A stretch of 64,000 nucleotides of DNA from positions 1-64,000 of the forward strand of contig NZ_JXYP01000006.1 of NCBI RefSeq assembly GCF_000964005.1. The letters run 5' to 3'. Made by a program: the position numbers and the translations under genes. The notes below the pieces were generated by a model, which saw only the letters and a program-made list of their open reading frames with translations, was not told the DNA's origin and ran no database searches. Source of the stretch: Williamsia herbipolensis. Its GTDB lineage: Bacteria; Actinomycetota; Actinomycetes; Mycobacteriales; Mycobacteriaceae. Shown here piece by piece: positions 1 to 64,000 of this stretch; the first letter of the stretch is position 1, and each line of letters opens with the position of its first letter.

Positions 1-568
1 GTGCGGGGGTCGTCCACTGGTCGGGGTGGGGGAGGAGCTCGCGCAGCGCAGCGAGTTCGCGGCGGCGTCCGCCGACGACCGCGACCACGGGCACGCCGAC
101 GGCGCGCGAGAAGGCGTCGACGTCGATGGAGCCCTGGCGGCGGGTCAGCTCGTCGGTGAAGGTGAGGACCACGCACACCGGCAGATCGGTGCCCAGCACC
201 TGGGCAAGCATGCCCAGAGATCGGCGCAGCGTGGTCGCGTCGAGGGTGACGACGAGACCGTCGGGGGTGTCGGTGGTGATGTCCTCGGGGTCGAGGACGT
301 CGGCGACGATCTGCTCGTCGGGGCTGATCGCGTCGAGACTGTAGGTTCCGGGCAGGTCCTCGACCAGGACGTCGTGGTCGCCGACCTGCGTGCGCCCCTC
401 GTAGCGGGCCACGGTGACACCGGGGTAGTTGCCGGTCTTCGCGCGGAGCCCCGTGAGCGCGTTGAACAGGGTTGTCTTACCGGAGTTCGGGCTGCCGACG
501 AGGGCGAGTCGGGCATCGGAGCCGTGATCGTCGAGTGATCCGGCGCCACCGTGCGGTCCGCAGCTCAC
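1..568 (-). CDS. feoB: Ferrous iron transport protein B, N-terminal part (cut by window edge)
   Basis: FeoB is the inner-membrane Fe(II) permease with a cytoplasmic GTPase domain. Only the G domain lies in the window; the membrane part continues beyond position 1. The P-loop GSPNSGKTT, the switch I stretch NYPGVTV and the G3 motif DLPGTYS are all readable on the minus strand, in the order typical of FeoB. I start it at the GTG at 566-568 because a GAGAGGGG ribosome-binding stretch lies just upstream. A DtxR/IdeR-like box lies about 30 bp further upstream. FeoA is encoded on the same strand about 1.3 kb upstream rather than adjacent. The assignment is secure from the G-domain motifs; the rest of the protein is not visible. 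Confidence 0.9.
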   Translation of the reverse strand, partial: MSCGPHGGAGSLDDHGSDARLALVGSPNSGKTTLFNALTGLRAKTGNYPGVTVARYEGRTQVGDHDVLVEDLPGTYSLDAISPDEQIVADVLDPEDITTDTPDGLVVTLDATTLRRSLGMLAQVLGTDLPVCVVLTFTDELTRRQGSIDVDAFSRAVGVPVVAVVGGRRRELAALRELLPHPDQWTTPA

Positions 569-596
569 GCGTCACCACCCCTCTCGTCGGCTCGGG

Positions 597-615
597 TCAG
601 GTAAGGCTTTCCTGG
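597..615 (-). promoter_or_regulatory. DtxR/IdeR-like iron box upstream of feoB
   Basis: The plus-strand sequence TCAGGTAAGGCTTTCCTGG matches 13 of 19 positions of the actinobacterial IdeR/DtxR consensus TTAGGTTAGGCTAACCTAA, by my own alignment. It lies between the feoB start and the oppositely oriented phosphoesterase gene, so it could also affect that gene. IdeR-Fe2+ would be expected to repress feoB when iron is plentiful. This is an inference from site similarity. Confidence 0.5.
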
Positions 616-785
616 ACTCCCCGTCCACCACAGTAGCGCTGCGACGCGACCGTGCCCTCCCCGAATTCGCGCAGGTGAGGGCGTACGTCCGACTTGCCCG
701 AATGGCAGACGCACGGGATGCGATCGACACCCGCTCGACATCGTCAGGCCAGCGTTGGTTCATCTGGATCGACCACGGTCGCGTC

Positions 786-1841
786 ATGAGACCGACGACT
801 CGCCTGGCCACCCTCGTGCTCGCCCTCGCCGCGGCGGTGACCGTCGCACCCGGATCGGCGGGTGCTGTCGACTTCGGCAGTTCCGGACTCGGCGGTGACC
901 CCGGCACCTACACCTACGCGGTGATCGGCGACGTGCCCTACGGACAGCCCCAGATCGACGTCTTCCCGACCTGGATCGCCCAGATCAACGCCGACCGCGC
1001 CGTCGACATGACCTTCCACGTGGGGGACATCAAGAACGGGTCGACCAAATGCACCGACGACTATTTCGCGTTGATCCGCAAGGACTTCGACACCTTCCGT
1101 CGGCCCTTCCTCTACACCCCCGGCGACAACGAGTGGACCGACTGCCACCGCGCCAACAACGGCGCCTACAACCCCCTCGAGCGCCTCGCGGCGGTGCGGA
1201 AGACCTTCTTCTCGCGTCCCGGACGGACCCTCGGGCAGCAGGCGCGACCGGTCGCCTCCCAGAACGCCATCGGATTCCCCGAGAACGTGTCGCTCACCCA
1301 GCGCGGCGTGGCCATGGCGACCCTGCACGTGGTCGGCAGCAACGACGACCTGCAGCCGTGGACCGGGATCGGCCAGACCGCGGCCACGCCCGCGCAGATC
1401 GCCGAGGAGACCGCGCGCATCAACGCCGCGATCACGCAGGTGCGCACCACGTTCGCCCAGGCGAAGGCGCGCAACGACCGCGCTGTGTCGTTCTACACAC
1501 AGGCCGACATGTTCGATCCCACCTATGCGGTGACGCAGAACGACGATTCGGCGTTCACGCCGCTGGTGCGTGCACTCGTCGAGGAGTCGCGCAGTTTCGG
1601 CAAGCCGGTCTACCTGTTCAACGGCGACAGCCACATCTACAACTCCGACACCCCGCTCGCGACCGGCTCGAAGTGGTTGTCGTTCTATGGGATCAAGGAC
1701 GCGGCTGACAACCTCACACGCGTGACCGTCGACGGTTCGTCGAACAACAAGGACTATCTGCGGGTGTCGATCTCGAAGCCGAATGATCCGAAGGTGCTGA
1801 GCTGGACCCGCGTGCCGTACACGGTGCAGGCAGCGGGCTGA
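786..1841 (+). CDS. Secreted calcineurin-like metallophosphoesterase
   Basis: A 351-residue exported protein. The ATG at 786 is preferred over in-frame starts upstream because a signal peptide follows at once: a short basic N-terminus, a hydrophobic run LVLALAAAVTV, and a likely cleavage site after GSAGA. The mature part shows metallophosphoesterase signatures: GDVPYG near residue 40, VGDIKNG near 80, PGDNEWTDC near 115 (GD/GNH block), and FNGDSHIY near 280 (GDxH block). The substrate cannot be told from sequence. It is transcribed against feoA and feoB, and its 5' region contains the feoB iron box, so an iron link is possible but unproven. It ends 28 bp before the feoA stop, convergently. 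Confidence 0.8.
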   Translation: MRPTTRLATLVLALAAAVTVAPGSAGAVDFGSSGLGGDPGTYTYAVIGDVPYGQPQIDVFPTWIAQINADRAVDMTFHVGDIKNGSTKCTDDYFALIRKDFDTFRRPFLYTPGDNEWTDCHRANNGAYNPLERLAAVRKTFFSRPGRTLGQQARPVASQNAIGFPENVSLTQRGVAMATLHVVGSNDDLQPWTGIGQTAATPAQIAEETARINAAITQVRTTFAQAKARNDRAVSFYTQADMFDPTYAVTQNDDSAFTPLVRALVEESRSFGKPVYLFNGDSHIYNSDTPLATGSKWLSFYGIKDAADNLTRVTVDGSSNNKDYLRVSISKPNDPKVLSWTRVPYTVQAAG

Positions 1842-1869
1842 GCCGCGACCCGATCACACCAGGGCCGGA

Positions 1870-2169
1870 TCAGGCGGCCGCGATGACCTTGATGCAGTCG
1901 GCCTGGCGACGGCGCAACGCGATCTCGTACCCGGCGACCCGCACCACCACCGGTCCGCGCATCGGAGCGCGTCGCACGGCGACGACCTCGGCGCCCGGCG
2001 CGAAACCGAGGTCGAAGAAGCGACGTGCTGCCGACGGGTCGGCGTCTGCGCACAGGCGCGACACGACCGCGGACGTCCCCAGCGGCAGGTCGCTCACGGC
2101 GACCTCACCGATCGTGACCTCGTGATCGGCGACGGCGCGCGAGCGGAGACGGTCGGTGGTGATCGACAT
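1870..2169 (-). CDS. feoA: Ferrous iron transport protein A
   Basis: A 99-residue SH3-like protein of the FeoA family, thought to act in the cytoplasm as a partner or modulator of FeoB. The family pattern is visible: VSDLPLG near residue 26, ARRFFDLGFAPGAEV in the middle, and a C-terminal VAGYEIALRRRQADCI block. The ATG at 2169 has a clear GGAGG ribosome-binding site on the minus strand. A DtxR/IdeR-like box lies about 30-50 bp upstream. Its partner feoB is separated from it by a gene on the other strand, so the two cannot be a simple bicistron unless transcription runs antisense through that gene. Confidence 0.9.
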   Translation of the reverse strand: MSITTDRLRSRAVADHEVTIGEVAVSDLPLGTSAVVSRLCADADPSAARRFFDLGFAPGAEVVAVRRAPMRGPVVVRVAGYEIALRRRQADCIKVIAAA

Positions 2170-2200
2170 GTCGCCTCCTGCCTGTGTGATTTCGTGCTGG

Positions 2201-2219
2201 GCAAGTGAGCCTTACCTAG
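2201..2219 (-). promoter_or_regulatory. DtxR/IdeR-like iron box upstream of feoA
   Basis: The 19 bases GCAAGTGAGCCTTACCTAG match 13 of 19 positions of the palindromic consensus TTAGGTTAGCCTAACCTAA; the GCCTtACCTA half is nearly perfect. It lies 32-50 bp upstream of the feoA start. Together with the similar box before feoB it suggests that both genes answer to the same iron repressor. Established family knowledge plus inference; no binding data. Confidence 0.5.
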
Positions 2220-2344
2220 CTGAGATGAGGCAAGCATAACCACGATCTCCGACCCGGCGCCAGGCCCTCGGTGAGCGTCGGTAACGATCTGCCCGATACG
2301 GGCGATCTGCGTGTACACCCGTCCGACGACCCCAGGGACAGACC

Positions 2345-2995
2345 ATGACCAGGATCGCGACCTATCTGACCGCCGCCGCCGCTGCGCTCGTGCTCACCGG
2401 CCTCACCGCAGGCTGCTCGTCGGACTCCTCCGACACCACCACACCGACCTCGACGGTCACCGTCACCCCGTCCACCGCCGCATCCGCATCGGGCGGCGAG
2501 ACCACCGGCGGCGACCCGTCGGCGGACGGGGCCACCGACGCCCCGACCCAGGAGACCGCCGGCCAGACCCGCATTCCCGCCGTGTCGGCCGTGCCTGCGT
2601 CGGAGTTCGCGGTGGGGTCGTACTACGCATTCGGCACACCGAGCGGCAAGATCCAGTGCCACGCGGTCGAGGGCAACTTCCTCTGTCGCACCGAGGGCAA
2701 CCCGCACACGGTGAGCTCGGCCTCGCTGTGCAACTTCTACTCCGGCGAGGAACAGGGCCGAGCCGTGCAGTTCGGCTGGTTCACCAGCCGGACCGAGCCA
2801 TGCGCCACGATCATCCAGGGCAACGGATGGGCGGCCGGCAAGACGTTGGGCTACGGACAACGCGTGACATTCCCCGCCGACGCGGGCCGGACCATCACCT
2901 GCTCATCGGCGTCGAACGGGAACACCTGCACCCAGGTCGGCGGCTCGGGCGCGCGAGGTTTCGTGCTGTCCGCCGAATCGTTCACGGTCCTCTAG
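2345..2995 (+). CDS. Putative lipoprotein with Thr/Ser-rich linker and cysteine-containing C-domain
   Basis: A 216-residue protein with a lipoprotein signal peptide: hydrophobic run ATYLTAAAAALVLTGL and lipobox LTAGC, lipidated Cys at residue 24. Residues about 25-75 are a Ser/Thr/Asp/Pro-rich linker. Residues about 90-216 form a compact domain with several cysteines (IQC, FLC, SLC, EPC, ITC, NTC), which suggests disulfides outside the membrane. I do not recognise the family beyond small secreted actinobacterial proteins of unknown function. It converges with the thioesterase gene, leaving three bases between the stops. Start chosen for the signal peptide and the AGGGACAG stretch before the ATG. 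Confidence 0.75.
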   Translation: MTRIATYLTAAAAALVLTGLTAGCSSDSSDTTTPTSTVTVTPSTAASASGGETTGGDPSADGATDAPTQETAGQTRIPAVSAVPASEFAVGSYYAFGTPSGKIQCHAVEGNFLCRTEGNPHTVSSASLCNFYSGEEQGRAVQFGWFTSRTEPCATIIQGNGWAAGKTLGYGQRVTFPADAGRTITCSSASNGNTCTQVGGSGARGFVLSAESFTVL

Positions 2996-2998
2996 GGG

Positions 2999-3487
2999 TC
3001 AGGACAGCATCAGCAGCGTCGAGGTCGCGCTGGCCACGAGCCGCTGGGAGGAGTCGTGCACCTCGGCACGGACGGTGGCCGTGGTGCGGCCGTGGTGTTC
3101 GACCTGTGCGCGCACGCGGATCGGCCCGGTGTCCGGGGCGATGGCCCGGATGTAGCGACAACTGAGGTCGAGCGTGGTGAAGCGGCGGTTCTCCGGGTTC
3201 ACGGTCATGAGGGCCGAACCGAACGCCGCGTCGATCACCGCGGCGATGAGTCCGCCCTGGATGGTCCCGAAAGAATTGCAGTGGAATTCGCGTGGCTCGA
3301 GCTCGAGGACCGCCCACCCCTCGCCCGCGTCCACCGGACGGTAGTCGATGGTCGACGACGCCGGACTCATGGGCAGCTCACCGGCGATCTGGGCGTGCAC
3401 CTGCTCGATGCCGTGCAGCTCGGCATGGGCACGTCCGACCGGCGGCGCCCACGTGTACTCGCGCCGTGGCTCGTCGACCTGCGTCAC
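2999..3487 (-). CDS. Hotdog-fold acyl-CoA thioesterase (PaaI/YbgC-like)
   Basis: A 162-residue protein with the PaaI-type hotdog pattern: FHCNSFGTIQGGLIAAVIDAAFG around residues 66-90 (the GG-L-A-D helix region) and a conserved ALMTVNPENRRFTTLDL block. Such enzymes hydrolyse acyl-CoA thioesters in the cytoplasm; the substrate is unknown. The GTG start overlaps the stop of the upstream MBL/Rieske gene by four bases (GTGA), so the two are translationally coupled and probably act in one pathway. The GTG is supported by this coupling. Confidence 0.8.
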   Translation of the reverse strand: MTQVDEPRREYTWAPPVGRAHAELHGIEQVHAQIAGELPMSPASSTIDYRPVDAGEGWAVLELEPREFHCNSFGTIQGGLIAAVIDAAFGSALMTVNPENRRFTTLDLSCRYIRAIAPDTGPIRVRAQVEHHGRTTATVRAEVHDSSQRLVASATSTLLMLS

Positions 3488-5064
3488 GACTCGATCTTGT
3501 TCGCGCGCAACTCATGTCCCTTGGAGGTGAGACAGCGACCGGTCGGCAGGTCCCACGACCACCCGTGCAGGTTGCAGGTCAGTTTCTCGCCCTCGATCAC
3601 CCCGAACTTCGACAGGTCGGCCTTGAGGTGCGGGCACCGACGCTGGATCTCCCAGCCGTCCTTCTCGATCGACGCCGAATCGTCATGCGCCTCGGAGAAC
3701 CAGCCGTCGGCGTACGCGATGCGTTCGGCCGTCAGGCATTTGAAGAACGTGTAGAGGAACTCGTTGTATCCACCGATGCGCCACGTGGTGAACCGCGTCG
3801 ACAGGAAGATGGTGTTCACCCAGTCGGGTTCGTCGTCGCGCAGCACGGTGCGCACCAACTCGGCCGGGATGCGGAAGCCGTAGCGGTACTTGCCCTCACC
3901 CTCCTTCGGCTCGCGGACCGTGCGGTTGGGGAAGTCGAGGACGACGGTCTGATCACCCATCACGAGCCCGACCGGGTATCCGATGCCGTCGCAGATGAGG
4001 TCACTCGCGGCCATGATCGGCTCGAAGAGATCGCGCAACGGCGGCAGCAGCGGCTCACCGTCGGCCGGCGCCCACGACGCCTTCGCCTCGGCGATCACCG
4101 GCGCGAACTTCTCGGCCATCTTCTCGAGGTACGCGTGCTTGTTGGCGCCGAAGACCTGCTCGGGCGGATACGGGTGCGACACCTCGACGAGCTCGGATCC
4201 TCGCAGCTCCGCCGTCGACCCCGACACCATCATCAGGCCGCGGTGCGTGGTGCCGTCGTCGGTGCCGTGCTCGACCATCTGGTCGAGAAAGGTTGCCTGA
4301 TCAGGAAAGATGCTGGTCGTGTCGGGTGTGCCGTCGGCGTCGGGGACGTCGTTGAGGTAGCGCAGCTCGGGGTCGAGGAACATCGGCGGACCCGCCGAGG
4401 GCACCACCCAGGTGGCGCCGACCTGCTCGATGTACGACCGTGCGCGGTCCATGCCACGCTGACGCTTCTGCGCCGCGAAATTGGCCTTCGTCTTGCGCGG
4501 GATGTCGTAGACCATCGGGTACCAGATGGCTCCGGAGTACTGCAGCAGGTGGATGTCGATGTGGCCGAACGCATCCGAGATCACGTCGAGGTCCACCGGA
4601 CGCGCGTCGTTCATGTTGAAGCACGTGGTCTCGCCGTCGGAGACGATGAGCCCGCTGTCGCCGATGGGACCGTCGGCGGGTGCCCGCAAGGCGACGATCA
4701 TGACGTCGAGGCTGCCCTTGTCGTTCGAGACAGTGGTCTTCACCGAGTCCTCGGTCTCGACGAACGTGTGGAACCCGAGCGCCTCGAGCTCGCGCCGCAG
4801 ATCGGGCACCGGGTAGTCCGGCAGCAGGACGGTGGCGTCCTTGTTCACGTTCTCGGCGAGGTTGCGCGCATCGAAGTGGTCGCGGTGCAGGTGCGACACG
4901 TACAGGTAGTCGCAGTCGCCGAGGGTCTTCCACTCGAGCTCGGAGTTGTCGGGGAACGGGAACCACGAGGCGAAGTAGGCGGGGTTCACCCACGGGTCAC
5001 ACAGGATGGACCCGGCCGCGGTCTGGATGTGGAATCCCGCGTGTCCGATGCTGGTGACCTGCAC
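3484..5064 (-). CDS. Metallo-beta-lactamase fold protein fused to a C-terminal Rieske [2Fe-2S] domain
   Basis: A 526-residue cytoplasmic protein resembling M. tuberculosis Rv3818, which sits at the matching position in that genome. The N-terminal part is UlaG-like MBL: HLHRDH with H58, H60, D62 and H63 as metal ligands, and DPWVNPAYF just before it. The C-terminal 50 residues are a Rieske domain with CPH (C477, H479) and CNLHGW (C497, H500) ligands. The middle 250 residues are unassigned. A di-metal hydrolase and an iron-sulfur centre on one chain suggests an oxidoreductive reaction on a bulky substrate, but no reaction is known to me. GTG start with GAGAGAGG upstream. Coupled to the thioesterase and divergent from an acyltransferase gene 80 bp away. 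Confidence 0.85.
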   Translation of the reverse strand: MQVTSIGHAGFHIQTAAGSILCDPWVNPAYFASWFPFPDNSELEWKTLGDCDYLYVSHLHRDHFDARNLAENVNKDATVLLPDYPVPDLRRELEALGFHTFVETEDSVKTTVSNDKGSLDVMIVALRAPADGPIGDSGLIVSDGETTCFNMNDARPVDLDVISDAFGHIDIHLLQYSGAIWYPMVYDIPRKTKANFAAQKRQRGMDRARSYIEQVGATWVVPSAGPPMFLDPELRYLNDVPDADGTPDTTSIFPDQATFLDQMVEHGTDDGTTHRGLMMVSGSTAELRGSELVEVSHPYPPEQVFGANKHAYLEKMAEKFAPVIAEAKASWAPADGEPLLPPLRDLFEPIMAASDLICDGIGYPVGLVMGDQTVVLDFPNRTVREPKEGEGKYRYGFRIPAELVRTVLRDDEPDWVNTIFLSTRFTTWRIGGYNEFLYTFFKCLTAERIAYADGWFSEAHDDSASIEKDGWEIQRRCPHLKADLSKFGVIEGEKLTCNLHGWSWDLPTGRCLTSKGHELRANKIES

Positions 5065-5131
5065 TCTGCGCCTCTCTCTCGATTCCGCGGCCCCGGGAAG
5101 CGAGGCGCACCTCCAGGGTAGAGGCGGACGC

Positions 5132-5137
5132 TAGGGT
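5132..5137 (+). promoter_or_regulatory. -10 box TAGGGT, likely leaderless start of the first acyltransferase
   Basis: TAGGGT fits the actinobacterial -10 pattern TANNNT and lies 7 nt before the ATG at 5145, placing the predicted transcription start at or next to the start codon. No good ribosome-binding sequence is present. No -35 hexamer is evident. Confidence 0.45.
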
Positions 5138-5144
5138 CATCGGC

Positions 5145-5900
5145 ATGGAACCCGCGTACGACACCGTGATCGCGATCGCCCGCTCCATGTGGGCCGCGCA
5201 GGGACTGAAGTTCACCGTCACCGGCGCCGAGAACGTCCCCGAGTCCGGTGGGGCGGTCATCGCGATCAACCACACCGGGTACCTCGACTTCACCTACGCC
5301 GGACTCCCGGCGTTCCTCCACGGCCGCCGCAAGGTGCGGTTCATGGCCAAGAAGGAGGTCTTCGACTCGAAGGTGTCGGGGCCCATCATGCGGGCGCTGC
5401 GACACATCCCGGTCGACCGCGGCGCCGGCGCCGAGAGCTACCGGGCGGCGGTCGAATACCTGCAGCGCGGCGAGCTCGTCGGCGTGTACCCCGAGGCCAC
5501 GATCAGCCGCAGCTTCGAGATCAAGGACTTCAAGACCGGCGCCGCACGCATGGCGCTCGAGGCCAACGTGCCCATCGTGCCGACCGTGATCTGGGGCGCC
5601 CAGCGCGTGTGGACGAAGGGCCACCCGAAGCGTATGGGTCGGTCGAACACCCCGATCAGCATCGGGGTCGCGCCACCGATCACGCCGACCGGCACCCCCG
5701 AGGAACTGACCGCGACGCTGCACCAGGTGATGACCGACACCCTGCACGAGATCCAGGGCGCCTACGGGAAACACCCGGCCGGCGAGTTCTGGGTCCCCGC
5801 CCGCCTCGGCGGCGGCGCGCCCACCCTCGAGGAGGCCAACGCGATGGACGCCGAGGAATCGGCCGAGCGGGCCCGCAAGCGCACCGAACGCGAGAACTGA
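5145..5900 (+). CDS. PlsC-family 1-acylglycerol-3-phosphate-type acyltransferase
   Basis: A 251-residue acyltransferase of the LPLAT/PlsC family, which transfers acyl chains from acyl-CoA or acyl-ACP to a lysophospholipid or similar acceptor at the membrane. The catalytic NH-x4-D motif is NHTGYLD (H43, D48); the acceptor-binding motif is YPEATISRSFEIKDFKTGA near residue 110-130. Homologues in M. tuberculosis (Rv3814c-Rv3816c) occupy the same neighbourhood. The C-terminal 30 residues are charged and Ala/Glu-rich. It is a sister of the gene at 7275; both begin MEP and share the YPEATISRSFE core. Whether both act on phosphatidic acid precursors or on wall lipids is unknown. The 3' end converges with the cyclase gene. 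Confidence 0.85.
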   Translation: MEPAYDTVIAIARSMWAAQGLKFTVTGAENVPESGGAVIAINHTGYLDFTYAGLPAFLHGRRKVRFMAKKEVFDSKVSGPIMRALRHIPVDRGAGAESYRAAVEYLQRGELVGVYPEATISRSFEIKDFKTGAARMALEANVPIVPTVIWGAQRVWTKGHPKRMGRSNTPISIGVAPPITPTGTPEELTATLHQVMTDTLHEIQGAYGKHPAGEFWVPARLGGGAPTLEEANAMDAEESAERARKRTEREN

Positions 5901-5906
5901 CCCCGG

Positions 5907-7061
5907 TCAGATCTCCGCGGTGCTCGACTGCCCGCCGCCTGCGCGTTTGGCCGTGTACATCCGCGCGTCGGCGTCGCGCATCGCGGACTCCAGGGCTTCG
6001 GGGTAGTCGCGATCCCGCGGTGCGCCGATGACGGTCGCGCCGACGCTGACCGTGACCGGCACCGCGTCGCCGGCGTCGGTCAGCCGCCGGGGCAGCAGGT
6101 CGACGAACCGCGTCACCTCGTGCGGGGTCCCGCAGAGAACGACGGTGAACTCCTCGCCGCCGGTCCGCCCCGCGACGGCGTCACCACCCAGGATGTCGCG
6201 CATCCGACGTGCCAGCGATCGCAACACGTCGTCGCCGGCCACGTGTCCGTGGGTGTCGTTGACCCGCTTGAAATCGTCGATGTCGACGACCACCGCCGCG
6301 ATCGCCAGACCGTCGCGCGACGCCCGCTCCCACAGCGGCTCCACCGAGACCTCGATGCCGCGCCGATTGCGCAGACCCGTCAACGGGTCGACGAGCGACT
6401 GCTGGGCATCGATCGACAGCCGATTCCATGCGATGTGCGCGGCGATCGGCACCCCGCACACCGCGGCGAGCAGCACCAGTCCACCGGCGGCGACGGCGTA
6501 CGGGTCGAAGAGGTGCGCATCGTCCACTCGCCACAGCGCATAGCCGATGACCGCGGCTGCCCAGGCGAGGTGGGCGAGCAGCCATCGCGAGCTCACGAAG
6601 TAGGTGCACAGCGCGCTGTTGATCACGAACAGTGCGCACCCGATGGCGTGGACTACGGGGCTGTAGAGCACCAGGATCAGCGTCAACCCCACGTCACCGA
6701 AGACACCGAACCCCACGAAGTAGTTCCGCGCCCGCCGCTGGGTCGTCGGCATCGGGGCGAGCACGATCAGCACGATCGCGGCCGCCTGCACCGCCATCAC
6801 CACCAGGGCGACCGTCCGCGCGACGGTCCCCTGTGGGCCGTCGGGGCTACGCAGCAGCAGTGCCGAACACACCGCCATCAGCAGCGTGTTACCTGCGAAC
6901 ACCGCACGGATCGACGACCGCAGCGACCGCATCGAGTGGTGGTCGACGATCCAGGCGTAGTCGTGGGGCCCGGTCAACCACCGGACGAGGTGAGATCGGC
7001 CGCCGGCCCCGATGGTGTTCACCGGTGCGGGTCGGTCGGGTGTGTGGTCGGGGGTGGGCAT
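5907..7061 (-). CDS. Membrane-bound GGDEF diguanylate cyclase
   Basis: A 384-residue protein. About six hydrophobic segments lie between residues 45 and 205, followed by a GGDEF domain: DPLTGLRNRRG near residue 225, DIDDFKRVNDTHGHVAGDDVLR near 260-285, and the active-site signature GGEEF near 310. It would make cyclic di-GMP from GTP at the membrane. The product-inhibition site RxxD expected just upstream of the signature reads LGGD, so feedback inhibition may be absent or altered. No EAL domain is present. It lies between two acyltransferase genes, convergent with the first and divergent from the second. Confidence 0.88.
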   Translation of the reverse strand: MPTPDHTPDRPAPVNTIGAGGRSHLVRWLTGPHDYAWIVDHHSMRSLRSSIRAVFAGNTLLMAVCSALLLRSPDGPQGTVARTVALVVMAVQAAAIVLIVLAPMPTTQRRARNYFVGFGVFGDVGLTLILVLYSPVVHAIGCALFVINSALCTYFVSSRWLLAHLAWAAAVIGYALWRVDDAHLFDPYAVAAGGLVLLAAVCGVPIAAHIAWNRLSIDAQQSLVDPLTGLRNRRGIEVSVEPLWERASRDGLAIAAVVVDIDDFKRVNDTHGHVAGDDVLRSLARRMRDILGGDAVAGRTGGEEFTVVLCGTPHEVTRFVDLLPRRLTDAGDAVPVTVSVGATVIGAPRDRDYPEALESAMRDADARMYTAKRAGGGQSSTAEI

Positions 7062-7262
7062 CGGTACCTGTCAGATCACCGCGACGCCGGCCTGATCGCC
7101 GCCGGCCCGTGACCGCGGCCGGTCGCCGGATCGCAGGCGCACCAGCCGCTGCCGGTTGTACGACGGATGTGAATGCAGCACAGAGAGCTTTCGGGTCGAA
7201 GCGGTCAGCCCCCCGACGGGCTCGGCCCAATCATTGCACTCCGGCGGCCGCAGACGGGTCGA

Positions 7263-7268
7263 TAGGCT
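7263..7268 (+). promoter_or_regulatory. -10 box TAGGCT, likely leaderless start of the second acyltransferase
   Basis: TAGGCT fits TANNNT and lies 6 nt before the ATG at 7275. The same hexamer precedes dprE1 and forms the -10 of the predicted promoter at 20214-20242. No -35 match at standard spacing. Confidence 0.45.
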
Positions 7269-7274
7269 GAACGG

Positions 7275-8063
7275 ATGGAACCCGTCTACCGGACGCTCGA
7301 GATCGCGGCGCATGCCCTGGTCCGGGCGCAGGGGATGCGGCTGTCGGTACGCGACGAGGACAAGCTGCCCGCCACCGGCGGTGTGGTGCTGGCGGTCAAC
7401 CACACCGCATACGTCGACTTCCTCGCCGCGGCACTCGGGGTCTACCGCGCGGGCCGTCGTGCCCGCTACATGATCAAGTCGGAGATGATGGACAACCCGC
7501 TGGTGCGATTCCTCATCACCCACACCCACACCGTCCCTGTGGATCGCTCGGCCGGTGCGGAGGCGTACGCCCAGGCCGTCGAGAACCTCCGCGAGGGCTA
7601 CGTCGTGGGCGTCTACCCGGAGGCCACCATCAGTCGCAGCTTCGAGCTCAAGGAGTTCAAGACCGGCGCGGTGCGCATGGCCGCCGACGCGGGCGTCCCG
7701 ATCGTGCCCGTGATCGTGTGGGGTGCGCAGCGTCAGTGGAGCAAAGGTGTCCCGCGGGACATGGGACGCAGCCGTATCCCGGTGTCGGTGCGATTCGGTG
7801 ATCCCCTGCACGTCGGCGCAGACATCGACCCCGTCGACGAGACCGCACGCCTCAAGACGCAGATGTCGGAGCTGCTCGATGCCGTGCGCGCCGACTACGG
7901 CGAGCATCCCGCCGGCGCGCCCTGGGTTCCCGCGTCGATGGGCGGTGGCGCACCCACACCCGAGCAGGCCCACGAGATCGAGGCCGCCGAGGCCGTCCGC
8001 AAGGCCGAGCTGCGGGAGCGCAAGCGCGCCGAGCAGGCTCGCCGCGAGAAGGGGCGGGGCTGA
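7275..8063 (+). CDS. PlsC-family acyltransferase, second copy
   Basis: A 262-residue paralogue of the acyltransferase at 5145. Catalytic NHTAYVD (H43, D48), acceptor motif YPEATISRSFELKEFKTGA, and a C-terminal Lys/Arg/Glu-rich tail. It shares the MEP start and almost identical spacing of motifs with its sister, so the two probably arose by duplication and diverged in acyl or acceptor choice. It is followed after one base by the HAD phosphatase gene, so the two form an operon. In M. tuberculosis acyltransferases and a HAD protein (Rv3813c-Rv3816c) are likewise clustered here. Confidence 0.85.
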   Translation: MEPVYRTLEIAAHALVRAQGMRLSVRDEDKLPATGGVVLAVNHTAYVDFLAAALGVYRAGRRARYMIKSEMMDNPLVRFLITHTHTVPVDRSAGAEAYAQAVENLREGYVVGVYPEATISRSFELKEFKTGAVRMAADAGVPIVPVIVWGAQRQWSKGVPRDMGRSRIPVSVRFGDPLHVGADIDPVDETARLKTQMSELLDAVRADYGEHPAGAPWVPASMGGGAPTPEQAHEIEAAEAVRKAELRERKRAEQARREKGRG

Positions 8064-8064
8064 C

Positions 8065-8895
8065 ATGCGCCGCACCCCGTTCGGGCCGCCCTCTTTGATC
8101 GTCAGCGACGTCGACGGCACCCTGATCGACGGTTCCGAGACGGTCCGGCCGTTGACCCGCCGCGCTCTGCGCCGCGCGGCAGAGGAGGGCACGGCCTTCG
8201 TGCTCGCGACCGGTCGCCCGCCCCGCTGGATCGCCCCCATCGCCGAGCAGCTCGACCACGTCACCTACGCCGTCTGCGCCAACGGCGCCATCGTCTACGA
8301 CGTGACCGCCGACGTCGTGTTGCAGTCGGCCACCCTCTCGCCGGAGGTGTTGGCCGAGATCGCCGAGATCGCGCGCCGGGAGATCCCCGGGTGCGGTCTG
8401 GCCGCCGAGCGGGTCGGCGAGAGCGCACACGATTCGGCGACCGCGCCCTTCGTCGCCGCCGCGGGATACGTGCACGCCTGGCTCAACCCCGATCACGTCG
8501 AGGTCGGCGACGACGACATCGTCTCGGCACCCGCGGTGAAGATGCTCATCCGCAAGCCGGGTGCCTCCAGCGACGCGATGGCCGCGGCGATGACCGCCGC
8601 GGTCGGCGACCGTGCCGCGGTCACGTTCTCCACCGACAACGGGCTCATCGAACTCGCCGTGCCCGGCGTGGACAAGTCGACCGGTCTGCGGCGGTTGGCC
8701 GAGATCGCCTCACTGCCGGTCGATGCGGTCATCGCCTTCGGCGACATGCCCAACGACGTGGAGATGCTGCGGTGGGCCGCGCGCGGCGTCGCGATGGCCA
8801 ACGCCCACCCCGCGGCGCGGGCTGCGGCCGACGAGATCACGACGAGCAACGACAACGAGGGTGTCGGTCGAGTGCTGCACCGGTGGTTCACCTGA
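8065..8895 (+). CDS. Cof-type HAD-superfamily hydrolase
   Basis: A 276-residue cytoplasmic phosphatase of the HAD IIB (Cof) class, matching Rv3813c by position and motifs. Motif I is SDVDGTL with D15 as nucleophile and D17 as acid/base; motif IV is GDMPNDVEML near residue 230; the cap domain lies between. Substrates of Cof enzymes are usually sugar phosphates or pyridoxal phosphate; none can be chosen here. The ATG lies one base after the acyltransferase stop, with AAGGGGCGGGG as a possible ribosome-binding stretch inside the preceding gene, so translation is likely coupled. Confidence 0.85.
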   Translation: MRRTPFGPPSLIVSDVDGTLIDGSETVRPLTRRALRRAAEEGTAFVLATGRPPRWIAPIAEQLDHVTYAVCANGAIVYDVTADVVLQSATLSPEVLAEIAEIARREIPGCGLAAERVGESAHDSATAPFVAAAGYVHAWLNPDHVEVGDDDIVSAPAVKMLIRKPGASSDAMAAAMTAAVGDRAAVTFSTDNGLIELAVPGVDKSTGLRRLAEIASLPVDAVIAFGDMPNDVEMLRWAARGVAMANAHPAARAAADEITTSNDNEGVGRVLHRWFT

Positions 8896-8950
8896 TCGGG
8901 GCGCATCCCGCCCCACCGAGGTCGACAGGTGCATCCGATTCGGGGACACT

Positions 8951-9322
8951 GTGGTCGTGAACACAGCACAGGATCGCCGCCCCACCGCCCGCACGATCGC
9001 ACTCGGTGTCGCCACGACGGCAGCTGCTGCCGGACTCGTCGCCGCCGGCGCCGGTGCCGCCTCGGCCGCACCGTCGGCCCCCGAGGGGACGTACACCAAG
9101 ACGTTCACCTCGCGGTACTACCCGACCCCGCAGAGCGCGGTCATCGGTGCCGAGATCAACCTCTACCTGTTCAACTCGGTGCGCCTCAACGGCAACCAGG
9201 CCTGCTCCGAGCAGCGCAACCCGCTGGTCAAGCCCGACAACCCCACCGGCTGGACGGCCACCATCACCGCCATCTGCCTGCGTGACGCCGGCACCGCCAA
9301 CTCGAACCAGTCGGTCAACTGA
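8951..9322 (+). CDS. Small secreted protein of unknown function
   Basis: A 123-residue exported protein. It has an Arg-containing N-terminus, a hydrophobic run IALGVATTAAAAGLVAAGAG and a probable cleavage site at ASAA. The mature part of about 85 residues has two cysteines (QACSEQ, AICLRD) that could form a disulfide, and an aromatic stretch SRYYPTP. Start codon is GTG at 8951 or 8957; no clear ribosome-binding site decides. I do not recognise the family. It converges with the PGRP amidase gene. Confidence 0.65.
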   Translation: MVVNTAQDRRPTARTIALGVATTAAAAGLVAAGAGAASAAPSAPEGTYTKTFTSRYYPTPQSAVIGAEINLYLFNSVRLNGNQACSEQRNPLVKPDNPTGWTATITAICLRDAGTANSNQSVN

Positions 9323-9334
9323 CCTGACGCGACC

Positions 9335-11515
9335 TCAGTTCGCCGGGCCGGTGCTGGGCACCGGTGCCGGCGCACTGGCACCGTTCATCTGATTCCCCAG
9401 GCTGCGGGTGAACTCGTCGATGAACGCCTTGATCACCTGCACCACCACGCCGCTGGTCTTGTTGAAGACCAGCGAGCCGAACTGGAACGCCTGGGTGATG
9501 ATCCCGCTGATCGCGGAGTCCTCCGACCCCGTCGGCAGCCCCAGCGCACTCTTCTCGTAGCCGGCCGCGCCCCACGCCTTGGCGATGGCGCCCTGGACGA
9601 CCTGCGCCCCGGTCTGCGGCGACCAGTAGATCTTCCCGTTCGTGAAATCGACGTACTTGGCCAACCCGTTCGGGGTGGTCAGCTCTGCGCTGGTCGGCGC
9701 ACCCAACGCACCGGTCGCCCCGCCCATCGACAGCCATTTCTGCGCGATGGCGCCCAGGTCGGTCGCCGACAACACCTGCGTCGCGACCCCGCCCACCGTC
9801 GTCGTGTCGCCCGGCGCCGTGGTCGGTGACGTCGGCGCCGGTGTGGCGTCGGTCGGGGTGGACGTCGAGGGTGTCGTCGCGGTGGGCGCCGTGGTGCCCG
9901 CGGCGGCGAGGTTGCCCGCGGCGACCTCGCGGATCTGTGGGAGCGCGGCGTAGCCCAGCGTCCCGGGGCACTCGGTGTTGTCGTAGTCGCGGTGCCCGCT
10001 GATCATCGGCAGTGACGTCGTCTGACCCGCTCCGTACTGCGCGGTGTCGAAGCCGATGGAGGTCAGCGCCGAGGTGCCCTTCGGATCGAGACCGGCGAGC
10101 TTGAGGCGCCACCCGAGGTAGCTGCCCACCGAGCGGATGAGCTCCGGGGTCGGCGCCACGTCGTTGTAGTTGCCGAGCATCGCCACACCGACCGTGCCCT
10201 GGTTGAACCCACCGGTGTGGGTGCCCTGCACGTTGCGGTCGAGACCACCGAACGCGCCCTCGAAGATCTGTCCGTACTTGTCGACGAGTGCGTTGTAGCC
10301 GATGTCGCACCAGCCCAGCGTCTGTGCGTGATAGGCGTAGATGCCGCGCACGATCTCCGCCGACTGCTCGGGTGTGTAGTCGTTGTTGCCCGCGGAATGG
10401 TGCACCACAGCGGCTTTCAGCGTCGGATCGTAGGTGGGCTGATCGCACCGCTTCGATTCGTCGGCGCCCCACTGTGCGCGGGTGATGATCGGCGGCTGCT
10501 GACCGGGCAGCACCGTCGGCAGGCCGAGAGCACCGCCCGAACCGCCCGGGGTGCCGGGGTCGATGAGCGCGGCCTTGAGGGTCGAGACCACGTTCTCCAG
10601 CACGCTCGGCGTCGAGGGCCCGGTGACCGGGGCCGGACCGGTCGCCGTCGTGGTGCCGGCGGCGGGAGCCATCGGGTCGCCTGCAACCGGCGAGCGCGGG
10701 ACGGTGAACGCCCGCGGGGCGATCTCGCCGGGGGAGACGGTCATCTCGGGCTTGTCCGCCGATGCGGGGTTCTCCGGCGCGCCGGGGACCGCCGGGGTGG
10801 CGACACCCGCGCGGGTGACGGCGACCTGCACGGCCTTGGTGACCCCGACCCAGATCGGTTCGGTGCCGGCGGTCGATCCCTTGCCGCCGGCACGCGGTCC
10901 TCCGTCGGCGGGATCGGCCGAGAGCCACGGACCCCAGCTGCCGTCGGACTTCTGCGCCCGGATGAATGCAGTCGTCTGGGCCAGCGCCTGCTCGGCCGCG
11001 GCCTGCGGTGCGTTCGCGGCCGGTTTCAGGTCGTCCCAGGTGAGGCCGATCATGCTGAACGGCCGGTCGCGGCTGATCTCCTTGACGACCGCGCCCGCGG
11101 GGACGTCAGCCGAGACCGGCGTCCGGGGATCGGTCGTCGGGGCAGGCGCGGTCGTGCTGCTCCCCGACGGCGCCGCCCCGGTGGGCAGGAGATCCGAGGG
11201 CAGCAGGCCGGGCGGGAGCACGCCGGAGGGGATGACCTTCGACAGATCGGGGAGAGGGATCGACGACAGGTCGATGGGCGGCAGGGTCACCCCGGCCGCG
11301 GCGAGACCCGACCGGACCAGGTCGAGGACGATCGTCGGCACGGTGTTCAGGCCGACCTGGCTGATCGTGGTCGCCTCGGCCGCGAGCGTCGGTCGACGCT
11401 GGTCGGTGGCGTTCTCGGGCGCGCTTCCGCCGATGACGGCGATCACGGGGCTGGCCACGACCACCGCCGCGACGGTCGCCACCACGATCGACGGCCTCGA
11501 GCGGCGATATCGCAC
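9335..11515 (-). CDS. Secreted peptidoglycan-recognition (PGRP/amidase_2) protein with LGFP modules
   Basis: A 726-residue exported enzyme that likely cleaves the N-acetylmuramoyl-L-alanine bond; Rv3811 is the nearest positional counterpart. The GTG at 11513-11515 is chosen because GAGGAG precedes it and a signal segment follows (SIVVATVAAVVVASPVIAVIG). Residues 80-350 are Pro/Ala-rich and contain the actinobacterial amidase N-domain block MIGLTWDDL. The PGRP domain begins at ITRAQWGA; zinc ligands are the HH of VVHHSAG, the H of GHRDYDN and the C of TECPG. Two LGFP modules follow (LGAPTSAE, LGLPTGSE), exactly 54 residues apart. A divergent SpoIID gene lies 235 bp away. Confidence 0.88.
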   Translation of the reverse strand: MRYRRSRPSIVVATVAAVVVASPVIAVIGGSAPENATDQRRPTLAAEATTISQVGLNTVPTIVLDLVRSGLAAAGVTLPPIDLSSIPLPDLSKVIPSGVLPPGLLPSDLLPTGAAPSGSSTTAPAPTTDPRTPVSADVPAGAVVKEISRDRPFSMIGLTWDDLKPAANAPQAAAEQALAQTTAFIRAQKSDGSWGPWLSADPADGGPRAGGKGSTAGTEPIWVGVTKAVQVAVTRAGVATPAVPGAPENPASADKPEMTVSPGEIAPRAFTVPRSPVAGDPMAPAAGTTTATGPAPVTGPSTPSVLENVVSTLKAALIDPGTPGGSGGALGLPTVLPGQQPPIITRAQWGADESKRCDQPTYDPTLKAAVVHHSAGNNDYTPEQSAEIVRGIYAYHAQTLGWCDIGYNALVDKYGQIFEGAFGGLDRNVQGTHTGGFNQGTVGVAMLGNYNDVAPTPELIRSVGSYLGWRLKLAGLDPKGTSALTSIGFDTAQYGAGQTTSLPMISGHRDYDNTECPGTLGYAALPQIREVAAGNLAAAGTTAPTATTPSTSTPTDATPAPTSPTTAPGDTTTVGGVATQVLSATDLGAIAQKWLSMGGATGALGAPTSAELTTPNGLAKYVDFTNGKIYWSPQTGAQVVQGAIAKAWGAAGYEKSALGLPTGSEDSAISGIITQAFQFGSLVFNKTSGVVVQVIKAFIDEFTRSLGNQMNGASAPAPVPSTGPAN

Positions 11516-11750
11516 AGTGAACTCCTCGCGTGACGGTGAATCGCACACGACGAGTCGTCGTACGCAGACCGCCACATCGTGTTGTCGCGGAGGGGTCAAG
11601 TCCAGAACCGGACACGGCGTGGCGTGAAACTCGTGATGCGGTTGTTATCGCATGGGGCTGTTGTGACTACTAATCGGACACTATCGTCGCTGGAGTCCCA
11701 TCCATACGCACGCATCACGATGTTCGCCCAACCGCAAAGGACCCCAGCCG

Positions 11751-13418
11751 ATGGCACAACGGGCCACCGACCGACGTCTGCTGACCTCGGCAGCTCTCGG
11801 TCTCGCGCCCGTTCTCGTGCTCGGCGCGGGAATCCTCGGCGTCGGGGCCGTCGTCGCGCACCGCGAGATCTCCGAGCCGGTGACCCTGTCGGTGGGCAGC
11901 CAGGTCACGTTGATCGGCCACGGGTTCGGACACGGGCGCGGGATGGGGCAGTACGGCGCGTACGGCTACGCCAAGAAGGGTTGGACGGCCGATCAGATCC
12001 TCAACCATTACTACGGTGGCACCACCGCGGGGAAGACGGACAAATCCGTGACCGTTGCGCTCACGCGCAACACCACGGCGAATGTGCGTGCGGACGCCGG
12101 GATGAGGGTCGGTGGGCAGACGGTGGCGCCCGGACAGGCGGTTCGACTGTCCGGGACCACCGCCACCATCACCGCCGGATGCGGTGGCGCGGTGGTCCGC
12201 ACCGTCACGGTGAACCCGCCGACGATCGACCCGATCAACACCGCGAGCAACCGGCCGGCCAACGAGTGGCTCCGGTTCTGCGGATCGAACGACGCCTACC
12301 GCGGCTCCATCGGCCTCGACGGTGGCCGCGTGGTCAACATCGTCAGCGTCGACGACTACACCAAGGGCGTCACGCCCAAGGAGAGCCCCGCCCGCTGGGC
12401 CGATTCCGGTGGCGCCGAGGCACTCAAGGCCCAGGCCGTCGCCGCGCGCACCTACGCGCTGGCCGCCACGGCCAAGGGCAAGAAGATCGACGACACGATG
12501 ATGTCGCAGGTGTACGGCGGGGCCGGCAGCGAGGATCCGCGCACCAACGCCGCCGCCGACGCGACCGCAGGCCAGATCCGCGTGGTCGGGGGCCAGCCCG
12601 CGTTCACCGAGTTTTCATCCTCCACCGGCGGGTACACCGCGGGTGTGAACTTCCCCGCCGTCGTCGACGACGGTGACACCGAGTCGCCCAACCACAACTG
12701 GACCGCCACCGTCGGGTCGGGCAGCATCGCCTCGGCCTTCGGCGTGGGCGCTCTCACCGGGTTCCAGGTGATCCAGGCCAACGGCCTCGGGGCCGAGAAC
12801 GGGCGGGCGATCAAGGTCCGCATCTCCGGCAGCTCGCGCACGGTGGAGGCCACCGGCGACGAGGTCCGTTCCAAGCTGCAGCTCAAATCCGCCTGGTTCA
12901 CCGTCCAGGGTCAGGCGAAACCGCAGATCGTCGCGCCGCCCGCGGGTGTCGGGGCGGGCACGGCCACCCTGCCCGGTGTGCCGTCGGTGCCCGGTGGTGT
13001 GCTCCCGTCGCTGGTCGACGCGGTCACCGGCGCGCTCGGAGGTCTCGTCAGCCCGTCCACACCGGGAGCGCCCTCGGCACCGAGCACGCCCGCGACACCC
13101 GGTGCGCCCACCGGGAGCGACCTGTCGACGCTGATCAGCGGACCCGTCTCCGCAGTGCTCAAGGCCGCGATCGCGGCCATCGACGCCAAGATCGTCGAAT
13201 ACGGCGGCCCCTCGGGACTCCTCGGTCAGGTACTCACCCCCGTCCTGCAATTGGCGGGTGGCGGGTTCCTCCAGAAGTTCGCGAACGGCAACGTCTACTT
13301 CAGTCCGCAGACCGGGGCGCACGCGCTCGGCGGGTCGGCGCTCACCGACTACGTAGCCAAGGGGGCCGAGGGAGTCCTCGGCCTGCCGACCGCCGACGCC
13401 GGCATCCCCACGAGGTGA
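11751..13418 (+). CDS. SpoIID/LytB-domain wall protein with C-terminal LGFP module
   Basis: A 555-residue exported protein. A hydrophobic N-terminus (LGLAPVLVLGAGILGVGAVV) is followed by GHGFGHGRGMGQYGA near residue 60, a SpoIID hallmark, then AQAVAARTYAL near 230 and the conserved QVYGGAG. In Bacillus, SpoIID is a lytic transglycosylase acting on denuded glycans; non-sporulating actinomycetes carry related proteins of unproven role. Residues about 395-470 are a Pro/Ala/Thr linker, then one LGFP module with NGNVYFSPQTGAH and LGLPTAD. Start supported by an AAAGGA stretch 8-13 bp upstream. The linker and LGFP module suggest anchorage in the mycolyl-arabinogalactan layer. Confidence 0.82.
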   Translation: MAQRATDRRLLTSAALGLAPVLVLGAGILGVGAVVAHREISEPVTLSVGSQVTLIGHGFGHGRGMGQYGAYGYAKKGWTADQILNHYYGGTTAGKTDKSVTVALTRNTTANVRADAGMRVGGQTVAPGQAVRLSGTTATITAGCGGAVVRTVTVNPPTIDPINTASNRPANEWLRFCGSNDAYRGSIGLDGGRVVNIVSVDDYTKGVTPKESPARWADSGGAEALKAQAVAARTYALAATAKGKKIDDTMMSQVYGGAGSEDPRTNAAADATAGQIRVVGGQPAFTEFSSSTGGYTAGVNFPAVVDDGDTESPNHNWTATVGSGSIASAFGVGALTGFQVIQANGLGAENGRAIKVRISGSSRTVEATGDEVRSKLQLKSAWFTVQGQAKPQIVAPPAGVGAGTATLPGVPSVPGGVLPSLVDAVTGALGGLVSPSTPGAPSAPSTPATPGAPTGSDLSTLISGPVSAVLKAAIAAIDAKIVEYGGPSGLLGQVLTPVLQLAGGGFLQKFANGNVYFSPQTGAHALGGSALTDYVAKGAEGVLGLPTADAGIPTR

Positions 13419-13471
13419 CCCCGGCCGGGTGCACCCGATCGGCGGTGACCCGGTGGGCCATCGCCGTCCGT

Positions 13472-13477
13472 TACCCT
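13472..13477 (+). promoter_or_regulatory. -10 box TACCCT upstream of glf
   Basis: TACCCT fits TANNNT and ends 8 nt before the GTG start of glf. A GAGG stretch lies in the same 8 nt, so the start could be used either with a ribosome-binding site or as a leaderless mRNA. Likely promoter of the glf-aftB operon. Confidence 0.35.
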
Positions 13478-13479
13478 GA

Positions 13480-16560
<3,081 letters not shown>

Positions 16561-16580
<20 letters not shown>

Positions 16581-17199
16581 TGGGCAGAGCAGTGACCGCG
16601 CCGTGTCGGGGGAGGACGCGATCCTCGTGGGCATCCAGTCGGCGCTGGCCGACCGTCCCGGGGTGCTGCCGATCGCCCGCGGCATGTCGCACGTCGGTGA
16701 GCACGCGCTCGGATGGATGGCGGCGGCCGGGATCGGTGTCGTGGTGTCGCAGCTCCGTGGCGACGAGGTCGCAGCCGCGCGGTACGCCCAGGCCGGGGTC
16801 GGTGCCTTCGGTGCCCACGCGGCGTCGGTGATCATCAAGCGCATCGTGCGACGCCCGCGGCCCGCGCACCCCCGCATCGCCGTCGGGGTGTCGACCCCGA
16901 GCCGGTTGAGCTTCCCCTCGAGCCACGCGACCTCGACGACCGCTGCGGCGATCCTGCTCGGCCGGGCGGCCGGACTCCCGCCCGCGGCCCTGCCCGCGGT
17001 GCTGGTGGCACCCATGATGCTGTCGCGACTGGTGTTGGGTGTGCACTATCCGTCCGACGTCGCCGCCGGCGCCCTGGTGGGAGCCGCGTGTGCAGCCGCG
17101 ACCACGCGCAGTGACAGACTGGCTGCGCGCGTGACGCCACGGGTGTGGCGTGCCCTGAGCAGTTCTCGGGGACCGATGCGCGGCATGGGAGTGAGATGA
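16561..17199 (+). CDS. PAP2-family phosphatase, decaprenyl-phosphoryl-5-phosphoribose phosphatase candidate
   Basis: A 212-residue membrane protein. The three PAP2 motifs are present: KRIVRRPRP near residue 97, PSSHAT near 121, and SRLVLGVHYPSD near 157. Rv3807c, in the same position, is proposed to remove the 5-phosphate of decaprenyl-phosphoryl-phosphoribose made by UbiA, giving the DprE1 substrate. The GTG at 16561 is chosen because TGAGGAGAG sits at the right distance and the gene then overlaps glfT2 by only 20 bases. Its stop overlaps the ubiA start (ATGA). The order and coupling strongly suggest the same pathway; substrate is inferred. Confidence 0.88.
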
Positions 17200-18122
17200 G
17201 CGAGGAGCCGGTCGAGACCGCCGAGGTCAAGGGCCCGCCGAAGAACCTGACGAGCGGGCTGATCAAGGCCGTCCGTCCGCGGCAGTGGGTGAAGAACGCG
17301 CTCGTGTTGGCGGCCCCGCTCGCCGCCGGCGCGGTCGACGACGGCACGGTGCTCTCCCGCGCGGCGATCGCCTTCGTGGTGTTCTGCATGGCCGCGTCGT
17401 GCATCTATCTCGTCAACGACGCCCTCGACGTCGAGGCCGACCGCGCGCACCCCACCAAGCGCTACCGTCCGATCGCCGCCGGCGTGGTGCCGCGGTCGTT
17501 CGCCTTCGCCCTCGCGATCGTGCTCGGCGTCGGCGCGCTCGCGCTGTCGTTCCTGGCCAACTGGCATCTCGCGGCGGTCATCGCGGTCTACATCGGCATC
17601 CAGCTCGCCTACTGCTTCGGCCTCAAACACCAGGCCGTCCTCGACATCTGCATCGTGTCGTCGGGCTTCCTGCTCCGCGCCATCGCCGGTGGTGTCGCCA
17701 CCGAACTGCCCAACGGCCTCTCGCAGTGGTTCCTGCTGGTGATGGCCTTCGGGTCGCTGTTCATGGCGGCGGGCAAGCGCTACGCCGAACTGCAGCTGGC
17801 CGAACGGACCGGCGCCAAGATCCGAAAGTCGCTCGAGTACTACACGACCACGTACCTGCGGTTCGTGTGGACGCTGTCGGCCACCGCGGTCGTCCTCTGT
17901 TACGGACTGTGGGCCTTCGACAAGGAGGCCGGTCACAGCGACAACGTCTGGTACGCGGTGTCGATGGTGCCGTTCACCGTCGCGATCCTGCGCTACGCGG
18001 TCGACGTCGACGGCGGTCAGGCCGGTGAGCCCGAGGAGATCGCGCTCGGGGACCGCGTCCTGCAGTTCCTCGCGGTCGCCTGGTTAATATGCGTGGGTGT
18101 CGCGGTCTACGTCGTCAGCTGA
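17196..18122 (+). CDS. ubiA: Decaprenyl-phosphate phosphoribosyltransferase (DPPR synthase)
   Basis: A 308-residue polytopic UbiA-family transferase that joins 5-phosphoribosyl pyrophosphate and decaprenyl phosphate, the first committed step to the arabinose donor. The two Asp-rich motifs are visible: NDALDVEADRAHPTKRYRP near residue 75-95 and the second block around YAELQLAERTGAKIRKSLEYY. Eight or nine hydrophobic segments can be counted. The ATG overlaps the PAP2 stop, and the 3' end overlaps the aftB start by 26 bases. Length matches Rv3806c (302). Confidence 0.95.
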   Translation: MSEEPVETAEVKGPPKNLTSGLIKAVRPRQWVKNALVLAAPLAAGAVDDGTVLSRAAIAFVVFCMAASCIYLVNDALDVEADRAHPTKRYRPIAAGVVPRSFAFALAIVLGVGALALSFLANWHLAAVIAVYIGIQLAYCFGLKHQAVLDICIVSSGFLLRAIAGGVATELPNGLSQWFLLVMAFGSLFMAAGKRYAELQLAERTGAKIRKSLEYYTTTYLRFVWTLSATAVVLCYGLWAFDKEAGHSDNVWYAVSMVPFTVAILRYAVDVDGGQAGEPEEIALGDRVLQFLAVAWLICVGVAVYVVS

Positions 18123-20082
18123 GGCTGACATCACCGATCGCACAGCCATCACCTCCGAGCGCCCCGTGAGCGCGTTCTCCCGTGTCCGCTCGGCGCTGCC
18201 GACGGGCACCTTCGCCATCAGCGCCGTGGTGGTCGCGGTGCTGTTCGCCTCGGGTGCCTGGCAGCGTCGTTGGATCGCCGACGACGGCCTCATCGTGCTC
18301 CGCACCGTCCGCAACCTGCTCGCAGGCAACGGTCCGGTGTTCAACAAGGGCGAACGTGTCGAGGCGAACACCTCGACGGTGTGGACCTACCTCATCTGGT
18401 TCTGGACCTGGATCACCGACGCACAGATCGAGTACGTCGTCCTGTGGATCGCCCTGGTGCTCTCGGTCGCGGCCCTGCCGCTGGCGATGTTCGGCACCTA
18501 CCGCCTGCTCGGCATGTCCGAGCGCGCACCGGCCGCGCACCGCGCCGCGGTGGTCCTCGTCGTCCCGCTCGGTGCGCTGGTCTACATCGCCCTGCCGCCC
18601 GCGCGTGACTTCGCGACCAGCGGTCTCGAGGTGTCGCTCTGCATCTTCTGGGTCGCGGTCCTCTGGTGTCAGGTCGTCGCGTGGTCGCGTCGGTCACCGG
18701 AGACCACCGGTGTCCGCGCCAACGCCGCCACCCTGGCCCTGGGGTTCACCGCGGGGCTCTCGCCGCTGATCAGGCCCGAACTCGCGATCGTCGGCGCGCT
18801 CGTGCTGCTGTTGGTCTTCGCCACCACGATGACGTGGCGCATGCGGATCGCGTTCGTCGCGGTCGCCGCGGTGCTCCCGGTCGGCTACCAGATCTTCCGG
18901 ATGGGCTACTACGGGCTGCTCATCCCGAACACGGCCGTCGCGAAGGACGCCAGCGGCTCGAAGTTCGAGCAGGGGTTCCGCTACCTCGGCAACCTCTTCG
19001 GTCCCTATGTCCTGCTGTTGCCGCTGATCGTGGCGCTGCTCGCCCTCGCGCTCGTCTGGTTCGCACGGTCGCGGTCGCTGCCCACGCCGGTCCGGTCGGC
19101 CTCGGTCGGTCGTGTCGCGCGATTCCGGTCGCGCCTGCGGTCGCCGGGCGCGGTCGTCGTGGTCGTCCTCGTCGCCGGTCTCCTGGAGGCGGTCTACTGG
19201 CTGCGCCAGGGCGGCGACTTCATGCACGCGCGCGTGCTGCTCGTCCCGCTGTTCCTGCTCATGCTCCCGGTGATGGTGCTGCCGATCGCGGTCCCCACGT
19301 CGCTGCGGGGCGCGGGCGGCGGGATCGTCGGTGTGGGTGTCGCGGTCGCGTCGACGGCCTTCTTCGTGACCACGGTGGTGTGGGCCATCGTCACCTCGCA
19401 CTCGCCCGGCATGCCCAACGGCACCGACATCGGGCGCAGCGGCATCGTCGACGAACGGCGCTACTACATCCAGAACATCGGGATCGAGCACCCGGTCACC
19501 GCCGAGGACTACCTCAACTACCCGCGCATGCGCGCGATGGTGGAGTCGATCGCCGAGCACTCCGACAAGGGCGGCGTGTTGCTGCCCTCGGGCAACTACG
19601 ACGAGTGGTACTACGACCCGCTGCCGGTGCCGCCGCCGGCCGGCGTGCCCAAGCAGATCACCGTCTTCTTCCTCAATCTCGGTATGACGAGCATGAATTC
19701 GTCCCTTGACGTCCGTGTGATCGACCAGATGGGACTGGCGTACCCGATCGCCTCGCACACCGAGCGCCTCGAGGACGCCCGCATCGGTCACGACAAGGAT
19801 CTCGACACCGAATGGGTGATCGCCGAGAGCGGCGCGGTGCCGATCTACCCGTTCCTGCCGCTCTACCTCGACCAGGACTGGGTGCGACAGGCCAAGGAGG
19901 CGTTGACCTGTAAGCCGACACAGGATCTCATCGCGTCCTACGAGGCGCCGATGAACCTGACGCGCTTCCGTCGGAACCTGGTGCAGTCGTTCGATTTCAC
20001 CGACTACCGCATCGATCGTGTGCCGCGCTACGAGCTGCAGCGGTGCCGTCTGCCGATCCCCGCGCCGGTCGGGCAGCGCTGA
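18097..20082 (+). CDS. aftB: Terminal beta-1,2-arabinofuranosyltransferase AftB
   Basis: A 661-residue GT-C membrane glycosyltransferase that adds the terminal beta-1,2-linked arabinofuranose of arabinan on the outer face of the membrane. The first periplasmic loop contains the likely catalytic Asp pair in WIADDGLIV, followed by NGPVFNKGERVEANTSTVW, typical of AftB. About ten membrane segments precede a soluble C-terminal domain (from residue ~440). Start is GTG at 18097, inside ubiA; a later in-frame GTG at 18166 would remove only the cytoplasmic tail. Position equals Rv3805c (627 aa). Last gene of the overlapping operon. Confidence 0.93.
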   Translation: MSRSTSSAEADITDRTAITSERPVSAFSRVRSALPTGTFAISAVVVAVLFASGAWQRRWIADDGLIVLRTVRNLLAGNGPVFNKGERVEANTSTVWTYLIWFWTWITDAQIEYVVLWIALVLSVAALPLAMFGTYRLLGMSERAPAAHRAAVVLVVPLGALVYIALPPARDFATSGLEVSLCIFWVAVLWCQVVAWSRRSPETTGVRANAATLALGFTAGLSPLIRPELAIVGALVLLLVFATTMTWRMRIAFVAVAAVLPVGYQIFRMGYYGLLIPNTAVAKDASGSKFEQGFRYLGNLFGPYVLLLPLIVALLALALVWFARSRSLPTPVRSASVGRVARFRSRLRSPGAVVVVVLVAGLLEAVYWLRQGGDFMHARVLLVPLFLLMLPVMVLPIAVPTSLRGAGGGIVGVGVAVASTAFFVTTVVWAIVTSHSPGMPNGTDIGRSGIVDERRYYIQNIGIEHPVTAEDYLNYPRMRAMVESIAEHSDKGGVLLPSGNYDEWYYDPLPVPPPAGVPKQITVFFLNLGMTSMNSSLDVRVIDQMGLAYPIASHTERLEDARIGHDKDLDTEWVIAESGAVPIYPFLPLYLDQDWVRQAKEALTCKPTQDLIASYEAPMNLTRFRRNLVQSFDFTDYRIDRVPRYELQRCRLPIPAPVGQR

Positions 20083-20397
20083 TCCGTGACGTTCGCGATC
20101 GTTAACATATCGGTTGTGTAACGCGGTGCCGCCTTCGACCGATATGGTCACACGGACCGGTTTCGGCAGGTCACGCCGGTGTGACGGTTTGCCGACGGAA
20201 CGAGATCGCAGGTTTGTCAGACGCAATGGCATCCAATAGGCTCCGTTCGGCGCACGTGGATGGCTCCGCGTTGCCGAAATGAGATCGAAGACGGTCGGCC
20301 GGTTCGGCGTCGTCGAACGCCGGAAGACCACCGACACCGTCGGTGTGGACAGAGTTGCCGACTTCGTCGGTGGCGGACAGAGAGAGAGCACCACTCG
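20083..20397. other. 315-bp intergenic region between aftB and the mycolyltransferase gene
   Basis: No coding sequence is supported. It holds the predicted promoter at 20214-20242 and about 150 nt of untranslated leader. The segment around 20102-20108 reads TTAACAT, an A+T-rich spot that could be a second -10. An in-frame ATG at 20260 would extend the mycolyltransferase by 46 residues but would bury its signal peptide, so I do not use it. Confidence 0.5.
20214..20242 (+). promoter_or_regulatory. Promoter of the first mycolyltransferase gene
   Basis: TTGTCA (20214-20219), a 17-bp spacer and TAGGCT (20237-20242) form a good sigma-A-type promoter. This is the only site in the window where I find both hexamers at standard spacing. 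Predicted start near 20249 leaves a 5' leader of about 150 nt. Confidence 0.5.
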
Positions 20398-21381
20398 ATG
20401 CGTGTGAGTTCACGAGCCCGCAGGTCCGGGACCCAGTTCTCGATGATGAAGCGCCTGATGGCCGCATTCGTGGCGCTCGCCGCGATGTCGTCGGTCGCCG
20501 TGGTCGTCGGATCGGGCACCGCCTCGGCCGCACCCCGCGTGCAGCAGTACTTCATCGACGGCTGCGGGATGCCCGCGGTGAAGGTCCGTATGTGGACCAA
20601 GCCCGGCAACTACAAGACCGTCATCGCGCTCGACGGCCTCCGCGCCACCAATGACATCAGCGGCTGGGAGCACAACACCCGCATCCAGGACATGGCCGAC
20701 TCCGGCGTCAACGTCGTGGAGCCCATCGGTGGACTCGCCAGCTTCTACAGCGACTGGAACGCGCCCAGCAACTTCAACAACCAGCCCTACCGCTACCGGT
20801 GGAGCTGCGCGATCAACCAGCGCCTGATCCCCGAGCTCGACCGTCGCGGCCTCGCCGTCGGCCGCACCGGCAAGTACGCGATCATGGGCATCTCCATGGG
20901 CGGCAACTCCGCCATGGTGATCGGCGCGAACAACCCGCGCATCGACCACATGTTCTCGATGTCGGGCTACCTGAACCTCTCGGCCCCCGGTATGCGCGAG
21001 GCCATCCGTATCGCCCTGCTCGACGCGGGCATCGAGGCCGGCGTCGGCCCGTTCAACTCCGACTCCATGTGGGGACCGCCGACCAGCGTGCGCTGGTTGG
21101 AGAACGACCCCTTCGTGCAGATCGGCAAGATGCGCGGCAAGAAGGTCCGTGTGGCCTCGGGCAGCGGCCTCCAGGGCCGTTTCCCGACCGACTTCCTCGG
21201 CCTCATCCAGGGTGCCCCGCTCGAGGCGCTGTCGCTGGCCCAGTCGCGTGCCTTCCAGGTGCAGGCATCGATCAACGGCGTCCAGATCACCTCGGACTTC
21301 CCGTCCACCGGTCTGCACGCCTGGGGCTACTGGTCGGACATGGTGTTCCGCGCCAAGAACCAGGGATGGTTCCGGGACTGA
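20398..21381 (+). CDS. Mycolyltransferase, antigen 85 type
   Basis: A 327-residue secreted alpha/beta-hydrolase that moves mycolic acid from trehalose monomycolate to arabinogalactan or another trehalose monomycolate. Signal peptide: basic start, hydrophobic MAAFVALAAMSSVAVVVG, cleavage near ASA-AP. The nucleophile is S166 in GISMGG; the catalytic His is H307 in LHAWGYW. LDGLRATNDISGWE and SFYSDWN are the conserved Ag85 stretches. AGAGAGAG lies upstream of the ATG. It follows aftB as fbpA does in M. tuberculosis. A strong terminator separates it from the second mycolyltransferase gene. Confidence 0.93.
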   Translation: MRVSSRARRSGTQFSMMKRLMAAFVALAAMSSVAVVVGSGTASAAPRVQQYFIDGCGMPAVKVRMWTKPGNYKTVIALDGLRATNDISGWEHNTRIQDMADSGVNVVEPIGGLASFYSDWNAPSNFNNQPYRYRWSCAINQRLIPELDRRGLAVGRTGKYAIMGISMGGNSAMVIGANNPRIDHMFSMSGYLNLSAPGMREAIRIALLDAGIEAGVGPFNSDSMWGPPTSVRWLENDPFVQIGKMRGKKVRVASGSGLQGRFPTDFLGLIQGAPLEALSLAQSRAFQVQASINGVQITSDFPSTGLHAWGYWSDMVFRAKNQGWFRD

Positions 21382-21466
21382 CATCCACCTGCGACTGGGG
21401 AGTCACAGAAACCTCACAAGTCACATCAATTCACAGTAGTCACAGTGTGGCGTCCACACTTCGCAG

Positions 21467-21498
21467 CGCCCTACGTGTAGACCTCTACACGTAGGGCG
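21467..21498 (+). terminator. Perfect 14-bp hairpin terminator
   Basis: CGCCCTACGTGTAG pairs perfectly with CTACACGTAGGGCG across a four-base ACCT loop, followed only by TT, so it is an actinobacterial-type terminator with a short U tract. It lies 86 bp after the first mycolyltransferase stop and 90 bp before the next gene, so the two mycolyltransferase genes are probably separate transcripts. Confidence 0.75.
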
Positions 21499-21587
21499 TT
21501 CTGCTGTCCGGCCACTCGGCCGGTATCGATGGTTCACGAGACCGTCGATCACGAGCAGAAACATTGGTGGCGAAGGAGTATCGGTCG

Positions 21588-23480
21588 ATGCGGGTGTGGC
21601 GGCGCGGAGTTCTCGGGGCAGCAGCCGGTCTGACCGCGCTCCTCATGGTCAGCGGTACGGGCGTCGCGGCGTCGGCACCGGACGGTTCCGACGCGCCCGC
21701 CGCGTCGTCCTCCCCGTCGACACCGGCGTCCTCGGCCGATCCCGCCCCGGCCGCGACCTCGGTGGCCCCGGTCGCGGGCGTGCGGGTGACCAACACCTTC
21801 TGGTACTCCGACCGGCGCGTGGCGATCTGGGTCTACTCGCCGGCGATGGGCACCAACATCCAGGTGCAGCTGCTGCTCGCCCGCGACTGGAATCAGTCGC
21901 CCCAGGAACGCTTCGCCCAGCTGTACATGCTCGACGGTCTGCGGGCCCAGAACGACAACAACGGCTGGACCATCAACACCGACGTCGAGAACTTCTACAA
22001 GGACAAGAACGTCAACGTCGTCCTCCCGGTGGGCGGCGAGTCGAGCTTCTACACCGACTGGAAGCAGCCCGACAACGGCAAGAACTACCAGTGGGAGACG
22101 TTCCTGACCAAGGAACTCCCGCCGATCCTGCAGGGCCAGTGGCGGTCCACCGACGTCCGCGGTGTCGAGGGCCTGTCGATGGGCGGCAGCGCCGCGATGA
22201 TGTTGTCCGAGCGCAACCCGGGCTTCTTCCGTTTCGCCGCGTCGTTCTCGGGCATCTTGCAGCTCAGTTCGTTCGGCATGCCGCAGGCCGTGCAGTTCGC
22301 CGTCCGCGACGCCGGCGGATACGACTCGGCCAAGATGTTCGGCCCGCCGTCGGACCCGGCGTGGAAGGAACACGACCCCTACCTGCACGCCGACAAGCTC
22401 AAGGGGATGAGTCTCTACGTCTCGTCGGGCAACGGACTGATCGGCCAGTACGACACACCGTCGACGCTGCCGTACCTCGCCACCAACTACGCCGGTGTCG
22501 GGCTCGAGGTCCTCTCACGCGTCACCTCCACCCAGTTCGCCACCACGCTCAACCGCATGGGGATCGCCGCCCAGGTCGTCTACCGGCCGTCGGGCACCCA
22601 CACGTGGCCGTACTGGGAGTTCGAGATGCACCAGGCGTGGCCGCAGGCCGCCCGTGCGCTCGGTGTCGTCTCCGACACCCCCAAGTGCTCGGTGAGCGGT
22701 GCCATCCAACCTGTGTCGGTCAAGCATCGTGAGCTCGGAGAGTGCCTCACGCCCGAGTACGGCGTCCCCGGCGGCCGGGCCCAGGACTTCCGCGGCGGGC
22801 GCGTGATCTGGTCGGCCTCGACCGGCGCCCACGTGGTGGCCGGGGCGATCGGCGGCGCCTACGTGGCCGCCGACGGTCCGGGCGGATACCTCGGTTTCCC
22901 GGTGAGCGACGAGCTCGGCACCCCCGACCGCAAGGGGCGTCTCAACAAGTTCCAGCGCGGGTACGTCTACTGGACGCAGGCCACCGGCGCCCACCCGGTG
23001 ACCGGGGCCATCCTCGCCGACTGGGGCAAGAGCGGTTACGAGCGCGGACCGCTCGGGTACCCCACCGGTGACGAGGTCGACACCCCGAACGACAAGGGGC
23101 GCGTCCAGGGGTTCCAGATCGGCGCCTACTACTGGACCGCCGCGACCGGGGCCCACTCGGTGCAGGGCGAGATCATCAAGAAGTACGCCAAGACCGGCTA
23201 CGAGGGCGGCTACCTCGGGTTCCCGACCAGCAACGAGATCGGCGCGGTCCGCGGCGGGCGGTTCAACCGCTTCGAGGGCGGCAACATCTACTGGACGCCG
23301 GCCAAGGGTGCCTTCGCCCTCCCGAGCGGGCCCGTCTTCGACGCCTGGGCGACCGTGGGCTTCGAGGGTGGCCGCCTGGGCTACCCGATCAGTGACCAGT
23401 TCCAGGTCACCGGGGGTGACCGCGTCAACTTCGAGCGCGGGTACATCGAGGTCGTCAACGGGGTCGCGACCATCCGCTGA
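21588..23480 (+). CDS. Mycolyltransferase with four C-terminal LGFP repeats
   Basis: A 630-residue secreted protein. A signal peptide (hydrophobic to about residue 25) and an Ala/Pro/Ser-rich linker to residue 65 precede an antigen-85-type alpha/beta-hydrolase domain with nucleophile S197 in GLSMGG and catalytic H338 in GTHTWPYW. Residues about 390-625 carry four LGFP modules with motif Leu at 435, 489, 543 and 597. This layout resembles PS1/Cop1 of corynebacteria, where LGFP repeats are thought to bind the wall. The ATG at 21588 is supported by GAAGGAG at the correct distance. Unlike FbpD of M. tuberculosis, at the matching position, the active-site Ser is kept. Confidence 0.92.
   Translation: MRVWRRGVLGAAAGLTALLMVSGTGVAASAPDGSDAPAASSSPSTPASSADPAPAATSVAPVAGVRVTNTFWYSDRRVAIWVYSPAMGTNIQVQLLLARDWNQSPQERFAQLYMLDGLRAQNDNNGWTINTDVENFYKDKNVNVVLPVGGESSFYTDWKQPDNGKNYQWETFLTKELPPILQGQWRSTDVRGVEGLSMGGSAAMMLSERNPGFFRFAASFSGILQLSSFGMPQAVQFAVRDAGGYDSAKMFGPPSDPAWKEHDPYLHADKLKGMSLYVSSGNGLIGQYDTPSTLPYLATNYAGVGLEVLSRVTSTQFATTLNRMGIAAQVVYRPSGTHTWPYWEFEMHQAWPQAARALGVVSDTPKCSVSGAIQPVSVKHRELGECLTPEYGVPGGRAQDFRGGRVIWSASTGAHVVAGAIGGAYVAADGPGGYLGFPVSDELGTPDRKGRLNKFQRGYVYWTQATGAHPVTGAILADWGKSGYERGPLGYPTGDEVDTPNDKGRVQGFQIGAYYWTAATGAHSVQGEIIKKYAKTGYEGGYLGFPTSNEIGAVRGGRFNRFEGGNIYWTPAKGAFALPSGPVFDAWATVGFEGGRLGYPISDQFQVTGGDRVNFERGYIEVVNGVATIR
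22741..23460 (+). repeat. LGFP repeat array, 54-residue (162-bp) period
   Basis: Four modules with LGFP/LGYP cores start at codons 22890, 23052, 23214 and 23376, spaced exactly 162 bp. Each contains a YW-T-ATGAH-type turn before the next helix. A partial module (VIWSASTGAH) precedes the first. The array lies inside the mycolyltransferase gene. Confidence 0.85.
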
Positions 23481-23560
23481 CGCCGATGGGTAGCCTGGCG
23501 CAGGCCGTCGGGGCGCGTGAGCGTCCCGACGACGACCGACCAGATCAGCGAGGACGTGAG

Positions 23561-24094
23561 ATGAACAAGCAGTGGATGCGGGTGCTCGTGGCGACCGCCG
23601 GGGCCGCGGTGACCGTGGGGGTCGCCGGATGTGGCAGCGGCGACTCCACCGTCAGTGCCCCCGACAGTGCGGTGAGTTCGGTCGCGACGAGTTCGTCAGC
23701 GCCGTCGTCGGCGGCCGCCTCCTCGGGTGCGGCATCGTCCACGGCGGCGAGCGGTGCTCCCGAATCCGGTTCGGCTGCAACCGCTCCCGGCACCCAGACC
23801 TCGGCGCCGGCCGGCTTCCCCGGCGGCGCATCGCCGGCTCCGCAGGGCAGCAAGGGTGCGGCCTACCTCGCCGAACTCAAGCGCACCGGAGTCGAGTTCC
23901 CCAACGATCCCGACAACGCGGTGGCGTTCGCGACCGCGGAGTACGTCTGCTCGAGCAAGGCCTCCAACACCGACGCCCTGCAGATCAAGACCTACGTCAC
24001 CGCGTTCGTCGCCTCGGGCACCACCGACGCCGCGGCGGCCTCGGCGAAGGCCGACAAGGTGATCGCCGCCGCCACGTCGACCTACTGCAAGTAG
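23561..24094 (+). CDS. Small lipoprotein, DUF732-like
   Basis: A 177-residue lipoprotein: signal segment ATAGAAVTVG and lipobox VAGC with Cys24. Residues 25-100 are Ser/Ala-rich and probably disordered. The C-terminal 75 residues (AYLAELKRTGVEFPNDPDNAVAF..., two Cys at YVCS and the terminal TYCK) resemble the DUF732 domain of mycobacterial secreted proteins. It sits between a mycolyltransferase and the Rv3802-like gene, six bases before the latter, so co-expression is likely. ATG preceded by GAGGACGTGAG. Function unknown. Confidence 0.75.
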   Translation: MNKQWMRVLVATAGAAVTVGVAGCGSGDSTVSAPDSAVSSVATSSSAPSSAAASSGAASSTAASGAPESGSAATAPGTQTSAPAGFPGGASPAPQGSKGAAYLAELKRTGVEFPNDPDNAVAFATAEYVCSSKASNTDALQIKTYVTAFVASGTTDAAAASAKADKVIAAATSTYCK

Positions 24095-24100
24095 GTCGAC

Positions 24101-25096
24101 GTGCCCTCCCGGCCCCGCACCACCGATCCGCGCCGTCGTCGGCGTCGGATCGTCATCGGCGTGATCCTCGGCGTCGTGGTGCTCGCGATCATCGCGATCA
24201 TCCTGGTGGTCGCCCTCATCGTCTCGCTGCTGCGTCCGTCCCCACCGGGACCCGGGCCCGGTCCGGGACCGTCGAGCAGCGTGCAGCGTCCGAGCGCGCA
24301 GTCGGCCGACTGCCCCGACGTGCAGGTGATCGTTGTGCCGGGCACCTGGGAGTCCTCGGCGAACGACGACCCGTACGCGCCGTCGGCGAACCCGGCGTCG
24401 TTGATGCTGAAGGTGTCCAAGCCCCTCGGTGAGGCCTTCCCGGGATCGCGGGCCGACGTCTACACCGTCCCGTACCTGGCGCAGTTCCGTAACCCGACGA
24501 ATCCGGCCGACCGCACCACCGACTACAACACCTCGCGCGCGCAGGGCACCGCTCGGGCCAAGGGCAAGATCACCGAGGTCAATCAGCGGTGCCCGCTGAC
24601 GAGCTATGTCCTGATGGGCTTCTCGCAGGGCGCGGTCATCGTCGGCGACATCGCCTCCGACATCGGCAACGGACGGGGACCGGTGGCGCAGGACCTCGTG
24701 CTCGGAGTGGGCCTCATCGCCGACGGTCGGCGCCAGCCCGGCGAGGCGAAGACGCCGGGCCCCGACCCGAAGGGCGTCGGCGCCGAGGTGGCGCTCGGCG
24801 GGTTCGGCGGGATCGTCCCCGGCATCGCGATGACCGGTGGCCGGCCCGGCGCGTTCGGCGACCTCAAGGACCGCACATATTCGATCTGCGCCGAGGGTGA
24901 CCTCGTGTGCGATTCGCCGACCATCCTCAACCCGATCGACGCACTCGGGAAACTCGCGGGCGCCATCAACAACCCGGTCCACGCGCTCTACGCCACCACG
25001 CGGTACTGGAACGACAACGGCGCCTCGGCCACCCTGTGGATGTTCGGGTGGGCCCGGTCGCTGATCTCCGACGCCCCCCGCCCACCGCACACCTGA
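24101..25096 (+). CDS. Cutinase-like serine esterase, Rv3802c-type
   Basis: A 331-residue membrane-anchored alpha/beta-hydrolase. A basic start (RRRRRR) and one long hydrophobic segment (residues 17-43) form the anchor; the catalytic domain follows on the outer side. The nucleophile is S175 in GFSQGA; VIVVPGTWES precedes it, and the catalytic Asp and His probably lie in the CAEGDLVCDSP and VHALY regions. Rv3802c, in the same place, is essential and acts as phospholipase A/thioesterase linked to envelope lipid turnover. GTG start six bases after the lipoprotein stop. Confidence 0.9.
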   Translation: MPSRPRTTDPRRRRRRIVIGVILGVVVLAIIAIILVVALIVSLLRPSPPGPGPGPGPSSSVQRPSAQSADCPDVQVIVVPGTWESSANDDPYAPSANPASLMLKVSKPLGEAFPGSRADVYTVPYLAQFRNPTNPADRTTDYNTSRAQGTARAKGKITEVNQRCPLTSYVLMGFSQGAVIVGDIASDIGNGRGPVAQDLVLGVGLIADGRRQPGEAKTPGPDPKGVGAEVALGGFGGIVPGIAMTGGRPGAFGDLKDRTYSICAEGDLVCDSPTILNPIDALGKLAGAINNPVHALYATTRYWNDNGASATLWMFGWARSLISDAPRPPHT

Positions 25097-25224
25097 CCCG
25101 GTGCGCGCAGGCGGGCGGGAGTTTGGGGACCGCAGCGCTGCCCACGTATCGTGTCCGGCGTTCACCCGACCGATTCGCCCTGCTGATCGGCGACACCGCC
25201 GATCGCAAGACATGAGGAGTGCCG

Positions 25225-26226
25225 ATGACGACCGACGCAGCCGCCACCACCCCGGCGTTGCGCCCGTTCCGATTCGCGGCCGGAGGTGAGGGCAACCGCG
25301 ACGAGGGCGGCGCCCGCAAGTTCGTGGCACTCGCCCAGCGGGCCGAGGAGTACGGGTTCGACACCTTCGCCATCCCCGACCACCTCGAGAACCAGGTCGG
25401 GCCGCTGGCCGCGCTCGGTGCGTTGAGCCAGGCGACCAGCACCATCCGGTTGGCGACGACGACGCTGGCCGCCGGCATGCGACACCCCGTGGTCCTGGCC
25501 AAGGAGGCCACCACCATCGACGTGCTGTCGAAGGGACGCCTCGAACTCGGTATCGGGGCCTCGTGGCTGCGTGAGGACTTCGAGTCGGCCGGGATCCCGT
25601 TCGGCACGCCGGGCGAGCGTCTCCGCCAGCTCGACGAGGCGTTGCAGATCCTCGACGTGCTCCTGCGCGGTCAGGAGTGCACCTTCTCGGGCGACTACTA
25701 CCAGGTCAAGGGTGTCGTCGGGGCGCCGCGCCCGCGTCAGGGACCGCGTCCGCCGATCATGGTCGGTGCGGGCGGCCCGCGCATGCTCGAACTCGCCGCA
25801 CAGCACGCCGACATCATCTCGGTGGCCACGGGCAGCACCCCCGACGGTCTGCTCAAGCTGTCGGACATGACGATCGAGAAGACCATCGAGCGCGTCGACC
25901 GGATCCGTCGCGCCGCCGGCAGCCGATTCGACGACATCGAGCTGAACTGGACGATCGCCACCATCCTCATCACCGACGATCGCGCGTCGACCGCCGAGAT
26001 GATCCTGGGTGCCATCGACAGCGGCTTCCCGCCCAACCTCGCGAAGGACGCCGAGCTCACCGTCGACGACATCCTGGCCTCGCCCTACATCATGTGCGGG
26101 TCGTTCGAGGAGATCGCCGATCAGATCCGCACCGTGCGTGAGCGCACGACGATGTCGTACGTGGGGGTGTTCCCGACACAGATGGATGCCTTTGCACCGG
26201 TGATCCCACTGTTGAGGGGAACATGA
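25225..26226 (+). CDS. LLM-class F420-dependent oxidoreductase
   Basis: A 333-residue luciferase-like TIM barrel. FRFAAGGEGN at the start, GFDTFAIPDHL near 45, IDVLSKGRLELGIGASW near 100, PRQGPRPPIMVGAGGPRMLELAAQHAD near 170-200 are typical of the F420-dependent LLM subfamily. Substrate unknown. The ATG at 25225 has GAGGAG upstream. In M. tuberculosis no such gene lies between the Rv3802c and fadD32 homologues, so this is a local insertion; it is on the same strand as its neighbours, 128 bp after the esterase gene. Confidence 0.85.
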   Translation: MTTDAAATTPALRPFRFAAGGEGNRDEGGARKFVALAQRAEEYGFDTFAIPDHLENQVGPLAALGALSQATSTIRLATTTLAAGMRHPVVLAKEATTIDVLSKGRLELGIGASWLREDFESAGIPFGTPGERLRQLDEALQILDVLLRGQECTFSGDYYQVKGVVGAPRPRQGPRPPIMVGAGGPRMLELAAQHADIISVATGSTPDGLLKLSDMTIEKTIERVDRIRRAAGSRFDDIELNWTIATILITDDRASTAEMILGAIDSGFPPNLAKDAELTVDDILASPYIMCGSFEEIADQIRTVRERTTMSYVGVFPTQMDAFAPVIPLLRGT

Positions 26227-26522
26227 TGCCCGCCGTGCGGGGTGACGTGCGACCAGAGTTTGCAGGGGTGAACCCGGTAGACCGTTCGCAACGGCTAACA
26301 TACTCGGAGTTTGACGTGCCATCGACAGCGTCGGCCGTGGGGAGCCGAGGGTGTCGGTCACACAGTGGTGCGTGCAATCGAAGGAAACGCTGGGGGACGG
26401 ATCCGAGGCCAGGTCATCGACGACTGCCCGACGATTCCCGGCGCCGCCGAGCCACGACGTGGACCGGCTGTAGCGACGACGGCGACCGACGATCGGGGTA
26501 GACGATGTCAACAGGAGTCCAT

Positions 26523-28421
26523 ATGAAGAATGCGTTCGACGATTTCCTCGATGAGACCGGCAACATCCACTTCAGCGACGACGACACCCTGGTCGACTAC
26601 GTAGAGCGCAACGTCCGCGAGAAGGCCGACACCCTGGCCTACCGGTTCATGGACTACAGCCGTGAGCGCGACGGCGAGGCCATCGAGCTGACCTGGGCAC
26701 AGTTCGGCAAGCGCCTGCGCGCCATCGCCGCGCGCCTGCAGCAGGTGACCAAGCCGGGCGACCGCGTCGCCATCCTCGCGCCGCAGTCACTCGAGTACGT
26801 CATCGGATTCTTCGGCTCGCTGTACGCGGGCAACATCGCGGTGCCGCTGTTCTCCCCGGACGAGCCGGGCCACACCGACCGCCTGCACGCGGTCCTCGGT
26901 GACTGCACCCCGAGCGCGATCCTCACCGCGTCGAAGTCGGCCGAGGCGGTCCGCGACTTCTTCAAGCACCTCCCGGCCAAGGAGCGGCCGCGTGTGATCG
27001 CGGTCGACGCCGTCCCCGACTCGGTCGGCGAGACGTGGCGCCAGCCGATGCCGCACCTGCACGACATCGCCTACCTGCAGTACACCTCGGGGTCCACGCG
27101 TACCCCGGCCGGCGTCGAGATCACCTACGAGTCGGTCTCGGCGAACGCGCTGCAGATGATCGAGGCGATGCATCTCACCGACAACTCGCGGGGCGTGACC
27201 TGGCTGCCGATGTTCCACGACATGGGCCTGCTCACCATCATCATCCCGGCGCTGGGCGGCAAGTACATCACCATCATGAGCCCGGCGGCGTTCGTCCGGC
27301 GGCCCGGTCGGTGGATCAACGAGCTCGCCGCACTGAGTGACGGCGCAGGCACCTTCGCGGCGGCGCCGAACTTCGCCTACGAGCACGCCGCGGCCCGTGG
27401 CCTGCCGCGTGACGGCGAGACCCTCGATCTGAGCAACGTCATCGGTCTGATCAACGGCAGCGAGCCCGTCACGGTCAGCTCGATGAAGAAGTTCACCGAG
27501 GCCTTCGAGCCCTACGGCCTGTCGAAGACCGCGATCAAGCCCTCCTACGGCATGGCCGAGGCGACGCTGTTCGTCTCCACCTCCACGCGCGACACGGAGG
27601 CCAAGGTCATCTACGTCGACCGCGAAGCCCTCAACGAGGGTCGGTTCGAGCTCGTCGACGAGACCACCCCGGGTGCCGTCGCGCAGGTCTCCTGCGGACA
27701 GGTCGCGGTGAGCCAGTGGGCGGCGATCGTTGACTCCGAGACCGCCACCGAGCGCCGCGACGGCCACGTGGGGGAGATCTGGCTCAACGGCATCAACCTC
27801 GGCCACGGGTACTGGGGCAACGAGGCCGAGACCAAGAAGACGTTCCGCAACAGCCTGATCCACCCACTGGAATCGGGCAGCCACGCCGAGGGCGCGCCGG
27901 ACAACGACCGGTGGCTGCGCACCGGCGACTACGGCGTCTGGTTCGAGAACGAGCTGTACGTGACCGGTCGCGTGAAGGATCTCGTGATCGTCGACGGCCG
28001 CAACCACTACCCGCAGGACCTCGAGTTCAGCGCGCAGGAGGCCAGCACCGCGCTGCGCCCCGGGTTCGTGGCCGCGTTCGCCGTGCCCGCCAACCAGCTG
28101 CCCGCCGAGGTGTTCGCATCGTCGGCGAGCGGCCTGAAGTTCGACGCCGACGACGCCTCCGAGCAGCTCGTCATCGTCGCCGAGCGCAACACCGGTAAGC
28201 GCGCCGATCCGCAGGAGGTCGCCGACATCGTGCGCGCGGCCATCGCCCAGCGGCACGGTGTGATGGCGCGTGACGTGCTGATGGTGCCCGCGGGATCGAT
28301 CCCCCGTACCTCCAGTGGCAAGATCGCCCACACGGCGTGCAAGAACGCCTACATCGACGGAACGCTGCGCGGTGGCCACACCCAGACGGCCTTCCCCGAC
28401 GCTCCTGACGCCACTCCATAG
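26523..28421 (+). CDS. fadD32: Long-chain fatty-acyl-AMP ligase FadD32
   Basis: A 632-residue enzyme that activates the meromycolic acid as acyl-AMP and loads it on the N-terminal carrier domain of Pks13. The adenylation core motif is [15 protein letters not shown] near residue 185-200; [13 protein letters not shown] and TGDYGVW lie in the C-terminal half; [10 protein letters not shown] near residue 600 is the A10 Lys motif. The ATG at 26523 is chosen over an in-frame ATG at 26505 because AGGAG sits six bases before it. The 296-bp upstream region contains TAACAT at 26296-26301 as a possible -10. It is followed 11 bp later by pks13. Confidence 0.96.
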
Positions 28422-28432
28422 ACTGGATCTCG

Positions 28433-31400
28433 ATGTCTGAACTGAATAGCGACACCCACGTCCCCACAGCACCCGACGCTGACCCGGCGACCAGCAACGA
28501 CGGCGAGACGGCCGGCGATCTGACGGTCGCCGAACTGCGCGACTGGTTGCGGGACTGGGTCTCGACCGCCACCGGCATGCCCGCCGACCAGATCTCCGAC
28601 GACCGTCCGATGGAGGAATTCGGTCTCGCCTCGCGTGACGCGGTGGCCATGGCCGCCGACATCGAGGACAAGACCGGGGTCCTGCTCACCGCGACCGTCG
28701 CCTACCAGCACCCCACCATCGCGTCGCTGGCCAAGCGCATCATCGAGGGCGATCCCGACGAGGGTCTCGAGGTCGACGAGGACGCGGCGTTCTACCACCG
28801 CGATCGTCCCGCCGACGACGACATCGCGATCGTCGGTGTCGCGACCCGTTTCCCCGGCGCCGGCCACACCCCGGAGTCGACGTGGGATCTGTTGATCAAC
28901 GGCCGCTCGGGCACCGGGGATCTCCCCGAGGACCGGTGGACGGAGTTCAAGGCCGAGCCGCGCCTGGCCAAGGTGCTCGCCGAGAGCAACATCCGCGGTG
29001 GCTACCTCGACGACGTGAAGGGCTTCGACGCCGACTTCTTCCAGATGTCGCCGCGCGAGGTCGAGATGGTCGACCCGCAGCAGCGGCTCGCGCTCGAGCT
29101 CACGTGGGAGGCACTCGAGCACGCACACATCCCGCCGAGCGATCTCAAGGGCGGACAGGTCGGTGTCTACATCGGCAGCTCCACGAACGACTACCAGATG
29201 CTCGCGGTCGCCGATCCCGAGGCGATGGGCGACACCGCGGCGTACGCGCTGACCGGTACGTCGACGGCCATCGTCGCCAACCGCGTCTCGTACTTCTACG
29301 ACTTCCACGGCCCGTCGGTCGCGCTCGACACGGCGTGCTCGTCGTCGTTGGTCGCCGTGCACCAGGCCGTGCGCAGCCTCCGTTCGGGGGAGACCGACGT
29401 GTGCGTCGCCGGTGGCGTCAACATGTTGATCTCGCCCGCGGCGACGCTCGGTTTCGACCGCGTCGGTGTGCAGGCGAAAGACGGTCGTATCAAGGCGTTC
29501 TCGGCCGACGCCGACGGCATGATCCGCGGCGAGGGCGGCGGGTTGATGATCCTCAAGCGCGTCGCCGACGCGCGCCGCGACGGTGACACCATGCTCGCGA
29601 TCATCGCCGGCTCGGCGGTCAACTCCGACGGGCGGTCGAACGGTCTGCCCGCGCCGAACCCCGAGGCGCAGGTGGCGATGCTGCGGACCGCCTACCGCGA
29701 CGCCGCGATCGACCCCCGCTCGGTCGACTACATCGAGGCGCACGGCACGGGCACCATCCTCGGTGACCCGATCGAGGCCGATGCGCTCGGACGCGTCCTC
29801 GGGCGCGGCCGCGACATCGACAAGCCGACCCTGCTCGGCTCGGCGAAGACCAACTTCGGCCACCTCGAGTCCGGTGCGGGCGCGGCGGGTCTCATCAAGC
29901 TGGTGCTCGCGCTGCAGAACGACAAGCTGCCCCCGTCGCTGAACTACGCAGGCCCCAACCCCTACATCCAGTTCGAGGCGACCCGACTGCGGGTCATCAC
30001 CGAACCCACCGACTGGCCGCGCTACGCCGGTCACGCCGTCGCGGGTGTGTCGGGCAACGGCTTCGGCGGGACCAACGCGCACGTGGTGGTGCGCGAGGTG
30101 CTGCCCACCGACCTCGTCGAGCCGACATCGGTACCGGTGCCCGCGACGTCGGGGGTCAGCGATCTCGATCAGGCCGATCTGTCGCACTCCTCGGCCGACC
30201 GCGGTGACATCGACCCGTACGACGACGATGACGACGAGTACCTGACCGACGCCGAGAAGGCCGCGCGTGGCATGTTCGCCACGAGCGCCGCCGCGACGGT
30301 CGAGGAGATCGCCCCGACGGTCGATCCGCTGGCCGGATACGCGCCGAGCACGGTGGCCGGAGCCGTGGTGCCCCTGGTGATCTCGGGCTTCCTGCCCTCG
30401 CGTCGCCGCAAGACCGCGACCGACCTGCTGGAGTGGCTCGAGTCCGACGAGGGCCGTGCCACCCCGCTGGCCGACATCGGTCGATCGCTGGCCCACCGCA
30501 ACCACGGCCGCAGCCGCGCGGTGATCATGGCCCACAGCCACGACGACGCCGTCGCCGGAGTGCGCGCGGTGGCCGAGGGCAAGAACAGCCCGCTCGTGTT
30601 CAGCTGCGACACCCCCGACCCCGCGTCGGCGGTGTGGTTGCTGTCGGGCTTCGGCTCACAGCACCGCAAGATGGCCAAGCAGCTCTACCTCGACAACCCC
30701 GTGTTCGCCGCCGCGGTCGACGAGGTCGACGGCTTCGTCCAGCACGAGCTCGGCTACTCCATCGCGGAGATGTTCACCGACGACGAGCAGACCTATGGCA
30801 TCGAGACCGCGCAGGTCGGCATCTTCACCATCCAGGTCGGCCTGTTCGCGCTCCTGCGCCACCACGGCGCGCAACCCGGTGTGCTGGTGCCCCATTCGAT
30901 GGGCGAGGCATCGGCGGCGTACCTCAGCGGCGGGTTGTCGCTCGAGGACGCCACGCGCGTCATCTGCCAGCGCTCGCGTCTCATGGGCGAGGGCGAGGCC
31001 AGCCTCGAGGGCGACGACATCCGCCTGATGGCGCTGGTGGAGTACAGCGCCGACGACATCATCGGCGTCCTGGCCGACTACCCGGGTCTCGAGATCTGCG
31101 TGTACGCCGCCCCGACCCACACCGTGATCGGTGGACCCGAGGCCGAGGTCGACGCGATCGTGGCGCGGGCGGAGTCCGAGGGCAAGCTCGGTCGCAAGCT
31201 GCAGACCAAGGGCGCGAGCCACACCGCGCAGATGGACCCGCTGCTCGGTGAACTCGCCTACGAGCTCACCGGCATCGAGCCGCTGCGCCCCACCGTCGGC
31301 TTCTACAGCTCGATCGACCGCGAGACGTTCTATCGTCCGGGCCACGAGCCGGTCCACACCATCGACTACTTCACCAAGGGCCTGCGGCACTCGGTGTGGT

Positions 31401-33730
31401 TCTCGCAGGCCATCGCGAAGTCCGTCGAGAACGGGCACCGCACCTTCATCGAGTTGTCGCCCAACCCGGCGGTGCTGATCTCGGTCGCCGCGGTCACTTT
31501 CGGTGCCGGTCTGCACGACGCCGAGCTCATCGAGACGTTGCGGCGCAAGGAGGACGAGAACCTCGGCTGGGTCACCGCCCTGATGAAGCTCTACGTCCAC
31601 GGCCACCGCGTCGACGTGGCGTCGCTGTTCGGTGCCGGCGAGTTCGCCGACATCCCGCGGACGCGCTTCGAGCGCAAGGACTTCTGGATGCGTGCGGTCA
31701 TCAACGGCGGCGCGGGCGCCAATAGGGTCCCCGGCTCGCACGTCGCGCTGCCCGACGGCCGTCACGCGTGGGAGGTGGCCGCCTCGGTCGTCACCGATCC
31801 GCGGGAGCTCGTCGCGGCCGCCGCGACGCAGGTCCTCACCGACGTCCGGGTCGGCGCGGTCGAGACCCGCGGCGAGATGCCCACGGCCGGAACCGTCACC
31901 ACCACGTTCACCCCGCACCCCGGTGGCGGTTCGCTGCAGGTGCACGGCAAGGACGCCGGCGGTGCCTTCACACTGCTGGCCGACGCCGTGGTCACCGCGG
32001 GCGCCGCACTGGGCGGCACCGCCGTCGCGGGCGAACCCATCACGACCCCCACCCCCGCCGAGGCGGCCCGCGCGTCGGGCTTCGTCGACGAGCGCGTGAC
32101 CGTCGAGCCCGAGATCGTCGAGGACGCCGGTGCGCGATGGGATCCCGAGAGCGGACAGAGCGTCGGCGACCGTGTCGCGTCGATCATCGCCGAGTCCATG
32201 GGCTACGAGGCCGAGGACCTGCCGCGGGAGATCCCGCTGATCGAGCTGGGTCTCGACTCGCTGATGGCCATGCGGATCAAGAACCGTGTCGAGTACGAGT
32301 TCGACATCCCGCAGATGCAGCTGCAGGCGATGCGCGAGGCCGATCTGCGCGACGTCGTGAAGTTCGTCAGCTACGCCGTGGAACACCGCGACGAGGTGGC
32401 GGCCCTCGCCGCCGACGCCGAGGGTGGCGGCGAGATCGACACCGCGGCCATCGCCGAGCTGATCGACTCGACCTCCACACCGGCTGCCGCGGCCGCACCT
32501 GCCGCCGAGCCGACCGCCCCTGCGGCGGAGCCGGACCCCGTACCGACCGAGACCGCGCCGAGCGAGCCCGCACGACCCGCCGCGCAGGCGGGCGACCTCA
32601 TCAGCCAGGCCGCGGTGGCCGCGGCCGCGGGTGCCGACGTGCCCCCGCGTGATGCAGCCGAGCGCCTCACCTTCGGTGTGTGGGCCATGGTCACGGGCAC
32701 CTCGGCCGGCGGCATCTTCAACCCGCTGCCCGTGCTCGACGAGGAGACCGCCGAGAAGTTGACGGCACGGCTCTCCGAGCGGGCCGGCGGCGAGATCGAC
32801 ATCGAGGACGTGCTCGACGCGCAGACCATCGAGGACCTCTCGACCTACGTTCGCGAGCAGCTCGAGGGCGGACAGGTCGACGGCTTCGTGCGGTACCTGC
32901 GCACAGTCGAGAACCCGACCCGCCCACCGCTGTTGCTGTTCCACCCCGCGGGTGGGTCGTCGATGGCGTACGAGGCGCTCATCAAGAAGTTGCCCGCCGA
33001 CCTCCCGGTGATCGGTTTCGACCGGGTCGAGGGCAGCATCGAAGAGCGTGTGCTGCAGTACATCCCGAAGCTGCGCGAGGTGGTCCCGACGGGGCCGTAC
33101 GTGCTGGCGGGGTGGTCGCTCGGTGGCGCACTGGCCTACGGCTGCGCGCAGGTGCTGCGTGAGCAGGGCGAGGATGTCGCGATGGTGGCACTGCTCGATG
33201 CGGTGCGGCCCAACGGTTCTCCCGAGGAGACGACCGACGAGAAGCGTGCGCGCCTCGAGCGGTACATGACCTTCGCCAAGCGCACCTACGGTGTCGACGA
33301 CGTGCCGGTCCCGATGGACCGACTCGTCGAGGCCGACGACGAGGGTCAGTTCCGCATCATCATGGAGCTGCTCTCGATGAGCAACGCCAAGATCCCCGGC
33401 GGCATCATCGAACACCAGCGGACGTCGTTCCTCGACAACCGCGCGTTGTCGACGATCACCCCGACCCGGTACGACGGCAAGGTGGTCCTCTACCGCGCCG
33501 ACAAGATGCAAGACGGCGCAGTCGAACTCGAGCCCCGGTGGGGTGACATCCCCGAGGACGGTCGCTGGGGCGAGGTCGTCGACGACCTGGAGATCGTGCA
33601 CATCGGCGGCGATCACCTCGCGCTCATCGACGAGCCCTACATCGGGCGGATCGGCGCGGATCTCACCACGCGGCTGGCCGACATCACGCGGCCCTCGGCC
33701 GCAGCGAGCGCCTCAGGAGGCACCAAGTAG
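28433..33730 (+). CDS. pks13: Polyketide synthase Pks13 (mycolic acid condensase)
   Basis: A 1765-residue multidomain enzyme that condenses meromycolate with a carboxylated alpha-branch acyl-CoA and hands the product to trehalose. Order: N-terminal ACP (S67 in [10 protein letters not shown]), ketosynthase (C302 in DTACSSSL; His in EAHGTGT and NFGHLES), acyltransferase (S822 in PHSMGEAS), C-terminal ACP (S1276 in LGLDSLMAM), Ala/Pro linker about 1345-1400, thioesterase (S1562 in GWSLGGA). Size and order equal M. tuberculosis Pks13 (1733). No reductive domains, as expected. Weak ribosome-binding site, 11 bp after fadD32, so translational coupling is possible. The stop shares a base with the accD4 start. 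Confidence 0.97.
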
Positions 33731-35277
33731 TGGACACCACCGCAGCCAAGCTGGCCGACCTCCGCGCTCGACTGGAGGTCGCGAAGGAACCGGGCGGCGA
33801 GAAGGCGATCGCCAAGCGCGCCGCCAAGGGGATCTGTTCTCCGCGTGAACGCCTCGCGATGCTGTTCGATCCGGGTACCTTCGTCGAGTTCGGTCAGCTG
33901 GCCAAGCTGCCGGGGTCCGACTCGAGCGGTTACGGCGACGGTGTGGTGACCGGACACGGTCTCGTCAACGGGCGCCCGGTCGCTGCGTTCAGCCACGACC
34001 AGACCGTGTTCGGCGGCACCGTCGGCGAGGTGTTCGGTCGCAAGGTGTCGATGCTGATGGAGTGGGCCGGCAAGATCGGCTGCCCCATGGTCGGCATCAA
34101 CGACTCCGCCGGCGCCCGCATCCAGGACGCGGTCACCTCCCTGGCCTGGTACGCCGAGATGGGGCGACGTAACGACCTGCTCTCGGGTCTCGCGCCGCAG
34201 GTGTCGGTGATCCTGGGCAAGTGCGCGGGCGGCGCGGTCTACACCCCCGCCAACACCGACATCCTCGTCGCGGTGAAGGACTCGAGCTACATGTTCGTCA
34301 CCGGTCCCGACGTGATCAAGCAGACCACCGGCGAGGAGATCGACGCCGAGGATCTCGGTGGTGCCCACAACCAGGCGCGCTGGGGCAACATCCATCACAT
34401 CGCCGACACCGAGGCCGACGCCTTCGCCTGGGTGCGTGACTATCTCGACTACATGCCCTCGACGTGTCACGAGAAGCCGCCGGTGATCAACCCGGGTCTG
34501 GAGCCCGAGGTCACCGAGAGCGATCTGGGGCTCGACGACTTCCTGCCCGACAACGACAACGCCGGCTACGACATGCGCGACATCCTCGTCCGCATCTTCG
34601 ACGACGGCGCGTTCCATGAGGTGTCGGAGATCTTCGCGCCCAACATCATCACCGGGTACGCGCGCGTCGACGGTCACAGTGTCGGTGTCGTCGCGAACCA
34701 GCCCAGCGTGATGGCCGGTGTCCTCGACACCGACAGCTCGGAGAAGGCCACGCGATTCGTGCGTATCTGCAACGCCTTCAACATCCCGCTGGTGTTCGTC
34801 GTCGACACCCCGGGCATCCTCCCCGGCGTCGCCGAGGAGGCCAAGGGCACCATCCGCCGCTCGGGCAAGTTCCTCTTCGCCTACGTGGAGGCCGACGTGC
34901 CGAAGGTGACCGTCGTGGTCCGCAAGGCCTACGGCGGCGCGTACGCGGTGATGGGCTGCAAGCAGCTCGGCGCCGACATCAACTTCGCGTGGCCCACGGC
35001 CAAGATCGCCGTGATGGGCGCCGAATCGGCCGCGGCGATCCTGACCCGTCGGCAGACCGAGAACGCGACGCCGCACGAGGCCGACAAGATCCGGACCGAC
35101 TTCATCAACTTCTACAACACGATGATGGCGACGCCGTATCTCGCGGCCGAACGCGGCTATGTCGACGCGGTCATCGAGCCCTCGCAGACTCGCCTGCAGC
35201 TGCGTAAAGCGCTGGCGCAGTTGCGGGACAAGCAGATGTCGCGCACACCGCGCAAGATGCTGTTGATGCCCGTCTAG
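33730..35277 (+). CDS. accD4: Acyl-CoA carboxylase beta subunit AccD4
   Basis: A 515-residue carboxyltransferase that, with AccA3, AccD5 and AccE partners in mycobacteria, makes the alpha-carboxyacyl-CoA extender for Pks13. The N-half oxyanion region reads [15 protein letters not shown] near residue 120-135; the C-half reads [15 protein letters not shown] near 360 and [12 protein letters not shown] near 400. The GTG start shares its G with the pks13 TAG stop and has AGGAGG nine bases upstream. Last gene of the fadD32-pks13-accD4 operon. Confidence 0.96.
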
Positions 35278-35471
35278 GGACAACCCTCCCTCATGCCTGC
35301 TGCGGCTCTGAGTCGTCGGAGCACCACGTGCCCGCTGTAGCTGTGAGCTCCGGTTTCAGAGCCGGGTGGCGTATTCGATGGCCGGAGTTCCACCTCGCTT
35401 GACTGGTGCATCCGGCAGCGCGTCGGTACCGTTCGTCTGACCGAGTGGTACAGGGCGGGAGGTCGTTACCG

Positions 35472-36653
35472 GTGTTCGCCGACAAGCGTGCCGAGTCGCC
35501 CTCGTCGCGTCGCGTCCTGATCGTCGACCAGTTCGTGCCGGATCCCCTTCTCGGCGCCGGTCTTCCGCGTGCGCACCAGATCGTCTCCGCGTTCGTCGAC
35601 GCAGGGTTCGAGGTCGACCACTACCCGATGTGGTCGAAGCGTGCCGAACGCCGACGCATGAAGGTCCTGTTCGGCAGCCGTGTCCGCTTCCGCCGCGGGC
35701 AGGGGCGGTGGGGGTTGTGGAACGTTCTCCGCACCGACGGCGCCGACTATGACGCCCTGTTCGTGAGCCGCCCTCCGACCATGCGGACCCTGCTGGCCGT
35801 GGGGTGGAAGCCGCGGTGGGGCGCTCGACGTCCACCCGTGGTCTACGACGCCGAGGCCCTGTTCACCGTGCGGGAGAAGCTCCGTCGCGCGCTGTATCCA
35901 CCGGTGATGTCCGATGCGGAGTACCACGAGGAACTCCGGGCCGAACTGCGACTCATGTCCGACGCGGACGCCGTCGCCACGGCCGGATCATCAGACGCCG
36001 CCGCCATCCGATCCGGGGTCGACATCCCCACACGGGTTCTGCCCCACGCGACCACGGTTCGGCCGGATCCCCCCGCGGGGTTCGAGGAACGTCGCGACAT
36101 CCTCTTCGTCGGACGTCTCGCCGGACCACCCGACCTGACCCCGAACGTCGACTCGGTCCGGTACTTCGTCCGCGAGATCATGCCGGCGCTCGACCGTCTC
36201 ATCGGTGACGACTACGTCGTCCGCGTCGCCGGGATGGTCGACTCCCCGGAGATCGAGGCCCTGCGATCGGATCGGGTTCTCGTCCTCGGTGTGGTAGACG
36301 ACCTCCGCGAGCTCTACGACCGATCGCGGGTGTTCGTGGCGCCGACCCGGTACTCCGGCGGGATACCCCTCAAGGTGATCGAGGCGATGAGCCAGGGTGT
36401 GCCCACCGTGGTGACCCGGCAGCTCGCCGACCAACTCGAGGTGGACGAACCCACCGTCGCGATCGGCGACGATGCCGAGGGCTTCGCCGAAGCATGCGCG
36501 CGGTTGTACACCGACGCGGGTCGATGGCGGGACGTCCGCGACAACGCTCTGGGATTCGTCGCGGAGGCGTGCTCACCGGAGGTGTTCCGACAGCGACTCG
36601 TCGAGGTCGTCGACGCCGCGATCGAGCATGCCCGTGAGGGTCGTTCGCGCTGA
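35472..36653 (+). CDS. GT4-like glycosyltransferase
   Basis: A 393-residue GT-B-fold enzyme. N-terminal Rossmann half begins SRRVLIVDQFVPDPLLGAG; the C-terminal half has ILFVGRLAGPPDLTPN near residue 210 and PTRYSGGIPLKVIEAMSQGVPTVVT near 290-320, the EX7E-type donor-binding region typical of family GT4. The donor is a nucleotide sugar, not identifiable. GTG at 35472 chosen because GGGAGG precedes it; upstream in-frame starts add unrelated sequence. It opens an accessory stretch absent from the corresponding M. tuberculosis locus and faces the GT2 gene at 36697. Confidence 0.82.
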   Translation: MFADKRAESPSSRRVLIVDQFVPDPLLGAGLPRAHQIVSAFVDAGFEVDHYPMWSKRAERRRMKVLFGSRVRFRRGQGRWGLWNVLRTDGADYDALFVSRPPTMRTLLAVGWKPRWGARRPPVVYDAEALFTVREKLRRALYPPVMSDAEYHEELRAELRLMSDADAVATAGSSDAAAIRSGVDIPTRVLPHATTVRPDPPAGFEERRDILFVGRLAGPPDLTPNVDSVRYFVREIMPALDRLIGDDYVVRVAGMVDSPEIEALRSDRVLVLGVVDDLRELYDRSRVFVAPTRYSGGIPLKVIEAMSQGVPTVVTRQLADQLEVDEPTVAIGDDAEGFAEACARLYTDAGRWRDVRDNALGFVAEACSPEVFRQRLVEVVDAAIEHAREGRSR

Positions 36654-36696
36654 GCCCGAGCGAGCCGGGGACTGTGAGCGGGTCCACCGTCGGCGG

Positions 36697-37482
36697 TCAG
36701 GCCGAGCGGTCGGCCAGCGAGGTGGTGTGCAGGACCGTGTGGTCGTCGAGGCTGAGGACGTCGACCGTCTCGGCTGCGACCCGTCTGTTCCAGTGCCTCC
36801 CGTAGATCCGCTTCAGTCCGCGGGACATGCTGAAGCCGCCGAACAGCTGGTAGCGGCGTCGTCCCGCGACGACATCGGCGGTACGGCGACCGAAGTGGTT
36901 GAGAAAGCTGCGCTCGGTCGCGACGATCCGGAAACCCTCCTCGCGCAATCGCAGGGACAGATCGACGTCCGCGCCCCACGCGAAACGGCCGAAGGTGCGC
37001 TCGTCGAGTTCGCCCACGGCGACGAACGCCTCGCGAGTCAGCATCAACGCCGTTCCGTCGCACACCGCCAGTTCGCGGTAGGCGTCGCGCGGCTCGTACT
37101 CCGCGGCCGGCCCCTCGTGCTCGGAATGCATCGCGAAGTGCGCGCCGTCGTCGTAGACACCGACCACGGCGCCCGCGTCGTCGGGGAGCCGCTCGTCGAG
37201 GATGCCGTCGAAGAAGCCGCGCGAGATCCTGACGTCGTTGTTGAGCGTCATCCCGGCGTCGTAGCCCTCGGCGAACGCGGTGCGGAAGCCCAGGTTCGAG
37301 CCCCCCGCCCACCCGGTGTTCCGACCGGGCGTGTGCACGCGCTCGTCGGCGACCGGCGAGTAGTCGCCCTTGTTGTCGACGATCATGTAGTCGACACCTT
37401 CGCGCTCGAGATCGCCGACCAGCGCGTGGGTGTACTCGATCTGCCCGTAGACGGGGACGGTGACCAGGAGAGTCTTCGTCAT
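36697..37482 (-). CDS. GT2-family glycosyltransferase
   Basis: A 261-residue GT-A enzyme. LLVTVPVYGQIEYTHAL opens the Rossmann half; NTGWAGGSNLGFRTA near residue 65 and TLNNDVRISRGF near 85 (DXD equivalent NND) resemble rhamnosyl- and galactofuranosyl-type GT2 enzymes; WGADVDLSLRLREEGFRIV near 180 carries the base region. The ATG at 37482 is preferred to one nine codons upstream because GGGAGAG lies before it. Oriented opposite to the flanking glycosyltransferase genes. Acceptor and sugar unknown. Confidence 0.8.
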   Translation of the reverse strand: MTKTLLVTVPVYGQIEYTHALVGDLEREGVDYMIVDNKGDYSPVADERVHTPGRNTGWAGGSNLGFRTAFAEGYDAGMTLNNDVRISRGFFDGILDERLPDDAGAVVGVYDDGAHFAMHSEHEGPAAEYEPRDAYRELAVCDGTALMLTREAFVAVGELDERTFGRFAWGADVDLSLRLREEGFRIVATERSFLNHFGRRTADVVAGRRRYQLFGGFSMSRGLKRIYGRHWNRRVAAETVDVLSLDDHTVLHTTSLADRSA

Positions 37483-37734
37483 GCCTTCGACTCTCCCGCA
37501 CATGCGCACGATTGTGAACCCGGGTTACGAGTCTTTCGTGCGTTCGTCCGACGCGGCCGCGTGCGTCACGAGGGCTCGGCCTGCGGCCTTCGATTCGGAC
37601 ACTCTGACATGTGAGACCGGTCACAGATAGTCGGACCGGTGTCGGTCGCTCGTTCGATTGCGACGCCGGACGGCCGGTCGTTACGTTCGGTCTCACATGC
37701 GGTGGACGATCGAGACGAGACAGTTGGACGGGCG

Positions 37735-38670
37735 GTGCCCCCTGTGACACCCGCACCTTCGGTGACCGTCTGCATCCCGCTCTATCACCACGCCGACACC
37801 GTCGAACGCGCTCTGCGGAGCGTGCTCGAACAGGACCACGACGACGTCGAGATCCTCGTGGTCGACGACGCGTCCTCGGATCGCGGGGCCGAGATCGCTC
37901 GCGGTCTGATCCGTGACGGCGACCGGGTCGTCGTCAACGACGTCCGACTCGGCGCGGCCGGAAACCACAACCGCTGCATCGAGCTCGCACGGAACGAGCT
38001 CATCCAGTTCGTCCACGGTGACGACGAACTGCTGCCCGGCGCACTGTCGTCGCTGGCGGCGACGTTCACGCAGGCCGACGTCGCGATGGCGTTCGCACCG
38101 CGTCGCGTCGTCTCCGACGACCCCGAGTTCCTCCGGTGGTGCAGCGTTCTCCACCATCGGTTCCGAGCGCTGGGGACCGTCAACCGCGCCGACGACCTGA
38201 TCACCGAGTACATGCTGCGCGGAGCGCTGAACAACTGGTTCGGAGAACCCACCTCGGTGATGTTCCGGCGGTCGCACGCGGTGCGCGCCGGCGGTTTCCA
38301 CACCGAGATGGTGCAGTCGTTCGACATGGATCTCTGGTTGCACGTCAGCGCCGGCGGTCGGATCACCTTCGTCGACCGGGAACTCTCCGTGCGACACCAC
38401 ACCGGGACGACGCTCAGTGCCGCCAACCAGGCGGAATGGAAGGAGTGGATCGACCGTCCGCGCCTGATCTGGGCCGTCGTCGCCGACTCCGCGATGCCCT
38501 GGCGCGCACGGCTCTACGGGGCGATCTGGACCCTCAACAGCCACCCCTTGTCGATGGTCTACGCGCTGCGCGGACCGCGCGGGCAGAGACTCCGACGCCT
38601 ACGCCTCGTGCTCGCACTGCCCTTCCACGAGTTCGCCCGAGCGCGCCGGCTGCGCGCGCACCGTGACTGA
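37735..38670 (+). CDS. GT2-family glycosyltransferase
   Basis: A GT-A enzyme of about 311 residues. VTVCIPLYHHADTVERALRSVLEQ and ILVVDDASSD are the classic GT2 N-terminus; the metal site is FVHGDDELLPG; the acceptor/base region is around EMVQSFDMDLWLH. The start is uncertain: GTG codons at 37639, 37702, 37735 and 37744 are all in frame and none has a strong ribosome-binding site; 37735 keeps the whole domain without a long unrelated extension. The 3' end converges with the ABC exporter gene. Confidence 0.78.
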   Translation: MPPVTPAPSVTVCIPLYHHADTVERALRSVLEQDHDDVEILVVDDASSDRGAEIARGLIRDGDRVVVNDVRLGAAGNHNRCIELARNELIQFVHGDDELLPGALSSLAATFTQADVAMAFAPRRVVSDDPEFLRWCSVLHHRFRALGTVNRADDLITEYMLRGALNNWFGEPTSVMFRRSHAVRAGGFHTEMVQSFDMDLWLHVSAGGRITFVDRELSVRHHTGTTLSAANQAEWKEWIDRPRLIWAVVADSAMPWRARLYGAIWTLNSHPLSMVYALRGPRGQRLRRLRLVLALPFHEFARARRLRAHRD

Positions 38671-38676
38671 CGGGGT

Positions 38677-40512
38677 TCAGCCGAACTCGGCGGCGTTCTC
38701 GGGGGCCGAGTCGGTGGGGATACGCAGCGCCGACAGCAGGTCCTTGTAGAGCGGGCTGCTGGCCAGGAGCTCCTCGTGGGTGCCCTGGGCGATGAGGCGC
38801 CCGTCCTGCAGCACCACGATCATGTCGGCGTCGACCACGGTCGACAGTCGGTGGGCGATGGTGATGACCAGACCGGTGCGGGCGTGGTCGACGATCGCGT
38901 CGTGGATCGCGTGCTCGGTCAACGCGTCGACCTGGGCGGTCGCCTCGTCGAGCAGCAGCACCGGGCGGTCGGCGAGCAGCGCGCGGGCCACGGCGATGCG
39001 CTGACGCTGACCACCGGAGAGCGAGTTGATCGACACCTCGGCGTCGAGCCCTCCGGGAAGGGTGTCCACCACGCTGCGCAGCGACAGACGGTCGAGGACC
39101 TCGTACATCGCCTCGTCGGTCGCGTGCGTGTTGATCAGTCGCAGGTTCTCGCGCAACGTGCCCGGGATGAGGGGCGACTCCTGCTCGACGTAGGCGAAGT
39201 GGGTGCGTGTGGTCGACGCCGAGACATCCTGGTAGGCATGGGTTCCCAGACGTAGCTCGCCGCTGTCGGGCTCGAGGAACCGCAGCAGCAGCGAGAGCAG
39301 GGTCGTCTTGCCCGCGCCGGAGGGGCCGATGAGGGCCACGTGGCCACGGCTCGGCATTCGCAGGTCGATCCCGTTGAGCACCGGATCACCGTCGGGATAG
39401 CTGGCGAACACGTTGCGCAGCAACATCCCCGAACCGTCGCCGGTGGGGACACTGCGCTTGGGCTGCCACTCCGCGACGGGGTGACCCGCGCGATGCCGCG
39501 GACCGGTGCCGTTCGAGCCCCCCTGCGGTGAACCGCCCTCGATCGGCATGGCGTCGACCTGGCGGATGCGTCGCGCCGCGGCGAGTCCCGCCTGCAACTG
39601 GGTGAGGCTGGTGCTGAGCTGACCGATCGGATCGCCGATCTGGAATGCGTAGAGAAGGAACGCCACGAGGGTGGAGACGGTCATCGCACCCGAGGACACC
39701 CGTACCGCGCCGAAGGCGAGGATGGCGAGGATCGAGACCTGCACGCCGGTGAACGACGTGGTGATGGCGAGCGCCTGACGCCGCACCGCGAACATGTTCA
39801 GATCACGTGAGCGCGCGGCGATCTCGTCGAGCCGGGTCCGCACCCGCTCCTCGGCGATCGCGGCCTTGATGGATTTGATGGCACGGAGGTTGCCGTCGAG
39901 TTCACCGCCGAGTTCGCCGACGGCGGCCTGGGCGCGCTCCTGTGACTTGGCGATCGAGGGCAGGATACGGCCGAAGAGGAACGTCAGGACCAACACCGCG
40001 ATGAGGGTGACGCCGACGAGGGTGATGTCGAGGATCGCCATCATGACCAGCGCGCCCACCAGCATCACCACGCCGTTGACGCCACCGACGACACTCGAGG
40101 ACGCGGCTTCGCGCAGCAGCACCGAATCCGATGTCACGCGGGTGACGAGTTCCCCGACGGGGCTGCGCTGCAGCGGGGTGAGCCGCGCGTAGAGGAAGCG
40201 GAGGTTCATGCGACGTCGAGCGTCGTAGACCACCCCCTCGGACAGGTTGCCGAGGGTGACCAACTGCCACCACTGGGCGGCCGCGCTGATGATCACCAGA
40301 CCGATGAGGATCGCCAGGGGTGGGATGAGACCGGACTTGCCGCTGACCGAGTCGAGGATGTGTTTCGTCGCCAGAGGTGTGCCGAGGCGCGCGGCCGACC
40401 CGATCAGTCCCGCCACGATGGCCAGCGCGAACAGCGGCAGGCGTGGACGGATGAGTTCCCAGAGGAGACGTGTGCGAGGTGGCTCGACCTCGTGCGTCGG
40501 TTCTTCGCCCAT
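38677..40512 (-). CDS. ABC exporter, fused permease and ATPase
   Basis: A 611-residue half-transporter that would act as a homodimer or with a distant partner. Six membrane helices occupy residues about 25-310. The nucleotide-binding domain has Walker A GPSGAGKTT near residue 400, signature LSGGQRQRI near 505, Walker B VLLLDEAT just after, and the H-loop in AHRLS. This MsbA-like layout exports lipids, glycolipids or peptides. Next to three glycosyltransferase genes a glycolipid or glycan substrate is plausible but not shown. ATG at 40512 chosen; an in-frame start 20 codons upstream is possible. Confidence 0.88.
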   Translation of the reverse strand: MGEEPTHEVEPPRTRLLWELIRPRLPLFALAIVAGLIGSAARLGTPLATKHILDSVSGKSGLIPPLAILIGLVIISAAAQWWQLVTLGNLSEGVVYDARRRMNLRFLYARLTPLQRSPVGELVTRVTSDSVLLREAASSSVVGGVNGVVMLVGALVMMAILDITLVGVTLIAVLVLTFLFGRILPSIAKSQERAQAAVGELGGELDGNLRAIKSIKAAIAEERVRTRLDEIAARSRDLNMFAVRRQALAITTSFTGVQVSILAILAFGAVRVSSGAMTVSTLVAFLLYAFQIGDPIGQLSTSLTQLQAGLAAARRIRQVDAMPIEGGSPQGGSNGTGPRHRAGHPVAEWQPKRSVPTGDGSGMLLRNVFASYPDGDPVLNGIDLRMPSRGHVALIGPSGAGKTTLLSLLLRFLEPDSGELRLGTHAYQDVSASTTRTHFAYVEQESPLIPGTLRENLRLINTHATDEAMYEVLDRLSLRSVVDTLPGGLDAEVSINSLSGGQRQRIAVARALLADRPVLLLDEATAQVDALTEHAIHDAIVDHARTGLVITIAHRLSTVVDADMIVVLQDGRLIAQGTHEELLASSPLYKDLLSALRIPTDSAPENAAEFG

Positions 40513-40577
40513 GCGCAACAGTGAACCAGAGTTCCCGACCGTCGCCCGAGTTGCGGCCGTGACAACGGCCACGTTCC

Positions 40578-41261
40578 TCAGCCCGTCGTGCCGCCCGAAT
40601 CGGTACCGCTGGAGGACTGTCCGCCGCCACCACCGCTGCCGCCGGGGTCGGAGGCGCCGCCACCGCTCGACGGCGCCGGATCGGTGTTCGGCGGTGCGGC
40701 GACGGGCGGTGCGGTGACGGGCGGGGGCGTGACCGTCGACGGTGCGGGTGTGGGTGCCGCGGGTCCGGTTGACGGTCGTGACGGGGTGCCACCGTCACGG
40801 GTCGGCGACGGGGTGGCGGCGCCGGCGGCATCGGTCTGCGGTGCGACGACGGGACCGGGCGCGACGGGTCCGACACCGACACCGACGTCGGCGCCGTCGT
40901 CCCCGGGGACGACGGCATCGTCGGCAGCCGGGGCGGCGACCGGCTCGATCGGTGCGGCGGCCGGCGTGGGCGCACCGATCGCGGCGGGGGTGGGAGCGCC
41001 TGCGGGCGCCGACGTGGCGCCGGAGGACGGGGAGGAGTGCGCGGACTCGTGTCCGGCGCTCGGGACGAGACGCATCTGTGCCTCCGAACCCCCGTGGGTG
41101 GCCCACAGGGTGACGGTCACCGCACACACGACGACGACGACACCGGCCACGGCGCTGAACCAGCGCCATCCGGCCGACGCCGCGTGATGAGCCGATGGCG
41201 TTGCGGACACCTGCGCCCGCAACGCGGCCTTGGTGGCCTCGTAGTCGATCTCCTCGCGCAC
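40578..41261 (-). CDS. Membrane-anchored Pro/Ala/Gly-rich protein
   Basis: A 227-residue protein with a 30-residue cytoplasmic start, one membrane segment (FSAVAGVVVVVCAVTVTLW, residues about 35-53) and a long low-complexity outer part rich in Pro, Ala, Thr and Gly, ending in Ser/Gly runs. No enzyme motif is seen. GTG start preceded by AAGGAC. It may be a wall-spanning spacer or an anti-sigma-like anchor; neither can be argued from motifs. It lies just upstream of the exporter gene on the same strand. The composition makes the reading frame choice less certain than for other genes. Confidence 0.6.
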   Translation of the reverse strand: MREEIDYEATKAALRAQVSATPSAHHAASAGWRWFSAVAGVVVVVCAVTVTLWATHGGSEAQMRLVPSAGHESAHSSPSSGATSAPAGAPTPAAIGAPTPAAAPIEPVAAPAADDAVVPGDDGADVGVGVGPVAPGPVVAPQTDAAGAATPSPTRDGGTPSRPSTGPAAPTPAPSTVTPPPVTAPPVAAPPNTDPAPSSGGGASDPGGSGGGGGQSSSGTDSGGTTG

Positions 41262-41342
41262 GGAACCGTCCTTCGTCCAGCCCCCCGGCGAGAGGAGAAT
41301 AGCAGTGCGGCGTGATTGTTGGCCCAGGTCACGACCCTCGCG

Positions 41343-42356
41343 CTACCGCCGCGTGCGCGAGGCGCCCTCCGCGGCATGGAGGGCGGCGAGACGGGCGTTG
41401 TAGGCCGCCAGCGCGGCGTCGTCCCCGTCGATGTCGTAGGAGTCCCCGGTGGCGTCACCCTGTGAGCCGGTGGCGAGCGTCGCCTCCTGTCGGGCGCGGT
41501 CCAACCACGAGACCCGGCGCGCCTCGCCCGGCTTCCGATGCGTCTCGGCCCTGATCCACTGACCGGCGACCAGCACCAGCAGCAGCATCATCAGACCGTC
41601 GCCGCCGAACCACATGATGGCTCCGGCGATGTTCTGATCGGCCAACGCGTCGGGGCCCCACCCGAGCCGCGACTCGCCGTAGGCCGGCGCCAACGGGCGG
41701 TCGGTGAGCATCAGCACGATGCCGACGAGGGTGTCGGGGCCCATCGCGATCAACAGCGTCACGAAGCGGACCGGATGAGACAGATCGTGGCCGCTGAACT
41801 CGCCCCCGATGGTCGGCAGCAACAGCAGGTACCCGCTCACGATGTACACCGCCGTCTCCGAGGTGTGGATCCAGCCGTGCTCGCTCATCGCCTGTTGGAA
41901 ACCGGTGAGGTGGGTGCCGACGAGCACCGCCGCGTACACCGGCACCGAGAACGCGGGTGAGGTGACGAAGCGGGTCACCCGGTGGGTCATCACCGCACGG
42001 ACCCGTCCGGCGCCGACGGGCCCCGACGACTCCATCGCCAGGCGCACCGGCTGCGCGAGCACCAGCAGCAGCGGGATCACCATGATCAGCAACAGGTGGG
42101 TGATCATGTGCATCCAGAACAGATGGTGCGCGAAGGTCGCGGCGCTCGAGTTCAGCGTCACCACCAGCAGCGCCATCGCGCCCGACCACGCCGCGGTCCG
42201 CGACCACGGCCACGCGCCACCGGCGCGACCACACCGCGCGACACCGACGAGGTAGGCCGCGGTGGCAACGATCATGACCGCCCACCAGACCGGTGTCGCG
42301 GTCCAGTCGGTGAGGATGTCGGGCGGGCCCATCGGTGTCATGTCCACCCGACCCAC
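41343..42356 (-). CDS. CtaG-like (Caa3-type) cytochrome c oxidase assembly membrane protein
   Basis: A 337-residue polytopic protein of the Caa3_CtaG family (PF09678 by recognition). Seven hydrophobic segments are visible; the conserved HHLFWMHMITHLLLI stretch near residue 80-95 holds the His residues thought to handle copper. The family assists copper delivery to cytochrome oxidase or, in actinobacteria, is fused to or paired with CopD. A shorter start at 42341 (MTPMGPP) is possible. Not obviously linked to wall synthesis; it follows embB downstream on the same strand. Confidence 0.82.
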   Translation of the reverse strand: MGRVDMTPMGPPDILTDWTATPVWWAVMIVATAAYLVGVARCGRAGGAWPWSRTAAWSGAMALLVVTLNSSAATFAHHLFWMHMITHLLLIMVIPLLLVLAQPVRLAMESSGPVGAGRVRAVMTHRVTRFVTSPAFSVPVYAAVLVGTHLTGFQQAMSEHGWIHTSETAVYIVSGYLLLLPTIGGEFSGHDLSHPVRFVTLLIAMGPDTLVGIVLMLTDRPLAPAYGESRLGWGPDALADQNIAGAIMWFGGDGLMMLLLVLVAGQWIRAETHRKPGEARRVSWLDRARQEATLATGSQGDATGDSYDIDGDDAALAAYNARLAALHAAEGASRTRR

Positions 42357-42437
42357 TATCCCCTCGGCCGCGCCCGGCGTCGAGGATCATCGTCGCAGCT
42401 CACACCACGTGCGCGCCTTGTCCGATAGGTCCGATTC

Positions 42438-42452
42438 GACCCCTCCGGGGTC
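42438..42452 (-). terminator. Short GC hairpin at the embB stop
   Basis: GACCCC-TCC-GGGGTC is a perfect six-base-pair stem with a three-base loop that includes the embB stop codon. No T run follows, so this is at best a U-less actinobacterial terminator. Confidence 0.35.
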
Positions 42453-45400
42453 AGTACCCGATCGCCCGCATGGGTGCGGGATCCCACAGACCCGACCGGG
42501 TCTGTGCGCCGATCGTCAGTCTCGCCGTCTGCGCGGGCAGGATCTCGCTGAAGCGTTGCAGCGAACCCCAGTCGTTGCCCCAGTTGTTGCGCAGATAGGT
42601 CGCCAGCAGTTGCGGCCGCAGCATCGCCTCGGTCAGACCCAGCGGTCCACCCGCCTTGCCCGACATCCACGTCTGGCTGTTCTGGCGGGTCGCACCCGCG
42701 TCGGGCAGGATGCGCCACTTCGGCACCTCCTCGACGCCGTTGCGCACCGACATCGGTCGCTGGCACGGGAACACGAAGGCGGGCACCCAGTCGATGAGCA
42801 CCGGATCGGTGCGGCCGACGACCTGCTCGAGCGTGCGCAGGGTGCTGATCCGCGGCGGCGTGACCGCGACCCATTGATCGGAGCTGCCACTGGTGTCGGC
42901 GACGAGCAGTCGCGCCACGTTCGCCCCCGCGGGCGCGTCGGACAGCGGGAACCGCAGATTGCGCCACGTCGGAGCCTCGCCGACGTCGATGGGGGATCGC
43001 TGTCCGACGGGCACCACGGCACCGTCGGCGCCGACGCGGCCGTACTGGATCCGCACCTGTTGGCCCTGGCTGACGATCCCGAGTCCGTTCTTCGCCTCGA
43101 CCGCACCTGCGACCGACACCGTGAGCAGCGGGGCGTCGGCCGAACGCGCGGGCATCCGGTACCAATCGCTGGTCAGCGACCCGCCCGGACCGCCGTAGCT
43201 GCCGAGTACCGGAGTGCGGTCGGGGGAGAGTCCGAACGGCAGCTTCACCGTCGACCCGTTGACACCGCGCGCACCCTGGCCGCCACCGGTACCGCCCTCC
43301 GTCGAGGCGTCCCCGGTCGCGGCGTCGTCGGAGCCCGCCAAACCCTGCGTGGTGTTCGTCGAGCTGCTGGTGGTGGCGTCGTCGTCGCTGTTCTGGGTGG
43401 TGTCCACCGAGAGGTCGTTCGGCACCCCGTTGGGGGTGAAGCCCTGCGACGGCTGCGGTCCGGCGAGTGCGTCACCGGGTGAGGTGGTCGGCGACTGGCC
43501 CGCGACCGACGCCGGCGCCAGCAGGCCACGGTTCGGGTCGGTCTCGACGAGGACGTCGTTGGCCATGCCGCAGATGTTCCCGGTGAGGGCACGCGCGTTG
43601 CTCGACGCCCACGAGAAGCTGTTGCGCTGTACGACAGCACCTTTCACGAGCGAGAGCACCTCGAACACCACCACGAGGGCGATGAGCGTGGGAACGATCG
43701 CGCCGTGCGGGGTGCGCCATCGGCTGCTCGATCCGCGGCCCTGTGCGACGACGTCGCCGACGTGATCGTCGCGTAGGTGCTGCCACAACCCGATCAGGGC
43801 GGTGATCACCGACAGCGCGAGGAGGAGCCAGTAGATGCGGATCCCGCCGATGGCCGGCGGTCGGTCGCGCCACGGCACGCCGTAGGTGCCGACGAACCAC
43901 CACCCGTTGATGCCCGCGAACGCGATGCCCATCACGAAGAACAGGGCCGCCACGAGGAAGGTGCGGTTGCGACGTCGGCGCAGGATCGCCGGCGCCGCCA
44001 TCGCCCCGGCGGCCGCTGCCAGGCCGCCCGCGATCCCGGCGTAGACACCGAGATGGTGCGTCCACTTGGTGGGGGTGAAGGAGATGATGAAGACGGTGCC
44101 CAGGATGACCGCGACGAGGCGCCACACCGGCCCGCGTGCGATGCCGCGCGGCGACCGGCGCCGCAGCAGCACCAGGATCACGAACATCAGCAGCAGGAAC
44201 ATGGTGAGGATGCCGAAGCGGCGCGCCAGCGAGGCGTCGACCTGGTTGGGCAGCAACAGGTAGTAGTAGCGCACCGGCTCCTGCCACCACTCGAGCGTCG
44301 GTCCGACCTCGCTCGCGACCTTCGAGCTGGTGATGACCCCCGACAGGGTGTTGTCGGCGAAGATCTCGAACAGGACCGCGGTGCCGGCGGCGAGGATCGG
44401 CGCCAGGATCGGCAGCAGCCCGTCGCGGTGCCGGCGCTTCGCGAGACGTTTCACCAGTGGGCGGATGCCTGCGACCAGAGCGGCGACGGCCATCAGACCG
44501 CCGGGCGCGATGGCGAGGGTGAACGCCGCGAAGATCGTGGCCGTGGCCAACGGCAGGAAGCGTCCGGTGGCGATCGACCGGTCGACCGCGCACCACGTGA
44601 GCAGGGCGCCGACGGCGAGGGCGGGTTCGGGGCGCAGACCGTTGTTGAACGGCAGCCAGATCGCGAGGAACACCGCGGCGCACGTCCACAGCGCGGGGGT
44701 GGAGTGGCGGACCGTGCGCCCGAGACGGGGGATCACCTCGCGACTGAGCAACCACCATCCGAGCAGTCCCAGCAGGAAGGCGGGCAGACGCATCCACGGT
44801 GCGGCGAGGCTGACGTGGGTCATCGCGCGGATCACCTGGTAGTGCCAGCCGAACGGGTCCTGCGGCACACCGAAATAGCGGTAGTAGTTGATCGGGTATC
44901 CGGCGGCGTCGGCGACGCGACCGACGGTGAAGTTGTAGCCGTCGTCGGAGGTGTTGCCGCCGAGGAACCACCACAGCCCGAGGACCACGATGACGACGCC
45001 GTCGATCGGTCGCAGGGTCCACCACTTCGCGGGCAGGAAGCGCTTGTGTCGTCGCCCGTCGCCGGTGTCGAGGATGCCCAGCGAGATGAGCGACAGCAGC
45101 GTCATCGCGATGCCGAGCACTATCGCGGTCAGCTTCCACGCCGTCGGGGTGGTGACGAATCGGGTGTCGATCGTGGCGCGCAACGACAGTCCGGTGGCGG
45201 GGGTCGAGCTCGGGAGATCGGTGTAGACACCGACGATCTGGGGTCGCAGGTTGGGGTCGGCGACGTCGAACGAGAGCTGGCCGGACGCGCCCGAGGGCAG
45301 GCCGCGGATCTCCGCGCGGGTCCGGGTGCCGTCGAACCGCATCACGATCGAGCAGTCCGCGTCGTTCTGGGCCTGTGCGCGTGGGGTGTTGACCAGCACC

Positions 45401-45870
45401 ACGTTGCGGTCGGTGACCTGGATCTGCTCCGACGTCACCGAGACGAACAGGCCGCGCGCGAACGCATCCGACCCGGCGGTGGGGATCGTCGACAGCAGGT
45501 TGCCGCCGTAGGAGGGCAGTCGCGCGGCGGCCGCACACGGCACGGTCACGTCGGCGTCGATGGGGACGAACGACACCAGCGGGGCGGCGATGTCGCCCAC
45601 CCCGTTCTGGCCGACACCGTTCTGGGGCCACGACATCGACGCCGTCGTCTGGTTGACCGGCAGCAACGGCGTCGCCAAGGCGAGCAGCGCACCGAGCAGG
45701 CCGGTGACGATCGCGACGATCCGCACGATGCGCATGCGCCGGGCCGAGGTCGGCGGTCGTGTGGATGTCTTCGTCACAGTGGTGCCCTCAGAGGTCGTGC
45801 CCGTGCGGTCGGGGGTCTCGCTCACGCCGTCGTTGCTCACGCCGTCTCGGCTCGCGTCGTCGTCGCTCAC
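42451..45870 (-). CDS. embB: Arabinosyltransferase EmbB
   Basis: A 1139-residue GT-C enzyme adding alpha-1,3/1,5-linked arabinofuranose to arabinan from decaprenyl-phosphoryl-arabinose. It starts with a cytoplasmic tail and TM1 (GLLGALLALATPLLPV), then the lectin-like NTD, about fourteen more membrane helices and a C-terminal carbohydrate-binding domain (from about residue 720). The catalytic loop is SDDGYNFTVGRVADAAGYPINYYRYFG. Assigned as embB from being third in the operon and from the THVSLAAPWMRLP and LSREVIPRLG blocks. The GTG overlaps the embA stop by four bases. The residue matching ethambutol-site Met306 is Pro326. Confidence 0.88.
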   Translation of the reverse strand: MSDDDASRDGVSNDGVSETPDRTGTTSEGTTVTKTSTRPPTSARRMRIVRIVAIVTGLLGALLALATPLLPVNQTTASMSWPQNGVGQNGVGDIAAPLVSFVPIDADVTVPCAAAARLPSYGGNLLSTIPTAGSDAFARGLFVSVTSEQIQVTDRNVVLVNTPRAQAQNDADCSIVMRFDGTRTRAEIRGLPSGASGQLSFDVADPNLRPQIVGVYTDLPSSTPATGLSLRATIDTRFVTTPTAWKLTAIVLGIAMTLLSLISLGILDTGDGRRHKRFLPAKWWTLRPIDGVVIVVLGLWWFLGGNTSDDGYNFTVGRVADAAGYPINYYRYFGVPQDPFGWHYQVIRAMTHVSLAAPWMRLPAFLLGLLGWWLLSREVIPRLGRTVRHSTPALWTCAAVFLAIWLPFNNGLRPEPALAVGALLTWCAVDRSIATGRFLPLATATIFAAFTLAIAPGGLMAVAALVAGIRPLVKRLAKRRHRDGLLPILAPILAAGTAVLFEIFADNTLSGVITSSKVASEVGPTLEWWQEPVRYYYLLLPNQVDASLARRFGILTMFLLLMFVILVLLRRRSPRGIARGPVWRLVAVILGTVFIISFTPTKWTHHLGVYAGIAGGLAAAAGAMAAPAILRRRRNRTFLVAALFFVMGIAFAGINGWWFVGTYGVPWRDRPPAIGGIRIYWLLLALSVITALIGLWQHLRDDHVGDVVAQGRGSSSRWRTPHGAIVPTLIALVVVFEVLSLVKGAVVQRNSFSWASSNARALTGNICGMANDVLVETDPNRGLLAPASVAGQSPTTSPGDALAGPQPSQGFTPNGVPNDLSVDTTQNSDDDATTSSSTNTTQGLAGSDDAATGDASTEGGTGGGQGARGVNGSTVKLPFGLSPDRTPVLGSYGGPGGSLTSDWYRMPARSADAPLLTVSVAGAVEAKNGLGIVSQGQQVRIQYGRVGADGAVVPVGQRSPIDVGEAPTWRNLRFPLSDAPAGANVARLLVADTSGSSDQWVAVTPPRISTLRTLEQVVGRTDPVLIDWVPAFVFPCQRPMSVRNGVEEVPKWRILPDAGATRQNSQTWMSGKAGGPLGLTEAMLRPQLLATYLRNNWGNDWGSLQRFSEILPAQTARLTIGAQTRSGLWDPAPMRAIGY

Positions 45871-48800
45871 GAGTCGTCCGATGTCACGACGCGGATGGAT
45901 CCGTCACGCGACCATCCCCAGCGGCTGCGGTCGCCGAGGGTGACCGTCGCGGTGGGCGCGTCCGGCGCCAGGGGTGCCAGGCGCTCGAGCGATCCCCAGT
46001 CGCGGAACCAGTCGTCGCGCAGGTAGGTCGGCACCGTGGTCGGTGTCGTGGTGCCCTCCGAGATCCCCAGCAGGCCACCGTCGTCGGAATCCATCCAGGT
46101 CTTCGACTGCGACAGTGCGGTGATGCGATCGGGCAGGATCCGCCACCGCGGGACGTCGGTGACGCCGTGGCGCGAGACGATCGGTTGCTGGCAGGGGAAC
46201 TGGCCGGCGACGGTGAAGTCGATCAGCGTGGGCGCCGAGGACCCGACGACCTCCTGCAGGGTCTGTAGCTGCGCCGCCCGCGGCGGGGTGATGGCGAGCC
46301 ACTGATCGGAGGTGAGGTTGTCGTCGTCGGCGACGATCCGCATGACCTGCGCGCGCGGCGGGATGGCCTCGGTCGGGATGCGGAGGTTGCGCCACGGGCG
46401 GTTCGGCGGTTCGGGTCCGGGGTCGATCGGCATGAACGGCGCGCCGATCTGGGTGAACTCGCCTGTCGGGGAGCTGATCCCGAACTGCACACGCAGCGAG
46501 CGACCGAACTCGCCGACACCGTCGACGTCGACCGAGGCGATCGCGCCGGCCGCGCTGATGACGACGAGCGGTGTGCTGCCGCGCTGCGGCAGGCGGTACC
46601 AGGACGTGGTCAACGAGGCCCGACCCGAGTCGTACCCGTAGCTGCCGAGCACCGGGGTGCGCGACGGGTCGAGACCGAACGGCAGCGCCGCGGTCGAGCC
46701 GTTGACGGTGCGGGGTCCGTTGCCGCCCAGGGTTCCCGGCAGTCCGCCGGCGACGGTGAAGGCGTTCTGGATGGTGCCGGCGACGTTCATCTGGCCGGGG
46801 CGTGACTGCGTCGGCTCCGGCGACAGGTCGGGCGCGACCCCGTTGGGGGTGAAGCCGACCGAACCGGTGCCGGCCAGCGCCGCCGATGCCGAACCGCCGT
46901 CGGCGGGCACGAGCGTGCCGGCGTTGGCGTCGCGTTCGACGAGGACGTCGTCGGCCATGGCACAGGTGTTCCCGCCCAGCGCTCGAAGGTTCGCACCGAC
47001 CACCGTGTACTCCGAACCGCGGGCGACGGCGGCCTTGGCGAACACCGCGAGCTCGGCCACCACCATGAGGATGGCGATAGCGGCGATGGGGGACGACGCC
47101 AGCACGAGGCGAGGACGGTCGGCCTTGGACGGCGCGTCCGACGGGGCCTCGATGTGGGCCGACGGGTCGGCGGATGCGGATTCGTGGACGACACCGCGGT
47201 TGGCGACGAAATCGAGTCGAAGGTGCAGCCACACCGCGCCCGCCGAGGCGAGTACGGCGAGCACCAACAGGATGGTCGAGACCTGGATCCCGGCCAGCAC
47301 CGGGGCGCGGTCGAACCACGAGATGCCGAAGTCGTACGCCCACGGCCACGCGTTCTTGCCGGCCATCGACGCCGCGAGCGCGAACAGCAGCCCGGCGACG
47401 AGGACCGCGAGATTGCGGGCCGAGCGGGCCGCGGACTGCGCGATGGCGACGGTCGCGACGGCGGCCAGCGCCGCGGCGATCCCGGCGAAGATGCCGAACT
47501 GGATGGTCCATTTGGTGGGCGCGAACACCCACAGCACGAGGGTGACACCGACGGCGCCGATCCCGCGCCACACCGGACCCGGATCGATCCCGCGGATCCG
47601 CTTGCGGCGCAACATGACCGCGAGCACCACGAACACCGATGCGAGCAACAGCAGCACCGGGACCCGTCGGGTGAGTGCGCCGTCGTCGGTGCTGACGGTG
47701 AGGAAGAAGTAGCGGAAGTACTCCTCGTGCCAGCTCAGCGAGGGGCCGACGGTGAAACGGATGCGCACCGCGTCGTAGACCGTGGCGAGGGTCTGGTCGC
47801 GGAACACCACGATGAGGGTGAACAGCCCGGCCGCCGCGACCGGCAGCACCAGGGCCGCGAGACCGTCGTCGCGGCGACGTCGCAGCACCACCTCGACCAT
47901 CGCACGCGCTCCGGCGACGAGGACCGCGACGGCGATCACGCCGTGCGGCGCCAGGGCGAGGGTGAGGCCGGCGGCTCCGGTGGCGAGCGCGGCGGGCAGC
48001 AGTCGGCGGGTGCCGATGGCCTGCTCGACACCCCACCAGGTGAGTAGCGAGCCGGCGACGATGATCGGTTCGCTGCGCAGGCCGCTGTCGAACGGCAGCC
48101 AGAAGGCGACGAACACCGCCGCGGCCGCCCACAGTGCCCAACCGCTGCGGCGGACCGCGGCGCCCAGACGGGGCAGCAGCACGCGGCTCAGCACGAACCA
48201 GGAGACGAGGGCGGCGACGAGCGCGGGAATGTGCATCCAGATGCCGGCTGTCGACACCGACGCCCAGTGACCCAGGAAGCTGTAGTACCAGTCGAACGGC
48301 GCCTCGGGGATGCCGAACCAGCGGTAGTAGTTGGAGAGGTACCCGGCGCCGTCGGCGACGCGACCCATCGTCAGCACGTACCCGTCGTCGGGGGTGCCTG
48401 CACCCAGGAACAGCCACACGACCAGCACCGCGGTGACGGCGGTGTCGGTGATGCGCGGGGCCAGCACGCGCCGCCACGAGCGCACGCCGATCCGGCGGTG
48501 GTGCCCGCCCAGCCAGTCGAGGCGCGCCAGCGCGACCAGCGCCAGCGCGATCGCCAGGATCCCGATGATCATGACCGCGAGCTTGATGGCCGAGGGCGAG
48601 CTGGCGTAGCGGTTGTCGATGCCGACGTCGACGCGCAGGCCCTGGGCGGCCGCGGCCTGCACCCGGGGCGTGGTCAGCGTGCTGAAGATCCCGTCGACCT
48701 GGGGACGCTTGTCGGGGGTGAGGGTGGTGGCCGGACCGAGGCCGACGAACTGTGCGCCCGGTCCGGTCGGCGAGGAGAACACGCGGATCGAGCGGCACTG

Positions 48801-49196
48801 CGGCGACCGGACCTGCTCACGGGTGGCCGATGCGGCCGGTGTGCCGCGGAAGGAGACGGTGACCGTCGAGGAGTTCGCCGACACCACGAGCGACTTCTGC
48901 GAGGCGCGGTCGGCGGTGGTCGGCTTGGTGGCCAGCACCGTGCCCCCACCGGTGCCGAGCGAGTCGACCAGCGAGCACGGGATGGAGGCGGTCAGCGACT
49001 GCGGCGTCTGGGCCGTCAACGGCGCGACCACCGACGGCGTGTCGGCCGCCAGCGACTGCCCGGCGGGCCAGGAGAACGCGGCGGTGGTCTGGTTCACCGG
49101 CAGCAACGGGGTGAGGATGCACGCGAGAATCCCCACCACACCGGCACTCACGGCCACCAGGCGAGCGGTTGTCGCACTGGACAGTCGGGCAGTCAT
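45867..49196 (-). CDS. embA: Arabinosyltransferase EmbA
   Basis: A 1109-residue paralogue of EmbB with the same architecture. TM1 is VGILACILTPLLPV; the catalytic loop is PDDGYVLTMGRVADGAGYLSNYYRWFG; the C-terminal CBM region ends SRWGWSRDGSIRV. In mycobacteria EmbA pairs with EmbB to build arabinogalactan. Called embA from its middle position; sequence alone does not cleanly separate embA from embC here. ATG at 49196. The reading frame stays open far upstream into embC, but the TM1 start and length point to 49196. An 89-bp gap to embC contains TACCAT (49211-49216) as a possible -10. Confidence 0.82.
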   Translation of the reverse strand: MTARLSSATTARLVAVSAGVVGILACILTPLLPVNQTTAAFSWPAGQSLAADTPSVVAPLTAQTPQSLTASIPCSLVDSLGTGGGTVLATKPTTADRASQKSLVVSANSSTVTVSFRGTPAASATREQVRSPQCRSIRVFSSPTGPGAQFVGLGPATTLTPDKRPQVDGIFSTLTTPRVQAAAAQGLRVDVGIDNRYASSPSAIKLAVMIIGILAIALALVALARLDWLGGHHRRIGVRSWRRVLAPRITDTAVTAVLVVWLFLGAGTPDDGYVLTMGRVADGAGYLSNYYRWFGIPEAPFDWYYSFLGHWASVSTAGIWMHIPALVAALVSWFVLSRVLLPRLGAAVRRSGWALWAAAAVFVAFWLPFDSGLRSEPIIVAGSLLTWWGVEQAIGTRRLLPAALATGAAGLTLALAPHGVIAVAVLVAGARAMVEVVLRRRRDDGLAALVLPVAAAGLFTLIVVFRDQTLATVYDAVRIRFTVGPSLSWHEEYFRYFFLTVSTDDGALTRRVPVLLLLASVFVVLAVMLRRKRIRGIDPGPVWRGIGAVGVTLVLWVFAPTKWTIQFGIFAGIAAALAAVATVAIAQSAARSARNLAVLVAGLLFALAASMAGKNAWPWAYDFGISWFDRAPVLAGIQVSTILLVLAVLASAGAVWLHLRLDFVANRGVVHESASADPSAHIEAPSDAPSKADRPRLVLASSPIAAIAILMVVAELAVFAKAAVARGSEYTVVGANLRALGGNTCAMADDVLVERDANAGTLVPADGGSASAALAGTGSVGFTPNGVAPDLSPEPTQSRPGQMNVAGTIQNAFTVAGGLPGTLGGNGPRTVNGSTAALPFGLDPSRTPVLGSYGYDSGRASLTTSWYRLPQRGSTPLVVISAAGAIASVDVDGVGEFGRSLRVQFGISSPTGEFTQIGAPFMPIDPGPEPPNRPWRNLRIPTEAIPPRAQVMRIVADDDNLTSDQWLAITPPRAAQLQTLQEVVGSSAPTLIDFTVAGQFPCQQPIVSRHGVTDVPRWRILPDRITALSQSKTWMDSDDGGLLGISEGTTTPTTVPTYLRDDWFRDWGSLERLAPLAPDAPTATVTLGDRSRWGWSRDGSIRVVTSDDS

Positions 49197-49285
49197 CGGC
49201 ACGAGCAACGATGGTATGCGACTTGTCTGCGGCCGCCGCATCGCCACTGTGCACATCGACGTCGGGTGTGCGGCGAGCGCGGTGG

Positions 49286-52200
49286 TCAGTAGCGGATCGG
49301 GGCGGGACTCCACAATCCCGAGCGGGTCCGGGTGCCGAGTTCGAGCTGCGCCGGGCCCACGGTGTCGTTGAAGGGCTCGTAGCGTTCGAGCGACCCCCAG
49401 TCCCGGCCGATGTCGTCCTGGAGGTAGCTGGGCACCGTCGTGGAGTCCAGCGACACCTCGATCCATCCCAGCGGGCCGCCGCCGAACGAGTCCTGCCACG
49501 CCGAGACGGCCGCGGCGAGGTCGGCGCCGGGCATGATGCGCCACTTGGGCACCTCGGCGACGCCGTCGCTGTGATCGAACGGTCGCTGGCACGGGAACGC
49601 CAGACCCGAGGTCCAGTCGATCTGCACCGGGTCGCGGTCGCCGACGAGCGACTGCAGCGTCTGCAGCCGGGGCGCCCGGGGCGGGCTGACCACGATGAAG
49701 CGGTCCGACGCCAGGTTGTCGTCGGTGGCCACGATGCGCACCGCGGTCGCGTCGGCGGGGAACGAGCTGCGGTAGGTGCGCAGGTTGCGCCACGACGGGC
49801 TCGGTCCGGGATCGATGAGATCGACCTCGCCGGCCGAGGTGTAGTCGCTGTCGCGGGTGCCGCTGCCGGTGCTGTACTCCAGCTTGAGGTCGGAGATGTC
49901 GAAGTTCCCGGCCGCGGCCATGGCGATCAGCGGGGTGTTCGCCGACTTCGCGGGCAGGCGGTACCAGGACGACGTCAGACGTGCGGGGACCTGGTCGGCG
50001 GCGGAGTAGCTGCCGAGCACCGGGGTGCGGTCGGGGTCGAGGCCGAACGGCAGCTTCGCCGTCGACCCGTTGACGCCGGGCTTGTCGTTCTCGCCACCGC
50101 CGGTGCCCCCGGTGTTGTTGGTCAGCACGTCCGGCGAGGCCGCCACGTTGGTGCTGAGTACACCCAGGGAGCCCTCGCTGGCCGTCGAGTCGAGCATCAT
50201 CGGCAGACCGTTGGGGGTGAAGTTGCTGGTGGCGGCACTGCTGTCGGACGTGCCTTCGGGCCGCGGTCCGGCCAGCGGATCCGACGACGACGTGTCGATC
50301 GGTTGCAGGAGGCCGGCGTTCGGATCGGGCTCGACGAGGACCTTCTCGGCCATCGCACACGGCGAACCGGTCAACGCGTCGAGGTTCGACGACGGCACCG
50401 AGAACGACCCGCTCTGGTTCACGCCGGACACGACGGCGGTCGAGACCTCGAACACCACGAGCAGTCCGGCGATGATCGCCAGCGGGGCGGCCGCGAAACG
50501 GCGGGCCACCGGCAGCGGCGCGGCCACGATCCGCGCACGCCGCGTGCGGGGGGCGGTGGTCGTCGTATCGGCGGTGGGGTCGGGTGCGGGACGGTGCGGG
50601 TCGCGGAGGTGGAACCAGCCCGCCAGCGCCAGCGTCGCGATGCTCAGGTACAGCAGGATGCTGCCCAGCGCCACGATCAACCGCACCGGCTGCGAGCCGT
50701 AGGGCATCCCGTAGTTGGAGATGTAGAAGTAGGCGTTCGGCCCGGTGAAGGCCAGGCCGGTCACGAACAGCACCAGCGCGGTCACCAGGGTGCGGTTGCG
50801 GCGCGAGTGCATCGCGGTCGCCGTCACCGAGATCGCGGCGATGGCGGCCAACGCCGCCGCGAGACCGGCGAACACACCGAAGTGGTGGGTCCACTTGGTC
50901 GGCGTGAACATGAGGAACACCAGCGAGGCGAAGGTGATGCCGACGATGCGTCGGGTCGGGCCCATCGCGGTGCCGGGGATCCGGTTCTTGCGGAACAGCA
51001 TTGCGCCGGAGACCACGAGTCCGACCAGCATCACCAGGACCGCGAACCGGCGACCGACCGAGCCGTTCGCGGAGAACTCGAACAGCGCCGAGTAGCGGTT
51101 GATCTCGTTGTACCAGTGCAGCGACGGGCCGAGCGCGGTCTTCATCTTCGACGCCTGCAGGAACGCCGTCAGCGTGAGATTGGAGAACACCACGAAGATC
51201 ACGAACGTCCCCGCGGTGAGCACGGGCGCGATCATCGCGAGGTAGGTGACCCAGCGGCGACCACCGGTGGCCTCCTGGATCGCCTTGGTGCGCTTGATGA
51301 TCGACATGATCATGGGTCGTCCGCCGGCGATCAGCGCCGCGACGGCCATCAGTCCGGTGGGGCCGGCGGCGAGGCTGAACGCGCCGACGGTGCACGCCAC
51401 GGCCGCGGGGAGGGTGCGCCCGGTGGCGATGGCCCGTTCCACCGAACACCAGGTGAGCAGCGCGCCGAGGCAGATGATCGGTTCCGGGCGCAGACCGTTG
51501 TTGAACGGGAACCACGACGCCATGAACACGAACGCCGCGGTCCAGGGCACGATGCGGCTGGTGGTGGCGGCGCGACCGAGCCGGGGCAGGATCTCGTGGG
51601 AGATGATGAGCCACACCGCGATCCCGCACAGCAGCGCGGGGAGCCGGACCAGCGGGCTCGCTGTGCTGATGTGGGCGAGCCAGCCGAACACCTGGTAGTA
51701 CCAGCCGAACGGAGCCTCGGGTGCGCCGTACCAGCGGTAGTAGTTGGCCGTGTAATGCGCGTGTTCGGCGACGCGCGACATGGTCAGCAGATAACCGTCG
51801 TCGGAGGTGTTGGCGCCCACCATGTGCCAGACGAGCAACCCGCCGATCACGACACCGTCGCGGGGATTGAACCGCCACCACCGCGCGGGCAGGATGCGGC
51901 GGTGCCTGCGGCCGTCGGTGCCGTCGAGGACGGCCAGCGCGATGAGCGCGACGATGGTGGCGACGACGCCGACGACGATCGCCGTCCACTTGATGGCGGT
52001 CGAGGCGGTGGAGTAGCGCGAGTCGATCGTGGCGTGGGCGCGCAGACCCGGTATCGCGCCGGCGGTGTCGGTGAGGTCGGTGAAGATGCCCGTCAGCTGC
52101 GGACGCTGGTCACCGTCGGAGGTCTCGCCCTGTAGGGGTGCGCCGTCGGAGTCGGTCATGCCGACGAACCGCGCGGTCACCGCGTCGGAGGTGGCGGTGA

Positions 52201-52699
52201 CGTCGATGCTGCGGCAGTTCTGGGCCCGGATCTGCGCCAGTGATGCGCTGACCAGCGGCACGTTGCGGACCACGACCTCGACCGATCGTTGGTCGGCGGG
52301 ATCGGTGATCGACCCCGAGACGCGGATGAAGAGGCCACGCTCGACGGCCTTCTCGGCGTCCTTCGGTGTGGTCGACAGCAGCACCGACTGCCCGGGCCGA
52401 TCGAGACGGGTGACCGCCGAGCAGGGCACCGACACCTCGATGTCGATCGGCACGTAGCTGATCAGCGGCGCGGTCACCGACCGCAGCTGCTGGTCGGCCG
52501 ACACCTGCGGCCAGTCGATCTCGGCGGTCGTCTGGGTGACGGGCAGCAGGGGTGTGGCGATGGCGAGCACGAACCCGATCAGTCCGGCGACGACGGCGAC
52601 GATGCGGGCGACACGCACACGGTCCCGGCCGGATCGGCGGTCCGTCACGCTCCGGGGCTGCTTGGATGGCGACGTCGCGGGCCGGGGGTTTTCGGGCAC
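49286..52699 (-). CDS. embC: Arabinosyltransferase EmbC
   Basis: A 1137-residue Emb paralogue, first of the three on the minus strand. TM1 VAGLIGFVLAIATPLLPV; catalytic loop SDDGYLLTMSRVAEHAHYTANYYRWYG; C-terminal CBM ending LGTRTRSGLWSPAPIRY. In M. tuberculosis EmbC extends the arabinan of lipoarabinomannan, and the first gene of the operon is embC; the paralogue call here rests mainly on that order. GTG start with no ribosome-binding sequence but a TACGAT box 8 nt upstream, so a leaderless message is likely. Divergent from aroQ with 68 bp between. Confidence 0.82.
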   Translation of the reverse strand: MPENPRPATSPSKQPRSVTDRRSGRDRVRVARIVAVVAGLIGFVLAIATPLLPVTQTTAEIDWPQVSADQQLRSVTAPLISYVPIDIEVSVPCSAVTRLDRPGQSVLLSTTPKDAEKAVERGLFIRVSGSITDPADQRSVEVVVRNVPLVSASLAQIRAQNCRSIDVTATSDAVTARFVGMTDSDGAPLQGETSDGDQRPQLTGIFTDLTDTAGAIPGLRAHATIDSRYSTASTAIKWTAIVVGVVATIVALIALAVLDGTDGRRHRRILPARWWRFNPRDGVVIGGLLVWHMVGANTSDDGYLLTMSRVAEHAHYTANYYRWYGAPEAPFGWYYQVFGWLAHISTASPLVRLPALLCGIAVWLIISHEILPRLGRAATTSRIVPWTAAFVFMASWFPFNNGLRPEPIICLGALLTWCSVERAIATGRTLPAAVACTVGAFSLAAGPTGLMAVAALIAGGRPMIMSIIKRTKAIQEATGGRRWVTYLAMIAPVLTAGTFVIFVVFSNLTLTAFLQASKMKTALGPSLHWYNEINRYSALFEFSANGSVGRRFAVLVMLVGLVVSGAMLFRKNRIPGTAMGPTRRIVGITFASLVFLMFTPTKWTHHFGVFAGLAAALAAIAAISVTATAMHSRRNRTLVTALVLFVTGLAFTGPNAYFYISNYGMPYGSQPVRLIVALGSILLYLSIATLALAGWFHLRDPHRPAPDPTADTTTTAPRTRRARIVAAPLPVARRFAAAPLAIIAGLLVVFEVSTAVVSGVNQSGSFSVPSSNLDALTGSPCAMAEKVLVEPDPNAGLLQPIDTSSSDPLAGPRPEGTSDSSAATSNFTPNGLPMMLDSTASEGSLGVLSTNVAASPDVLTNNTGGTGGGENDKPGVNGSTAKLPFGLDPDRTPVLGSYSAADQVPARLTSSWYRLPAKSANTPLIAMAAAGNFDISDLKLEYSTGSGTRDSDYTSAGEVDLIDPGPSPSWRNLRTYRSSFPADATAVRIVATDDNLASDRFIVVSPPRAPRLQTLQSLVGDRDPVQIDWTSGLAFPCQRPFDHSDGVAEVPKWRIMPGADLAAAVSAWQDSFGGGPLGWIEVSLDSTTVPSYLQDDIGRDWGSLERYEPFNDTVGPAQLELGTRTRSGLWSPAPIRY

Positions 52700-52707
52700 A
52701 GCTGCTG

Positions 52708-52713
52708 ATCGTA
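52708..52713 (-). promoter_or_regulatory. -10 box TACGAT, likely leaderless start of embC
   Basis: TACGAT on the minus strand fits TANNNT and ends 8 nt before the embC GTG. No Shine-Dalgarno sequence or -35 hexamer is visible. It would drive the embCAB operon. Confidence 0.5.
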
Positions 52714-52754
52714 ACCGCGTGGCGAGGCTGCCCCGCGCAGGAGGCCGGGCGCCC

Positions 52755-52760
52755 TACAGT
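52755..52760 (+). promoter_or_regulatory. -10 box TACAGT, likely leaderless start of aroQ
   Basis: TACAGT fits TANNNT and ends 7 nt before the ATG at 52768. It is divergent from the embC box 41 bp away, so both promoters share this short region. Confidence 0.45.
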
Positions 52761-52767
52761 GACGAAC

Positions 52768-53220
52768 ATGTCCCAGCGCAGCCGGACGGTCCTCCTCCTC
52801 AACGGCCCGAACCTCAACATGCTCGGCACCCGCCAGCCGGAGGTCTACGGACCGGCGACCCTTGCCGACGTCGTGGAGCTCGCAGAGCGCACGGCCGACG
52901 AGCTCGGGCTGACCCTCGTCGCCCGGCAGACCAACCACGAGGGCGAGATGCTCGACTGGATCCACGCCGCCCGCGGGACGGTCGACGCGATCGTCGTCAA
53001 TCCCGGAGGATGGACGCACACGTCGGTGGCCCTGCGTGATGCGCTGGTGATCCCCGAGGTGCCGATCGTCGAGGTCCACATCAGCAACGTCGCCGCCCGC
53101 GAGGACTTCCGACACCATTCCTACGTCTCGCCCATCGCGTCGGCGGTGATCGCGGGATGCGGTGTCTCGGGCTACGGATACGCGCTCCGACGGGTCGCGG
53201 AGCTGCTCGACACGCAGTGA
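52768..53220 (+). CDS. aroQ: Type II 3-dehydroquinate dehydratase
   Basis: A 150-residue enzyme of the shikimate pathway that dehydrates 3-dehydroquinate to 3-dehydroshikimate; active as a dodecamer in the cytoplasm. Diagnostic motifs: LLLNGPNLNMLGTRQPEVYG at the start (catalytic Tyr in VYG), NPGGWTHTSVALRDAL in the middle, and VEVHISNVAAREDFRHHSYVS with the catalytic His. Normally clustered with other aro genes; here it stands alone beside embC, which is unusual. ATG at 52768; an in-frame GTG lies three codons upstream. Confidence 0.95.
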   Translation: MSQRSRTVLLLNGPNLNMLGTRQPEVYGPATLADVVELAERTADELGLTLVARQTNHEGEMLDWIHAARGTVDAIVVNPGGWTHTSVALRDALVIPEVPIVEVHISNVAAREDFRHHSYVSPIASAVIAGCGVSGYGYALRRVAELLDTQ

Positions 53221-53361
53221 TCTCGGTCACATCACGCTCGGTCGGCACTGTGGCGATGACCAGCGTGACGGCCCATCCTTCGGTATGAGATCCGGTCGCA
53301 GTTGTCCTGTTCAACTGCCGTTCGAACAAAAGAGGGGGACGGGATGCCGAGTGTCCTCCGT

Positions 53362-53367
53362 TAGTAT
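53362..53367 (+). promoter_or_regulatory. -10 box TAGTAT upstream of a short leader ORF
   Basis: TAGTAT fits TANNNT and ends 8 nt before an ATG at 53376. It is the likely promoter of the PAP2/membrane-protein pair. No -35 match at standard spacing. Confidence 0.4.
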
Positions 53368-53375
53368 TCCTCGCA

Positions 53376-53450
53376 ATGCTGTTGCGCCTCCGGAGTGCGC
53401 GACGGTGCGAAGCGACCGTCGGGGGCGAATCACACCCACGTCGACGGTGA
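53376..53450 (+). CDS. Possible leaderless leader peptide, 24 residues
   Basis: An ATG placed 8 nt after the TAGTAT box opens a 24-codon frame rich in Arg with one Cys (RRCEATV), ending 28 bp before the PAP2 start. The placement fits a leaderless short leader that could tune downstream translation. It has no conserved family I recognise and could be chance; the nearby PAP2 gene has its own ribosome-binding site. Confidence 0.25.
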   Translation: MLLRLRSARRCEATVGGESHPRRR

Positions 53451-53478
53451 TGTGGAGGTCCGATGCGGGAGGCTCGTC

Positions 53479-54396
53479 ATGTCGACCGCTGACATCGCCC
53501 GCCAGTCGCCCGGAACCGACGGTCCGGCCGACGAACGCGAGGTCACGGCGGTGTCGGCAGGCCGCGACGCCGGCCTCGAGGCGATCGAATCCGATCTCGT
53601 CCGCAGCCGTTTCCACGTGCTCTCGGCCATCGCGGCGTACTTCGCCCGGCCCCGCTGGTGGGTCGAGATCGCCCTCATCGGTGCCCTGTACGGCGTCTAC
53701 TCGCTGATCCGCAACAGCGTCGGCGAGGTCGCCGACACCGCCTTCCGCAACGCCGAGTCGCTCCTGTCGTTCGAGGACCGGTTCCACATCGCCCTCGAGC
53801 GTCCGCTCAACGAGTGGGTGCACCACACGCCGATCGTGGCCGACATCGTCGCCCTGCAGTACGCGACGCTGCACTTCATCGTCACCCCCGCGGTGCTCGT
53901 GTGGCTGTTCTTCCGCCGCAGCACCCACTACCGCGCGGTCAGCGCCATCCTCATCGTCACCACGGTGCTCGCGTTGATCGGCTTCTACTGGTTCCCCACG
54001 GCCCCGCCGCGGCTGCTGAGCCAGCAGGGTTTCGTCGACATCATGAGCCAGACGTCGTCGTGGGGGTGGTGGCCGGAATCGGGCACCCCGGGAAGCGACG
54101 CCATCTCCAACCAGTTCGCCGCGATGCCGTCGCTGCACTGCGCGTGGGCCGCCTGGTGCGGGCTGTCGCTGTTCTTCCTCGCGCGTCGCATGTGGGTGCG
54201 CATCCTCGGCCTCATCTACCCGTTCACCACGTTCTTCGTGGTGATGGGCTCGGGCAACCACTTCATCCTCGACGTCCTCGCCGGTCTGGCCACGCTCGCC
54301 GTCGGCGCCGCCGTCGTGTTCGGCATCAGGGCGTCGTGGCGACACCGCGTCCGTCGGCGACACGCTGACCGCGGCCGAATGAGACCGATTCGATGA
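53479..54396 (+). CDS. AUR1-like PAP2-superfamily membrane protein
   Basis: A 305-residue polytopic protein with about six membrane helices after a charged 50-residue N-terminus. The PAP2 C2 motif reads AAMPSLHCAWA (SLH) near residue 220 and the C3 motif GNHFILDVLAG near 255; an aromatic FYWFPTAPPRLL block lies before them. This spacing resembles inositol-phosphotransferase enzymes such as AUR1 rather than simple lipid phosphatases, so it may transfer a phospho-headgroup between lipids. ATG preceded by GGGAGG. The stop overlaps the next gene start by four bases (ATGA). Confidence 0.8.
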   Translation: MSTADIARQSPGTDGPADEREVTAVSAGRDAGLEAIESDLVRSRFHVLSAIAAYFARPRWWVEIALIGALYGVYSLIRNSVGEVADTAFRNAESLLSFEDRFHIALERPLNEWVHHTPIVADIVALQYATLHFIVTPAVLVWLFFRRSTHYRAVSAILIVTTVLALIGFYWFPTAPPRLLSQQGFVDIMSQTSSWGWWPESGTPGSDAISNQFAAMPSLHCAWAAWCGLSLFFLARRMWVRILGLIYPFTTFFVVMGSGNHFILDVLAGLATLAVGAAVVFGIRASWRHRVRRRHADRGRMRPIR

Positions 54397-55997
54397 TCAC
54401 CGGGGTGACCGGCCGGCAACGGAGCTGGCCGATGGCACTCCCGCTGGCGGTGGCCCTGGTCGCGACGGTCACCCTCTGGGCGCTGAGCCCGACCCTCGGA
54501 GACCTGCAGGCCGCGATCGCGCGCGAGGAGGCCGCGCGGTCGGGCGTCGGTCTCGGATACTGGTTCGGCTGGTACGGCGGGGTGTCGCCGGGCAGCTACT
54601 CCCTTCTCGTGCCGGCGTTGTCGGCGCTCACCGGCTCGTTGGCCCTGCTGGCGATCGCCACCCTGCTGATCGCGGTGATGGCGCACCCCCTGGCGCACGC
54701 GACGGTCGGCGTCGGTGCGGGCAGCCGGGCGGTGCACCCGACGATGCTGACGTGGGCCATCGTGGTCGCCGCCGTGCTCAACATGATGTCGGGTCGTGTG
54801 GCGTTCTCCGTCGGTGCCGCGTTCGCGCTGTTCGCCGTGCTGTTGCTGCAACGTGGGACGACCACCCTCGCCGCGGTGGTGTTGGTCGTCTCCGGTCTCG
54901 CCAGTCCGCTGGCACCCGCGTTCGTGGGGTTGGCGGCCGTGCCGTTCCTGCTCGGTGGCGGCCATCGGTCCCGGACGGTCTGGAGTGTGCTGATCGGCTC
55001 CGGTCTGGGCGTGGTGGTGCCGTTCGCACTCTTCGGGGCGCCCGGCGCCCAGGGCTTCCCGTGGACGACGCTGGTGTGGACGATCCTCATCGGCCTGGGT
55101 GCGGGGTACGCGATCACCGAGGCGCCGCAGCGCTGGATCGCGCCGCTGGCGATGATCACCGCGATCGTGGTGTTCGCCGTCCCCAACGGGATCGGGTCGA
55201 ACCTGAGTCGCTTCTTCTGTCTCGTGGTCCCCTGTCTCATCCTGTGGTTCTCGCGCCGCGCCCTGCCGATCCTGCTCGTCACCCTTCTGCCCGCGGTCAG
55301 TTACGCGGGGTTCGTCGCCGTGGCCGATCAGGTCGCGGTCGCCGATGCCGGTGACACCGAGAAGAACTACGAGCCCCTGCGCCTGGCCCTGCTGCGCGGG
55401 CCCGGCCTGGTGAACCACCGCGTGGAGCTGATCGATGCGGGTACCCACGCCGGATCACACGAACTGGGGTCACTGGTGAAGCTGGCGCGAGGGTGGGAGA
55501 ACCAGTCCGATTCGCGGTTCAACCCGATCTTCTACGAGAAGGATGCGCTCACCCCGCTGTCGTACCGACGGTGGCTGAACGAGAACGCGGTGTCGTGGGT
55601 CGCCGTCTCCGACGAGCCGCTTCGCCAGGCGAGATCCGAAGCGGCACTGGTCAATGCGGGACTGCCGTATCTCACGCGCGAGTGGGGCAACGACGAGTGG
55701 ACGCTCTACCGGGTGGCTAATCCGGGATCGGTCGTGGCGCCGCCGTTGTCACTGGTGACCGAGACCCCCGCACAGATGGTGGTCGAGATCCCCGACACCG
55801 GAACACATCCCATCCAGATCCGCCCCAACCGTTACCTGGTCGCGCGTGACGTCGACGATCCGACGGTGAGTGCGTGTATCGATCAGACCCAGCAGGGGTG
55901 GATCACCGTGCGGGCCCCGCAGCCGGGCACCTATCGGCTCGAGGGGCCGCTGTCGGTGCGCGGCGTGCTGTCCGAGCAGTCGCCGAGCTGTACCTGA
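54393..55997 (+). CDS. Polytopic membrane protein with C-terminal soluble domain, GT-C-like, unassigned
   Basis: A 534-residue protein: about nine membrane helices in residues 10-320, then a 210-residue outer domain with a beta-rich end (NRYLVARDVDD..., GWITVRAPQPGTYRLEG). The general plan matches GT-C glycosyltransferases, and the first outer loop contains a conserved-looking GYWFGWYGGVSPGSYS patch, but I see no clear Asp/Glu catalytic motif and do not recognise the family. Translationally coupled to the PAP2 gene by an ATGA overlap. Function unknown; a lipid-sugar or headgroup-transfer partner of the PAP2 protein is an inference. Confidence 0.7.
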   Translation: MITGVTGRQRSWPMALPLAVALVATVTLWALSPTLGDLQAAIAREEAARSGVGLGYWFGWYGGVSPGSYSLLVPALSALTGSLALLAIATLLIAVMAHPLAHATVGVGAGSRAVHPTMLTWAIVVAAVLNMMSGRVAFSVGAAFALFAVLLLQRGTTTLAAVVLVVSGLASPLAPAFVGLAAVPFLLGGGHRSRTVWSVLIGSGLGVVVPFALFGAPGAQGFPWTTLVWTILIGLGAGYAITEAPQRWIAPLAMITAIVVFAVPNGIGSNLSRFFCLVVPCLILWFSRRALPILLVTLLPAVSYAGFVAVADQVAVADAGDTEKNYEPLRLALLRGPGLVNHRVELIDAGTHAGSHELGSLVKLARGWENQSDSRFNPIFYEKDALTPLSYRRWLNENAVSWVAVSDEPLRQARSEAALVNAGLPYLTREWGNDEWTLYRVANPGSVVAPPLSLVTETPAQMVVEIPDTGTHPIQIRPNRYLVARDVDDPTVSACIDQTQQGWITVRAPQPGTYRLEGPLSVRGVLSEQSPSCT

Positions 55998-56111
55998 TCG
56001 CAACAGGCGTTGACACCGCGCCCTGCGCAGGAGGACACTCGATGGGTACGTGTGACGGCAGACACACCTATCGGTGGTCACCGTGCCCGGCACCGACAGC
56101 GGAGGTTCCCC

Positions 56112-56972
56112 ATGGCGACCGACATCCGGGCGCGCAGGATCAGGTTCTCCTACCCCGAGGGATCCCTCGAGCGGCACTACGTCGCCGGGGACCTCGTGAT
56201 GAGCCACATCGTGTCGATGCTCTCGGCCGTGTTCCCCGAGGGTGAGGACTTCTTCGTCCGGTCGGTGAAGCACTACCGCGACCAGGTCACCGATCCCGTG
56301 CTCAGCAAGCAGATCGCCGGGTTCATCGGCCAGGAGGTCACCCACGGCCGCGAGCACCGCGAGATCAACGAGCGACTCGGCGCCATGGGGTACCCGACGA
56401 TGGCGTGCGACAAGCACACCAAACGCGCGCTGGCGCGGATGTTCCGGCGATTGCCCCACCGTTTGTCCCTGGCGATCACCGCGGCACTCGAGCACTACAC
56501 CGCGACGCTGGCGTCGCTGCTGCTCACCGAACCGCGGGCGCGCGCACTCATCTCGTCGGAGCAGGTGCGGGCGCTGTTGATGTGGCACGCCTACGAGGAG
56601 GTCGAGCACAAGGCCGTCGCGTTCGACGTCTACCGGTACGTGGGCGGGACCGAGCGGATGCGCATCGCCACCATGCGTGTGGTCCACGTGGTGTTCGTCC
56701 TGAACACCATCGTGTGGACGATGGTGTCGATGGCGCGTGATCGCGCCACCTACAACCCGCGACGACTGTTCGCGAGTCTTGCTGCGCTGCGCGCCAATCC
56801 GTGGCTGGGACGCGAGGTGCTCGATGAATTGCGCACCTACACCCGGCGCGGCTTCCACCCCGACGACAACCCCACCGAGTACCTGCTCGAGGAGTGGCGG
56901 GCCGAGTTGTTCGGCGACAGCGGCGTGTTGGCCGACAACCTCGCGGCCGGCCGGGGCCACCGCACGAACTGA
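56112..56972 (+). CDS. PF10118-type metal-dependent hydrolase
   Basis: A 286-residue soluble helical protein. Conserved carboxylate/His motifs: GQEVTHGREH near residue 77-86, EHYTA near 125, and HAYEEVEHKAVAFD near 160-175, which look like a di-metal site. The family is annotated as predicted metal-dependent hydrolase; no reaction is known to me. The ATG at 56112 has GGAGG upstream; in-frame starts further upstream lack this. The 114-bp upstream gap contains TTGACA at 56010-56015 and GACACT 18 bp later as a weak promoter. Ends four bases from the MBL gene stop, convergently. Confidence 0.75.
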   Translation: MATDIRARRIRFSYPEGSLERHYVAGDLVMSHIVSMLSAVFPEGEDFFVRSVKHYRDQVTDPVLSKQIAGFIGQEVTHGREHREINERLGAMGYPTMACDKHTKRALARMFRRLPHRLSLAITAALEHYTATLASLLLTEPRARALISSEQVRALLMWHAYEEVEHKAVAFDVYRYVGGTERMRIATMRVVHVVFVLNTIVWTMVSMARDRATYNPRRLFASLAALRANPWLGREVLDELRTYTRRGFHPDDNPTEYLLEEWRAELFGDSGVLADNLAAGRGHRTN

Positions 56973-56976
56973 GGCG

Positions 56977-57756
56977 TCAGCCCCGCAGGGCCGTTGCCAC
57001 CGCGTCGGACACCGACCCGCGGTGGACCTCACCGTGGCCGGGGAAGAGGAACTCCACGGCCGCACCCGACAGCCGTTCCCGCTCGGCCAACGCGCGCAGG
57101 GCCTCCCGGTTCGCGGCCTCGTCGTGGTGGAACACCGGGTGGATGCACTGCGGCCCCACGTGGGCGGTGATGCCGTGTCCGGTCACCAACGCGTCACCCG
57201 ACACCAGCACCCGGCCACCGGCCACGAGGTAGGCGCTGTGGCCGTCGGTGTGGCCGTGCGCCGACCACGGCACCGGACGCCCCGGCAGGTCCAGCGACCC
57301 GTCGGCGGAGGTGGCGAACGGCTCGGCGTTGGGGATGCCGGTGGTGTCGAGACCGCCGAGGGCGACGATCTCGGCCATCCACCGCAGCACGCGTGGCTTG
57401 TAGGCGAGCTTCGCCAGCGATTTCGGTGTCGCCTGCTGCAGGTGTTCGCGGCGCGCGTGGGACACCTCGACCGGGTCGAGGTGGACCGGGAAGGCGTAGC
57501 GGTTCGCGAGACGACTGAGGCCGCCGATGTGGTCGACGTGGGCGTGGGTGACGAGTGCGGCGCGGATGTCGCCGGGCTGCGCACCGATCTCGCGCACCGA
57601 GGCGATCACGTCGTCGACCTGCTTGGGGTAGCCGCCGTCGATGAGGGTGACACCCGAATCGTCGCGCAGCAGAACCCAGTTGACGTGTTCGGTGTGGATG
57701 AGATGCGCGCTTCCGCCACTCTCGTTCTCGACGGTCGTGATCGTGAAGTGACTCAT
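56977..57756 (-). CDS. Metallo-beta-lactamase-fold hydrolase coupled to aftA
   Basis: A 259-residue MBL-fold protein. Metal motif THAHVDHIGG near residue 70, GHTDGH near 165 and the second-site Asp in VSGDALV just after, then FPGHGEV near 240. The reaction is unknown; many relatives are thioesterases or lactonases. Its ATG overlaps the aftA stop by four bases, so it is the last gene of dprE1-dprE2-aftA. In M. tuberculosis aftA is followed directly by embC, so this gene takes the place next to aftA here. Confidence 0.82.
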   Translation of the reverse strand: MSHFTITTVENESGGSAHLIHTEHVNWVLLRDDSGVTLIDGGYPKQVDDVIASVREIGAQPGDIRAALVTHAHVDHIGGLSRLANRYAFPVHLDPVEVSHARREHLQQATPKSLAKLAYKPRVLRWMAEIVALGGLDTTGIPNAEPFATSADGSLDLPGRPVPWSAHGHTDGHSAYLVAGGRVLVSGDALVTGHGITAHVGPQCIHPVFHHDEAANREALRALAERERLSGAAVEFLFPGHGEVHRGSVSDAVATALRG

Positions 57757-59711
57757 CTGCGCACCACCAGGACGAAGGGACCGACCTCGGTCACGGTGAA
57801 CCGGGGATCGTCGAACAGGGCCGAACCGAAGGCGACCGTGTACCGCCGCACGTTGGGGTCGTTCGGGTAGACGTCGGTGGCCAGGCGCAGAGCATATCCG
57901 TCGGCGCTGTAGCGGAACAGGAACACCTGCGGCGCGCGCCAGGGCGAGGTGTCGAGGGCGCGGATCAGCTCGTCGGGGGTCTGCAGGGTCGCCCACCGCT
58001 CGATCGCGGCGGCGCGTTTGTCGAACTCTGCCAGGGGGTTCGCGTAATGCGAGGTCAGTCCCTGGAAGCCGTAGTAGGGGTAGATCGACAGGAACCCGTA
58101 GTCGGCGGTGAGGACGATCGTCTCGTCGCGCGGACGTCCCGTCTGCTGCCGGATGAGCGTGTCGATCTGCGGGAAGTACGACTGCGCGCCGGGCGGGCGC
58201 TTGTCGGCGCGGTCACCGTTGCCGTCGGTGTCGGTGTAGGCGGTCGTGATCTCCGAACTCAGGTGATCGGGGATGTTCTGCGAAACCCCCACCGCGGCAA
58301 CGACCGCCGCGACCACCACCAGGAAGCGGATGTCGCCGAACCGTCTCACGGCCGCCCGCGCGATCTCGGCGATGCCGAGAACCCCCGCGGCCGAGAGGAT
58401 CACCGCGAGCAGCGGTTCGAGCCGGAACGACAGCAGTGTGGTCCCCATGGCCGTCAGCGCCATCGACAACAGGCAGAACAGGTAGATCGCGATCACGACG
58501 ATCCCGAGTGCGAGCGACACCGTGCGCTGCCGGTTGCGCAGCAGCAACCACAGCAGGCCGATCATGCACAGCACACCGACCAACGTCAGGTGCAGCATCG
58601 GTGTGGGCAGCTGTGCCCCGCTCGAGGGCAGGTAGTGCTCGGCGGTCCCGCCGCTGGCCGGCGAATTACGCAGCCGTGCCAGGAGATACGGAGCCCACAC
58701 GATCAACGCGATCAGCCCGGACACCACGCCCATGCCGATCAGCCGCGCCGCGTGTACGCCGAGTACCCGCAGGCGTCGACGCCGGAGGGCGCCGGGGTCG
58801 GTGGCCCGGTTGGCGGTCGCGCGGATCGCGTCGACGGCGAGGTAGAGGGCCATCAGCACCGCCGACAGCGCGAACAACCCGGCGAACAGTGTGTAGAAGG
58901 TGGCGCTGACGCCGATGAAGATCCCGCCGGCGAGCAGGGCCGCGCGTCGACCGGACCGCAGCGCGTGGAACACCGTGATCATCATCGGCGCACCGACGAG
59001 GATCAGCACGGCGGCATAGGGTTCCGGGCCCGCGTACATGATCGTCACCGCGGTCGTCGCCAGGGTGATCGCGATCGCGCGGTCGGTGCGGATCATGCGG
59101 GTCCACAGCGCCATCGCCACGGCGGCGGCCACGGCGATCGACAGGATCGCCCACGGCTTGAATGCCTCCCATGCGGGCTGATCGACGAGGTTCGCGTACC
59201 GACCTCCGAGCCAGAACCACCCGGCCGGGTAATACGGTGCGAGGTCGATGTAGGTCATGTCGGCCAGGCCGTGGGTGTCGGCGAGGCGCGTGAGGTACTC
59301 GGTGCGGAACTGCTGATCGACCGAGATCCCGAACAGGTAGAGCTTGGTGGCACCCAGTGGCATCGCGAGGGTGACCGTCGCGAACGCCGAGATGCCCACC
59401 CAGCTCAGCGGTGTCACCCACCGGGTGAGTGCACCCATCCGTGAGGCCACCACCGCGACGAGCAGGACCGCGATCGCCACGCACTGACCGACGGTGGTGA
59501 GCGCGCCGGTGACGTTCGAGGAGTTGAACGCCGGCCACTGCACCTGACCGATGGCGAACAGTCCGATCGCCCCGACCACCGCCGCGACCACCGCGGCCGC
59601 GACGATCGTCGCGGTGTCGACGCCGTACCGACGCAGGCCACGGTGTCCGGCGGGCGCGGGCGACGGGTGCGGCGACTCGGCCGTCGACGCGTCGGTGGTT
59701 GCGGCGCTCAC
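57753..59711 (-). CDS. aftA: Galactan 5-O-arabinofuranosyltransferase AftA
   Basis: A 652-residue GT-C membrane enzyme that attaches the first arabinofuranose to the galactan chain, priming arabinan. After a 30-residue cytoplasmic tail, about eleven membrane helices precede a soluble outer domain from residue ~470. The first outer loop carries the AftA hallmark: VDQQFRTEYLTRLADTHG and DLAPYYPAGWFWLGGR near 130-170. Length matches Rv3792 (643). ATG seven bases after the dprE2 stop; overlaps the MBL gene start. Confidence 0.94.
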   Translation of the reverse strand: MSAATTDASTAESPHPSPAPAGHRGLRRYGVDTATIVAAAVVAAVVGAIGLFAIGQVQWPAFNSSNVTGALTTVGQCVAIAVLLVAVVASRMGALTRWVTPLSWVGISAFATVTLAMPLGATKLYLFGISVDQQFRTEYLTRLADTHGLADMTYIDLAPYYPAGWFWLGGRYANLVDQPAWEAFKPWAILSIAVAAAVAMALWTRMIRTDRAIAITLATTAVTIMYAGPEPYAAVLILVGAPMMITVFHALRSGRRAALLAGGIFIGVSATFYTLFAGLFALSAVLMALYLAVDAIRATANRATDPGALRRRRLRVLGVHAARLIGMGVVSGLIALIVWAPYLLARLRNSPASGGTAEHYLPSSGAQLPTPMLHLTLVGVLCMIGLLWLLLRNRQRTVSLALGIVVIAIYLFCLLSMALTAMGTTLLSFRLEPLLAVILSAAGVLGIAEIARAAVRRFGDIRFLVVVAAVVAAVGVSQNIPDHLSSEITTAYTDTDGNGDRADKRPPGAQSYFPQIDTLIRQQTGRPRDETIVLTADYGFLSIYPYYGFQGLTSHYANPLAEFDKRAAAIERWATLQTPDELIRALDTSPWRAPQVFLFRYSADGYALRLATDVYPNDPNVRRYTVAFGSALFDDPRFTVTEVGPFVLVVRR

Positions 59712-59718
59712 GTCGGGA

Positions 59719-60480
59719 TCAGATGGGGAGTTTGCGGAAGATCGGCCGCGGGATGTGGCGCAGGACGATCATCACGTAGCGGAACGGCGGCGGCGCCCAC
59801 ACGATCTCCTTGCCCTTGTCGGCGGCGCGTACCGCCAGGCGGCCCACGTCCTCCTTGTTCACCGTCATCGGGGCTTCCTTGACGTGCGCCGAGAGACGTG
59901 TGCGAACCATGCCGGGTCGGATGACCAGCACGCGGACGTTGAACTCGCGCAACGCCTCCCCGAGTCCGAGGAAGAATCCGTCGAGCCCGGCCTTGGTGGA
60001 GCCGTAGACGAAGTTGCTGCGGCGCACGCGCTCACCGGCGACCGAGCTCATGGCGATGATCTGGCCGTGCCCCTGCGCGCGCAGGCGCTCGCCGAGCAGG
60101 ACACCCACCGACACCGCGGCGGTGTAGTTGATGTCGGCGGTGAAGACGGCCTTGCGCTGGTCCTGCCAGACCTCCTCGTCGACCCCCTGGACACCGAACG
60201 CCACGATCGCGACGTCGACATCGCCACCGGCGAAGGCCTTCTCGACCACCTCGGGGTGCGTGTCGGGCTTGAGTGCGTCGAAGTCGATGCGCTCGACCGA
60301 CGTGGCGCCGGCGGCGGTCATCGTCTCGATCGCCGCGTCGCCGGCCGGGTCACCGGGCACCGTCGCGAGGATCACGCGCATCGGCCCCTTCTTCAGGTAC
60401 TCGGCGCAGATCGCCAGGCCGATCTCGGAACTGCCACCGAACAGCAGCAGGGTCTTCGGCACGCCGACGGCGTTGATCAT
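59719..60480 (-). CDS. dprE2: Decaprenylphospho-beta-D-ribofuranose 2-epimerase, reductase subunit DprE2
   Basis: A 253-residue short-chain dehydrogenase that uses NADH to reduce the 2-keto intermediate made by DprE1, giving decaprenyl-phosphoryl-arabinose. Cofactor motif [11 protein letters not shown] near residue 15; active-site MSSVAGE and YGSTKAG (Tyr, Lys) near 140-160. Length equals Rv3791 (254). ATG has GAAGGA upstream. It lies 42 bp after dprE1 and 7 bp before aftA. Confidence 0.95.
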
Positions 60481-60522
60481 GGAGAGTTCCTTCGTTGTGG
60501 CGTACGGGTACGGGGGAGTGGC

Positions 60523-61938
60523 TCAGGCCAGTTCGAGGCGCCGGGCCATGTCGGAGACGAAGACGCCGTGCGGGTCGATCCGCCTGCGGGTGGCGATCCA
60601 CTCGTCGATCCGCGGGTACATCGCGTGGAACGTCTCCGCGGTGGTGCGGGAGTCCTTGGCCGAGTACAGACGGCCACCCATCGACAGCACCCGTCGGTCG
60701 AGCTCGGTGACGAACTCGTGCAGGCCCTTCTTGATGGGGAAGTCGACGCAGATGTTCCACCCCTCCATCGGGAAACTCAGCGGCGCGCGGTTGCCCTCAC
60801 CGAAGAGCTTGAACACGTTGAGGAAGCTCACGTGTCCCGAGGCCTGGATGTCGATGATGATCTGCTTGAACTCCTCGACCGCCTCCACCGGGACGATGAA
60901 CTGGTACTGCAGGAAGCCTTTCGAGCCGTAGGCGCGGTTCCAGTCACCGAACAGATCCAGCGGGTGATAGAACTTCGTCAGGTTCTGGATCTTGCCGGTG
61001 TAGTTGCCGCCCATGCGGTAGTACGCCTCGCCGACGATCGCGAAGTCGAGCTTGTTCGCCAGACCGTTGGGGAAGATGTCGGGGAATTTGATGAGCGTCT
61101 TGCCGGTGAACGCCAACGGGTTCCGGGCCAGATCATCGGGCAACTGGTCGAGGCGTGCGAGCGATCCGCGGGAGAAGGTGCCGCGGCCCAGCTTCGGTGG
61201 CTTGCTGATCGCGTCGAACCAGCCCGAGCTGTAGGTGTAGTTGTGTTCGCTGCCGTCGGTGTGGAGTGCGATCGTCTCGTCGAGGGTGTGGGTGACGGCG
61301 CCGTCGGCGATGAAGTACGCCGTCTCGGTGCGCGTCATCGCGATCTTCGCGCGCAGGATGAGTCCGGTGAGCCCGATGCCGCCCACGGTCGCCCAGAAGA
61401 TCGAGGCGTCGGGGTCGTCGCTGGTGCCCTCGGGCGTGATGGTGAGGACGCGGCCGTCGGCGACGAGCAGCGTGATCTCGGTGACGTGGTTGCCGAAGCT
61501 GCCCGCGCTGTGGTGGTTCTTGCCGTGGATGTCGTGAGCGATGGCCCCGCCGATGGTGACCTGTCGCGTACCCGGCAGCACCGGGATCCACAGGCCGTAG
61601 GGGAGCGCCACCTTCATGAGGGTGTCGAGATCGACGCCCGCGTCGACGTCGGCGATCGCCGTCTCGTCGCTGATCGAGTGGATCCGCTTGAGCCGGGTCA
61701 TGTCGATGGTGAGGCCGCCGACGTTCTGCGCCGACTCGTTGTACGAGCGGCCCAGGCCGCGGGCGATGACGCCGCGACGCAGGTACGAGGGCTTGTCGGC
61801 TTTGCTGTCGGCGACCCGCGCGACGGCATCGGCGATGACCTCGACATCCGGCGTCGACAGCACCCGGCCGTCGATCGGCGTGGTGCGACTCCAGCCCACG
61901 AGTCGACGGGTTTCGATGGGCAGATCGGTGGTAGACAT
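60523..61938 (-). CDS. dprE1: Decaprenylphospho-beta-D-ribofuranose 2-oxidase DprE1
   Basis: A 471-residue FAD enzyme of the VAO family that oxidises the 2-OH of decaprenyl-phosphoryl-ribose. FAD-binding stretches [13 protein letters not shown] near 60 and [22 protein letters not shown] near 120-140 are clear. The residue targeted by benzothiazinones in M. tuberculosis (Cys387) corresponds to Cys397 in [10 protein letters not shown] and is conserved. C-terminal [17 protein letters not shown] is a family block. ATG with no ribosome-binding site; TAGGCT lies 8 nt upstream, so a leaderless message is likely. First gene of dprE1-dprE2-aftA-MBL. Confidence 0.97.
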
Positions 61939-61946
61939 CGGTCGAC

Positions 61947-61952
61947 AGCCTA
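61947..61952 (-). promoter_or_regulatory. -10 box TAGGCT, likely leaderless start of dprE1
   Basis: On the minus strand TAGGCT ends 8 nt before the dprE1 ATG. No Shine-Dalgarno sequence and no -35 hexamer at standard spacing. Predicted promoter of the dprE1-aftA operon. Confidence 0.5.
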
Positions 61953-62016
61953 CTGCGTGGTCATGACGCCTCCGGCGTGGTCGACCATCTCATCCGGGTG
62001 ACCGCACCCACCCTCC

Positions 62017-62580
62017 CTATCGCGCGACGGCCCAGGCCCGGGTGGTCGCCAGGGTCCGGTCGAGGGTGTCGTCGTCGATGAACCCCTGCGTGCGGGCCGA
62101 GAACAGACCGTTGATCGCGGCCCAGCTCGCGATGGTGCGGTCGAGGTCGTCGTGCTCGCCCACCGCCCGGACGAGCATCGCCGCGATGCGCATCCGGATG
62201 GCCGAGCGCGCCTCGTCGAACTTGGCGTCGGGTTCGAGGGCGTCGGTGAGGGCGATCAGCCGGAACGCCAGCTGGTCGTCGTCGCGGTGGAACCGCACGT
62301 AGGCGTCGAACACGGCGCCCGCCCGCTCGGCCAGGGTCGAGGCGGCGACGGCCTCGTCGAGGATGTGTTCGTTGGCCGCGACCGCCTGATCGGCGAGCGC
62401 GAGGTAGATGTCCTGCTTGCCGCCGGGGAAGTTCGCGTAGATGGAGCTGACCGCGACGTCGGCCGCGGCCGCGATCTCGGTGATCGTGGCCGCCTGGTAG
62501 CCGCGTTCCTCGAACAGCGTGCGCGCGGCGGTGCACACCGCGGTGATGGTGCGACGTCGTCGTCGGTCGAGATCGGCCAT
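62017..62580 (-). CDS. TetR-family transcriptional regulator
   Basis: A 187-residue repressor-type protein. The helix-turn-helix lies at residues about 10-55 (TITEIAAAADVAVSSIYANFPGGKQDIYLAL), followed by a ligand-binding helical domain. The ATG at 62580 is preferred over one 12 codons upstream because the longer form would put an inverted-repeat operator candidate inside its coding region. It is divergent from the SDR gene, 74 bp away, the usual layout when a TetR protein controls its neighbour. Effector unknown. Confidence 0.85.
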   Translation of the reverse strand: MADLDRRRRRTITAVCTAARTLFEERGYQAATITEIAAAADVAVSSIYANFPGGKQDIYLALADQAVAANEHILDEAVAASTLAERAGAVFDAYVRFHRDDDQLAFRLIALTDALEPDAKFDEARSAIRMRIAAMLVRAVGEHDDLDRTIASWAAINGLFSARTQGFIDDDTLDRTLATTRAWAVAR

Positions 62581-62599
62581 GGGTGGAACCGTAACGCCA

Positions 62600-62613
62600 T
62601 TCCGATAACGGAA
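62600..62613. promoter_or_regulatory. Inverted-repeat operator candidate for the TetR regulator
   Basis: TTCCG-ATAA-CGGAA is a perfect five-base inverted repeat with a four-base centre, midway between the divergent TetR and SDR starts. A further GAAC-ATC-GTTC repeat overlaps its right edge (62611-62621). Location and symmetry suggest autoregulation and control of the SDR gene. Confidence 0.45.
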
Positions 62614-62654
62614 CATCGTTCTCTGTGGGATCGATCACCTGCTAGAAAGCTCTC

Positions 62655-63452
62655 ATGGCCCCGAAAAGCGTGTTCATCACCGGCGCTGCTGCCGGCATCG
62701 GTCGTAAGACGGCCCTGTCCTTCGCCCGCAAGGGCTACATCGTCGGTGCGTACGACATCGACGAGGCGGGGCTCAAGACCCTGTCCGACGAGATCGAGGA
62801 TCTGGGTGCGACCCCGGTCATCGGCCACCTCGACGTCACCGACGCCGAAGAGTTCGCCGAGCGGCTCGCCGAGTTCACCTCGAAGACCGGCGGCAAGCTC
62901 GACGTGATGCTCAACAACGCGGGCATCCTCATCGCCGGCCGCTTCGAGCAGCTCAAGGTCTCCACGCTGCACAAGGAGATCGACATCAACACCAAGGGCG
63001 TGGTCAACGGCCTGCACGCGGCGTTCCCGTACCTCAAGGCCACCAAGCGGTCGGTCGCGATCAACCTCGCGTCGGCGTCGGCGATCTACGGTCAGGCCGA
63101 GCTGGCCAACTACAGCGCGACCAAGCACTTCGTCCGCGCGATCACCGAGGCCCTCGACATCGAGTGGTCGAGCTACGGCATCCGCGTCGTCGCCATCTGG
63201 CCGCTCTACGTGCAGACGGCGATGACCGCCAACATCAAGACCGGCACCACCGATTCCCTGGGCATCAAGCTCGGGCCCCAGGACGTCGCTGACCGCATCA
63301 TCGCCGCGGCCGAGCCCAACCTGTTCAGCAAGCTGATCCACCAGGTGCACTACAACGTCGGGACACAGACCCGCTTGATGGCCGCCGGCTCGCGCTTCTC
63401 GCCGGTGTACCTCACGCGTCTGGTCAACAAGCGCCTCGCCGGGAGTCACTGA
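62655..63452 (+). CDS. Short-chain dehydrogenase/reductase
   Basis: A 265-residue SDR of the classical type. Cofactor motif TGAAAGIG at residues 10-17, NNAG near 90, and active-site Ser in LASASAIYG, Tyr and Lys in YSATKHF near 155. D-x-D after the first beta strand (YDIDEAG) indicates NAD preference. Substrate unknown. Likely controlled by the divergent TetR regulator. Followed by a strong terminator. Confidence 0.88.
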   Translation: MAPKSVFITGAAAGIGRKTALSFARKGYIVGAYDIDEAGLKTLSDEIEDLGATPVIGHLDVTDAEEFAERLAEFTSKTGGKLDVMLNNAGILIAGRFEQLKVSTLHKEIDINTKGVVNGLHAAFPYLKATKRSVAINLASASAIYGQAELANYSATKHFVRAITEALDIEWSSYGIRVVAIWPLYVQTAMTANIKTGTTDSLGIKLGPQDVADRIIAAAEPNLFSKLIHQVHYNVGTQTRLMAAGSRFSPVYLTRLVNKRLAGSH

Positions 63453-63491
63453 CACCCGCCGTCTCCCTCGCCAGACGACTGAGATCTACCT

Positions 63492-63546
63492 CTGAGCGGA
63501 TCGGCATCGCCCTGTGCGGCATGCCGGTCCGCTCAGCGGCTTTTTT
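63492..63546 (+). terminator. Rho-independent terminator after the SDR gene
   Basis: CTGAGCGG and CCGCTCAG form the outer stem (63492-63499 with 63529-63536), extended inward by a near-perfect CGGCAT/ATGCCG pairing, giving about 16 bp. A six-T run follows at 63541-63546. This is the clearest terminator in the window. Confidence 0.8.
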
Positions 63547-63554
63547 GGTCACTG

Positions 63555-64000
63555 TCAGAACAGGGTCACCGGTTCGGCGATCTCGGCGGGACGGTGATTG
63601 GCCGACGCACGGCCGCTGGTCTGCGCCTCGCGTGCGGCGACACCGGCGAGTTGATCGGCCATCTCGTTGAACTCGTTGCCCATGTGGCCGCGCACCCAGC
63701 GGAAGCGCACCGGGCCGGTACGGCCGGTGATCGCGGCGTCGATGGCCTGCACGAGGTCGAGGTTGCGCACCGGCGAGCCCGAGGCGGTCCGCCATCCCTT
63801 GCGCTTCCAGCCGGGGAGCCACTCCGACGAGCATTTGATGCCGTACTGCGAATCCGACTCCACCATCAGCGGTTCCGGACCGGGATGCGCGGTGATGGCC
63901 TCGAGGATCGCGTGCAGTTCGGCGGTCTGATTCGTGCCCGACGGCGCCCCGCCGCTGGCCGTGGGACCGGTGTGGTCGACCCAGGCCCACCCGATGGCTC
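63555..64000 (-). CDS. Ribonuclease HI, C-terminal part (5' end beyond the window)
   Basis: The visible ~148 codons read AIGWAWVDHTG, then TAELHAI with the catalytic Glu, VESDSQYGIK with a catalytic Asp, WVRGHMGNEFNEMAD with the conserved His and last Asp. These are RNase HI hallmarks, cleaving RNA in RNA-DNA hybrids. The N-terminal strand with the first catalytic Asp is outside the window. Convergent with the SDR gene, sharing the terminator region. The tail after the last Asp is Ala/Thr-rich and longer than in E. coli RNase HI. Confidence 0.88.
   Translation of the reverse strand, partial: AIGWAWVDHTGPTASGGAPSGTNQTAELHAILEAITAHPGPEPLMVESDSQYGIKCSSEWLPGWKRKGWRTASGSPVRNLDLVQAIDAAITGRTGPVRFRWVRGHMGNEFNEMADQLAGVAAREAQTSGRASANHRPAEIAEPVTLF

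Follow-up and report, generated by a model that had tools for sequence, protein, structure and literature searches.

A conserved actinobacterial gene pair encoding an AUR1-like PAP2 protein and a predicted GT-C-fold glycosyltransferase of an unnamed family

The gene pair and its neighbours in Williamsia herbipolensis

In the present study, two overlapping genes of Williamsia herbipolensis (genome size 4.74 Mb) were analysed within a window of 64,000 nucleotides, the whole stretch of DNA under study. The following features were assigned.

52768..53220, forward strand: aroQ, type II dehydroquinase, the upstream neighbour, outside the system (PF01220, E 1.1e-56)
53479..54396, forward strand: AUR1-like PAP2_3 membrane phosphatase/phosphotransferase, 305 residues, predicted (ATG start, TGA stop; PF14378, E 1.6e-55)
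54393..54396, forward strand: ATGA overlap of the PAP2 stop and the GT-C start (from the sequence; NTGA in 21/24 adjacent pairs)
54393..55997, forward strand: GT-C-fold glycosyltransferase, predicted, of an unnamed family, 534 residues (ATG start; structure model and fold matches)
56094..56972, forward strand: predicted metal-dependent hydrolase, the downstream gene (PF10118, E 1.3e-77)
57753..59711, reverse strand: aftA, arabinofuranosyltransferase, outside the system (PF12250, 517 bits)

The four-base overlap described in the first-pass annotation was found at the same position, and the ATGA motif suggests that the two genes are likely translationally coupled. The third-position GC content is 0.91 in the PAP2 gene and 0.88 in the GT-C gene, and these values, together with conservation across genera, suggest that both open reading frames are real genes. 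The pair had been placed between arabinan genes, and this placement holds: aroQ and the emb genes (two recognized as Emb by Pfam and a third by reading) lie on the left, and the PF10118 gene, a metallo-beta-lactamase gene, aftA and DprE2/DprE1-type genes lie on the right, so that aroQ on one side and the PF10118 and metallo-beta-lactamase genes on the other separate the pair from the arabinan genes. The PF10118 gene follows the GT-C gene on the same strand. An open reading frame at 45904-48798, considered as an emb gene, was rejected as spurious. A second, shorter PAP2 at about 16891-17097 of the window is a candidate for the usual arabinan-pathway phosphatase. Elsewhere in the genome, two further PAP2_3 genes were observed (C9:61795-62442 and C15:61405-62070; loci L138 and L139), and the gene on C15 lies divergently beside a gene reading like phosphomannomutase.

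Folds and conserved residues of the two proteins

The PAP2 protein matches PF14378 (PAP2_3) in Pfam at 188 bits against a cut-off of 27. Across an alignment of 46 sequences, the catalytic triad is almost fully conserved, with H220 present in 46/46 and H261 and D265 in 45/46 with one gap, and the stretch P176-P177-R178 is invariant. The structure model (pLDDT 85.7) is closest to the yeast enzyme AUR1 among solved folds (Foldseek E 1.9e-4; Z 17.9, rmsd 3.8, 224 aligned), followed by LpxE (Z 14.1, rmsd 2.9, 164 aligned) and, lower still, PgpB (8bm3; Z 10.6, rmsd 3.4, 159 aligned). When the family profile was compared with PDB sequences, only AUR1 entries matched, at E about 0.02, over a region covering the PP, PSLH and HxxxD motifs. 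Thus, the nearest fold and the retained H-H-D triad bear out the AUR1-like character read from the sequence in the first-pass annotation. The NCBIfam model for phosphoinositol dihydroceramide synthase gave 34.1 bits, far below its cut-off of 480, and for this reason no substrate is assigned to the PAP2 protein. Moreover, PAP2 enzymes are catalytically versatile, and the likeness to AUR1 is therefore no proof of transfer.

Sequence searches with the 534-residue protein gave no usable match in Pfam, NCBIfam or the PDB. A structure model built from an alignment of 49 relatives, reaching down to about 25% identity, was of high confidence (pLDDT 93.4, pTM 0.92), and places a first membrane helix at residues 12-31, a short amphipathic helix at 36-49 and about ten more membrane helices up to residue 317, followed by an outer alpha/beta domain at about 320-445 and a beta-sandwich at about 448-522, which resembles fucosidase accessory domains (2wvs; Z 6.2, rmsd 3.3, 70 aligned). 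The large outer domain proposed earlier is thus present in the model, spanning roughly 200 residues, and the count of nine helices is replaced by about 11. Foldseek returned AftD first (E 9.7e-5), then ArnT and subunits of oligosaccharyltransferase (OST). In a structural second look, all matches down to Z 6.5 were GT-C enzymes or domains, and the lower rows shown were matches to the beta-sandwich only; the model aligned with OST (8age; Z 12.8, rmsd 5.2, 411 aligned), AftD (6wby; Z 12.7, rmsd 6.2, 476 aligned) and AftA (8if8; Z 12.0, rmsd 6.6, 407 aligned). The comparison with GT-C enzymes suggested at the outset thus recovered a GT-C fold, and neither a transporter nor another known family, either of which would have spoken against the first reading, came up as a match. 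According to a study of AftB, all GT-CA enzymes carry an essential aspartate at the tip of JM helix 1 (PMC12041299). Residue D37 opens the amphipathic helix after the first membrane helix and is invariant in 49/49 relatives; given this invariance and position, D37 is predicted to be catalytic. Residues W60, G63, Y69, S70, R135, N270, R273, R343, E345 and R366 are also invariant in this alignment.

The likeness in fold is not accompanied by a detectable family relationship. The AftD family PF11847 gave no Pfam match to the protein at E 1, and profile comparison with AftD indicated no relation (hhalign probability 1.5), nor did comparison with MptB-like (probability 3.4) and GT87-like (0.8) alignments, both of which were small. 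None of the NCBIfam models of the MptB and GT87 families matched the 534-residue family, and the Emb and AftA Pfam models matched neither the protein nor eight relatives while matching the neighbouring genes strongly. A resemblance in the first loop had pointed to PF10131 (PTPS_related), but this model matched in no genome searched, not even in the controls, and its silence carries no weight here. A weak match within the same genome (C49, E 6.8e-5) was considered as a relative and set aside as a separate, weakly GT87-like protein that provides no evidence. On the basis of the model, the 534-residue protein is predicted to be a GT-CA-type membrane glycosyltransferase. Since the fold is GT-C and no profile relation to AftD, MptB-like or GT87-like proteins was detected, it is regarded as a separate GT-C family, which is unnamed in the databases searched and may be named in others.

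Distribution and genomic arrangements of the two families

The 534-residue family is present in 21 of 201 genomes of the host's family, and the PAP2 gene lies directly upstream of the GT-C gene in all loci fetched from these 21 genomes. In near relatives aroQ is kept adjoining the pair, usually before the PAP2 gene, and aftA follows the pair in many. A close PAP2 copy, defined as E below 1e-90 in a whole-genome search with the PAP2 profile, was observed in 21/21 genomes with the GT-C gene vs 4/180 without it (Fisher p 8e-25, kinship ignored), a strong co-occurrence of the kind anticipated in the first-pass annotation. A class-wide sample contained the 534-residue family in 93/394 genomes, with nearly all of a Streptomyces-like genus (g49) among them; a comparable PAP2 (E 1e-45) was present in 77/93 genomes with the GT-C gene vs 49/301 without it, kinship again being ignored. 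Because the GT-C gene is absent from 49/126 genomes having such a PAP2, the latter appears to have other roles too. The 534-residue family gave no match in the sampled Mycobacterium-like genomes. An NTGA overlap of exactly four bases is retained in 21 of the 24 adjacent pairs, which come from Williamsia, Gordonia, Jongsikchunia and Geodermatophilaceae. The pair is tandem-duplicated in Trujillonella and one Blastococcus (Geodermatophilaceae), and the PAP2 and GT-C trees split into the same major groups. Thus, the pair is co-inherited in several bacterial lineages, and it is probable that the two proteins share a task in making or modifying one cell-surface lipid or glycan. Two irregular records were encountered. 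In one genome (G139; L021, L022), the GT-C gene lies in two overlapping frames, owing to a frameshift or a sequencing error. In addition, a record titled Kitasatospora arboriphila NRRL B-24581 (L035) carries a locus almost that of Williamsia muralis, and is probably mislabelled or contaminated.

The arabinan gene setting holds only near Williamsia. Three GT-C loci of Corynebacterium are without a PAP2 neighbour; in these genomes the close PAP2 (E 1e-112 to 1e-123) lies at another site, where it adjoins a PnuC-type gene. The GT-C gene itself lies outside the arabinan setting in Corynebacterium, as it does in Gordonia amarae. The GT-C and PAP2 genes are apart in most Streptomyces and related genomes. 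In many actinobacteria, the neighbours of the GT-C gene are glnE, a carboxypeptidase-like gene or an MptB-like gene, the last adjoining distant members of the family. As the family is widespread with such neighbours, its general substrate is unlikely to be arabinan, and the arabinan role hinted at by the first reading of the locus is weakened. Several distant members lie directly after glnE in the order glnA-glnE-GT-C (L084 4280-8727, L079 3954-8779, L125 and L111), and in one Streptomyces locus (L172) a PAP2_3 gene sits instead beside a gene reading like glnE. In one further family (f16), a PAP2_3 gene is convergent with or close to the GT-C gene, in some cases downstream of glnE.

Fusions of PAP2_3 to other domains were also observed. 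In five Streptomyces genomes, a second GT-C copy is convergent with a gene for a protein of about 700 residues (L184, L185, L186, L188 and L192). The two of these proteins that were scanned (L185 and L192) are GT87-PAP2_3 fusions, with about 122 bits for GT87 and 167-173 bits for PAP2_3, and the PimE model recognizes their GT87 half (E about 1e-21). A GT87-like gene adjoins those PAP2 relatives of Gordonia that have no GT-C partner. No paper on the GT-C/PAP2 pair or on a GT87-PAP2 combination was found in the literature. In other loci, PAP2_3 is fused to a domain that by eye resembles a wax-ester/diacylglycerol acyltransferase (L133 1211-3292, L134 1278-3395, L135 1259-3406 and L136 1204-3285). 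A PAP2-DedA pair near a Streptomyces plasmid copy was considered as a sign of carrier recycling and dismissed, being a single case with a PAP2 outside the present profile.

Proposed role of the pair and comparison with known systems

Herein, we propose that the two proteins form a pair acting in sequence at the outer face of the membrane on one envelope lipid or lipoglycan, and we regard this reading as likely. The proposal draws on the folds, the conserved active-site residues, the overlap of the two genes and their co-inheritance, all computed in the present study. The recurrence of PAP2_3 beside GT-C or GT87 genes in family f16, Streptomyces and Gordonia also speaks in its favour. The donor of the GT-C protein would probably be a polyprenyl-phosphate sugar, used on the outer side of the cytoplasmic membrane; D37 is the predicted catalytic residue, and the C-terminal outer domain would hold or position the acceptor. 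Since the family adjoins MptB-like genes and is frequent in lineages without the arabinan setting, mannose or another hexose would be a likelier donor sugar than arabinose. The PAP2 protein, through its H-H-D site, would break or move a lipid-linked phosphate group, possibly a headgroup of the phosphoinositol type, and by analogy with AUR1 it may transfer this group and not merely hydrolyse it. Both proteins would in turn modify one substrate, in an order that we can only infer. A specific scheme, in which the PAP2 protein moves a (mannosylated) phosphoinositol headgroup from a phosphatidylinositol-type lipid to another lipid or lipoglycan and the GT-C protein extends or caps the product, is offered as a tentative possibility; this would give actinobacteria an outer-face route of headgroup transfer, and the GT87-PAP2_3 fusions would represent its parallel version.

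Several other explanations were weighed. The GT-C protein might resemble OST in using a polyprenyl-diphosphate-linked donor, with the PAP2 protein converting the released polyprenyl diphosphate into the monophosphate. PAP2 proteins such as PgpB are C55-PP phosphatases, and PgpB is among the lower fold matches of the PAP2 protein (8bm3, Z 10.6); moreover, the structural matches of the 534-residue model include OST/STT3 and AglB near the top, and residues 320-442 match the C-terminal globular domain of AglB (3vu0; Z 9.3, rmsd 2.8, 113 aligned). However, GT-C enzymes with monophosphate donors (ArnT, AftA and ALG12) match the same region, and AUR1 (Z 17.9) outranks PgpB among the fold matches of the PAP2 protein, so that such recycling of the carrier seems unlikely. 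It is very unlikely that the PAP2 protein is a phosphatidate-type phosphatase making diacylglycerol, which the GT-C protein would glycosylate or simply adjoin: the fusions to an acyltransferase-like domain are suggestive of such a role, but the fused PAP2 domains match much less closely (best E about 1e-40) than those of the pair do (E below 1e-90), and the fusion found beside a GT-C gene is to GT87 and not to an acyltransferase.

A part in arabinan synthesis, with the GT-C protein as another arabinofuranosyltransferase and the PAP2 protein acting on decaprenyl-phospho-pentose intermediates, would be consistent with the position of the pair between the emb and aftA-dprE2-dprE1 genes, kept in near relatives, and with the presence of AftD and AftA among the fold matches. 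Despite this, we consider such a part highly improbable, as the GT-C family extends, beyond this setting, to almost every Streptomyces sampled and to other lineages, is placed elsewhere in Corynebacterium and Gordonia amarae, and has no profile similarity to AftD, and the other PAP2 at about 16891-17097 is itself a candidate pathway phosphatase. Finally, Z values of about 12 may be common to helical membrane proteins, and the 534-residue protein could on that ground be a transporter, a scaffold or an inactive relative with a GT-C-like shape; with top matches that are consistently GT-C, one alignment spanning residues 10-526 and the expected aspartate (D37) invariant, the chance of this appears extremely small.

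Thus, a fold, a residue predicted to be catalytic and a partner that is conserved can be assigned to a family lacking a Pfam or NCBIfam model and scattered through actinobacteria, and its function therefore becomes directly testable. The assignment of the unnamed family and of its conserved partner is well supported, and the biochemical role is a prediction. If the PAP2 protein truly transfers headgroups, this would be a remodelling of lipids on the outer side of actinobacterial membranes, a step with no described enzyme to our knowledge. The LAM of some mycobacteria carries phosphoinositol caps (PMC3229680), and despite this the pair was not found in the sampled Mycobacterium-like genomes.

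The proposed pair shares features with several known systems. The model aligns over nearly its whole length with AftD (PF11847; 6w98, 6wby), which has a GT-C fold and outer domains; however, AftD is far larger, is without a profile-level sequence relation to the 534-residue protein, and is separately encoded in the same genome. STT3/AglB and ArnT, which are GT-CA enzymes, show the same membrane fold and the same position of the outer alpha/beta domain, but have only about 9-12% identity to the 534-residue protein and share no family model with it. Phosphoinositol sphingolipids are the products of AUR1, the inositol phosphorylceramide synthase, and of BT_1522, its counterpart in bacteria (PMC9246714). 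AUR1 (9vj4, 9ivc) is the nearest fold to the PAP2 protein, with the H-H-D triad and the PP/PSLH/HxxxD pattern in common, although the identity is about 17% and the match to the NCBIfam model of the bacterial enzyme is weak. The three-component pentofuranose systems with GT136 (PMC11127046) resemble the pair in having an outer-face GT-C, whose outer domain is of the carbohydrate-binding type, and a phosphatase in the pathway. In those systems, the donor is acted on by a HAD-type phosphatase domain (or by Rv3807c in mycobacteria), and neither a prenyl-phosphoribose synthase nor a flippase was recognized directly beside the present pair. The Streptomyces fusions of PimE-like GT87 to PAP2_3 (L185, L192) have a GT87 half without detectable sequence relation to the 534-residue protein, yet they likewise combine a glycosyltransferase with PAP2_3 and adjoin a second GT-C copy.
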